DNA of 37,833 nt, taken from positions 1-37,833 of the forward strand of contig QJYK01000343.1 of the NCBI GenBank assembly GCA_003248075.1, read 5' to 3'. Of this stretch, positions 1-37,833 are shown in pieces. The position numbers were made by a program, and so were the translations under genes. The DNA comes from Gemmatimonadota bacterium (lineage in GTDB: Bacteria > Gemmatimonadota > Gemmatimonadetes > Longimicrobiales > Gaopeijiaceae). How positions within the stretch are numbered: the stretch's first letter is position 1; every line of letters begins with the position of its first letter. Under the pieces are notes generated by a model. That model saw only the letters and a program-made list of their open reading frames with translations. It was not told where the DNA came from and did no database searches.

Positions 1-574
1 AGCGCTCGGGCCCGAGGGCCTCCGCGATCCCGGTGGAGCCGCGGATATCCACGAACATGAACTCGGCGTTCAGCTCGCGCGGTCGTCGATACCGACCCAG
101 GAGGAGTCGACCGAAGTTGCGCGTTCCCACAAGGAGCACGATCTGGGCGACGAACACTGCGACGAACACGAAGCCGGTCGAGAACACCACATCACGAACG
201 AACGTGGGACCCTCGACGATCTGCAGGAGGCAAGCCGGGTAGGCACATTCCCCGAGGGTCGCCGGCTCGACGGATAGCACGAGCGAAAGCGCGAGCACGA
301 CGGCGATCGCGTAGGTGAGCGTCCTCGCAGCCAGGGCGAGGGCGAACGATCGGCTCTGGAACCAACGGTTCAGAGCGGGCCGTTGCTCGACCAGGCCCGC
401 GGCAGCGCCCAGCAGGATTCCGATCACGCCCGCTTCGACGTATTCGACGAGCGTATGCGGGAAGAACAAGGTGTTGTACAGGAGCCCGAACAGGAGGCCC
501 GTCGCGAGGAACGGCACAAGCCCCTCCAAGGAGACCCTGGCCTTCCGACGCATCCTCGACCGCGATGACCGCAT
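1..574 (-). CDS. Membrane-anchored class III adenylate/guanylate cyclase (partial, C-terminus off the window)
   Basis: Reading the minus strand from an ATG at 574 gives an uninterrupted frame of 191 codons to the window edge. The first ~150 residues hold about four hydrophobic segments (e.g. LLFGLLYNTLFF, AGVIGILLGAAAGL, AIAVVLALSLVLSV, FVFVAVFVAQIVLLVG). They are followed by a short basic linker and the motif FMFVDIRGSTGIAEALG, the opening of a class III nucleotidyl cyclase domain; the Asp of VDIRG is the usual first metal ligand. Known of the family: such proteins make cAMP or cGMP from the nucleoside triphosphate on the cytoplasmic face. The rest of the catalytic domain lies outside, so substrate and activity cannot be judged. 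No clear ribosome binding site precedes 574; an ATG at 553 is an alternative start. It is divergent from the repeat protein at 813. Confidence 0.85.
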   Translation of the reverse strand, partial: MRSSRSRMRRKARVSLEGLVPFLATGLLFGLLYNTLFFPHTLVEYVEAGVIGILLGAAAGLVEQRPALNRWFQSRSFALALAARTLTYAIAVVLALSLVLSVEPATLGECAYPACLLQIVEGPTFVRDVVFSTGFVFVAVFVAQIVLLVGTRNFGRLLLGRYRRPRELNAEFMFVDIRGSTGIAEALGPER

Positions 575-582
575 AATATGCG
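570..582. other. Short perfect inverted repeat over the cyclase start codon
   Basis: CGCATA-A-TATGCG is a perfect 6-bp inverted repeat around one base in a locally AT-rich patch. It contains the proposed ATG of the cyclase (574-572). It could be an operator, part of a -10 region, or chance. Only the symmetry is seen directly. Confidence 0.3.
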
Positions 583-812
583 CTGCACTCTCGGCCCGGG
601 ACCCGGGCCCATCAGCTCATCGGCGAAGCGCTGAGCGCACGCCGGGGCCCCTCCAGCGTGACGGGGTCCGTTCTCGGCAAGATGCGTCGCGGCAAAGGCC
701 CTCGCCAGCGAGTACCACGGCGACCCTCGGAGCTCGGAGATCCCCCGAAACCCCGCCTGCGCGCGGGGCGTAGGGACCCACGCCCACGGCTTCCTTCGCT
801 TCAGGAGCTCGA

Positions 813-1844
813 TTGCCCGTGCGTACCCACGGTCTGGGAACGTCCCTCGTCCTCGCCCTCCTTCTCGCACCCTCCAGCACCCGGGCCCAGGAGCCGGGGA
901 TCAAGCTCGCCATCGGGGACTTCGGTCTCGGCATCGGAGACGTCGCCCGCCTGGACGGACTCCGCCTGAACTACCGCGATCGCCAACTGCGGCGCGTGCG
1001 GGGCGTCAACGCCACGCTCTGGACCCCCTATGAGAACCCCCGCGGTCGGGTGGACGGCGTGGCTCTGGGGGTTCCCCTCACCGGTGCCCGGGACATCACC
1101 GGTTTGGCGCTGGGGCTCGGCATCCAGGCCGACGGATCCTTGACCGGCGTCGGTCTCGCCCCCATCGGCCTGGGCGCCGGTCGACGCATTCGGGGCATCG
1201 CGATCGCCGGCGTGGGCATGGGGACCGGCGGGGACATGGAGGGCCTCATGCTGGGGGGCGTGGGTATGGGCGCGGGCGGCGACGTCCGCGGTGTCGCCAT
1301 CGGCGGGATCGGGGGCGGCGCGAGTGGAAGCCTGCAGGGCATCGGACTCGGCGGCGTGGGTTTCGGCGTGGGCGGCGACCTCACGGGCTTCGCCGCGGGC
1401 GGGGTCGGCCTGGGCGTCAACGGAACCCTCAGGGGCATCACGGTTGCGGGGGTGGGGATGGGCGTGGGCGGTGATCTCGAGGGCATCATGATCGCCGGTG
1501 TGGGCGCTGGCGTGGGCGGTGAGCTGAAGGGCTTGGCAGTGGCGGGGGTGGGCGTGGGCGCGTCCCGCATCAGCGGCGTCGTCGTCTCGGGCGTCGGCGC
1601 CGGCGGGGAGGAGGTGCGGGGCTTTATCGTGGCGCCGGCATACTTCAAGATCGTCGATGGCGGCACCCTACGGGGCGTGTCGGTGAGCGCGTTCAACGAC
1701 CTCCGGCAAGGAACCCAGAGGGGCCTCACCATCGGCCTGCTGAACATCGCCGACGAGCTGCACGGCCTTCAGCTGGGCCTCCTCAACATCGCGCGCAACA
1801 AGAGGTCCTTCTCGGTCCTGCCCCTGGTAAACTACCACCGGTAG
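813..1844 (+). CDS. Secreted glycine-rich 16-residue repeat protein, LA_2272-like surface repeat family
   Basis: The protein has 343 residues from a TTG at 813; AGGAG at 803-807 sits 5 nt upstream. A GTG at 819 is a possible alternative, and both keep the signal peptide (SLVLALLLAPSSTRAQ, cleavage near ARA-Q). After a ~65-residue linker the protein consists of tandem units of consensus (D/S/T)-L-x-G-h-x-h-x-G-V-G-h-G-h-G-G. Nine are exactly 16 residues long (residues 93-236), followed by degenerate copies. The last two units read TQRGLTIGLLNIAD and ELHGLQLGLLNIAR, which resemble the GLQIGLxN repeats of LA_2272-type surface proteins. The alternation of glycine and small hydrophobic residues suggests a beta-solenoid or a set of short beta hairpins. 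Function is unknown; a surface or outer-membrane location is inferred from the signal peptide and repeats. It is monocistronic, divergent from the cyclase. Confidence 0.75.
   Translation: MPVRTHGLGTSLVLALLLAPSSTRAQEPGIKLAIGDFGLGIGDVARLDGLRLNYRDRQLRRVRGVNATLWTPYENPRGRVDGVALGVPLTGARDITGLALGLGIQADGSLTGVGLAPIGLGAGRRIRGIAIAGVGMGTGGDMEGLMLGGVGMGAGGDVRGVAIGGIGGGASGSLQGIGLGGVGFGVGGDLTGFAAGGVGLGVNGTLRGITVAGVGMGVGGDLEGIMIAGVGAGVGGELKGLAVAGVGVGASRISGVVVSGVGAGGEEVRGFIVAPAYFKIVDGGTLRGVSVSAFNDLRQGTQRGLTIGLLNIADELHGLQLGLLNIARNKRSFSVLPLVNYHR
1089..1520 (+). repeat. 48-bp-period coding tandem repeat (nine 16-residue units)
   Basis: Units begin at residues 93, 109, 125, 141, 157, 173, 189, 205 and 221 of the protein above, each exactly 16 codons. 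The DNA copies have diverged although the glycine pattern is strict, so the repeat looks old and selected at protein level. Units of 14-18 residues continue to about 1760. Confidence 0.85.
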
Positions 1845-1922
1845 GCGGGTCGTCCCGGCGCCCGGAGGCCCGGGTCCACGCGAAGCCCTTTTCCCCGATG
1901 AATCCTTTTCGGCCGGCGCTCC

Positions 1923-1936
1923 GTAGTACTATGTAG
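1923..1936. promoter_or_regulatory. Candidate PadR operator / promoter core
   Basis: GTAGTACTATGTAG lies 60 bases before the padR-like start in an AT-rich island within very GC-rich DNA. It contains the perfect palindrome TAGTACTA (1924-1931), overlapping a -10-like TACTAT (1927-1932). PadR repressors usually bind short palindromes at their own promoters, so autoregulation of the PadR-permease operon is plausible. No convincing -35 is seen. Confidence 0.4.
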
Positions 1937-1995
1937 AAAACTGCAGACGACGCCCCAGGCACATCGATTTCCCCCACCCGTAGCCATCGGAAGAC

Positions 1996-2322
1996 ATGTC
2001 GCTTCGCATGACACAGATCACCGCCCTGGTGCTGCGGGCCGTCGCGGCGGGCCACAGGTACGGGTTCGACGTCATGGAGACGTGCGCGCTCCCGAGTGGC
2101 ACGGCCTATCCGGCGCTGCGCCGCCTGGAGAAGGCCGGGCTCCTCCGCTCCAGCTGGGAGGACGAGGACGAAGCCCGCGCGAGTGGGCGTCCCCGGCGTC
2201 GGAGCTACCAGCTCACGGCCCGGGGTCGGGCCGCGCTCCCCGAGGCGGAGCAAAAGCTGGAAGAGGTGCGCCGGCTCCTGGGCGCGATGGATCACGGGCC
2301 TGGGCTGGAGACCGAGCGGTGA
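1996..2322 (+). CDS. PadR-family winged-helix transcriptional regulator
   Basis: The protein has 108 residues, the usual size of small PadR regulators that lack a long C-terminal helix domain. The N-terminus (ITALVLRAVAAGHRYGFDVME) matches the PadR first helices with the YG-h-h motif. It is followed by SGTAYPALRRLEKAGLL, the recognition helix and turn, then a wing containing GRPRRRSYQLTARGRAAL and a short C-terminal coiled helix (EAEQKLEEVRRLL). ATG at 1996 has GGAAG a few bases upstream. Its stop overlaps the GTG of the following permease gene (GTGA at 2319-2322), so the two are translationally coupled. In other genomes PadR next to an ADOP permease is a recurrent pair; the likely role is repression of the operon through the palindrome upstream. 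The ligand is unknown. Confidence 0.9.
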   Translation: MSLRMTQITALVLRAVAAGHRYGFDVMETCALPSGTAYPALRRLEKAGLLRSSWEDEDEARASGRPRRRSYQLTARGRAALPEAEQKLEEVRRLLGAMDHGPGLETER

Positions 2323-4934
2323 TCACGCGGCTGTGGGTGTGGACGGTATCCGCGCTGGTCCCCCGTGAGGACCGCGGCGCCTGGCGTGAGGAGTGGCTGG
2401 GCGAGCTCCGTGCCACGGGTGGAGACATGAGACAGGCGTGGGGCGCGCTGCCCGACGCATGGTGCCTTCGAACGGACGGGTGGACGATGGACGGGATGCT
2501 GAGAGATGTGCGTATCGCGGTGCGCGGGCTGATCCGCAAGCCGCTCTTCACCGCGGTGGGGGGCATCACGCTCGCCGTCGGGATCGGGGCCAACACGGCG
2601 ATCTTCAGCGTGGTCGACGCGGTGCTCATCAACCCGCTGCCCTGGCCGAGCTCCGAGCGCGTGGTGAGCTACAACCACGCGGCACCGGGCCTGGGCGTCA
2701 ACGTGCCCGTGGTGCCCCACTCCGAAGCGCTTTTCCTGCACTACCTCGAGAACGCGAAGTCCCTGGACGCGTTCGCGGTGTTCGATCAGCGAAAGATGAA
2801 CTTGATCATCGACGGCGAGCCCCAGCGCCTCGACGCGAACCGGGTGACCCAGCAGTACTTCGACGTGATCGGGATTCCTCCGGCGCTCGGGAGGACGTTC
2901 GCGGTGGGCGAGGACCGCCCCGGATCCGAGCCGGTCGTGCTGCTCGGCTACGGGCTCTGGGAGCGGGCCTACGGCAAGGACCCCGGTGTGGTCGGCCGAC
3001 TCCTGGACGTGAACGGCGTGCAGCGGAGGGTCATCGGCGTCATGCCGGAGATCGCGCGGGTCGGTGAGGAGGAGCTGTGGACGCCCCTCGTCATCGATCC
3101 GGCGCAGGCCAACGAGGGATCACTCGGCCTGATCGGCGCCGCGCGGCTCGCGGAAGGCGTTACCGTGGCTGGAGCCAACACCGAGATGCACGAGCTCCTG
3201 CTACGGTTCGCGCAAGCCCACCCCGACGACTTCGGTCCGGAGATCCTCGAACAGGCACAGCTCGACGCCGACGTGAAGCCGCTCAAGGACCTCTTCGTGG
3301 AGGACACACGTCAGATCCTTCTCGTTCTGCTGGGCACGGTGGGATTCGTGCTGCTCATCGCGTGCGCCAACGTGGCCAACCTCTTCCTGGTTCGGGCCGA
3401 GGGACGGCAGCGCGAGCAGGCCGTCCGCACCGCGATGGGCGCAAGCCGGGGAGACGTCGTCCGTCAGTACCTGACCGAGTCCCTCGCCCTCGCGACCTTC
3501 GGAGGGCTGGTCGGGCTCGGGCTCGCGCACTTCGGCGTCCGGGGCCTGCTCACCATGGCGCCAGCGGAGCTCCCGAGCGTGCTCGACATCGGAATCGACG
3601 GGAGCGTCCTGGCCTTCACGGCGGCGATCTCCCTCGGCGCCGGGATCCTGTTCGGCATGTTCCCCGTCCTGGGGTATGCCCGCAAAGACCTCGTCGCCTC
3701 CCTCCGGGACGGGGGCCGCTCGGCGACCGCCGGGCGTGAGCGCCACCGCGTGCGCTCGGGGCTGGTCGTGGCTCAGGTCGCGCTGGCGCTGGTCCTCCTC
3801 GTCGGATCGGGTCTCACGGCGCGCAGCTTCCTCGCGCTCCGGAACGTGGACCTGGGATTCCAGCCCGAGCAGCGCATGACTTTCGCCATCGGACTCTCCG
3901 ACGTCGCGTACCCCGACGTGGAAAGCGTCGAGGCGTTCTATCGGAGGCTCACCGAACGGATCGCTGCCGACCCCAGGGTGGTCGCGGCCGCCGTCATCGA
4001 CGGTCTTCCGCTCACGGAGGCGAAGAGCGCGGGGCCGATGGAGCCCGAGGACGAGCCGTTCGAGGAGGGTCAGCTGGGGCCGATCGTCGAGCAACGCCGC
4101 GTGACGCCCGGCTACTTCGCGGCGATGGGCATCGACATCGTGGACGGGCGGGCGCCCGAATGGTCCGATCGGGTGGATCAGGGCGCCGGCGTGGTGATCG
4201 GCAAGAAGCTCGCCGACGCCTTCTGGCCCGGCGCCAGCGCGGTCGGACGCCGGATCCGCTCGCAAGGCGACGACTTCGCGTGGGAGGTGGTCGGCGTGGC
4301 CGGGGACGTCCGTTTCGACGATGTCAGCCAGGAGCCTCTGGCGATCATCTACTACCCCGTCTTCGACGCAGGACCCGGATCTTACGCGGCGGCACGCAAC
4401 GTGGACGTGGTGGTGCAGACGGCCGGGGACCCGCTCGCGGCCATCGATGGCGCCCGTGCGGCGCTGCGCGAGCTCGACCCGCGCATGCCCATGGTCAATC
4501 CTCGAACCGTGCAAGACGTCGTGGAGAGATCGTTGGCGTCGACCTCGTTCACTGTGCTTCTCTTGGGGATCGCGGGCGGAATCGCGCTTCTCCTGGGGAC
4601 CGTGGGCATCTACGGTGTGATCTCGTATACCGTCAGTCGTCGCACCGCCGAGATCGGCGTACGGATGGCCCTGGGCGCGCCGGCGGCCAAGGTGCTCGGT
4701 TCGATCGTGGGCCAGGGACTCCGGCTCACGGTTCTCGGCGTGGGGATCGGTCTCGCCGGCGCCTGGGGCCTGAGCCGCGTGTTGGCGTCGCTCCTCTACG
4801 GCGTCACCGCAACCGACCCGACCACGTTCACCGCGATGGCCTCGGTGCTCATCGGGGTCGCCACGCTTGCCACCTGGCTGCCGGCCCGGCGCGCGAGTCG
4901 CGTCGATCCCGTGGAGGCGCTCAGGGCGGAATGA
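2319..4934 (+). CDS. ABC transporter permease, ADOP family (MacB/FtsX-type, duplicated)
   Basis: The protein has 871 residues from GTG at 2319, chosen because it overlaps the PadR stop and because the family's short permease prefix begins there (LVPREDRGAWREEWLGEL, then MDGMLRDVRIAVRGLIRKPLF). A first membrane helix at about 78-100 contains GIGANTAIFSVVDAVL, a hallmark of ADOP proteins. It is followed by a periplasmic MacB-PCD domain, an FtsX core at about 330-440 (CANVANLFLVRAEGRQREQAVRTAMGASR), a second periplasmic domain, and a second FtsX core from about 740 (RRTAEIGVRMALGAPAAKV). No ATPase is encoded nearby, which is typical for these orphan permeases. The role is probably mechanotransmission or export; the substrate is unknown. 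A strong hairpin follows the stop. Confidence 0.95.
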   Translation: MITRLWVWTVSALVPREDRGAWREEWLGELRATGGDMRQAWGALPDAWCLRTDGWTMDGMLRDVRIAVRGLIRKPLFTAVGGITLAVGIGANTAIFSVVDAVLINPLPWPSSERVVSYNHAAPGLGVNVPVVPHSEALFLHYLENAKSLDAFAVFDQRKMNLIIDGEPQRLDANRVTQQYFDVIGIPPALGRTFAVGEDRPGSEPVVLLGYGLWERAYGKDPGVVGRLLDVNGVQRRVIGVMPEIARVGEEELWTPLVIDPAQANEGSLGLIGAARLAEGVTVAGANTEMHELLLRFAQAHPDDFGPEILEQAQLDADVKPLKDLFVEDTRQILLVLLGTVGFVLLIACANVANLFLVRAEGRQREQAVRTAMGASRGDVVRQYLTESLALATFGGLVGLGLAHFGVRGLLTMAPAELPSVLDIGIDGSVLAFTAAISLGAGILFGMFPVLGYARKDLVASLRDGGRSATAGRERHRVRSGLVVAQVALALVLLVGSGLTARSFLALRNVDLGFQPEQRMTFAIGLSDVAYPDVESVEAFYRRLTERIAADPRVVAAAVIDGLPLTEAKSAGPMEPEDEPFEEGQLGPIVEQRRVTPGYFAAMGIDIVDGRAPEWSDRVDQGAGVVIGKKLADAFWPGASAVGRRIRSQGDDFAWEVVGVAGDVRFDDVSQEPLAIIYYPVFDAGPGSYAAARNVDVVVQTAGDPLAAIDGARAALRELDPRMPMVNPRTVQDVVERSLASTSFTVLLLGIAGGIALLLGTVGIYGVISYTVSRRTAEIGVRMALGAPAAKVLGSIVGQGLRLTVLGVGIGLAGAWGLSRVLASLLYGVTATDPTTFTAMASVLIGVATLATWLPARRASRVDPVEALRAE

Positions 4935-4940
4935 CGCGGG

Positions 4941-4972
4941 GGGGCGTCGCGGCCGGCTGCTCGCGACGCCCC
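4941..4972. terminator. Bidirectional terminator hairpin between convergent genes
   Basis: GGGGCGTCGCG (4941-4951) pairs perfectly with CGCGACGCCCC (4962-4972) around a 10-nt loop. It lies in the 45-nt gap between the permease stop and the aldo/keto reductase stop. There is no T-tract on either side, so termination would depend on the very stable stem or on another factor. Confidence 0.7.
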
Positions 4973-4979
4973 GTCGACC

Positions 4980-5963
4980 TCAGGCCCCAGGCAGGCTCTC
5001 GACCAGGTCGATCATACGCCCCAGCTCGTCTGCGTTGGGGAGCCGTCCGATTCCGCCCCCGATGTTGTCGGTCATGTGGGCGGGATTGCGGGTGCCGGGT
5101 GTCGCCACGGTGACCGCCGGATTGGCGAGCACGAACTTGAGCATGAACTGCGCCCATGTGTGCGCTCCGAAGTCGCCGGCCCAATCGGGCACGGGGCGGT
5201 CGCCGATCCGTTGCCACATGCGGTTCCGCCCGAAGGGCAGATAGATGAGCGTCGCGATGCCGCGCTCCCGCGCGAGGGGGAAGACGACCTCCTCGGCCAC
5301 CCGGTTGTCGACGGCGTAGTCGATGCCGATGAAGTCGAGGGGCTCGGTGCGCATGACCTCAGCGAGGGCCTCGTACTGGCGCTCGCTGGTGGTCGTGATC
5401 CCCATGTAGCGGATCCGACCCTCGGCCTTGTACTGACGGAGGACGCGGAGCTGGGTGGGCGGGTCGCCCATGTTGTGGACCTGGATCAGGTCGATCAACG
5501 GGACGCGTAGGCGTTCGAACGACCTCTCGATCTGGGCCCTCACCGCCTCGGGATCGGCCTCGCGGGGTCCTCCCCGGAATCCGCCCGCCACGTTGACCTT
5601 GGTCGCCCAGAAGATCCGATCGGCGATCCCGAGCTCCTGCGCCACCCGGCCGGCCACTTCCTCGGAGGCCCCGTAGCCGGCCGCGGTGTCGAAGACGGTC
5701 GCGCCGCCATCCAGGAGCGCCTGCAGCACCTCGCCGACCGTGTCGAACTCCTCCTCGCCCGCGGCCTCGGAGAACGTGTTGGCGCCGCCGAGGCCGATGA
5801 TCGGGAGGCGCTCGCCGGTGGACGGGATCGGACGGGTGAGGAGACCCTGGCTCAGGGCCGCTCCCATGCCCTGGCCCTGCCCGACCCCGGAGGTGCAGCG
5901 ACTGAGAGCGACGGCGGCGCCGGCGCCCGCAGTGACCCGAAGCCATTCACGTCTCGAGATCAT
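4980..5963 (-). CDS. Tat-signal aldo/keto reductase
   Basis: The protein has 327 residues. The ATG at 5963 is chosen over an open upstream extension because GGAGG sits 8 nt upstream and the product then begins with a twin-arginine signal (SRREWLR, then an Ala/Gly-rich hydrophobic stretch). A cysteine at residue 23 could be lipidated, but the lipobox is poor. The AKR catalytic tetrad is visible as D92 and Y97 (VFDTAAGYG), K122 (FWATKV) and H163 (IQVHN). The TIM-barrel pattern continues through GIDYAVDNR and YLPFGR to residue ~315. Family members reduce aldehydes or ketones with NADPH. A Tat signal on an AKR implies export in folded, cofactor-loaded form; the substrate is unknown. It is monocistronic, convergent with the permease and divergent from the M24 gene. 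Confidence 0.88.
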   Translation of the reverse strand: MISRREWLRVTAGAGAAVALSRCTSGVGQGQGMGAALSQGLLTRPIPSTGERLPIIGLGGANTFSEAAGEEEFDTVGEVLQALLDGGATVFDTAAGYGASEEVAGRVAQELGIADRIFWATKVNVAGGFRGGPREADPEAVRAQIERSFERLRVPLIDLIQVHNMGDPPTQLRVLRQYKAEGRIRYMGITTTSERQYEALAEVMRTEPLDFIGIDYAVDNRVAEEVVFPLARERGIATLIYLPFGRNRMWQRIGDRPVPDWAGDFGAHTWAQFMLKFVLANPAVTVATPGTRNPAHMTDNIGGGIGRLPNADELGRMIDLVESLPGA

Positions 5964-6199
5964 CTCTCGTCCCTCCGGAATCGTTGCGGCGCGCCGTCCG
6001 CTTCGCGGCTGGCTCATTATCCGGCGCACCGCGAACGGGGCGCAAGCGTACCCGGGCGCGTCCCCGAAGCGGAGCGCGGGTCGACGCGGTACCTTGCTCC
6101 TCGCTCGAGGGCCGGCCCCGGATCGAGGATCCACGCGGGAGACGCCATGTGCGCGGGCGGGCCGGCCTGACTGGTCAGGAACAGAGGGAGGCTCAAGTC

Positions 6200-7585
6200 G
6201 TGTTCGGATCCGATGTCTATGCAAGCCGCCGTGCCCGGCTCACGTCGCGCTTCGACGGGGGTCTCTTGCTCTTCCCGGGTAACGTGGAGAGCCCGATGAA
6301 CTACGCGGACAACTGCTTCCGCTTCCGCCAGGACAGCACCTTCCTCTACTACTTCGGCCTGGACCAACCGGACCTGGCCGCAGTCATCGACGTCGACGAC
6401 GGCACCGCCACGGTGTTCGGGGACGAGCTCACCATCGACCACATCGTGTGGATGGGTGACCTACCCACCATCGCCGAGCGGGCGCAGCGGGTCGGCGTGT
6501 CGGACACTCGACCACTCGCCGCGCTGGGTGACGTGGTCGGCGCCGCGCTCGCCGCCGGCCGTCGCGTCCGATTCCTCCCTCCGTACCGGGCCGACACCGT
6601 GCTCCGCATCGCGGGGCTGCTCGGCCTGCCGACGGACGAGGTCGCCGGGCGGGCCTCGATCGACCTCATCCGGGCCGTCGTGGACCAGCGGAGCATCAAA
6701 GCCCCGGAGGAGATCGAGGAGCTCGACAAGGCGGCGACCACGTCCGTGGCCATGCACGAGGCCGCCATCAGGATGGTGAAGCCGGGCATGCGCGAGGCCG
6801 AGGTGGCGGCCGAGGTGGAGCGGATCGCCGTGGCGGCGGGGGGCCGGCTGAGCTTCCCAGTCATCGCCACGATCCACGGCGAGACCCTGCACAACCACGT
6901 GCACACGAACGCGGCCTCGGACGGGGACCTCTTCCTGCTGGACTGCGGAGCCGAGACCGCGCTCGGCTACGCGGGGGACCTGTCGTCCACGTTCCCGGTG
7001 AGCCGACGGTTCACCGACCGGCAGCGCGTCATCTACGAGCTCCAGCTCGCTGCCCAGAACACCGCCGTCCAGATGCTTGCCCCTGGCGTGCCCTTCCGTG
7101 ACGTCCATTTCGCGGCCTCTCGCGTGATCTTCGAGGGCCTCAGGGACCTGGGGATCTTCAAGGGGAACGCCGACGAGGCGCTCGAGGCCGGCGCGCACGC
7201 CATGGTCCTCCCCTGCGGCACCGGCCACATGATGGGCCTCGACGTGCACGACATGGAGAACCTGGGCGAGGTCTGGGTGGGGTACGACGGGCAGCCGAAG
7301 AGCACCCAGTTCGGCCTCAAGTCGCTTCGCCTTGCCCGACCGCTGGAGCCCGGATTCGTCGTCACGGTCGAGCCCGGCATCTACTTCATCCCTCAGCTCA
7401 TGGACCTCTGGCGCAGCCAGGGTACCTGCGCCCAGTTCATCGACTTCGACGAGCTGGACGAGTGGCGCGACTTCGGTGGCGTGCGGAACGAAGAGGATTA
7501 CCTGGTCACCACCGACGGCGCCCGCAGGCTGGGCCCGCACAAGCCCCAGACCGTGGATGAGATCGAGAGGCTCCGGGGAGCGTAA
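6200..7585 (+). CDS. M24-family metallopeptidase, Xaa-Pro aminopeptidase (PepP-like)
   Basis: The protein has 461 residues from GTG at 6200, with GAGGGAG (6184-6190) 9 nt upstream. The frame is open further upstream, but homology starts at SDVYASRRARL. An N-terminal aminopeptidase-P domain (about 1-165, including NCFRFRQDSTFLYYFG) is followed by the pita-bread catalytic domain. All five metal ligands are visible: D248 (LLDCGAE), D260 (YAGDLSSTFPVS), H343 (GTGHMMGLDVHD), E391 (VTVEPGIY) and E431 (GGVRNEEDYLV). It should be an active two-metal peptidase cleaving an N-terminal residue before proline. No signal peptide is present, so it is cytoplasmic. It is divergent from the aldo/keto reductase, with 236 bp between them as a shared promoter region. 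Confidence 0.93.
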   Translation: MFGSDVYASRRARLTSRFDGGLLLFPGNVESPMNYADNCFRFRQDSTFLYYFGLDQPDLAAVIDVDDGTATVFGDELTIDHIVWMGDLPTIAERAQRVGVSDTRPLAALGDVVGAALAAGRRVRFLPPYRADTVLRIAGLLGLPTDEVAGRASIDLIRAVVDQRSIKAPEEIEELDKAATTSVAMHEAAIRMVKPGMREAEVAAEVERIAVAAGGRLSFPVIATIHGETLHNHVHTNAASDGDLFLLDCGAETALGYAGDLSSTFPVSRRFTDRQRVIYELQLAAQNTAVQMLAPGVPFRDVHFAASRVIFEGLRDLGIFKGNADEALEAGAHAMVLPCGTGHMMGLDVHDMENLGEVWVGYDGQPKSTQFGLKSLRLARPLEPGFVVTVEPGIYFIPQLMDLWRSQGTCAQFIDFDELDEWRDFGGVRNEEDYLVTTDGARRLGPHKPQTVDEIERLRGA

Positions 7586-7721
7586 GCGGGTCGCTCTCGC
7601 GGTCCACGAGAACGGTGCGCCTCCTGCCCGCCTTGCAGCCCACCGCGCTCGGTCGGCATGTTGCTCCCACAGGTCAGATCCAGAGTCCCTGGGCAACCTC
7701 AACTCGCCTGGTGACGGTGCG

Positions 7722-8021
7722 ATGTCCGATCCCTACGCGCACGTCAAAGCGCACTTCGAGAAGGTGGCCGACGTGACCGTCAACTCCGGGCGCGGAGCAC
7801 AGGGTCTGAAGGTCGGCAAGAAGATGATCGCCATGTTCAGTAGAGGCGACCTGCTTCTCAAGCTCCCGCCGGCGCGGGTCGACGAACTGGTTGCGACGGG
7901 ACGGGGCCAGCCCTACGACCCTGGCAACGGAAGGGTCCTGGGGAACTACGTACTGATTCCGGCTTCGAGGAGTCGCTCCTGGATCGAGCTGTGCGAAGAG
8001 GCCGCGGCGGCGGCCGGCTGA
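7722..8021 (+). CDS. Small TfoX N-terminal-domain-like protein
   Basis: The protein has 99 residues from ATG at 7722. The sequence shows the alpha/beta pattern of the TfoX-N/YjbR-like fold: GLKVGKKMIAMFSRGDLLLKLPPARVDELVATGRG, then PYDPGNGRVLGNYV, then RSWIELCEEAAAAA. In relatives the K(L)P-x-x-R-V-D-x-L and a C-terminal W-x-x-L-x-x-E-A helix are typical. The protein has no cysteine cluster or DNA-binding motif that I can see; family members outside the competence regulator Sxy/TfoX have no assigned reaction. Cytoplasmic. It lies 136 nt after the M24 gene and may be independent. Confidence 0.7.
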   Translation: MSDPYAHVKAHFEKVADVTVNSGRGAQGLKVGKKMIAMFSRGDLLLKLPPARVDELVATGRGQPYDPGNGRVLGNYVLIPASRSRSWIELCEEAAAAAG

Positions 8022-8105
8022 TTCGGGAAGGTCGGCACCAGACCCCGGTCAGCTCGCAGAAGTTCGGCGTGTCACGGGTCCCAATCCATGACCTGAGGCG
8101 AGTAT

Positions 8106-8834
8106 TTGCGAACCAGTTTCCTGGTGGCTGGCCTCGCGCTCTCCGGATGCGGAACGGGCACCGCGCCGTTGAACCGTACGACAGAGTTCCCAGGGGCCAT
8201 CTGCCTCGACCTGAGCGCCGCAGGGCCGCTGGCGGCTCACCGGTCGCTGATCGAACAGGAGGGATGCGCACACTGGACGTGGTGCAGCCGCTTCTGAACG
8301 TGACGGCACTCCACATATCGCTCATCGCCGATCCCACGCGGGTCATCCCGGAGGTCGGGATGGGTGGCTTCAACCCGAGTCCGGATGAAGCGCGCCTCCG
8401 CGCAGATCCGTCGTGGCCAGATCTCGAGGGTGTGCTCCGCTCGGAGCTGCTGTTGCAGCTGGCGCACGAGGTTCATCACGCCATGCGGCGGTGGGCCATA
8501 GGCTACGGCTCCACCCTGCTCGAAGCTGTGGTGACCGAGGGCCTCGCGGATCACTTTTCCCTCGAGGCATCGGGAGGCACCTCGCCAGCCACCCTGGGCG
8601 CGCGCCCTGACACCCGCGGAGCTCGCAGCGTGGATACCGGAAGTGGAGTCGCGTGCTACCGGAAGTTACGATCACGCCGCATGGTTCGTCGGTACCAGCC
8701 CCTCCATCCCGCGCTGGACGGGATACGCGGTCGGCTTCGAGCTGGTTCGAGCATACTTGAGTCGGGACTCCACGAGGCGCGCCTCGGCGCTGGTTGGCGA
8801 GCCGGCGGCGTCCTTCGTGCCCTACGCTCCCTGA
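8106..8834 (+). pseudogene. DUF2268-like HExxH zinc-protease lipoprotein, broken by two frameshifts
   Basis: The gene is readable only by changing frame twice. It opens at TTG 8106 (GAGG 7 nt upstream) with a lipoprotein signal RTSFLVAGLALSGC. That frame runs to about LAAHRSLIEQE, then hits a stop at 8295-8297. From about 8260 the protein continues in the next frame: DVVQPLLNVTALHISLIAD, then QLAHEVHHAMRR (HExxH at 8465-8479) and STLLEAVVTEGLADHF. Near 8583-8595 it returns to the first frame: PPWARALTPAELAAWIPEVE, then WTGYAVGFELVRAYL, ending at 8834. The pieces together match the order of the DUF2268 predicted zinc-dependent protease family, including the glutamate helix (EAVVTEGLADHF). A one-base loss near 8260 and a one-base gain near 8590 would explain it. 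It may be a recent pseudogene or two sequencing errors. Confidence 0.75.
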
Positions 8835-8841
8835 GTCACGG

Positions 8842-10305
8842 TCACCCGGTCACCAAGTTCCGGTCCGGGGCGCGTTCGGTCCCGAAGAACCGGCGCAGCG
8901 TCGCCTGTGAGGCCGGCCGCGTGGAGATGCTCACGCCGAACATCAAGACCGCGCTCACCAGAACGCCGGCCTCCGCCGGGTCGAGGCCGAGGAAGTACGG
9001 CGTGCCGTAGCGCGACCAGGCCAGACAAGCGGCCATGCCTCCGAGCATCGACGCGATGGCCCCGGAGCCCGTGGCCCTGCGCCAGTTCAGCCCGACCACC
9101 ACCGGGACGAACAGGAAGCTCACCATCAGCTTGGCGGCCCAGATGACGATGAAGTTGACGAGGTCGAGCTGGCGGAGGGCGAGCGCCACCGGGATAGCGC
9201 TGAAGGTCACGACCGCCAGACGGCCCGCACGCACCTTCGCCCGATCGCTGGCCGTCGGGCGCAACAACTTGCCATAGAGATCGTGTGACACCGCGGACGC
9301 GACCGTGAGTAGAATCGCGCCTCCGGTGCGGGTGAACGTCACGACGGCGGCGAGCAGGACGAGAAGGCCGATCCACGGGGGGAGCACGCTCATACCGAGC
9401 ACGGGCGTCGCCAGGTCGGGGTCGGGGAGCTCCGGCATGACCACGCGCATCGACAACCCGAACAGGAGCACGCCCACGCCGATGCAGCCCTGGAAGAGGA
9501 ACGAGTAGCCGATCGCGAGGCGCGTGGCCCGCTTGCTCTGGATGGCGTAGATCGCCGAGATCTCGTAGGGAGATGCCGCGAGCCCGAGTCCGATCGCCAT
9601 CGAGATGGCCAGGAGCTGCCGCCAGCCGAACCAGTTCGCGGTCAGGCGCGGGTCGAGCGCGGCGAGCGCTTCGCCCATGCTGGTGATCGACCCGACGTGG
9701 GTCAGCAGATAGGGTACCGCGAGGGCGTAGCTGGCCAGCAACAGGATGGCCTTGAGCATGCCGACGTAGGCATTGGAGTACATCCCACCCAGCACCGTAT
9801 ACGCGGTCGTGATGAACGCGACCAGCAGGACGGCGCGTACGTAGTCGAGGCCACCGACCAGGCCGAAAAGGAGGCCCCCCGCCTGGTATTGGGCCGAGAG
9901 CATGACCGCGTATACAATCAGGATGAAGAGCGCCGCGATGCCCCGGGCCCAACGACTCTCGAAGCGGGCGGCAAAGTAGTCGGGAAGCGTGAGCCCGGCG
10001 ATCCGCCGGATCCTCGGCGCCACGAAGAGGGCAGCCACGACCCATCCCACCCAGACCAGCGGCCACGTCCACGCGTAGCTGATCCCCGAGAAGTAGTGGA
10101 AGCCGACCATCCCGATCGTCGCACCCGCGCTGACCTGGTTGGCCATCAACGTGGCACCGCCGACGATCGGCCCCAGGCTGCGGCCGGCCGCCAGGAAGCC
10201 CTCCTCCGTGGAGGCGCGCCGGTAGTTGGCCAGCCCGATCCCGCACACCAGGAGCAGGTAGGCCGCCACCACCGCGTAGAATGCGGTCAGGTGCGGCCCC
10301 GTCAC
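8842..10305 (-). CDS. Sodium:solute symporter (SSS family)
   Basis: The protein has 487 residues from GTG at 10305, chosen for the GGAGGAG upstream and the GTGA overlap with the preceding gene's stop. About 13 hydrophobic segments are visible. Family features include a first helix followed by AAGRSLGPIVGGATLMANQVSAGATIGMVG, then APRIRRIAGLTLPDYFAARF (the typical basic loop before the next helix) and a long middle region ending in VASAVSHDLYGKLLRP, the usual SSS loop. These carriers couple uptake of sugars, amino acids, vitamins or carboxylates to sodium. The substrate cannot be read from sequence, but co-translation with an AstE/AspA-like deacylase suggests an amino-acid derivative or other small carboxylate. 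Last gene of a three-gene minus-strand operon. Confidence 0.93.
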   Translation of the reverse strand: MTGPHLTAFYAVVAAYLLLVCGIGLANYRRASTEEGFLAAGRSLGPIVGGATLMANQVSAGATIGMVGFHYFSGISYAWTWPLVWVGWVVAALFVAPRIRRIAGLTLPDYFAARFESRWARGIAALFILIVYAVMLSAQYQAGGLLFGLVGGLDYVRAVLLVAFITTAYTVLGGMYSNAYVGMLKAILLLASYALAVPYLLTHVGSITSMGEALAALDPRLTANWFGWRQLLAISMAIGLGLAASPYEISAIYAIQSKRATRLAIGYSFLFQGCIGVGVLLFGLSMRVVMPELPDPDLATPVLGMSVLPPWIGLLVLLAAVVTFTRTGGAILLTVASAVSHDLYGKLLRPTASDRAKVRAGRLAVVTFSAIPVALALRQLDLVNFIVIWAAKLMVSFLFVPVVVGLNWRRATGSGAIASMLGGMAACLAWSRYGTPYFLGLDPAEAGVLVSAVLMFGVSISTRPASQATLRRFFGTERAPDRNLVTG

Positions 10306-11027
10306 GCGCCCTCCTCCCGGGAACGGCCGGCCCACCGGAGATAGACCGGCACCCACACGACCATGATCCCAACGAAGAGGAGGAACCGCCACAGAAGTCC
10401 ACCGTCGTCACCCGGCGGTCCATCGGGGTCGGCGCACTCGCGGGCGAGGGTGGCCTCGGCGCCGCCGACGGACACCTCGAGGAGCGAAGGAACCGCGACG
10501 AAGCGCCCCATCCATCCGTCCGGCGCAGCGCGCGTCAGGTGCGGGAAGTGCACCGCGCCCGACGGGTCCCTGAAGCGAACCAAGACCCCTGCCGAGCCCT
10601 CCCGGGCGCCGTCGCGCTGCGGGAGCGGCTCCGTCAGGAACACCAACGGCACGGCGGCGCGGCGCGCGGCCAGTGCCACGTCGTAGCGGACGAGCAGCCG
10701 CAGTGTATCCGCAGCCCGCCTCGCGGTCGCCCCATCGCGAAGGACCAGCCACGGCCCTTCCCGACCGGCGACGACCGGCACCCGCTCACCGTCACGATCG
10801 ATCCTCACGTCACCCACCTCCGCGCACGGCCGCATGAGGGCCCGCAACTCGACGGAGGTCGGAGCCGGGGCGACGATCCACCGTTCCTCGACTCGCGCCC
10901 GGCCCGACGCATCGATCATCACCTCGACGTCCACCCCGCCGGCGGCGACCTGAGCGCGGGCCTCGCGCCCGGGGCCCCAGCACGCCGCGAAGAGGCAGAG
11001 CGGCCCCAGGAGGCCGGCTCCCCGCAT
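10302..11027 (-). CDS. Secreted, C-terminally anchored protein (DUF2207-like N-terminus)
   Basis: The protein has 241 residues. The ATG at 11027 shares one base with the stop of the upstream deacylase gene (TGATG). A signal peptide (LLGPLCLFAACWG to about ARA-Q) is followed by an all-beta extracytoplasmic domain beginning VDVEVMIDASGRARVEERW, reminiscent of DUF2207, where an immunoglobulin-like domain precedes a membrane helix. A single hydrophobic segment near the C-terminus (LLWRFLLFVGIMVVWVPVYL) ends in a basic tail, giving a periplasmic domain held by one helix. I do not recognise a catalytic motif. Its stop overlaps the symporter start by 4 nt, so it may be an accessory or sensing subunit for the transporter; this is inference from gene order only. 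Confidence 0.7.
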   Translation of the reverse strand: MRGAGLLGPLCLFAACWGPGREARAQVAAGGVDVEVMIDASGRARVEERWIVAPAPTSVELRALMRPCAEVGDVRIDRDGERVPVVAGREGPWLVLRDGATARRAADTLRLLVRYDVALAARRAAVPLVFLTEPLPQRDGAREGSAGVLVRFRDPSGAVHFPHLTRAAPDGWMGRFVAVPSLLEVSVGGAEATLARECADPDGPPGDDGGLLWRFLLFVGIMVVWVPVYLRWAGRSREEGA

Positions 11028-11995
11028 CAGTCCTCGTAGCGCGACGCGGTCGCGCCGTCGCCGATCATGAACCCGTAGTCCCCGGGGTGGATGCGTGTGA
11101 CGAAATTCCGACACAGCACCACGATACTCTCTTCGAAGGGGGCCACCATCGTCTCGAGAACCTCGAAGGAGTACGGGCTGACGATGTCGGCCAGCTCGGT
11201 CCCGCCGGGGACCACCTGCCCGGGAGCGAGGGTCGCCTTGGGGACGCAGATCCCCCCGTGCCTGGGGCGCATGACCCTCAGGTCACGCATGAGGCGCTGG
11301 CCGGCCCGCCGCTCGACCCCGCCCTCGAGCACACCCACGTAGCGGAGTTGGTTCAGCACCCCACGAACCCCGTTGACGACGTGCACGGGCTGGTCGTGGT
11401 AACCGCCACCGATCTCCACGACCGTGCAGCGAACTCCACGTTGTTGAGCGTACGTCGCGGTCGTTCCGGGATACGGGTCCGCGGGCTGGTACAGGAGCTC
11501 GGGCAGGAAGGCACGGGACAGGCCCTCGTCGTTGACGACGTAGCAGTAGTCGACCCAGGGGAAGGTCCCCCCGCAGTGGATATCGATCAGCACGTCCAGG
11601 TGATCGATGAACTCGTGGGAGATCACGTGCGCCTGCTGCTCGCTCAGCCAACCGTGCGGGGACCCGGGAAAGAGCCGGTTCATGTCGAGCATGTCGACCG
11701 GCGTGTTCCGGGACACGCCCTCCAGGGCAAGCGGATTGGCGACCGCGAGCACCCACACGGACCCCGCGAGCTCGGCGGGCTCGAGCGTCGTGACCAGCTC
11801 ACGGGCAATGAGGAGCCCGTCGAGCTCGTCGCCGTGCACCATGGCCGAGACGCCCACCGTCGGGCCCGGCCGGTCGCCCTCCAGGACGTGGATCGTCAGC
11901 CCGAGCTCGAGGCCGCTGGCGAGGGTGGTGATGGGGGCGAGCCTGCGCGATCTGCCGGCCGCGAGGGCGACGACGGTTGCAGAAGAGCGAATCAT
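11027..11995 (-). CDS. Succinylglutamate desuccinylase/aspartoacylase-family zinc deacylase
   Basis: The protein has 322 residues from ATG at 11995. No Shine-Dalgarno-like sequence precedes this ATG, and the frame is open upstream. The zinc site of the M14-like AstE/AspA family is visible: H54 and E57 in VHGDELDG, and H140 in DIHCGG. DMNRLFPG (104-111) contains the Asn-Arg pair that grips the substrate carboxylate in aspartoacylases, and VVEIGGG supplies the usual catalytic Glu. The C-terminal ~90 residues form the beta-barrel/lipoyl-like lid (PKATLAPGQVVPGGTELADI). The expected reaction is hydrolysis of an N-acyl amino acid or a related amide. No signal peptide, so cytoplasmic: it would act on a substrate brought in by the symporter two genes downstream. 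Confidence 0.88.
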   Translation of the reverse strand: MIRSSATVVALAAGRSRRLAPITTLASGLELGLTIHVLEGDRPGPTVGVSAMVHGDELDGLLIARELVTTLEPAELAGSVWVLAVANPLALEGVSRNTPVDMLDMNRLFPGSPHGWLSEQQAHVISHEFIDHLDVLIDIHCGGTFPWVDYCYVVNDEGLSRAFLPELLYQPADPYPGTTATYAQQRGVRCTVVEIGGGYHDQPVHVVNGVRGVLNQLRYVGVLEGGVERRAGQRLMRDLRVMRPRHGGICVPKATLAPGQVVPGGTELADIVSPYSFEVLETMVAPFEESIVVLCRNFVTRIHPGDYGFMIGDGATASRYED

Positions 11996-12209
11996 GGGAG
12001 GACCGGTGGGAACGACGTGGGGCGCGGCGCACGATGGCCACGAAGCTACGGCTACAGGCGCCTCTCGCACCAACCGACTGGCGTCACCGGCCCGTTGCCC
12101 CGAGAATGCCGGGAACCGCCGCTCCGAGGCGCGTGAGGGAACCCAGCCGCAGCTCCAGTGTTTCCGCACCTTCGACGCAACCGCTTCATCCCCCGCCAGA
12201 TTCTCCCGA

Positions 12210-14753
12210 ATGCGACGTCTGATAGCCGCCACCACGCTCGCGCTGGCCCCGCTGACGGTCTCGGCGCAGGAGATTCCGCGCGGGGAGTACCTGCTCCACC
12301 TTCCCCTGTCGAATCCTACCCTGGTGCCGGGTACGGAGGCATCGCGGGCACTTCATCTCTTCGGGGACCCCGAGGCGCCCGGGTACCGGGACGAGAGTCC
12401 CAGAGACGGGATCGACGACCGACGGGGCGAGGTCCTGACCGCGCTCGCCGTCCGCTTCGCACCCTATCTGGTCCAGAACACCTCGGACTTCCCGGTCGAC
12501 TTCTCGGTGTTCATCGAGAATCGGGACTCCTTTCCCCTCTTCGTGGACACGTGGGACACGTCGGAGGAGATCCCCGTGCTCCTCGAGACGCGGGGCGTCA
12601 ACTTCTCGACCCTGGGCCGAACCGCGTGCGACGGCAACCGGGTGACGGCTCTCGACGAAAGGCCCGAGCCCACGCGCGACGCCGCGCTGGAAGACTGCAA
12701 GATCCAGGCGTTGATGGACCGGTACACGCCGGGCTCGAATCGGACGCGCGCGCTGGATGCATCGCTGGTGCGTGGGCGCCCGAGCCTGTTCGAGGTGCTT
12801 TTCTTCGATTTTCCCGGCGACGGTGCGCATAACTGGAAGCAGTCGTACCGCCCGGAGTACGAGCAGACACCCGAGGCTCGCCGGGCCTCCTTCCCCCACG
12901 CCTTCGTGCACCCCTTCCTGCAGTCGGTCGAAGGCGGGTACGAGCTGGTCCTGCAGTATTGGTTCTTCTACCCGAGCAACGACAGCGGGATGGACCACGA
13001 GGGCGACTGGGAGCACCTCAACGTGATCGTGAGCCCCCGCAGCATGGTGGAGGACGCGCTCTCGGCAGAGACCGTCGAAGCGATCCTCTCCGGACGAATC
13101 CGGGCCACGGACGACGCCTCGGATCCGCTGGTCATCAAGCGTGCGGACCACTACTTCCACGACTCGGTGTGGCCGCTCGACTACTCCGATCCGAACGTTT
13201 ATCTGCCCAGAGACGCCTGGGATGCGGAGATCCGGCGACGACAGCCGGAGCGCTTCGGACAGCGTCAGGTGTGGGAAAGCATCCGCTACCGCGCCTACGC
13301 GGACGACGCGGAGACCGTCGTCAACACCCATCCGTTCGGCTACATCGGGGCGGACAACAAGGGGCTGAATCAGGCTCTCGAGGCACCGGGGGGGAGCAAC
13401 AAGGACCCGCACGGCACCTACCCGTTTCCCGGTCGGTACGCGAACGTCGGGCCGGGCGGCACCACGGACCAGGTCTCCGAGTTCGTCGACGTGAGGGATT
13501 ACCTGCGCGCCCGGGCCGCCGGGCAGGCTAGCGGCGGCCCGGACTTCCGCGCCGGGAGCGTCCTGGAGCTGGCACGGCCGGAGCGCCTGCGTCTTCTGCC
13601 CGACTGGGAGCGGATCATCCCCCTGGTGCGCAGCGACCCCGTCGAGCGTCGCGCGTGGGGGTGGATGGTTCTCCCGATCCACTGGGGCTATCCCGCCACC
13701 CAATCCCCCTTCTCGGGCATCCTCAAGAACTTCAACACCGGGAACGTCGCCCCCCCGGGACCCTCGTACAACGCGGGGTGGAACCGCACGGGAGGCTCCT
13801 CGGGCTTCGCGATCTACGACCCGCACTCCGTGGCGGACATCTTCCCGCTCCAGGTCCAGGACAACTTCCGCAACGATCTGGGCTTTCTGAACCTCACCGT
13901 TCCCGTGCTGCTGAACCTGCCTCCGCTGGATTTCCTGTCACGGATCGTGACCTACCCGTTCCGGCGGATGCTGGGACGGCGCGACCCGGTGTACTACCGG
14001 AGCGAAGGGGTGCCATTCCGGTTCGTGGGGCTGTCCTCCGGCATATCGCGCCAGTCCTTCGGGGACGACTTCCAGGCGCTGTCGTTCAACCCCCGCCACC
14101 TCGATCCCTTCGTGCAGAGCCTCGTCGGCCACTTCGTGGCGAACGCGGCGAACGACTCGACCCTGCCGACGGGCGGTGCCGACTATCTGGACGCGGCGGT
14201 CGGACCGTTCTTCCAGGTACCGTTCTATCTCGGCGGGAAGTTCACCAGCGAGAACACGGTGCGAAACGTCCGCACCACGTACGGCCTGAACATCGAGTTC
14301 ACCGACATCCCCGACTACACGTACAGCGCGGACATCAACCTGTGGGAGTACGCGGGAAGCCTGCGCTACGCGATCCTGATGGGCCGCTTCCAGCCGTACG
14401 TGAAGGGGGGATACGGCTGGACGTGGTACCGCATCGAGAACGTGCAGTCGGACGGCGTCCCGTTCACCCCCGCAGAGTCGGAGTGGTTCGGACCCGACAA
14501 CGTGCTGCCCAACGTCTGGCACTACGGGCTCGGGGTCGAGCTCATCCCGTGGAAGCGCGTGGGGCAGTTCGGGAAGGGTATCGAGGTGGCGCTGCGCCTG
14601 GAGCTGGCCCGCTACTCCCAGACGCTGGGGTTGGATCTGTCGCAGGTGCCGCTGGCCGATCTCCAGACCTTCTTCTCCACCCTTGCCGACGTACCGGGTG
14701 GAACACGGGTGGCCAGGACCGACCTCCTGGTCGGATTCGCGCTCACGTTCTGA
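12210..14753 (+). CDS. Large secreted protein: Vps62-like domain plus C-terminal outer-membrane beta-barrel
   Basis: The protein has 847 residues from ATG at 12210, where a signal peptide starts (RRLIAATTLALAPLTVSAQ). The N-terminal half carries LQYWFFYPSND and, at residues 263-269, HEGDWEH. That pair is characteristic of the Vps62 (PF06101) fold, in which a YWxFYP strand precedes GxHxGDWE. Further conserved-looking stretches are HPFGYIGADNKG and a long Gly/Pro-rich region to about 530. From about residue 640 the sequence alternates aromatic and polar residues (YLDAAVGPFFQVPFYLGGKF, LRYAILMGRFQPYVKGGYGW) and ends in LVGFALTF with a terminal Phe, typical of an outer-membrane beta-barrel. Biochemical role is unknown; the barrel should anchor the protein in the outer membrane. 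It is divergent from the deacylase operon and convergent with the DUF3943 gene. Confidence 0.8.
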   Translation: MRRLIAATTLALAPLTVSAQEIPRGEYLLHLPLSNPTLVPGTEASRALHLFGDPEAPGYRDESPRDGIDDRRGEVLTALAVRFAPYLVQNTSDFPVDFSVFIENRDSFPLFVDTWDTSEEIPVLLETRGVNFSTLGRTACDGNRVTALDERPEPTRDAALEDCKIQALMDRYTPGSNRTRALDASLVRGRPSLFEVLFFDFPGDGAHNWKQSYRPEYEQTPEARRASFPHAFVHPFLQSVEGGYELVLQYWFFYPSNDSGMDHEGDWEHLNVIVSPRSMVEDALSAETVEAILSGRIRATDDASDPLVIKRADHYFHDSVWPLDYSDPNVYLPRDAWDAEIRRRQPERFGQRQVWESIRYRAYADDAETVVNTHPFGYIGADNKGLNQALEAPGGSNKDPHGTYPFPGRYANVGPGGTTDQVSEFVDVRDYLRARAAGQASGGPDFRAGSVLELARPERLRLLPDWERIIPLVRSDPVERRAWGWMVLPIHWGYPATQSPFSGILKNFNTGNVAPPGPSYNAGWNRTGGSSGFAIYDPHSVADIFPLQVQDNFRNDLGFLNLTVPVLLNLPPLDFLSRIVTYPFRRMLGRRDPVYYRSEGVPFRFVGLSSGISRQSFGDDFQALSFNPRHLDPFVQSLVGHFVANAANDSTLPTGGADYLDAAVGPFFQVPFYLGGKFTSENTVRNVRTTYGLNIEFTDIPDYTYSADINLWEYAGSLRYAILMGRFQPYVKGGYGWTWYRIENVQSDGVPFTPAESEWFGPDNVLPNVWHYGLGVELIPWKRVGQFGKGIEVALRLELARYSQTLGLDLSQVPLADLQTFFSTLADVPGGTRVARTDLLVGFALTF

Positions 14754-14758
14754 GCCTG

Positions 14759-14774
14759 CTCCCGGCCCCGGGAG
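14759..14774. terminator. Short bidirectional hairpin between convergent genes
   Basis: CTCCCGG-CC-CCGGGAG is a fully self-complementary 16-mer in the 27-nt gap between two convergent stops. The stem is effectively 6 bp with a 4-nt loop, and no T-tract is present. The position fits a terminator, but it is weak and could be chance in GC-rich DNA. Confidence 0.4.
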
Positions 14775-14780
14775 TCGGCG

Positions 14781-16343
14781 TCAGGCGCCCGGACGCTTCG
14801 GGGTCCAGCGCACGAAGGCCTGCCACAGGTCGTTGTGCTGCTTGACCAGACCCAGGTCGTCCACGTCGAAGTCGCTCCGTCGCCGGTAGTGCTGATAGTC
14901 GACGCCGAGACCGAAGCCCGCGAGCTCGAAGGGCAGGACGGCCCGCGTGCGCAGGATCTGCACGAAGTGGTCGGAGCCGAAGCCCTCTCCGCTGGAGCCG
15001 TTCAGCGTTTTCAGGTACTGCGCCCGGTACGACGCTTCCAGGACGCGCCGACTGTCCCAGTGCCAGTTGAGTCCCCCGCGGAAGCCCGGCCCTGTGCCGA
15101 AGTCGTACTCTCGGAAGCGCTCGCGGATGCCCTCTACGTCGGCGAGGAACGCGAGCTCCGACTTGATCCCTCCGAGGATCATCCAGGTCGCGGACGCGCT
15201 CCATCCGATCATGCTTCGATCCGAGAGCCGGGTGCGCCGGTAGTACATGACCCCGGCGCCCTGGCCGCCGTGCTCGAAGGAGCTGTTGTTGCTGTACTCG
15301 AAGTTCTGGGTCACGACGATCTTCGAGACGGTCTTCTCGTTCTCCGTCAGCGTCGTGTGCCAGAGGTTCCCGAGGATGTCGAGCTCGCCGAGCCCCCGTC
15401 CGCGGATGAAGTTCACCTGGGCGGCCATGGTGAAGAAGTCGAAGGGCTTGCCGCGGTCGAGGGTGGCCAGGCTCCCGGACGTGAGCTCCACGTCGACGAA
15501 GCCGTGGGTCGCGAGGCTCTCCCTGAGCTCACCGCCGCGAGCGTTGCGCACGGACTTGCTCCCCCGCACCCCGAGCGAGAACACGCTGCCCGCCTCCTCC
15601 GGATGGCGGTCGTTCGGATCCTCGGGGTTGGCGTACACGCGGCGGGCGTTCCCCGTGATGAGTCGCGTGAACCCGCGGTTCGGGTTCATCGCGAAGGCCG
15701 CCGCCTCGCGGAGGACGCGGTCCGCGCCGGTGGCCTCGTTGTCGAGCACGCGGGAGGAGGCGCGATAGAGCATCTCGCCGACGGCGGCACCCCCGATGGA
15801 CGTGTTGATCCAATCGTTGATGGACATGAAGTGGGTCTCGCCACAGCACTCCCAGTGGAAGCTCCCGGCCGTGGCGAAGAGGAGCGACGTCCAGTAGCCG
15901 TAACCGTTGGACCGGGACGCATTGTAGTAGATGTTCCCCTGGAACGGATGGGCGAACAGGTTCACCTGAAAGGCGTTGTCGTCCCACTTCCAGCCTTCCT
16001 GGATGTTCCGCCACCAGCTGCGTGGGCTCACCTGGCTGATCTTCAGCTCGGCGCGCCCGGGGACCAGCTCGTTGAATACCCAGGGAAGGAAGTTGCCCAT
16101 CCACGCCTCGAGCGCGGCGAGGCCGAAGTTCTTCGGCTGGCCCCACGCATCGGTCCAGACATCCGCCTGACGCGCGGGCGCAGGGACCCGAGTCGCGGGC
16201 GCGGCCGCTGGCACCAACGTGGAGTCCGTCGAGACCTGCGCAAGCGCCGGCTGCGACACACATAGTGAGAGGGCGACCAACGACAGGCGCACCGCGGCCC
16301 CACGGCCGTGACTCCCACGGCGGATCCTCCTCATCCGGCTCAT
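14781..16343 (-). CDS. DUF3943 outer-membrane-associated protein
   Basis: The protein has 520 residues from ATG at 16343, overlapping the stop of the upstream gene (ATGA). A signal peptide is visible (RLSLVALSLCVSQPALAQ). Residues about 120-200 contain DDNAFQVNLFAHPFQGNIYY, SNGYGYWTSLLFATAGSFHWE and SINDWINTSIGGAAVGE, which match the DUF3943 pattern (W-D-x-N-x-F-x-x-N-x-x-x-H-P, E-x-x-x-x-S-x-N-D-x-x-x-T-x-x-G-x-x-x-G-E). The rest is a series of amphipathic strands ending in LWQAFVRWTPKRPGA, so most of the protein is probably a beta-barrel. Function is unknown. It is translationally coupled to a small barrel protein, suggesting that the two work together at the outer membrane. Confidence 0.85.
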   Translation of the reverse strand: MSRMRRIRRGSHGRGAAVRLSLVALSLCVSQPALAQVSTDSTLVPAAAPATRVPAPARQADVWTDAWGQPKNFGLAALEAWMGNFLPWVFNELVPGRAELKISQVSPRSWWRNIQEGWKWDDNAFQVNLFAHPFQGNIYYNASRSNGYGYWTSLLFATAGSFHWECCGETHFMSINDWINTSIGGAAVGEMLYRASSRVLDNEATGADRVLREAAAFAMNPNRGFTRLITGNARRVYANPEDPNDRHPEEAGSVFSLGVRGSKSVRNARGGELRESLATHGFVDVELTSGSLATLDRGKPFDFFTMAAQVNFIRGRGLGELDILGNLWHTTLTENEKTVSKIVVTQNFEYSNNSSFEHGGQGAGVMYYRRTRLSDRSMIGWSASATWMILGGIKSELAFLADVEGIRERFREYDFGTGPGFRGGLNWHWDSRRVLEASYRAQYLKTLNGSSGEGFGSDHFVQILRTRAVLPFELAGFGLGVDYQHYRRRSDFDVDDLGLVKQHNDLWQAFVRWTPKRPGA

Positions 16344-16963
16344 CCTCCCGATCCAGGATTGCGGGTGGGGAACCAGCTCACCCCGGCCTGGAGCCTCCAG
16401 CTCGTTCCCGAGTCGAGCGGCCCGAGCCCCTCGTCTGCGAGATCCGGCGAGACGCTGAACGTGCCCACGGCCCCGGACAGGTCCAGCGACGTCCGCGCAC
16501 CGAGCGCGACCTCGACACCCGCCGCTCCCTCGAAGCCACTACCCGACGCCACGAAGTCCCTGAGGAGTCGGTCCTCACCCCCGAAGAAGCGATCGTCCTC
16601 CGGTCTGAAACGGTGGAACGTGTAACGCGCTTCGAGGTAGGGCCGCAGATTGGACCCCACGCGGAAGGGGAACCCCAGGAGACCGTGGAACCGGAGGCGG
16701 CTGAACGACGACTCCTCCCCGCTGACCTGGAACGAGGCCCAGTTCGCGCCCCCGCCGACCCGGATCCACCGGACCGGCACCAGGATCGAGAACTCTGCGT
16801 CGACGGTCCCGTCGAAGACCTGGCCCATGTCCCCGGCCAGCTCATGCCATCCGAACGCCATGCGGAACCCGACGCCGTCCTGGGCCAGGGTCCCGCGGGC
16901 CCCGACGGCCGACGCAACGAACACGACGAGGCCGATACGTACGATGTCCGCGAGTCGGGTCAT
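16340..16963 (-). CDS. Small secreted outer-membrane beta-barrel protein
   Basis: The protein has 207 residues from ATG at 16963, with a signal peptide (IVRIGLVVFVASAVGARGTLAQ). The mature part consists of alternating strands: FRMAFGWHELAG, DAEFSILVPVRWIRVGGGANWASFQV, RLRFHGLLGFPFRVG, LRPYLEARYTFHRF, FEGAAGVEVALGARTSLDLSGAVGTF and SWRLQAGVSWFPT. That is compatible with an eight-stranded OmpA/OmpW-like barrel. No specific family is recognised. It is the first gene of a two-gene unit with the DUF3943 protein (4-nt overlap). The 137 bp to the divergent lipoprotein gene probably hold both promoters. Confidence 0.8.
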   Translation of the reverse strand: MTRLADIVRIGLVVFVASAVGARGTLAQDGVGFRMAFGWHELAGDMGQVFDGTVDAEFSILVPVRWIRVGGGANWASFQVSGEESSFSRLRFHGLLGFPFRVGSNLRPYLEARYTFHRFRPEDDRFFGGEDRLLRDFVASGSGFEGAAGVEVALGARTSLDLSGAVGTFSVSPDLADEGLGPLDSGTSWRLQAGVSWFPTRNPGSGG

Positions 16964-17100
16964 GGGCAGGTTCGAAAGGGGTCTTCAGATGGGTCCCGTA
17001 CCGGGCGAGACCTCGGCCTGAAACTCCAGGCTGGGGGCCGTGTACCCCCGTTGACCCCGATGGCTCCCTCCGCAACACTGGCCAGTCCCGGAGCTCCCGA

Positions 17101-17730
17101 ATGCGCGCCCTGTACACCGCTACCCTGGCTTCATTGGTGGTCACGGCGTCCGCGTGCATCGACGATCCGGCCTCGTTGTACGAGGACCCGATCCCGATCA
17201 CGAAGGCCGAGGCCGAGCTCCTGGGTTTGGGGCTCTGGCGGCAATCCCTCGAGGCCGGGCTCGCAGCCGAGCAAGATCCCGCACCGGCGTCCCCAGCCGG
17301 CGTGGCAGGGGTCCCGGAGTTCTTCGCGGCCGCCGACTCCACGACGATCGAGTGCGCCCTGGGCGGTAGCGTACGGGTCGCCGCGGAGATCTCCGGCTCC
17401 TACGACGCGGACGTGGGGACGGCGGAGCTCGAGTTCACCGTGCGCGAGACACACGACTACTGCCGCGAGCGCGACGGCGAGACCACATACACGCTGATCG
17501 GCGCGCCGGACATCACGGTGTCCTTCGACTTCCAACGGGCTCCCGACGGCGTGATCGACGTTACGGGCGGCCTGACGGGGGGGGTCGTCGCGTTCACGGG
17601 AGGACGGTCGCTGTTGTGCGAGCTGGATCTCGTCGTCGGAGGGCGGATCGCCGACGGGGTGACGACCACGACCGTGCGCGGGACCGTCTGCGGTGCCGCG
17701 GTGGACGAGACCTCGAGCCAGCCGGCCTGA
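17101..17730 (+). CDS. Predicted lipoprotein upstream of tamA
   Basis: The protein has 209 residues from ATG at 17101. The signal (RALYTATLASLVVTASAC) ends in a lipobox-like TASAC with Cys at residue 19, so it is probably a lipoprotein. The mature part has an acidic N-terminal helix (ITKAEAELLGLGLWRQSLEAGLA), a proline/alanine linker, then a beta-rich domain with four cysteines (IECALGG, HDYCRERD, LLCELDLVVGG, TVCGAA) that could form two disulfides. No family is recognised. It lies 19 nt upstream of the TamA-like gene in the same orientation, so it is probably co-transcribed with tamA and tamB and could be an accessory of that machine; this is inference from position. Confidence 0.75.
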   Translation: MRALYTATLASLVVTASACIDDPASLYEDPIPITKAEAELLGLGLWRQSLEAGLAAEQDPAPASPAGVAGVPEFFAAADSTTIECALGGSVRVAAEISGSYDADVGTAELEFTVRETHDYCRERDGETTYTLIGAPDITVSFDFQRAPDGVIDVTGGLTGGVVAFTGGRSLLCELDLVVGGRIADGVTTTTVRGTVCGAAVDETSSQPA

Positions 17731-17749
17731 GGGGTCGGATCCCGGTGCG

Positions 17750-19918
17750 ATGCGGGCGACCCTGCTCCGAAGAGGCCTGCTCGCCCTCCTGATCCTCGTG
17801 CCCGCCGAGGCAAAGGCCCAGACCGCCCCCGATACCGGTGGCGTCTATCCTGTGGACGCGGCCACGCGGGTCCTGAGCGTCGACTTCCGGTTCTCGAGGG
17901 GGCGCTCGCTGCCCACGGATCTCCTGCGCGAGACCGTCGCCCTGAAGGACCCGCGACTGTTCGCCCGCTTCGTGAGGGGCTTGAGAGGTGAGTCGGGTGC
18001 GGCGCTGGCCGCTCAACGGCAGCTCTTCGACCCCGCCGAGCTCGTACGGGACCTCGAGAGGGTGAGGCGCCTCTACACGCGGTCGGGGTTCCCGGATGCG
18101 CAGGTGGATTTCGAGCTGGCGGTCGATGCGGGCGCGAACACGGTGGCCGTGACCTACCTGATCGACGAGGGCCGACCGCTCCGGGTCGGACCCGTGACCT
18201 TGCAGGACACCGCAGGTACGACCCTGCCGGCGGGCCTCCCCGAGGACGTCGCGTCGGCCTGGCCGTCGGTCGAGGACAGGCTGGACGACCTGGCCGGGGA
18301 CCGACTCTCCGTCGATGCCCTGGCGACGCTGGAGGGCCGCGCCGCCTCTTGGTTCGGGCAGCGCGGCTATCCGTCCGCGGCCGCGTCCGCAGCCGTGGGA
18401 GAGCCGGATGCCGACCGCCGTGCACCGGTCCGGATCCAGGTCAGGCCGGGCCACAGGCTTCGGGTCGACTCCATCGACGTTCGAGGGCTCGAGCGCCTGG
18501 ACCGCGGCACGATCCTGAACGAGATCGACATCTCCGACGGCGGGTGGGTGTCCACCAAGTCCCTCGCCGAGGGCCGCCGCGAGATCATGGGGCTCGACCT
18601 GGTACGCCTGGCCGTCCTGGACGTCTCCGCCTCGACGGACTCGACGGCCGTCGTGGGCGTGGATGTCGAGGAGGGTCCGTTGAGGCTGGTCGAGACGGAG
18701 CTCGGATACGCGTCCGAGACGGGGCCGTCCATCGGAGCGTCCTGGAGCCACCGCAATTTCTGGGGTGGAGCGCGCACGCTCACGGTCGATGTCCTCGCGA
18801 CCACGGGCCAATGGGCGCTCCAGAGCCGGCCCGACAGAACCTATCGACTCGCCGTCAGCATACGGCAACCACGGCTGTTCGACCGTAGGGTCTCCGTAAC
18901 CACGTCCACGTTCGGGGAGATTTCCGACGGCGACGTTTCCCGCGAGCGACTCCTCGGGGGACAGACCACCGTCGTGTTCGTGGGCTCCAGCGCGCTCACG
19001 CTGGGACTCGACCTGCGGGTGGCCCACCGCTGGATCGACGAGTATCGCATCGGCGCCGCGCTTCAGAACGGCATCGACCTTCTCGACCTCCTGACGGCCG
19101 GCGCCCAGGGTGCCCTGGAAGACGTAGGCTCCCAGGTGCGTGAGGCCGACATCGGCCTCGAGGCCACCATCGGACCCGGTGACCGCGGGACGGACCTCGG
19201 CTTCAGCTGGAGCCTGCGGCCCCGGGTGACCACCTCGGCCCCCTCGACGCTGTCCGATCTGCGCTACATCCGGTTCGATCTCGGCGCCCAGGCGAGGCGA
19301 GGCCTTTCCGGAGGGGCTCGCCTGGCCCTGCGCGCCGCCGCCGGGCGCGTGCACGCCTACGGCTCGAGCGTGCCGAGCGACGAGGACGAGGAGCTTGCCA
19401 AGTACCTGCTCCTTCGGCGGGTCCTGTTCACGGGGGGTGGAAGCGGCGACGTGCGCGGCTGGGGGACGTCCCAGCTCGGCCCGAAGTTCCCGGCGCTCTC
19501 CCTCGACGTGGATCGGGACACGCTCTTCATCGACGCCCAGAGCTTCACCCCCCTGGGTGGCACCGACAAGCTGATGGTCTCCGCCCAGGCCGAGGCACCG
19601 TTGCCCGCGGCACCCAACTGGCTCGCGGGCCTGGTCTTCCTCGACGGGGGGCGCATCTGGACCGGCGACCGCCGCTTCGACGGCGATGATCCCTTCGGGC
19701 AGGACCGGTTCTTCTGGGCGGCCGGCGGGGGCTTCGCCGTGCGCTCCCCGGTCGGGAGGGTCGAGGTGGCCCTGGGCGTGAAGCTCAACCCGACGGTCAT
19801 GGACCTGGCCGACCCTCGGGATGTCATCCAGGCCCTCGTCGACGGGACGCCGGTGGAGGACGTGCCCACGAAACAGCGGCGCCGGCTCCAGCTCCACCTG
19901 TCCGTCGGGGTGGGTTAG
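17750..19918 (+). CDS. tamA: TamA-like Omp85 protein (POTRA domains and beta-barrel)
   Basis: The protein has 722 residues from ATG at 17750 with a signal peptide (LLRRGLLALLILVPAEAKAQ). The N-terminal ~300 residues contain POTRA-like units (e.g. VRRLYTRSGFPDAQVDFELAV, ending in EGRPLRVGPVTL; and HRLRVDSIDVRGLERLDRGTI). The barrel begins near 317 (TELGYASETGPSIGASWSHRN). The Omp85 loop-6 signature is VRGW at about 568 (SGDVRGWGTSQLGPKFP). Followed 2 nt later by a TamB-type gene, it is best called TamA rather than BamA. TamA and TamB act in outer-membrane protein assembly and phospholipid transport. One oddity: the C-terminus reads LQLHLSVGVG without the usual terminal aromatic residue, so the last strand may differ. 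Confidence 0.9.
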   Translation: MRATLLRRGLLALLILVPAEAKAQTAPDTGGVYPVDAATRVLSVDFRFSRGRSLPTDLLRETVALKDPRLFARFVRGLRGESGAALAAQRQLFDPAELVRDLERVRRLYTRSGFPDAQVDFELAVDAGANTVAVTYLIDEGRPLRVGPVTLQDTAGTTLPAGLPEDVASAWPSVEDRLDDLAGDRLSVDALATLEGRAASWFGQRGYPSAAASAAVGEPDADRRAPVRIQVRPGHRLRVDSIDVRGLERLDRGTILNEIDISDGGWVSTKSLAEGRREIMGLDLVRLAVLDVSASTDSTAVVGVDVEEGPLRLVETELGYASETGPSIGASWSHRNFWGGARTLTVDVLATTGQWALQSRPDRTYRLAVSIRQPRLFDRRVSVTTSTFGEISDGDVSRERLLGGQTTVVFVGSSALTLGLDLRVAHRWIDEYRIGAALQNGIDLLDLLTAGAQGALEDVGSQVREADIGLEATIGPGDRGTDLGFSWSLRPRVTTSAPSTLSDLRYIRFDLGAQARRGLSGGARLALRAAAGRVHAYGSSVPSDEDEELAKYLLLRRVLFTGGGSGDVRGWGTSQLGPKFPALSLDVDRDTLFIDAQSFTPLGGTDKLMVSAQAEAPLPAAPNWLAGLVFLDGGRIWTGDRRFDGDDPFGQDRFFWAAGGGFAVRSPVGRVEVALGVKLNPTVMDLADPRDVIQALVDGTPVEDVPTKQRRRLQLHLSVGVG

Positions 19919-19920
19919 TC

Positions 19921-22900
19921 ATGCGGTCGCGCCGCGCGCGGTTGCTGGTGGGTGGGGCGCTCCTGTCGGTCGCTCTCGTCCTGGTCCTTCGTTCCGTGGC
20001 GCTCCGGGTCCTCCCCGCGCTTCTCACGCCGGACGGCATCGAGGTGACGTTCGAGGGATTGGACCTGACCCTCTCCGGCGAGATCGTGACCACGGGGATA
20101 AGAGCTCGGTGGCAGGGCGGGTCGCTCGGTGCTGATACCCTGCGTACGCGCCTCTCGCTCCGCCAGCCACACATCCGGGCGCTCCGGGTGGTCGGGCCGG
20201 CCGTGGTTCTGGACTCGGACGGTGCCACAGGCCGGGGCCTCACCCCGCTTCCTGAGCTCTCTCTCGGCGACCTCCATGTCGAGGGGGGAACGGTGGAGGG
20301 CGATCTCCGGCCCTCCGACGGAGGGGAGCCGGTATCCTGGCGGATCGAAGGGCTGAAGCTGTCGGGCGCGGCACTCCGGTCCGGGTCCGATCCCACGGGT
20401 AGCGTCGACTCCGTCGCGTTCGTCGCCACGTCTTCCTCCCTTCCCCGGCCGGTCTCAGTGCGGGCGAGCGCGGAGCTCGGACCGGAAGGTCCGGACATCG
20501 ACGTTCGCCTGGCGTCGGAGCGCAGCGCGGCCCGTTTCAGGGGGCGCGGCCTTTGGAACGGGGACCTCTCGACCTTCGTGCGCTCGTTCGAAGGCGACCT
20601 CGAGCTGTCTCCGCTCCACCTCGCAGACCTCACACCCTTCCTGGATGTGCCCCTACCGGACGGCACGGCTCAGGGCTCTCTGCTGGTGGAAGGACCGGAC
20701 GAGCGCGCCTCCGGAGAGCTGACGCTCGACCTCGGCGACATGGCCGTCGGCTCGGTGCGTGGACGCGTCGAGATCGGATCTGGCCGCGCCTTTCGTGCCG
20801 CGCTCACGGCTGCGCTCCGGTCGGAGCGCCCCGACCGGCTGGGTCTTCCCGTCGAGGGTCCGGTCGAGGCCGACCTCGAGCTGGAGCTGGCGGGTCCCCA
20901 GTGGAGCACCGCCTCCGGGAGGCTCTCCGGTCAGGCGGTCTCCGAACGGGCTGGAGCGGAGGCGACGCTGGACGTCCGCGCGAGCTCCGGTCGCCTGGAC
21001 GCCGACGTCCAACTGGTCGTCGACGGGCGTCAAATCGGCCTACGAGGGACGTCGTCGCTGGACGTGCTGCGACGGTGGACCATTACCGCGCGCGCCCCGC
21101 AAGCCGGCATCGAGGGGACAGGGGTCGTGGAGCTGATGGACCATCCCCGCGCACGGGCGCGCATCGCGTCGACCGGACCGTACCTCGACTCCGCGCACGT
21201 CTCCTTTGGGATGGAGCGGCCCGGCCACATGGGCGCCGTGGCATTCAACGGCCCGGGAACGGCCCGGCTCACCGCCCACCTCGAGCACGACACGCTCGTC
21301 GTCTCGGAGCTGCAGACGTCCAATTGGGCACCGGGCCCCGCGGTGCCCGGTGCGTGGAATGCGCGGGTGACGGGATGGCTCTCCGGGAGCCCGACAACGG
21401 CGAACGGCCGGCTGGCGATCCGCGTCGACTCGATCCTCGGCGGAGCGCTCGACGGGGTGCACGCGTTGGGCGAGGTTTCGCTCGTGGCCGGAGTGGCACA
21501 TGTGCGCAGTGATGTCGTCCGCGGTGCGGACAGCCTACGCGCCGAGGGCACGACGGAGCGCACCGGCGATACGTGGAGTGCGGCGCTCACCGACGCCCGG
21601 CTGCGCTGGCAGGCCGGTCAGGTTGCACACACCCTCACCTGGCGAGGGCTCCTCGAGCTGAGCCCCGACGCGTTCCGTGGGGGTGGGACGATCGAGTTGG
21701 CGCCGGTCGGGCCTTCGGAGACGGGGTGGCGCGGTCAATCGAGGGTCGAGGCCGCGTCCGGGGGCCTGCTGGCCGAAGGCCATGCGGAGGGACCTTGGGG
21801 ACCACTCGCGGTCCGAGCCACCGCGGCCGGACCCTTGAGCCGGCCGGGCGCGCTCGGCCTCGACGTGGAGGCGGACTCGCTGGATCTCGCCCTGGGCGGA
21901 GGCTATCCGCTCGCGTTGCACGGCGTCTCGCTGAACGTCGAGACTCCCCGATGGACCCACCCCCGCGAGCAGGCCGAGCTCGTTCTCGCGGCCAACGGCG
22001 TCGGGGGCGCCCTCGTGTTCGACTCGGTGCGCGCACGCGGGCGCACGACCGACGACGGCGCGCTTCGGCTGCGGGCACGCCTGCATGCGCCCGGACTGTC
22101 CGCGGAGGGGAGGGTGAGGGCGACACCGACCCCCGACGGCACGGTCCTCGATTCCGTCGACGTGATGGTGGAGGCGGCGGAGGCCGGCGCCCTGACGGCC
22201 GCGACCACCGGTCTCCTGGATGGAACGGGCACAGCGGAGCTCCGCGTGCGACGTCAAGGTGGACGGCTGGACCTGGACGGCAACCTGGATCTGGAGGGGG
22301 CGGCGGGGCGGGGGTGGCGGTCGGATCGCCTCACCATGAGGGCCGACGGGGCCTGGTCGAACGCGGGGATCCGGGGAGACTTCACGGCCCATGCCGAGCA
22401 CGCGGCCGCCTTCGACGGCCCACCGGTCGACCTCGAGGCCCGCGTGCAAGCCGACGAGGACTCGGTGGTGATCGCCGCGCTGCTGGGGCCGGACGTTCGC
22501 ATGCACGTCGCCGGGGCCAACGTGGAGCAGGGGATATCGATTCGGCGGGGGTCGCTCGTCGTCGTGCGGGACACCCTCGTCCTCGAGCGGCCCGCGGTCC
22601 TCGACCTCCGCGACCAGGCGCGCGGGCTGTCGGAGCTGAGCTTCGTCGGGGCGGGAGCGTCGGCCGCTCGCCTCGCGGTGTCCGTGTCCGCCCCGCGTGC
22701 GGAGCCCTGGAACGTCCAGGCTGCGCTGAGCGAGCTCCCCGCGCCGGAGCTCGTGCTCTGGCTTCCCGGCGTTCCCGTGCGGGACGGGCGCATGTCCGGA
22801 CAGGGTCGGCTGCGCGGAGGGGGTGGCGCCCCCGCCCAGGGCGAGGGATCGATGCGGCTCGTCACCCCGCTTCGCTCCGGTGCCCAGGTCGCCGTCGAGG

Positions 22901-24366
22901 CGACCGCCGGATTCGACGCCGACTGGGCGCGGGTGACGGTCGAGGCGCTGCTGCAGGGACGTACCGCCGTGGCGGACGGGGCGTTTCCGAGACGGCAAGG
23001 GGTCGGTGATCCCCGGCTCGAGATCCGCGCCGACAGCTTCCCCCTCGATCCCCTGTCGGATCGAGGGGAGGGAGGGTCGCTCCAGGGGGGCACGGTGAAC
23101 GGAGCGCTCGCACGGGTGGGACCCGACGGTTCGGCGGAGCTCCAGGGGTCGCTCCGAATCCATGCGGACCGCTGGGACGTCCCCGGCGCGGAGCTCCGAT
23201 TGACCGACTTCGACGCCACGCTCACCGGCTCCGGCCCGTCCATCCGGGTCGAGGCCACCGCTCAGGAGGGTGGCGGTTCGGGCTCGCTGGAGGGGACGGT
23301 CGGAGTCCTGGGAGTCCCGACCCCGACCATCGACGCACGCATCCGCACCGACCGATTCCCCCTGGCATGGTCACCGACGCTCGTGATCCGCACCATCGGC
23401 GACCTGGACGTGTCCGGCACCGTCGCCCGGCCCCGCCTTCGAGGGGACCTGAGGGTCGAGTCATCCGAGATCCTGCTCGGTACGGGCGGCGCCGAGCCCA
23501 TCGAGCTGTCGGACGGGGACCGCGCCCTGCTCCGTGAGCGGTTCGGGTGGCGGGAGCGGACGGGGGAGCCAGGGTCGTGGCTGCCGTTGGACGCTCTGGA
23601 TGCGGACCTCGGCCTCGAGCTCGGGGGAGACGTCTGGGTCCGCCGCTGGGCGGATCCGGAGCTTGCGCTCGCCCTGAGCGGATCGCTCCAGATGCGAAAG
23701 GAGCCCGGCCAGGGCTTTCAGTATGTCGGCACGCTCACGCCGATCCACACCGCGAGCGGCTTCCGTCAGTTCGGCCGTCGCTTCTCCGTCTCCTCCGGAT
23801 CGATCGAGCTGCTCGGCCCCCTGAGCCGGATGGAGTTCGAGGTCGTGGGACGACACGAGGTTCCGTCGCGGAGCCACCCGGGGAGCCCCGAGGCCGTGAT
23901 CACCATGACCGTGCGCGGCTCCGCCGACGACATGTCGGTGGTGTTGGCGTCCGAGCCGTCCCTCGATCAGACCGACATCGTGTCGTACCTGCTCCTCGGC
24001 CAGCCGTCGGATCAGATCTCGTCGTCCGGTGGAACGTCCGCGGCGGAGGCGGGCGCGGGCATCGCGCTCGGCAGGCTCTCGGGGCTTCTGGGCGAGACCG
24101 CGTCCCAAACCATCGGCCTGGACGTGGTCGATCTGGAGCCGAGGGGCCTGGGCGGGGTGACCCTCGTCGTGGGCCGTTACCTGACCCCCCGCCTCTACGT
24201 TGCCGTCCGCCAGCCGGTGGCATGGCAGCCGGGGACGGAGGCGACGGGGTTCGAGCGTCTTCCGTCGCTGGAGGCGGAGCTCGCGACGGCCCGCTGGCTC
24301 CTGCTCAACCTCCAGGGCGACGCGCAGGGCTTCGGACTGCGCCTGCGCAGCCGCTGGGGCTACTGA
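19921..24366 (+). CDS. tamB: TamB-like translocation/assembly or lipid-bridge protein (DUF490)
   Basis: The protein has 1481 residues from ATG at 19921, two bases after the tamA stop. It opens with a basic tail and a single membrane helix (RLLVGGALLSVALVLVLRSVALRVL). About 1100 residues of repetitive beta strands follow, the AsmA/TamB beta-taco pattern of hydrophobic groove strands with little other motif. The C-terminal DUF490 domain (about 1130-1481) includes YVGTLTPIHTASGFRQFGRRF, VSSGSIELLGP, LASEPSLDQTDIVSYLLLGQ and VVVGRYLTPRLYVAVR-like strands, ending in SRWGY. TamB spans the periplasm from the inner membrane to TamA, and related proteins carry phospholipids to the outer membrane. Its stop overlaps the end of the convergent methyltransferase gene by 7 bp. 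Confidence 0.93.
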   Translation: MRSRRARLLVGGALLSVALVLVLRSVALRVLPALLTPDGIEVTFEGLDLTLSGEIVTTGIRARWQGGSLGADTLRTRLSLRQPHIRALRVVGPAVVLDSDGATGRGLTPLPELSLGDLHVEGGTVEGDLRPSDGGEPVSWRIEGLKLSGAALRSGSDPTGSVDSVAFVATSSSLPRPVSVRASAELGPEGPDIDVRLASERSAARFRGRGLWNGDLSTFVRSFEGDLELSPLHLADLTPFLDVPLPDGTAQGSLLVEGPDERASGELTLDLGDMAVGSVRGRVEIGSGRAFRAALTAALRSERPDRLGLPVEGPVEADLELELAGPQWSTASGRLSGQAVSERAGAEATLDVRASSGRLDADVQLVVDGRQIGLRGTSSLDVLRRWTITARAPQAGIEGTGVVELMDHPRARARIASTGPYLDSAHVSFGMERPGHMGAVAFNGPGTARLTAHLEHDTLVVSELQTSNWAPGPAVPGAWNARVTGWLSGSPTTANGRLAIRVDSILGGALDGVHALGEVSLVAGVAHVRSDVVRGADSLRAEGTTERTGDTWSAALTDARLRWQAGQVAHTLTWRGLLELSPDAFRGGGTIELAPVGPSETGWRGQSRVEAASGGLLAEGHAEGPWGPLAVRATAAGPLSRPGALGLDVEADSLDLALGGGYPLALHGVSLNVETPRWTHPREQAELVLAANGVGGALVFDSVRARGRTTDDGALRLRARLHAPGLSAEGRVRATPTPDGTVLDSVDVMVEAAEAGALTAATTGLLDGTGTAELRVRRQGGRLDLDGNLDLEGAAGRGWRSDRLTMRADGAWSNAGIRGDFTAHAEHAAAFDGPPVDLEARVQADEDSVVIAALLGPDVRMHVAGANVEQGISIRRGSLVVVRDTLVLERPAVLDLRDQARGLSELSFVGAGASAARLAVSVSAPRAEPWNVQAALSELPAPELVLWLPGVPVRDGRMSGQGRLRGGGGAPAQGEGSMRLVTPLRSGAQVAVEATAGFDADWARVTVEALLQGRTAVADGAFPRRQGVGDPRLEIRADSFPLDPLSDRGEGGSLQGGTVNGALARVGPDGSAELQGSLRIHADRWDVPGAELRLTDFDATLTGSGPSIRVEATAQEGGGSGSLEGTVGVLGVPTPTIDARIRTDRFPLAWSPTLVIRTIGDLDVSGTVARPRLRGDLRVESSEILLGTGGAEPIELSDGDRALLRERFGWRERTGEPGSWLPLDALDADLGLELGGDVWVRRWADPELALALSGSLQMRKEPGQGFQYVGTLTPIHTASGFRQFGRRFSVSSGSIELLGPLSRMEFEVVGRHEVPSRSHPGSPEAVITMTVRGSADDMSVVLASEPSLDQTDIVSYLLLGQPSDQISSSGGTSAAEAGAGIALGRLSGLLGETASQTIGLDVVDLEPRGLGGVTLVVGRYLTPRLYVAVRQPVAWQPGTEATGFERLPSLEAELATARWLLLNLQGDAQGFGLRLRSRWGY
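23041..23068 (+). other. Perfect 11-bp hairpin inside the tamB coding region
   Basis: CCCCTCGATCC (23041-23051) and GGATCGAGGGG (23058-23068) pair without mismatch around a 6-nt loop. The segment encodes LDPLSDRGEG within an otherwise ordinary part of tamB. It could be an mRNA structure, an intragenic pausing site or a coincidence; only the symmetry is observed. Confidence 0.5.
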
Positions 24367-25178
24367 GCCGGCGCGTCGGCCCCACCGGCTCGGGCTTCCC
24401 CGACCCGCCCGGTGGCGACGAAGACGCGGTGAGGAATGACGAGCTCGGCCGGAAACGAAGTCGAGAGAAGCTCCGCGAGGTCGCGGTCGAAGGCCTCTAC
24501 GGCCCTGGGGGCCAGCGACGCGCCGACGCCGCTGCAGGCGCGGACGCGCCCTCGCCAGCCCTCCCGGGTGAACGTGACCGGCTCGACGAAGCTGAACGAT
24601 TCGACCTCTGCCATCCCGGCCGCGTCGAGATCCCGGAGCTGATCCTCGAAGACTCCGCTCTCTCCGGACTTCGGCCATCCCGGGTTGTGCGCCAGGATCA
24701 GCCGTTCCGTGGCCGCGGCCACCCCTCCGGAGGTCGGCAGATACGAGAAGTTCGCGATCAGGAGGCGGCCACCGGGCGTGAGCACCCGCTTGACCTCGGC
24801 CATCGTCCGCTCGTGATCGAGCCACCACCAGCAGTGCCCAGCCGTGACCAGGTCCAGCGAAGCGTCCTCCAGCCCGGTGTCCTCGGCGGTGCCTTCGCGG
24901 AACCGGACGTCCAGTCCGAGAGCCTCTGCGCGGCGCCGCGCCACGGCCAACATCCCCGGCGAAGGGTCGACCCCCGACACCTCCAGCCCGCGCTCGGCAA
25001 GGCAGAGCGCGAGGCTCCCGGTTCCGGTTCCGACGTCCAAGGCGCGGAGGCCGGATCGGATCCAACCCATGCTTGCGAGCCGGACGTAGAGCGAGTCCGG
25101 AAAGCCCGGTCGGTGCCGGTCGTAGTCGTCCGCGGTCCTGCCGAAATCCGCGATCCAGTCGGTCCTGCTCGGGCTCAA
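24360..25178 (-). CDS. Class I SAM-dependent methyltransferase
   Basis: The protein has 272 residues. The start is a TTG at 25178, which overlaps the stop of the upstream gene (TTGA) and has GGAGG 11 nt upstream; the frame is open further upstream, but that part is a shadow of the preceding gene. Motif I is ALDVGTGTGSLALCLAERG, followed by EVSGVDPSPGML (acidic residue binding the ribose), FREGTAEDTGLEDASLDLV and a post-motif LTPGGRLLIANFSYL. That order fits the Methyltransf_11/25 group. The substrate-binding region is not recognisable, so the methyl acceptor is unknown. Cytoplasmic. Last gene of a four-gene minus-strand run beginning with a nucleoside transporter; its end overlaps tamB by 7 bp. 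Confidence 0.88.
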   Translation of the reverse strand: MSPSRTDWIADFGRTADDYDRHRPGFPDSLYVRLASMGWIRSGLRALDVGTGTGSLALCLAERGLEVSGVDPSPGMLAVARRRAEALGLDVRFREGTAEDTGLEDASLDLVTAGHCWWWLDHERTMAEVKRVLTPGGRLLIANFSYLPTSGGVAAATERLILAHNPGWPKSGESGVFEDQLRDLDAAGMAEVESFSFVEPVTFTREGWRGRVRACSGVGASLAPRAVEAFDRDLAELLSTSFPAELVIPHRVFVATGRVGEARAGGADAPAQ

Positions 25179-25897
25179 GGTCGCGCGGGCCTCCGGACGC
25201 CGACGCCCCCGATCTCGTCCCTCCAGTTCCGGTACGTGAAGCTCACGGCGTGCGCGGTCTCGTCCAGCTCGAACTCGAGGAGCCGCGAGCTCTCTGGGTA
25301 GAATCCGGAGAGCTCCCCGGTCCACGTGCTGCCGAGCATGTAGACCCCCGTCCCCCTCGGGATCAGCAGAGTCCCGTATTCCGACTCCTCACCGCGGCTC
25401 GCCAGCATCTCGGCCTGACCGGGATCAATCATGCTCACCTGGCCCGTCTCGGGATCCTGCTCGAATCGGATCAATCGGGGTCGCTCCATCGCGAACAGGG
25501 CCTCGTAGCAAAGTCGGACATCCTCCTCGTAGTCCTCGCCCTCCGCGTCGCGCAGGTACTGGTCGGCCTCCTCACGGGACGGAAGACCGGCCGTGTCGTC
25601 GTACTTCCACTCCCCGGTCAACGACGCTGCCTCCTCGGGCGTCAGCGCGAGGCGCACCCCCGGGTCGATGCTCAGCTTCATGCGCATACGCTCGTGCCCC
25701 CAGTCGAGCCGCAGCACGGCGCTGGTGGCCCGGACGCTGTCGATGCTGAAGGTCAGCGTCTCCTTGAAGTCGGACGACCCGGTGTGCTCGAGGGGGATCG
25801 CGTACAGGCCCTCCTCCACGGTCGGTTGGTTCCCGTGACCCCGGAGCGTGTCGGCGTGGACCACCATGCGGTCAGACAACCTGCACGTCTCTGCCAC
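25175..25897 (-). CDS. Uncharacterised protein with a DUF2911-tail-like N-terminus
   Basis: The protein has 240 residues from GTG at 25897; an ATG 10 codons later (MVVHADTLRG) is an alternative. A stop codon five codons upstream of the GTG limits the N-terminus. Residues about 25-80 (EEGLYAIPLEHTGSSDFKETLTFSID, then AVLRLDWGHERMRMKLSID) resemble the C-terminal strands of DUF2911 proteins. The preceding DUF2911 core (YGRPSxRGRxIFG) and a signal peptide are absent. The remainder contains an acidic helical stretch (EEADQYLRDAEGEDYEEDVRL) and a beta-rich C-terminus (YGTLLIPRGTGVYMLG, then RLLEFELDETAHAVSFTYRN). No catalytic motif is seen. Probably cytoplasmic as annotated. It may be the remnant of a longer secreted protein, or a genuine short relative. 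Confidence 0.6.
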   Translation of the reverse strand: MAETCRLSDRMVVHADTLRGHGNQPTVEEGLYAIPLEHTGSSDFKETLTFSIDSVRATSAVLRLDWGHERMRMKLSIDPGVRLALTPEEAASLTGEWKYDDTAGLPSREEADQYLRDAEGEDYEEDVRLCYEALFAMERPRLIRFEQDPETGQVSMIDPGQAEMLASRGEESEYGTLLIPRGTGVYMLGSTWTGELSGFYPESSRLLEFELDETAHAVSFTYRNWRDEIGGVGVRRPARP

Positions 25898-25923
25898 GGG
25901 GCGGCAACGGTTTCCTCAGCGGG

Positions 25924-26766
25924 CTACCGCGTTTCCAGCAATCCTTCCAGCGAGAACGCGCTCACTGCCCGAGCCCCCATCTCCACGCCGGCTCGCAGCG
26001 CCCGACGCATGACCTCGGCCGACAGGTCCCCCGCCTCGGCCAACGACGCGACGAGTCCACCGGCGAACGCGTCGCCGGCACCGGTCGGGTCGACCACACG
26101 GCCCACGGCGATGGCGTCGACATGGAGGGTCACGCCTTGCCCATGGGCCCGAGCTCCTCCAGCCCCCAACGTGACCACCACCCACGCCGGGCCCGCAGCT
26201 CGGACGGCCGCCACGGCCTTCGCTTCCTCTTCGTCACCACCGAGTAGCTCGAGCTCCTCCTGGTTGACGAGGAGCACGTCCACCCTGGACAGCAGGGCGG
26301 ACAGCTGCCGCCGACCGTCACGGATCCAGTGCGGCATGGTGTCCAGCACGACGACGCCCGGCGTTCCGGCACGCTCCAGCACCCCGAGCTGGACTTCGGG
26401 GTCGGTGCTGCCGAGGAACAGCACCGCGGGATCGTGAAGGGAGGCGGGCACCTCGGGGACCGTCCGCACCGCGGCTCCCCGATGCACGGAGAGGACCTCC
26501 CGGTGCCCAGACCCGTCGTAACGCGCGTGCCAACGAAAGGTGGGCTGGTCGAGCCGGACGATCCCGGACACGTCCACGCCGCGGGCACGCAGACGCGCCA
26601 ACGGCTCGACCGGAAAGTCCGCCCCCGTCACGCCCACCACCGCCACGGGCGCAAGGGCGCTGGCCGCCGAGGCGAAATAGAGCGCGGAACCCCCCGGCAC
26701 CTCGTGGACCGCCCCGGTCGGGGTTTCCACGGTGTCCAGCGCCAGCGTGCCCAGTCCCAGGATCAC
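25924..26766 (-). CDS. PfkB-family carbohydrate/nucleoside kinase
   Basis: The protein has 280 residues from GTG at 26766, 13 nt after the stop of the nucleoside transporter gene. The N-terminal PfkB glycine motif is PGGSALYFASAASALA (24-39). The C-terminal signature is VDPTGAGDAFAGGLVASLA, with the catalytic base D232 and the anion hole GAGD intact. The lid region contains FRWHARYDGSGHREVLSV. At 280 residues it is shorter than typical ribokinase (~310), consistent with a small lid. Members phosphorylate ribose, fructose, adenosine or other nucleosides with ATP. Tight linkage to a concentrative nucleoside transporter favours a nucleoside or ribose substrate; this is inference. Cytoplasmic, second gene of the operon. 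Confidence 0.9.
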   Translation of the reverse strand: MILGLGTLALDTVETPTGAVHEVPGGSALYFASAASALAPVAVVGVTGADFPVEPLARLRARGVDVSGIVRLDQPTFRWHARYDGSGHREVLSVHRGAAVRTVPEVPASLHDPAVLFLGSTDPEVQLGVLERAGTPGVVVLDTMPHWIRDGRRQLSALLSRVDVLLVNQEELELLGGDEEEAKAVAAVRAAGPAWVVVTLGAGGARAHGQGVTLHVDAIAVGRVVDPTGAGDAFAGGLVASLAEAGDLSAEVMRRALRAGVEMGARAVSAFSLEGLLETR

Positions 26767-26779
26767 GGTGCGGTCGCCG

Positions 26780-28081
26780 TCACACCAGCAGGCCTGCCAA
26801 AGCCGCGGTGAGCAGCGTGGCCAGCAAGCCTGCCGCCATCGCCTTGAGGCCGAGGCGCGCGAGGTCGTGGCGACGGGACGGAGCCATCTCGCCGAGCCCG
26901 GCGATGGTCATCGCGACCGACCCGAAGTTCGCGAACGAGGTGAGCGCGTAGATGGTGATCACCAGCGAGCGAGGCTCGATTGTGGTCCCGGCGGACAGGA
27001 GCGTCTCGAGCCGAGCGAAAGCCACGAACTCGTTGAGCACGAACTCCAGACCGATGAGCTGACCCACCGTCTGCGCATCGGACCAGGGAATGCCGAGCGC
27101 CCAGGCGACCGGCACGAGCAGCTTGCCCAGAATGCCCTCCAGGCTCAGGCCCTGGAGGCCCACCAGGTGGCCCGTCCATTCCAGGATCCCGTCGAGCATC
27201 CCTACCAGAGCGATGAACGCGATGAGCATCGCGCCGACCACGAGCGCCAGTCGCAGCCCCTCCGCAGCCCCCCTCGCCGCGGCGTCGATGAGGTTGACGT
27301 CGGGCCGCTCGACGCTGGCCTGCTCCAGGGAGCCTGCCGTCACCGGCCTACCCGTCTCGGGCACCATGAGCTTGGCCAGGACAAACGCGGCAGGGGCGGA
27401 CATGACCGAGGCCGCGATCAGGTGACCGGCGGCATTCGGGCTGTATGGAAGCAACATGCCCGCATACGCCGCGAGGACCCCTCCACTGATCGTGGCCATC
27501 CCCGCCGTCATCACGGCCATGAGCTCGGACTCGGTCATCCGCTCCACGAAGGGCCTGACCACGAGTGGCGACTCCATCATTCCGACGAAGATGTTGGAGG
27601 CCGCATCCAGGGTCTCGGCGCCCGAGGTGCGAAGGGTCCGCTGCATGATCCACGCGACGGAGCGCACCACCCGCTGCATGATGCCCACGTGATAGAGGAT
27701 GGTCATCAGGCAAGACACGAAGATGATGTTGGGCAGCACGCGGAACGCGAAGAATGCGCCTGTCCGTGCCACCAACCCCGCCGTCGGCTCGAACGGCCCC
27801 TGGCCGAGCTCTCCCTGGCCCACGGGCACATTGTCGGAGACCAGGTTGCCGAAGACGAATCGCCCGCCCTCGGTCGCGTGGGCGAGGACCGCGCGAACGA
27901 CCGTATTGACGCCCTCGAAGAAGGCGACCCCGACCGGGCTCCGCAGCACCAGGAGCGCGAATGCCAGCTGGAGGCCGATGCCCCAGAGCACGATGCGCCA
28001 GGAGACCGCCCGGCGATCGGTGGACCAGAGCCAGGCGACGCCGACGATGATCGCTACCCCGAGGAGAGCCTGCAGCCGCAC
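26780..28081 (-). CDS. Concentrative nucleoside transporter (CNT/NupC family)
   Basis: The protein has 433 residues from a GTG at 28081, chosen because family members start just before LQSLLG-type sequences (here RLQALLGVAIIVGVAWL) and CGGGA precedes it. A GTG at 28135 would add 18 residues. About ten hydrophobic segments are seen. Family motifs include SNIFVGMMESPLVVRPFVERMTESEL (the hallmark helical hairpin with the Glu that binds ribose), GLEFVLNEFVAF near the C-terminus with the conserved Asn-Glu, and the YSPNAAGHLIAAS region. The transporter carries purine or pyrimidine nucleosides inward with sodium or protons. It heads a run with the PfkB kinase (13 nt gap), so imported nucleoside would be phosphorylated next. 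The frame upstream of the start stays open by GC bias. Confidence 0.92.
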   Translation of the reverse strand: MRLQALLGVAIIVGVAWLWSTDRRAVSWRIVLWGIGLQLAFALLVLRSPVGVAFFEGVNTVVRAVLAHATEGGRFVFGNLVSDNVPVGQGELGQGPFEPTAGLVARTGAFFAFRVLPNIIFVSCLMTILYHVGIMQRVVRSVAWIMQRTLRTSGAETLDAASNIFVGMMESPLVVRPFVERMTESELMAVMTAGMATISGGVLAAYAGMLLPYSPNAAGHLIAASVMSAPAAFVLAKLMVPETGRPVTAGSLEQASVERPDVNLIDAAARGAAEGLRLALVVGAMLIAFIALVGMLDGILEWTGHLVGLQGLSLEGILGKLLVPVAWALGIPWSDAQTVGQLIGLEFVLNEFVAFARLETLLSAGTTIEPRSLVITIYALTSFANFGSVAMTIAGLGEMAPSRRHDLARLGLKAMAAGLLATLLTAALAGLLV

Positions 28082-28351
28082 GGTCGATCCCGGCGAAGCA
28101 GAGGTCTGGAGAACGGCGAGATGGACCGGGGACACGGACTCGCTCGTAGGGGAGGACGGGCGCCGGACAAGCTGCCCACGCGATAAGGCCCGCGCCAGGA
28201 TCCCCTTCAGCCGACCGCCGGAGGCAGCATCCCGCCGCATCGTGCGCCGATCCAGCCGCCGAGGTCGCCCGCCCGGGTTGGACCGGGCCTTGCAGCGGCT
28301 CCCCGCCGGCTGTTCCGTGTCCCAGCGAGTCCATCCCATTCGGAGGCAGAG

Positions 28352-29287
28352 ATGCGTAGCGCGACGTGGCGGGCGACGGAAGCACACCCCTTCCTCATGC
28401 TCATCCTCCTTTCGGCGACGTGCGCCACGCGGGCTGCAGCCCAGGAGCCGTTCCGCTCCCGCTGTGGCACGGGTGTCCACGTGGAGGAGCGGAGCGGGTG
28501 GATCTGGTTGCCCCAAGGGAGGATCTTTTGCCCCCTCGTGGCCGACCCGAAGGCGGAGCGCTCCTTCGTGAGCTATCTGCGCGGTGACTTCGCGACCATC
28601 GCGGACCCGGCACCGAACCCCCGGACCAACATCGCCGCGATCGGTCTGAGCTCCAGCCTCGCGATCTTCCGGGTCGCGGGCGCCCGCTCCGGCGACGGCG
28701 TGCAGCTCGACCTCGAGGGATCGGTCTTCAGCCAGTTCAACCTGGATGCGGCCTCCTTCGACCTCATCAACGCCGACTACCTCGTGGCCCTCCCGCTCAC
28801 GCTCCGCAGCGCCGGCTTCACGACCCGCCTGCGGGTCTACCACCAGAGCTCGCACCTCGGCGACGAGTTCCTGCTCAGTCGACAGCCCGAGCGCGTGAAC
28901 CTGTCCTTCGAATCCCTCGAGGTGATCCTCTCCCAGGAGCTGGGGCTCCTTCGCACGTATGCGGGCGGGGAGAGGTTCTTCCGGCGAGAGCCGGAGCAGC
29001 TGGCCGACCTCCTCGGTCACGCTGGCGCGGAGCTTCGGCCGGTCGTATTCGCCGGCGGGCGCCTCCTGGCCGCCGTCGACGTCAAGGCGGTTCGGGGCGA
29101 GGACGAGAGGTGGGACCCCGCGTGGAACGCGCGCGCTGCCCTGGAGATCGCGCGGGTCCCCACCCCCGGACATCCGCCGCAGGTCATCACGCTGTTCATC
29201 GACTACTACGACGGCGTGGCGCCCTACGGCCAGTTCTACCGGGAGGACATCCGCTACGTGGGAGTGGGCTTCGAGCTGGCTCGCTAG
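28352..29287 (+). CDS. DUF1207 family secreted protein
   Basis: The protein has 311 residues from ATG at 28352 with GGAGG 5 nt upstream. A signal peptide is present (FLMLILLSATCATRAAAQ). The mature protein shows the DUF1207 signature order: PLVADPKAERSFVSYL, then LDLEGSVFSQFNLDAASFDLINADY, then RLRVYHQSSHLGDEFLLSRQ, then NLSFESLEVILSQELGLLRTY and GAELRP. It ends with amphipathic strands (VITLFIDYYDGVAPYGQFY, then VGVGFELAR). This family has no known function and is probably an outer-membrane beta-barrel. It stands alone, divergent from the nucleoside operon with 270 bp between starts in which I see no other gene, and 135 nt upstream of the S9-type hydrolase. Confidence 0.88.
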   Translation: MRSATWRATEAHPFLMLILLSATCATRAAAQEPFRSRCGTGVHVEERSGWIWLPQGRIFCPLVADPKAERSFVSYLRGDFATIADPAPNPRTNIAAIGLSSSLAIFRVAGARSGDGVQLDLEGSVFSQFNLDAASFDLINADYLVALPLTLRSAGFTTRLRVYHQSSHLGDEFLLSRQPERVNLSFESLEVILSQELGLLRTYAGGERFFRREPEQLADLLGHAGAELRPVVFAGGRLLAAVDVKAVRGEDERWDPAWNARAALEIARVPTPGHPPQVITLFIDYYDGVAPYGQFYREDIRYVGVGFELAR

Positions 29288-29353
29288 GTCGGCCAGCACG
29301 AGCCGGTACGCAGGCACGACCCCGCTTCGCGGCGGCGGTCCGACGTCGCTCCA

Positions 29354-29382
29354 TTGACAGGAGCCCCGGCCGCCGGGATCCT
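29354..29382 (+). promoter_or_regulatory. Candidate sigma70-type promoter for the S9-type hydrolase
   Basis: A perfect -35 TTGACA (29354-29359) is followed after 17 bp by GATCCT (29377-29382), a poor -10 with three matches. It sits 40 bases before the ATG at 29423. The -35 and spacing are good; the -10 is weak. Confidence 0.3.
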
Positions 29383-29422
29383 GACTCCGTCAGCCGTGGG
29401 TCACACGAACAGGGAGCCGGCC

Positions 29423-30577
29423 ATGATCCGCACCCTATCCGAAGTACGCGCGCTACGAGGCAACCGTGGGGTGCTCGCAATCGTGTTCCTCACCTCGGTT
29501 CTCGCGCTCGCCCCCGGAGCGTCGGCGCAGAACACCAATGGGCGCCGCGTCGTGCCCATGGATACCGCCCGTGCCCGAGAGCTCTATGTGAGCGACCGGT
29601 GGGAGGATCATCCGTACCGGGACTACGCCGCGGACATGGAGGGCAAAGCGCGCACGGACAGCATCTACGCGGCCGTCACGCAGGGCGTGGTGGACTACCG
29701 CAAGATCACGTATCGGAGCCGGGTCGGAGGCATGGAGATTCCCGCCTATCTCTTCCAGCCGATCGAGAAGCGCGGACCTCGCGGTCACGCGGCGATGGTC
29801 TGGGTGCACGGGGGCGTCCACGGAAACTGGGGAGCCAGCATGTGGCCGTTCGTGCGCGAGGCGGTGGAGCGCGGATACGTCATCATCGCGCCCGAGTACC
29901 GTGGCAGCACCGGGTACGGCGAGGAGCACCATCGAGCCATCGATTACGGCGGCTACGAGGTCGACGACGTGATCACCGCCTACGACTGGATCACGGCGAA
30001 CCTGCCCCACGTCGATCCACAACGAGTCGGGATCATGGGATGGAGCCACGGTGGCTACATCACGATCATGTCGCTCACACGGGACGAGCACCCGTTCCAG
30101 GCCGGGGCCGCTCTGGTGCCGGTCACGAATCTCCTCTTCCGGCTATCGTTCAAAGGACCCGGATATCAGCGGAGCTTCGCCACCCAGGAGCGGATCGGGG
30201 GCCTTCCATTCGAGGAGCGCGAGATCTACAAGGATCGGTCTCCGTACTACCAGGTCGACAAGCTCCGCACGCCCCTCATGGTGCACATCGCGACGAACGA
30301 CCAGGACGTGAACTTCGAGGAGGCGTCCATGCTCGTCTACAAGCTACGCGCCACCAAGCCCGACCTGGCGGAAACCAAGATCTACGTCGACCCCGCCCCA
30401 TGGGGACGAAGCATCGGACATGCGTTCAGCCGCCGCGTGGACCCGGAGACCCTGGAACGTGTCGACTCACCCGCGCAGCGAGACTCGTGGAACCGGACCT
30501 GGGCCTTCCTGGAAGAGCACCTCCGGCCCTATGACGATCCGAACGTGCCCAAGGATCTGAGGACGGGCGTGAACTAG
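29423..30577 (+). CDS. Secreted S9/prolyl-oligopeptidase-type alpha/beta hydrolase
   Basis: The protein has 384 residues from ATG at 29423 with GGAG upstream. The N-terminal signal is GVLAIVFLTSVLALAPGASAQ. A short linker precedes the hydrolase core: AAMVWVHGGVHGNWG (oxyanion strand), IIAPEYRGSTGYGEEHH, and the nucleophile elbow GIMGWSHGGYITIM with S208. The acid is D293 or D295 (HIATNDQDVNFEEA) and the base is H333 (WGRSIGHAFSRR). The triad order and RGSTGYG are typical of S9 peptidases, but there is no beta-propeller domain in front, so access to substrate would differ from prolyl oligopeptidase or acylaminoacyl peptidase. Likely a periplasmic esterase or peptidase. Convergent with ppk1, 5 nt apart. 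Confidence 0.88.
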   Translation: MIRTLSEVRALRGNRGVLAIVFLTSVLALAPGASAQNTNGRRVVPMDTARARELYVSDRWEDHPYRDYAADMEGKARTDSIYAAVTQGVVDYRKITYRSRVGGMEIPAYLFQPIEKRGPRGHAAMVWVHGGVHGNWGASMWPFVREAVERGYVIIAPEYRGSTGYGEEHHRAIDYGGYEVDDVITAYDWITANLPHVDPQRVGIMGWSHGGYITIMSLTRDEHPFQAGAALVPVTNLLFRLSFKGPGYQRSFATQERIGGLPFEEREIYKDRSPYYQVDKLRTPLMVHIATNDQDVNFEEASMLVYKLRATKPDLAETKIYVDPAPWGRSIGHAFSRRVDPETLERVDSPAQRDSWNRTWAFLEEHLRPYDDPNVPKDLRTGVN

Positions 30578-30582
30578 CCCGC

Positions 30583-32676
30583 CTACGGGGCGCCGACGGA
30601 GCCCGGTTCGGGCTCCACGAGGCCCGCGAGGTAGGCGCGAAAAGCCTCCTGGGAGCGCACCGCGGGGCCATCGCTACGCACATACGGGCTCGTCCCCGCA
30701 CCGTCGATCCAGCGCGCCTTCCGGTTGTCGGCCAGCTGGAGCTCCAGTGAGGTGCGAAGCTGCGCCCGTACGTCGGAGTCGTAAACGGGCAGGGCGACCT
30801 CCACCCGGTGCGACAGGTTGCGGGTCATCCAGTCGGCCGAGGAAAGGTACATCCGCTCCTCGCCGTCCCTCAGGAAGAGGTAGATGCGTGCGTGCTCCAG
30901 GTAGCGGTCGAGAATGCTCCGCGCGCGGATGGTCTCGCTCTGCCCGGGCACGCCGGGCACGAGCCGGCAGATCCCCCGCACCAGGATCTCGACGGGCACG
31001 CCGGATGCCGACGCCTCGTAGAGACGCTTGATGATCTTCCGGTCTTCGAGAGCGTTCATCTTCAGCGTGATGCCCGATGGCTCTCCCTCCGATGCCCGCC
31101 GCGCCTCGTGCTCGATGAGTCGGTTGAAGCGCTTGCGGAGCGTGAAAGGCGCGACGAGCAGGTGTTCGGTGCGAGGCTCGTCCACCTCGCCCGCCAGGAA
31201 GCGAAAGACCTCCTCGACGTCGAGGGTGACGCGCTCGTCACACGTGAACACCCCGTGGTCGGCGTAGACTCGCGCGGTCTTCTCGTTGAAGTTGCCCGTG
31301 CCCACGTAGGCGTAGCGTTTCCTGGCGTCGCCCTCGCGACGGACGATGAGGGCGATCTTGGCGTGGACCTTGAGTCCCTTCATGGAGAAGAGGGTGCGCA
31401 CGCCCGCGGTCCCGAGGCGGTCCGACCAGACGAGATTCGACTCCTCGTCGAAGCGCGCCTGCACCTCCATGAAGACGGTGACGCGCTTTCCGTTCCCGGC
31501 CGCACGGATGAGTGCGTTGAGCACGTCGGAGTCCCTGGCCACCCGATAGACGGTCATCCACACCTCCTCCACATCCGGATCGTCGGCCGCCTCCTCCAGC
31601 AGGCGGACGAAGTGGCCGAAGGACTGGTAGGGTGTGTGGATCACCTGATCCCGCTCGCGCATGGCCGCCATCACCGAGTCCACCCGGTCGAGCACGGGAT
31701 GGGGTAGCGGAGACCACTCCGGATTGGACAGCTCGTCCCTCCCGAAGCGCGGAAAGCCCATGTAGTCGCTCAGGTTGTGGTAGCGGCCCCCGAGAACGAC
31801 GTCCTCATCCTCGAGCCCGAGTCGATGATGGAGGTGGTGGATGACGGCGTACGGCGTGCTCTTGTCGTATAGGAAGCGGCTCGGGAGCCCGGTCTCACGC
31901 TTCTTCAGGCTCTTGCGTATCGCATCGACAAGATCGCCCTCGAACTCGTCGTCGACGTACAGCTCCGCGTCCCTGGTGAGCTTGACGGCATACGAGCGGC
32001 CGATCTCGTGCTCCGGGAACAGCGAGTCGAGGTTGTACCGGATCACGTCGTCGAGGAACATCACCTCGCGGCCCGCACCACGGCTCGGCAGCGTCACGAA
32101 CCGCCCCAGCTCAGGAGCAGGCACCCGAACCAGGGCGTAGACCGGCGTCCACGAATCGAGAGCCGCGCTTGCCCGATCCCACAGCTCCACGACGAGATAG
32201 ATCGCGGCATTGCGCAGGAAGGGTGACCTGCGTTCGTCGTCGAGGAGCTCGGGTGTGACCAGCTCCCGAACGCGCTCCTCGAAGTAGCGCCGTACCCACG
32301 CGTCGTGATCGCGATGCAGGCTCGCCTCGTCGACCCTCCTGACGCCCGCGAGCGACAATGAATCGAAGATGCCCGCCACGATGGCGCCGTACCGCTCCTG
32401 CTGATCGAGCACGATCCGATGGATGTCGTGGAGGAGTCGATGCGGGTCGATCCCGAGCTTCGCCTTGGTGCCCTTACCGAGTCGCAGGAGCGTCCGGAGC
32501 GAGGCTACGCGCACGCGGAAGTACTCGTCCAGGTTCGACGAGAAGATCCCGCAGAAGAATAGGCGCTCGAAGAGCGGGACGGTTGCGTCCTCCGCCTCCT
32601 GGAGGACCCGCCCGCCGAACGCGAGCCAGCTCGTCTCACGGTCCAGGTACGTGAATTCGGCGCGGTGTTCCGGCAT
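30583..32676 (-). CDS. ppk1: Polyphosphate kinase 1
   Basis: The protein has 697 residues from ATG at 32676; the length is normal for PPK1. The N-terminal domain opens with YLDRETSWLAFGGRVLQEA and RLFFCGIFSSNLDEYFRVRV. The head domain is followed by two catalytic domains: KVHAKIALIVRR (coded near 31360) contains the histidine that is phosphorylated in E. coli PPK, followed by YVGTGNFNEKTARVYAD, and LDRYLEHARIYLFL holds the second essential histidine. NLSHRVEVALPV closes the C-terminal domain. It makes polyphosphate from ATP, reversibly, in the cytoplasm or at the membrane face. No exopolyphosphatase gene is adjacent. Divergent from the kinase-like/BamA-barrel gene with 110 bp between them. 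Confidence 0.97.
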   Translation of the reverse strand: MPEHRAEFTYLDRETSWLAFGGRVLQEAEDATVPLFERLFFCGIFSSNLDEYFRVRVASLRTLLRLGKGTKAKLGIDPHRLLHDIHRIVLDQQERYGAIVAGIFDSLSLAGVRRVDEASLHRDHDAWVRRYFEERVRELVTPELLDDERRSPFLRNAAIYLVVELWDRASAALDSWTPVYALVRVPAPELGRFVTLPSRGAGREVMFLDDVIRYNLDSLFPEHEIGRSYAVKLTRDAELYVDDEFEGDLVDAIRKSLKKRETGLPSRFLYDKSTPYAVIHHLHHRLGLEDEDVVLGGRYHNLSDYMGFPRFGRDELSNPEWSPLPHPVLDRVDSVMAAMRERDQVIHTPYQSFGHFVRLLEEAADDPDVEEVWMTVYRVARDSDVLNALIRAAGNGKRVTVFMEVQARFDEESNLVWSDRLGTAGVRTLFSMKGLKVHAKIALIVRREGDARKRYAYVGTGNFNEKTARVYADHGVFTCDERVTLDVEEVFRFLAGEVDEPRTEHLLVAPFTLRKRFNRLIEHEARRASEGEPSGITLKMNALEDRKIIKRLYEASASGVPVEILVRGICRLVPGVPGQSETIRARSILDRYLEHARIYLFLRDGEERMYLSSADWMTRNLSHRVEVALPVYDSDVRAQLRTSLELQLADNRKARWIDGAGTSPYVRSDGPAVRSQEAFRAYLAGLVEPEPGSVGAP

Positions 32677-32750
32677 GGATGACCCGGGTTGAGCCCAGAG
32701 GGGCGGACAAGATAGGCCGTGGCTCGGCGACCGGCACGCGACCGTACCGG

Positions 32751-32780
32751 TTGGGTTTCGGAGAGGCCCACACATATACT
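32751..32780 (+). promoter_or_regulatory. Candidate sigma70 promoter giving a leaderless mRNA
   Basis: TTGGGT (32751-32756) and TATACT (32775-32780) are separated by 18 bp. TATACT is a near-consensus -10 in an AT-rich island. Transcription would start about 7 nt downstream, at or within a base of the ATG at 32787, so the transcript may have no 5' leader; accordingly no ribosome binding site is seen before this ATG. Confidence 0.55.
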
Positions 32781-32786
32781 TTCGCC

Positions 32787-35342
32787 ATGCGTTTCCCATC
32801 GGCGATCACCCTGCCCGTCCTCGCGACCTCGCTTTGCACGCTCGGGCTGCTCCCGACCGGAGTCGGAGCGAGGCAGTCCCAGGGCACGGAGGTCACAGCT
32901 GCCGGCGAGCGGTATCGGGCAGGGCTCTTCCACCGGTGGATCCTCGGCCGGCACTACCGTCACCTCTGGACGGCCCCGATCCAGGTGCGGGTCCTCGACC
33001 TCGGAGGCTTCGCGGGCGGGCTCGAGGCCCTTCGGGAGGGTGGTGGGCGTCAGACCCGCTCGTTGCGGTTCCTGGGTGCCGACGGCCGCGAGTATGCATT
33101 CCGCTCCGTCGACAAGGATCCCTCACCCGTTCTCGATTCGATCCTGCGGGAGACGATCGTGGACGACCTGGTGCAGGACGGCATCAGCGCGGCCCATCCG
33201 TACGGCGCGCTCGTTGCCCCTCCCCTGCTCGAGGCCGCCGGCGTCCTCCACGTGAGTCCGCAGCTCAGGATCATGCCGGACGACCCCGCGCTGGGCCAGT
33301 TCCGAGACGAGTTCGCCGGCATGCTCGGAATGATCGAGGAGCGCCCCAACGAGAGCGACGACGAGCGCATCTCGTTCGGGGGCGCGCGCAGGGTCATCGC
33401 GAGCGAGACGCTCACCGATCGGCTGGACCGGGGGCCGGACGACCGGGTCGACTCGCGGGCGTTTCTCACCGCCCGCCTGATGGACGTCTTCCTCGGCGAT
33501 TGGGACCGACACCGCGGCCAGTGGCGGTGGGCCACGTACGACGAAGACGAGCCGCGACGGTGGCTGCCGGTGCCCACCGACCGCGATCAGGCCTTTTCCA
33601 AGTTCGACGGACTGGCCACGAGGATCGTGTCGCTGTACATGCCGCAGTTCGTCCGTTTCGACGACTCGTATCCCGACCTCACCCGACTCCATTGGAACGG
33701 GAGGGCGCTCGACCGCTGGTTCCTCTCGGAGCTCGAACGGCCGGTGTGGGACTCCATCGGGGGCTTCCTGGTCGACCGCCTGGATGACCGGGTCATCGAC
33801 GACGCGGTGCGCAGGCTCCCTCCCGAGATCCAGGCCCTGAACGCGGAAGATCTGGCCCGGAGTCTGAAGGCGCGCCGGGACGCGCTTCCACGTGCGGTGG
33901 ACGAGTTCTATCGAATTCTCGCCGAAAAGGTGGACGTCCGTCTCACCAACGCCGACGAGGTCGTAACCGTGGACCGGAGCGCGCCCGGCGTCGTCCGGGT
34001 CGCGGCGGCAGTGCCCGACGAGCCGCGACCCTTCTTCGACCGTCGCTTTCTCGCCGACGAGACGAAGGAGATCCGCATTTACCTGTCGGGCGGCGACGAC
34101 CGAGTCATCGTGCGCGGGGGCGACGGGGGTCTCGTCCGGGTCATCGGGGGCGAAGGCGACGACGTCTTCGAGTTCGAGGGCTCGGGACGTGCCGTCCGAC
34201 TCTACGACTCGCAGGGAGACAACCGCACCGAGGGTCCGGACCCTCCCCCCATCAACACGCGCTACTTCGAGGAGTGGGTCTGGACCGAGGACAACCGGGA
34301 CCAGCCCAGGGACTGGGGAAGACGGACGCAGCCCATCTTCTGGACCTCCTATTCCTCGGACCTCGGCCTCTTCCTGGGTGGCGGAGCACGGCTGTATGGC
34401 TACGGCTTCCGCCAACGACCCTTCGCGAGCGCCTTCGACTTCCGCGCCGGCTTCGCCCCGGTGCTGGGAAAGGGCAGACTGGAGATCGATGGTCGCATGC
34501 TCCGCGAGAACTCCCCCACGTACTGGACGATCGGGGCCCGCGTTTCTCGACTGGACGTGATCCACTACTACGGCGCGGGCAACGACACCGAGCCGCAGGG
34601 GGAGGAGGACTTCCATCGCATCGATCAGACCGCCGCGTCCGTTCGGCTCGGGCTCGGCGTCGCGCCTTCGGCAGGCCTCGATTTGTCTGCCGGTCTCATC
34701 GTCGAGAGGCTCAGCACCCGACAGGGAGCAGGGCAATTCTACGGATCGCTCGGACCCGTCTACGGCGGAGGAGCGTTCATCCAGTCCGGCGCGTCCGTCC
34801 GGCTCGAGTGGGATCCACTGATCGAGTCCGGGGCCACGGCCAGCCGGGTCCGTGTCTCCCTGGAGGGTACGCTCTTCCCCGCGATCTTCGACGTCGAGCG
34901 GACCGTAGGGCGGGGGTCCGGTGAGGTCTCGGTCCTCCTGGCTCCGTCCCCCTCTCCCAGGATCTCCCTGGCACTGCGGGCGACGGGGGTGGAAGTATGG
35001 GGGCGGGCCCCGTGGCACCAGTTCGCGTTCCTCGGCGGACCCGGGTCCCTCAGGGGCTGGGACGAGCAGCGCTTCGCCGGAGACCGAGCCCTCACGGGCA
35101 GCGCGGAGGTGCGGCTTCGACTCTGGCGTCCGCGTGTCGTCGTGCCGGTCAGCTCCGGGCTGTTCGGCTTCGGAGATGCGGGGCGAGTCTACATCGATGA
35201 AGAGTCTCCAGGCGGGTGGCACACCAGTGCCGGCGGTGGGCTGTGGCTTCGGCCGGTCCGACAACCCTATATCTTCCGAGCCGGGGTCGGGTTCAGCGAG
35301 GAAGCCACCAAGCTGTTCGTGATGCTGAGCCTCACCTACTGA
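32787..35342 (+). CDS. Exported protein with kinase-like signature fused to a BamA/TamA-type beta-barrel
   Basis: The protein has 851 residues from ATG at 32787, with signal LPVLATSLCTLGLLPTGVGA. The N-terminal ~500 residues contain YAFRSVDKDPS (K110), QDGISAAHPYGALVAPPLLEAAGV, RIMPDDPALG, then DVFLGDWDRHRGQWRWA (D238-H242) and PVPTDRDQAFSKF (D265-F270). The last two resemble the catalytic (DRHxxN-like) and metal-binding loops of HipA/FAM20C-type kinases. This whole region is what I recall from long Bacteroidota BamA/TamA-family proteins. From about 540 the sequence is an Omp85-like barrel with LRGW near 755 (GPGSLRGWDEQRFAG), ending in KLFVMLSLTY. Whether the front domain binds nucleotide is unproven. 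It is followed 36 nt later by a phosphoesterase gene in the same direction. Confidence 0.85.
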   Translation: MRFPSAITLPVLATSLCTLGLLPTGVGARQSQGTEVTAAGERYRAGLFHRWILGRHYRHLWTAPIQVRVLDLGGFAGGLEALREGGGRQTRSLRFLGADGREYAFRSVDKDPSPVLDSILRETIVDDLVQDGISAAHPYGALVAPPLLEAAGVLHVSPQLRIMPDDPALGQFRDEFAGMLGMIEERPNESDDERISFGGARRVIASETLTDRLDRGPDDRVDSRAFLTARLMDVFLGDWDRHRGQWRWATYDEDEPRRWLPVPTDRDQAFSKFDGLATRIVSLYMPQFVRFDDSYPDLTRLHWNGRALDRWFLSELERPVWDSIGGFLVDRLDDRVIDDAVRRLPPEIQALNAEDLARSLKARRDALPRAVDEFYRILAEKVDVRLTNADEVVTVDRSAPGVVRVAAAVPDEPRPFFDRRFLADETKEIRIYLSGGDDRVIVRGGDGGLVRVIGGEGDDVFEFEGSGRAVRLYDSQGDNRTEGPDPPPINTRYFEEWVWTEDNRDQPRDWGRRTQPIFWTSYSSDLGLFLGGGARLYGYGFRQRPFASAFDFRAGFAPVLGKGRLEIDGRMLRENSPTYWTIGARVSRLDVIHYYGAGNDTEPQGEEDFHRIDQTAASVRLGLGVAPSAGLDLSAGLIVERLSTRQGAGQFYGSLGPVYGGGAFIQSGASVRLEWDPLIESGATASRVRVSLEGTLFPAIFDVERTVGRGSGEVSVLLAPSPSPRISLALRATGVEVWGRAPWHQFAFLGGPGSLRGWDEQRFAGDRALTGSAEVRLRLWRPRVVVPVSSGLFGFGDAGRVYIDEESPGGWHTSAGGGLWLRPVRQPYIFRAGVGFSEEATKLFVMLSLTY

Positions 35343-35378
35343 AGCGTCCCGGGTCTCGCCTTTCCCCGCGCCGATCGC

Positions 35379-36545
35379 ATGCGTCAAGCCGACCGCGTCT
35401 CGAAAGCGCTTCTCACGTCGGTCCTGGCAGCGGGATGCACCGCAGCACAGGTCCGCTACCAGCCGATGCAGTCCGGCGCACCCAGCGCCGAGGGGGCCCT
35501 TGGCGTGCTCTATCTCGTCGGCGATGCCGGGGAGGTCAACCAGGGGCGAGACGATGTGCTCGCGCATTTGTCGGCGGACATCGAGGCGGTCGCGCGGGCC
35601 GGGGCCGGCCCACCCGTTGTCGTCGCCTTCCTGGGGGACAATGTCTACGAGCGGGGCGCAACGGCGGAGCCTACGCCCGCCGAGCTGGAGAAGCTGGGCG
35701 GACAGGTTCGTGCTCTGGGACGCGCCCCGAACGTGCGCGGCGTCTTCATGCCGGGAAACCACGACTGGGCGAAGGGCGCTCCAGACGAGGAGGGGCGAGC
35801 GGCCCTGGAGCGGCAACGAGCTTGGCTGGATCGACTTTCGGACGGTCGCGACGTCCACCTCGTGCCCGGGGACGGCTGCCCTGGGCCTGTGACGGAAGAG
35901 ATGGGTCGCGCGGCGCAGCTCGTCTTCGTCGATACGGAATGGCTTCTTCGCGGGTCCGAAGACCGGTGCGGAACATCGGCGGGTTTCTACGACCGCTTGA
36001 CCGACACGCTGCGCGTGAGCGCGCGCCGTGACGTGCCGATCGTCGTGCTGGCCCACCATCCCCTGGCGAGCGGGGGGCCTCACGGTGGACATGTGGCCCC
36101 ATTCCAGAGGGGCCCGCTCCTCTACTTCCTCGCCACGAAGAGCGGCGCCATCCGGCAGGATCTCACGTCCACGGCCTATGCGGCCATGATCGGGGGGATT
36201 TCGGGAGCCATCACGCAGAGCGGTGCTCGGCCACTGATCCAGGCCGCCGGTCACGACCATACGCTTCAGGTGATCCGGCTCGCGCGCGCCGGAGAGCCCG
36301 CCTATCAGTTGGTGAGCGGCGCCGCTTCCAGAGTCTCCCGATCCCGGGCGCTCACCGGAACACGCTATGCAGCGGAAGGCTACGGGTACATGCGGGTCGA
36401 CTTCCTCGGCCCTGGCGCGCGCCTTGTCGTCTTTGCGCGCGAAGTCGATGAGGGCCCGGTCCGCGCCGTGTTCACCTGCACGCTGTCCGCGGCGGCACCC
36501 GAGGCGGAGTGCCCGCAGGCACACTCCATGGAGGCGCCCCGGTGA
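35379..36545 (+). CDS. Calcineurin-like metallophosphoesterase, predicted lipoprotein
   Basis: The protein has 388 residues from ATG at 35379. The N-terminus (SKALLTSVLAAGC) suggests lipidation at C20, although the residue at -3 is Ala. The two-metal phosphoesterase motifs are complete: LVGDAG (D49), FLGDNVY (D87, N88), MPGNHDW (N127, H128), LAHHPL (H226) and AGHDHT (H292, H294). The expected activity is phosphomonoester or diester hydrolysis in the periplasm. In Bacteroidota a related phosphoesterase domain is, as I recall, fused ahead of the kinase-like/BamA-barrel region; here it is a separate downstream gene, so the two products probably act together. A GTG of the next gene overlaps its stop. 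Confidence 0.93.
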   Translation: MRQADRVSKALLTSVLAAGCTAAQVRYQPMQSGAPSAEGALGVLYLVGDAGEVNQGRDDVLAHLSADIEAVARAGAGPPVVVAFLGDNVYERGATAEPTPAELEKLGGQVRALGRAPNVRGVFMPGNHDWAKGAPDEEGRAALERQRAWLDRLSDGRDVHLVPGDGCPGPVTEEMGRAAQLVFVDTEWLLRGSEDRCGTSAGFYDRLTDTLRVSARRDVPIVVLAHHPLASGGPHGGHVAPFQRGPLLYFLATKSGAIRQDLTSTAYAAMIGGISGAITQSGARPLIQAAGHDHTLQVIRLARAGEPAYQLVSGAASRVSRSRALTGTRYAAEGYGYMRVDFLGPGARLVVFAREVDEGPVRAVFTCTLSAAAPEAECPQAHSMEAPR

Positions 36546-37036
36546 GTCACCCACGACGGCCGCTCCTGGTCCTGATCTGCCTTCTCGCGCCGGCGACCGC
36601 CCGGGCTCAACTGTCCGAACCGTGTGGGACTCGCTGCGGCGTGGTACTCGGGGCGACCGCATTCACGGCCGCCACCGGCACCGTGGTGGCCTACGCCCGC
36701 ATCACCGGCGGGATCTCGACGGCGAAGGAGGGCCTGGGCATCTGGGGTGCGGGCTTCCTGACGGTGGTCGGGGGGGGCATCGCGCTGCAGGGAGACGGCG
36801 GGCGGCAGCGTCGAGCCGTATACGCATCCGGCCTCGGAGCCGTGGCCGGCTCACTGGTCGGCCTGGGCATCGAGTCGGTCCGGGCGGGGAGCGACGACGC
36901 GAGCAGGTGGGCGGGCGCGTTGGTGGGCGCCACCGTCGGCACGCTGGTCGGCGGCCTCTACGGTGCACTGTCGTACGGTGGCGCCGAGATCTACTCCGAT
37001 CCCGTCCCGCTGTTCGCGTTCACCCTGCCCTTCTGA
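36542..37036 (+). CDS. Small exported glycine-rich protein coupled to the phosphoesterase
   Basis: The protein has 164 residues from GTG at 36542, which overlaps the phosphoesterase stop by 4 nt (GTGA). A signal peptide is clear (RRPLLVLICLLAPATARAQ). The mature part has one possible disulfide (EPCGTRCG) and several Gly/Ala-rich hydrophobic segments (GVVLGATAFTAATGTVVAY, IWGAGFLTVVGGGIAL, AGALVGATVGTLVGGLYGAL), which resemble glycine-zipper helices. It ends in PVPLFAFTLPF. It may insert in a membrane or assemble as an oligomer. No family is recognised. The tight coupling implies a role with the two preceding proteins. Confidence 0.75.
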   Translation: MSHPRRPLLVLICLLAPATARAQLSEPCGTRCGVVLGATAFTAATGTVVAYARITGGISTAKEGLGIWGAGFLTVVGGGIALQGDGGRQRRAVYASGLGAVAGSLVGLGIESVRAGSDDASRWAGALVGATVGTLVGGLYGALSYGGAEIYSDPVPLFAFTLPF

Positions 37037-37050
37037 GCCACTTCCAGCCC

Positions 37051-37833
37051 TCAGGGGAGCACCGTCAGGCCTCCCACGAGCACCGCGGTCGAGCCACCCG
37101 GATTGGTGACCCGCACGTCCCAGAGCAGGTTCCCCTTCGGTCCGCCGGACTTGGTCGTGAATGTCGCCGTGATGGTGTTCGCGTCGACCCGCACGACGTC
37201 CGACACCGTCGGTGCCGGGCCCTGCCCCGGGTCGAAGCTCACCGTCGCGCCCGGGAGGAAGTTCGTACCCGTGATCGTCACGGATAGCGGCACACCCCTA
37301 GCCATCGCATTAGGGGACAGGCCGGTCAGAGTGAGTGGAGCGATCACCGGACCCACCGGCGCGCTCGACACCGACGAGCCGGTCGGCGTCCCTGTCTGAG
37401 CCACCGGCGTCACCTCGAACGTGATCATGGCGCCCTGGTCCGCGCCCACCAGCGTGTACGTCGTCGCCGTCGCGCCCAGGATCTCCGTCGGCCCGCTCCC
37501 GACGTCCCGCAGCCACCGGTACGTCGACGCGCCCTGCAGATCACCCTCGTTGTCCGTATACGCGTAGGTGCCCGTCAGCACTGCGCCAACCTGCAGCGTG
37601 CCGCCGACCTGGACGTTGCTCGCCACCGGCGCCGTGTTCGGTGCCGCCTGCACCGGACCCACCGGCGCGCTCGACACCGGCGAGCCGGTCGGCGTCCCGG
37701 TCTGAGCCACCGGCGTCACCTCGAACGTGATCATGGCGCCCTGGTCCGCGCCCACCAGCGTGTACGTCGTCGCCGTCGCGCCCAGGATCTCCGTCGGCCC
37801 GCTCCCGACGTCCCGCAGCCACCGGTACGTCGA
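37051..37833 (-). CDS. IPT/TIG and Ig-like tandem-repeat surface protein (partial, N-terminus off the window)
   Basis: The minus-strand frame is open from the window edge to a stop at 37051, giving 260 codons of the C-terminus. The last ~90 residues form an IPT/TIG-like domain (LTGLSPNAMARGVPLSVTITG, then TNFLPGATVSFDPG, and VRVTNPGGSTAVLVGGLTV). Before it lie repeat units of 102 residues containing GTYAYTDNEGDLQGASTYRW, TTYTLVGADQGAMITFEVTP and PTGSPVSSAPVGPV, a beta-sandwich pattern like bacterial Ig-like/cadherin-like repeats. The composition (Thr, Gly, Val, Asp; no Cys) fits a long secreted adhesin or stalk. The number of repeats, the signal and the anchor lie outside. It is convergent with the phosphoesterase operon. 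Confidence 0.85.
   Translation of the reverse strand, partial: STYRWLRDVGSGPTEILGATATTYTLVGADQGAMITFEVTPVAQTGTPTGSPVSSAPVGPVQAAPNTAPVASNVQVGGTLQVGAVLTGTYAYTDNEGDLQGASTYRWLRDVGSGPTEILGATATTYTLVGADQGAMITFEVTPVAQTGTPTGSSVSSAPVGPVIAPLTLTGLSPNAMARGVPLSVTITGTNFLPGATVSFDPGQGPAPTVSDVVRVDANTITATFTTKSGGPKGNLLWDVRVTNPGGSTAVLVGGLTVLP
37345..37833 (-). repeat. 306-bp near-identical coding tandem repeat
   Basis: Bases 37345-37527 match 37651-37833 with two mismatches in 183 positions, an offset of exactly 306 bp (102 codons). The second copy is cut by the window edge, so the array probably continues. Identity at synonymous sites points to recent duplication or gene conversion. Confidence 0.9.

Follow-up and report, generated by a model that had tools for sequence, protein, structure and literature searches.

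Genes at the locus

The window, by which we mean the whole stretch of 37,833 nucleotides analysed here, carries a gene for polyphosphate kinase 1 (PPK1) and, divergently transcribed from it, a gene for an 851-residue barrel protein, which is followed after 36 bases (barrel stop codon to phosphoesterase ATG) by a gene for a 388-residue predicted lipoprotein. An earlier note on this DNA had described the adjoining barrel and phosphoesterase lipoprotein frames together with a small third frame, and all three were recovered where it had placed them; PPK1, which lies 110 bp upstream of the barrel gene, was absent from its account. The genes are arranged as follows:

30583 to 32676, minus strand: PPK1 (TIGR03705, 721.9 bits), with its likely start at ATG 32676
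32677 to 32786: intergenic region of 110 bp between the divergent PPK1 and barrel genes
32787 to 35342, plus strand: predicted kinase-like domain and Omp85 barrel protein, 851 aa, with signal peptide (open reading frame, family alignment, AlphaFold)
35379 to 36545, plus strand: predicted purple-acid-phosphatase-type (TRAP/ACP5-like) lipoprotein, 388 aa (PF00149, family profile, purple acid phosphatase motifs)
36542 to 37036, plus strand: small exported glycine-zipper-like protein, 164 aa from GTG

The small exported protein, which had been reported as coupled by GTGA, is indeed present, with the overlap at 36542-36545, but it is not conserved with the barrel/phosphatase pair; as a third component it was rejected, no relative having been found at any examined locus. 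Two further genes, for a DUF1207 protein (28352-29287) and an S9-family peptidase (29354-30577), precede PPK1, and in the first set of relatives neither was found close to a barrel homolog. On the minus strand, a reading frame with repeated AIR9-type Ig domains (37051-37833) runs past the window end.

An atypical-kinase-like domain ahead of an Omp85-type barrel

Modelling of the full 851-residue protein with AlphaFold gave a pLDDT of 86.6 and 16 C-terminal strands. Its parts, all on the plus strand, are predicted to be:

32892 to 33926: atypical-kinase-like domain, residues 36-380 (AlphaFold pLDDT 93.6, pTM 0.92)
33114 to 33116: codon of Lys110, candidate ATP-site lysine (99% conserved in a 121-domain alignment)
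33495 to 33512: GDWDRH, candidate catalytic loop with D238, D240 and R241 (97-99% in the 121 domains)
33579 to 33596: DRDQAF, candidate metal-binding (DFG-like) motif with D265 and D267 (98% in the 121 domains)
33927 to 34232: short all-beta linker with GGDD-like repeats, residues 381-482 (model secondary structure)
34320 to 35333: 16-strand Omp85-type barrel, residues 512-849 (AlphaFold model, Foldseek)

Searched with Foldseek, the barrel matched SAM50, TamA and BamA at E ~1e-9. In searches with family models, the window barrel matched NCBIfam NF047779 partially (4e-16) and the window protein matched PF01103 at E 0.0067, each under the respective cut-off, while three relatives (L118, L122 and L128) exceed that of PF01103. 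POTRA domains were not predicted anywhere in the 851-residue model, which has the kinase-like domain and the all-beta linker instead. The data thus support, at the level of the model, an Omp85 barrel in which an atypical-kinase fold replaces the POTRA domains; Omp85 subfamilies devoid of POTRA domains count as accepted members in the main text of a survey of the superfamily (PMC4104836).

The N-terminal domain matched atypical kinases in a Foldseek search of the PDB, led by CtkA (1.1e-5, probability 1.00) and followed by CotH (1.0e-4), HipA (1.4e-4), PI4KIIalpha (4.5e-4) and Fam20 (2.7e-3), at TM-scores of ~0.4 and about 10-16% identity, which indicate a remote relation. CtkA also ranked first in an independent sequence-profile search with the domain, with an E of 0.013, which is weak. 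Profile comparisons were made to see whether the kinase domain is homologous to CotH; they were not significant, and this relation was rejected (no Pfam match to the CotH family PF08757; hhalign against CotH, E 0.49), leaving the fold comparison as the one support for a likeness to CotH. Sequence searches of the PDB with the window barrel and the window phosphatase, each alone, returned nothing useful.

With CtkA, CotH, HipA, PI4KII and Fam20 the domain shares the overall fold, as judged by Foldseek, and the placement of the K/D/D motifs, whereas here the kinase-like domain is predicted to be exported and barrel-anchored. By analogy with these proteins, K110, D238/D240 and D265/D267 may serve as the conserved lysine, the catalytic aspartate and the metal-binding aspartate, respectively, and GDWDRH is invariant in a 58-row alignment. 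The model and the alignments thus support an atypical-kinase fold in which all the candidate catalytic residues are retained. The kinase-like domain also occurs as a protein of ~350-590 aa lacking both barrel and phosphatase (L092, L102, L115, L120, L144, L145, L233 and L312).

A predicted purple acid phosphatase

PF00149 is a phosphoesterase family and not a metalloprotease family. The 388-residue protein matches it at a borderline level in Pfam, and its translation reads as that of a lipoprotein:

35436 to 35438, plus strand: codon of Cys20 in the lipobox VLAAGC (read from the translation)

The profile of its family matches human purple acid phosphatase/TRAP at 8e-15, and all five motifs of that enzyme class (DXG, GDXXY, GNHD, VXXH and GHXH) are conserved at ~90% or more across 63 homologs. 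These data support assignment of the lipoprotein, from its sequence, to the purple-acid (TRAP) type as a predicted phosphatase. It would share all five metal-binding motifs with TRAP (ACP5) and differ from it in being a bacterial lipoprotein or, in relatives, the N-terminal domain of an outer-membrane protein.

Fused chains in Bacteroidota and a conserved gene pair in Gemmatimonadota

The earlier note had proposed that the two proteins form a Rosetta-stone pair, pointing to long Bacteroidota proteins with the phosphoesterase first and the GDWDRH/barrel part after it. A scan of GTDB genomes for the pattern GDWDRHxxQW, written in AT-rich codons, returned at least 80 loci from Bacteroidota, Chlorobi and Ignavibacteria. 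Among the 80 matches listed, most chains were ~1170-1250 aa long with ~600 aa ahead of the motif, and the window phosphatase matched the pre-kinase part at 57 of these listed loci (best E ~1e-31), many of the others being incomplete. Pfam placed PF00149 at the N-terminus of two fused chains (L101 and L138) and, in a third chain, found Omp85 at the C-terminus, and the fused Bacteroidota proteins open with a similar lipobox of the CATYKAQY type.

As the pattern-derived set is biased by codon usage, we turned to an unbiased Bacteroidota sample of 118 genomes; this sample and one of 160 Gemmatimonadota genomes carry the quantitative claims, while counts from the pattern search and from the first set of relatives are descriptive. 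The kinase domain was found in 43 of the 118 Bacteroidota genomes. Out of 51 such domains, 30 are fused with phosphatase and barrel in chains of ~1200–1400 aa that run in the order phosphatase–kinase–barrel, as the earlier note had it, 16 are joined to a barrel only and 5 to neither; each of the two window proteins matches its counterpart region in these single chains. At one locus (L286) the phosphatase, kinase and barrel parts are three consecutive genes.

Within the Gemmatimonadota sample, 48 of 160 genomes have the kinase domain. The barrel family is thus absent from ~70% of the sample, which marks it as accessory. The phosphatase subfamily occurs in 31 of these 48, almost always in single copy, and in 24 of those 31 it is the neighbour of a barrel gene, so that the pair is conserved in related genomes. 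Together with the fused chains, this conservation upholds the Rosetta-stone proposal. Gene order was found to vary: at the examined loci, first relatives included, profile searches placed the phosphatase upstream on the same strand in 17 cases, downstream in 9 and on the opposite strand in 4. The inverted order seen in the window, with the phosphatase downstream, is thus real but represents a recurring minority arrangement. In the nearest sequenced relative (G021, barrel 65-67% identical) the two genes lie on different contigs. Mirror-tree analysis gave a correlation of 0.59 in Gemmatimonadota, a value not corrected for species phylogeny.

One part of the earlier wording could not be kept. Calling the window genes a 'split version' implies a direction of change, and the kinase-domain tree, which is unrooted and has the fused forms almost wholly on its Bacteroidota side, gives none.

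Linkage to polyphosphate synthesis and DUF4956

The divergent PPK1 gene of the window has counterparts elsewhere in the phylum. PPK1 lies within 5 kb of the barrel gene in 18 of 46 Gemmatimonadota genomes, in several orientations and spacings, and DUF4956 does so in 29 of the 41 genomes that have both. DUF4956 is present in 41 of 48 genomes with the barrel and in 43 of 112 without it (Fisher p = 2e-8, uncorrected for relatedness). Binomial probabilities, which presuppose that genes are placed at random and that genomes are independent, are rough and do not carry the main argument. Many of the PPK1 proteins beside barrel genes carry an N-terminal CYTH domain, confirmed with Pfam as a CYTH-PPK1 fusion; no conserved ExExK motif was found in this CYTH domain. 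Complete operons run in the order DUF4956, phosphatase, kinase-barrel, CYTH-PPK1 at one locus (L241) and DUF4956, CYTH-PPK1, kinase-barrel, phosphatase at another (L234). The window's own genome encodes DUF4956 followed by CYTH-PPK1, the latter cut by the contig end, on a separate contig from the pair (G000:C165; L223:3679-7228). Membership of the pair in a module linked to polyphosphate and DUF4956 is well supported.

The link is weak in Bacteroidota, where PPK1 lies within 5 kb of the barrel gene in 3 of 40 genomes and at 11-14 kb in nine. An operon spanning the latter distance in Bacteroidales was considered and rejected, given that ScpA, an SRP54-type GTPase and a CHAT/TPR protein intervene; because these intervening genes, seen at one locus, are unrelated and of housekeeping type, the nine cases look like general synteny.

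Loci with DUF4956 and no barrel gene were also inspected. They comprised 20 from Gemmatimonadota genomes where searches had turned up no member of the barrel family, with the exception of one genome (G307) that has a barrel elsewhere. A secreted protein of ~350 aa with CotH-like motifs neighbours DUF4956 at 11 of the 20 and an AlkP-type phosphodiesterase at 9, and two loci (L324 and L340) combine DUF4956, the secreted protein and CYTH-PPK1. The ~350-aa family had no Pfam match and gave 0.046 in a profile comparison with CotH; going by its motifs, it may be a kinase. VTC adjoining DUF4956, which is the canonical arrangement, was found in 3 of the 160 Gemmatimonadota genomes. These patterns suggest that different families may occupy the kinase and phosphatase positions of a single module.

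Relation to described systems

A survey from 2014 already listed the fused form as the 'Metallo' subfamily of Omp85 proteins, or 'Omp85 metalloproteases', on the basis of PF00149 (Heinz & Lithgow 2014, PMC4104836). By domain content, as given in the main text of that survey, an Omp85 barrel with N-terminal PF00149 is equivalent to the fused Bacteroidota form, and fused relatives L101 and L138 conform to it, whereas the window has the two parts as separate genes. The survey labels PF00149 a metalloprotease; the PF00149 protein here is, as predicted above, of purple-acid type. A kinase-like domain, a split pair and a polyphosphate neighbourhood are not reported in its main text, and a search of the literature returned no described function for the fused protein.

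A second point of comparison is the group of CotH, polyphosphate polymerase and DUF4956 genes reported in Gram-positives in 2020 (PMC7112168). Both that group and the loci described here would combine DUF4956, a polyphosphate-synthesis enzyme and an exported atypical kinase. In our case, however, the predicted kinase sits on an outer-membrane barrel and is paired with a purple acid phosphatase, and the polymerase is PPK1, often as CYTH-PPK1, rather than VTC. In the open-access literature, no paper came to light in which the kinase domain is identified or the fused family is connected with this gene group.

A proposed envelope phosphotransfer module and its alternatives

These results suggest an envelope phosphate-transfer system that has been missed by current annotation. 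We give an even chance to the reading that the pair forms the outer-membrane part of a phosphotransfer module in the envelope, centred on polyphosphate synthesis. Given how Omp85 proteins and lipoproteins are known to be oriented, the kinase domain and the phosphatase would both lie at the outer membrane on its periplasmic side. Polyphosphate, or some other phosphoryl donor, would be made and exported by the DUF4956 protein of the inner membrane together with CYTH-PPK1; with this donor the kinase domain would phosphorylate an envelope acceptor, and the phosphatase would reverse or trim this phosphorylation; the kinase-barrel would fill the role that the kinase has in the Gram-positive CotH/polyphosphate-polymerase/DUF4956 gene groups. 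From the neighbourhood alone, we infer that polyphosphate or its product may be the donor and the phosphatase the counter-enzyme. A more specific version, in which exported polyphosphate itself is the phosphoryl donor of the outer-membrane kinase in an ATP-independent periplasmic phosphorylation cycle with the purple acid phosphatase as eraser, strikes us as doubtful.

If the phosphotransfer reading is true, the published label 'Omp85 metalloprotease' would be corrected, and a kinase fold would be assigned to a widespread unannotated domain of Bacteroidota and Gemmatimonadota and tied to polyphosphate synthesis. It would also provide a testable proposal for how phosphoryl donors are supplied to an extracytoplasmic kinase where ATP is thought to be unavailable.

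The strongest rival remains a phosphate-scavenging cluster, in which the phosphatase would free envelope phosphate, the barrel would act as an uptake or assembly pore and PPK1 would store the product; common phosphate regulation would account for the grouping of the genes, and the kinase-like domain would do no more than bind. A phosphatase and PPK1 are what a phosphate-starvation cluster would be expected to contain, PPK1 is found in various orientations and at various spacings around the barrel, and AlkP-type phosphodiesterases adjoin DUF4956 in other genomes. Conservation of the candidate kinase residues at the level found across the 121 domains would, however, seldom be expected of a binding module that has degenerated, the link to DUF4956 is stronger than that to PPK1, and kinase-only genes exist. 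We regard scavenging as possible, on the lower side of probability.

Self-secretion, with the barrel taking the N-terminal kinase, and in the fusion also the phosphatase, to the cell surface, appears unlikely. In PlpD, a POTRA domain lies between the lipase passenger and the barrel, whereas none is predicted in the window protein, and the Gemmatimonadota phosphatase, being a separate lipoprotein, would require an export route of its own. In favour of self-secretion, the window protein has its enzyme-like domain ahead of an Omp85 barrel, as does PlpD (type Vd, patatin-Omp85) in the main text of PMC4104836, and the fused chains open with a lipobox in a phylum, Bacteroidota, where surface lipoproteins are frequent.

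Least probable of all is an outer-membrane assembly factor related to BamA/TamA, whose client folding the kinase and phosphatase would regulate with polyphosphate as chaperone or stress signal only: the barrel is closest to SAM50/TamA/BamA and assembly is the default role for unknown Omp85 subfamilies in the main text of the 2014 survey (PMC4104836), but POTRA domains are not predicted, the family is accessory, being missing from ~70% of the sampled Gemmatimonadota, and the neighbours are phosphate-metabolism genes.

A further gene was seen repeatedly beside the kinase-barrel gene in both phyla. It encodes a lipoprotein-like family of ~300 aa (C6) with a weak phytase-like Pfam match (1e-3), and was found at L042, L050 and L054 and, in Bacteroidota, for example at L151 and L292.
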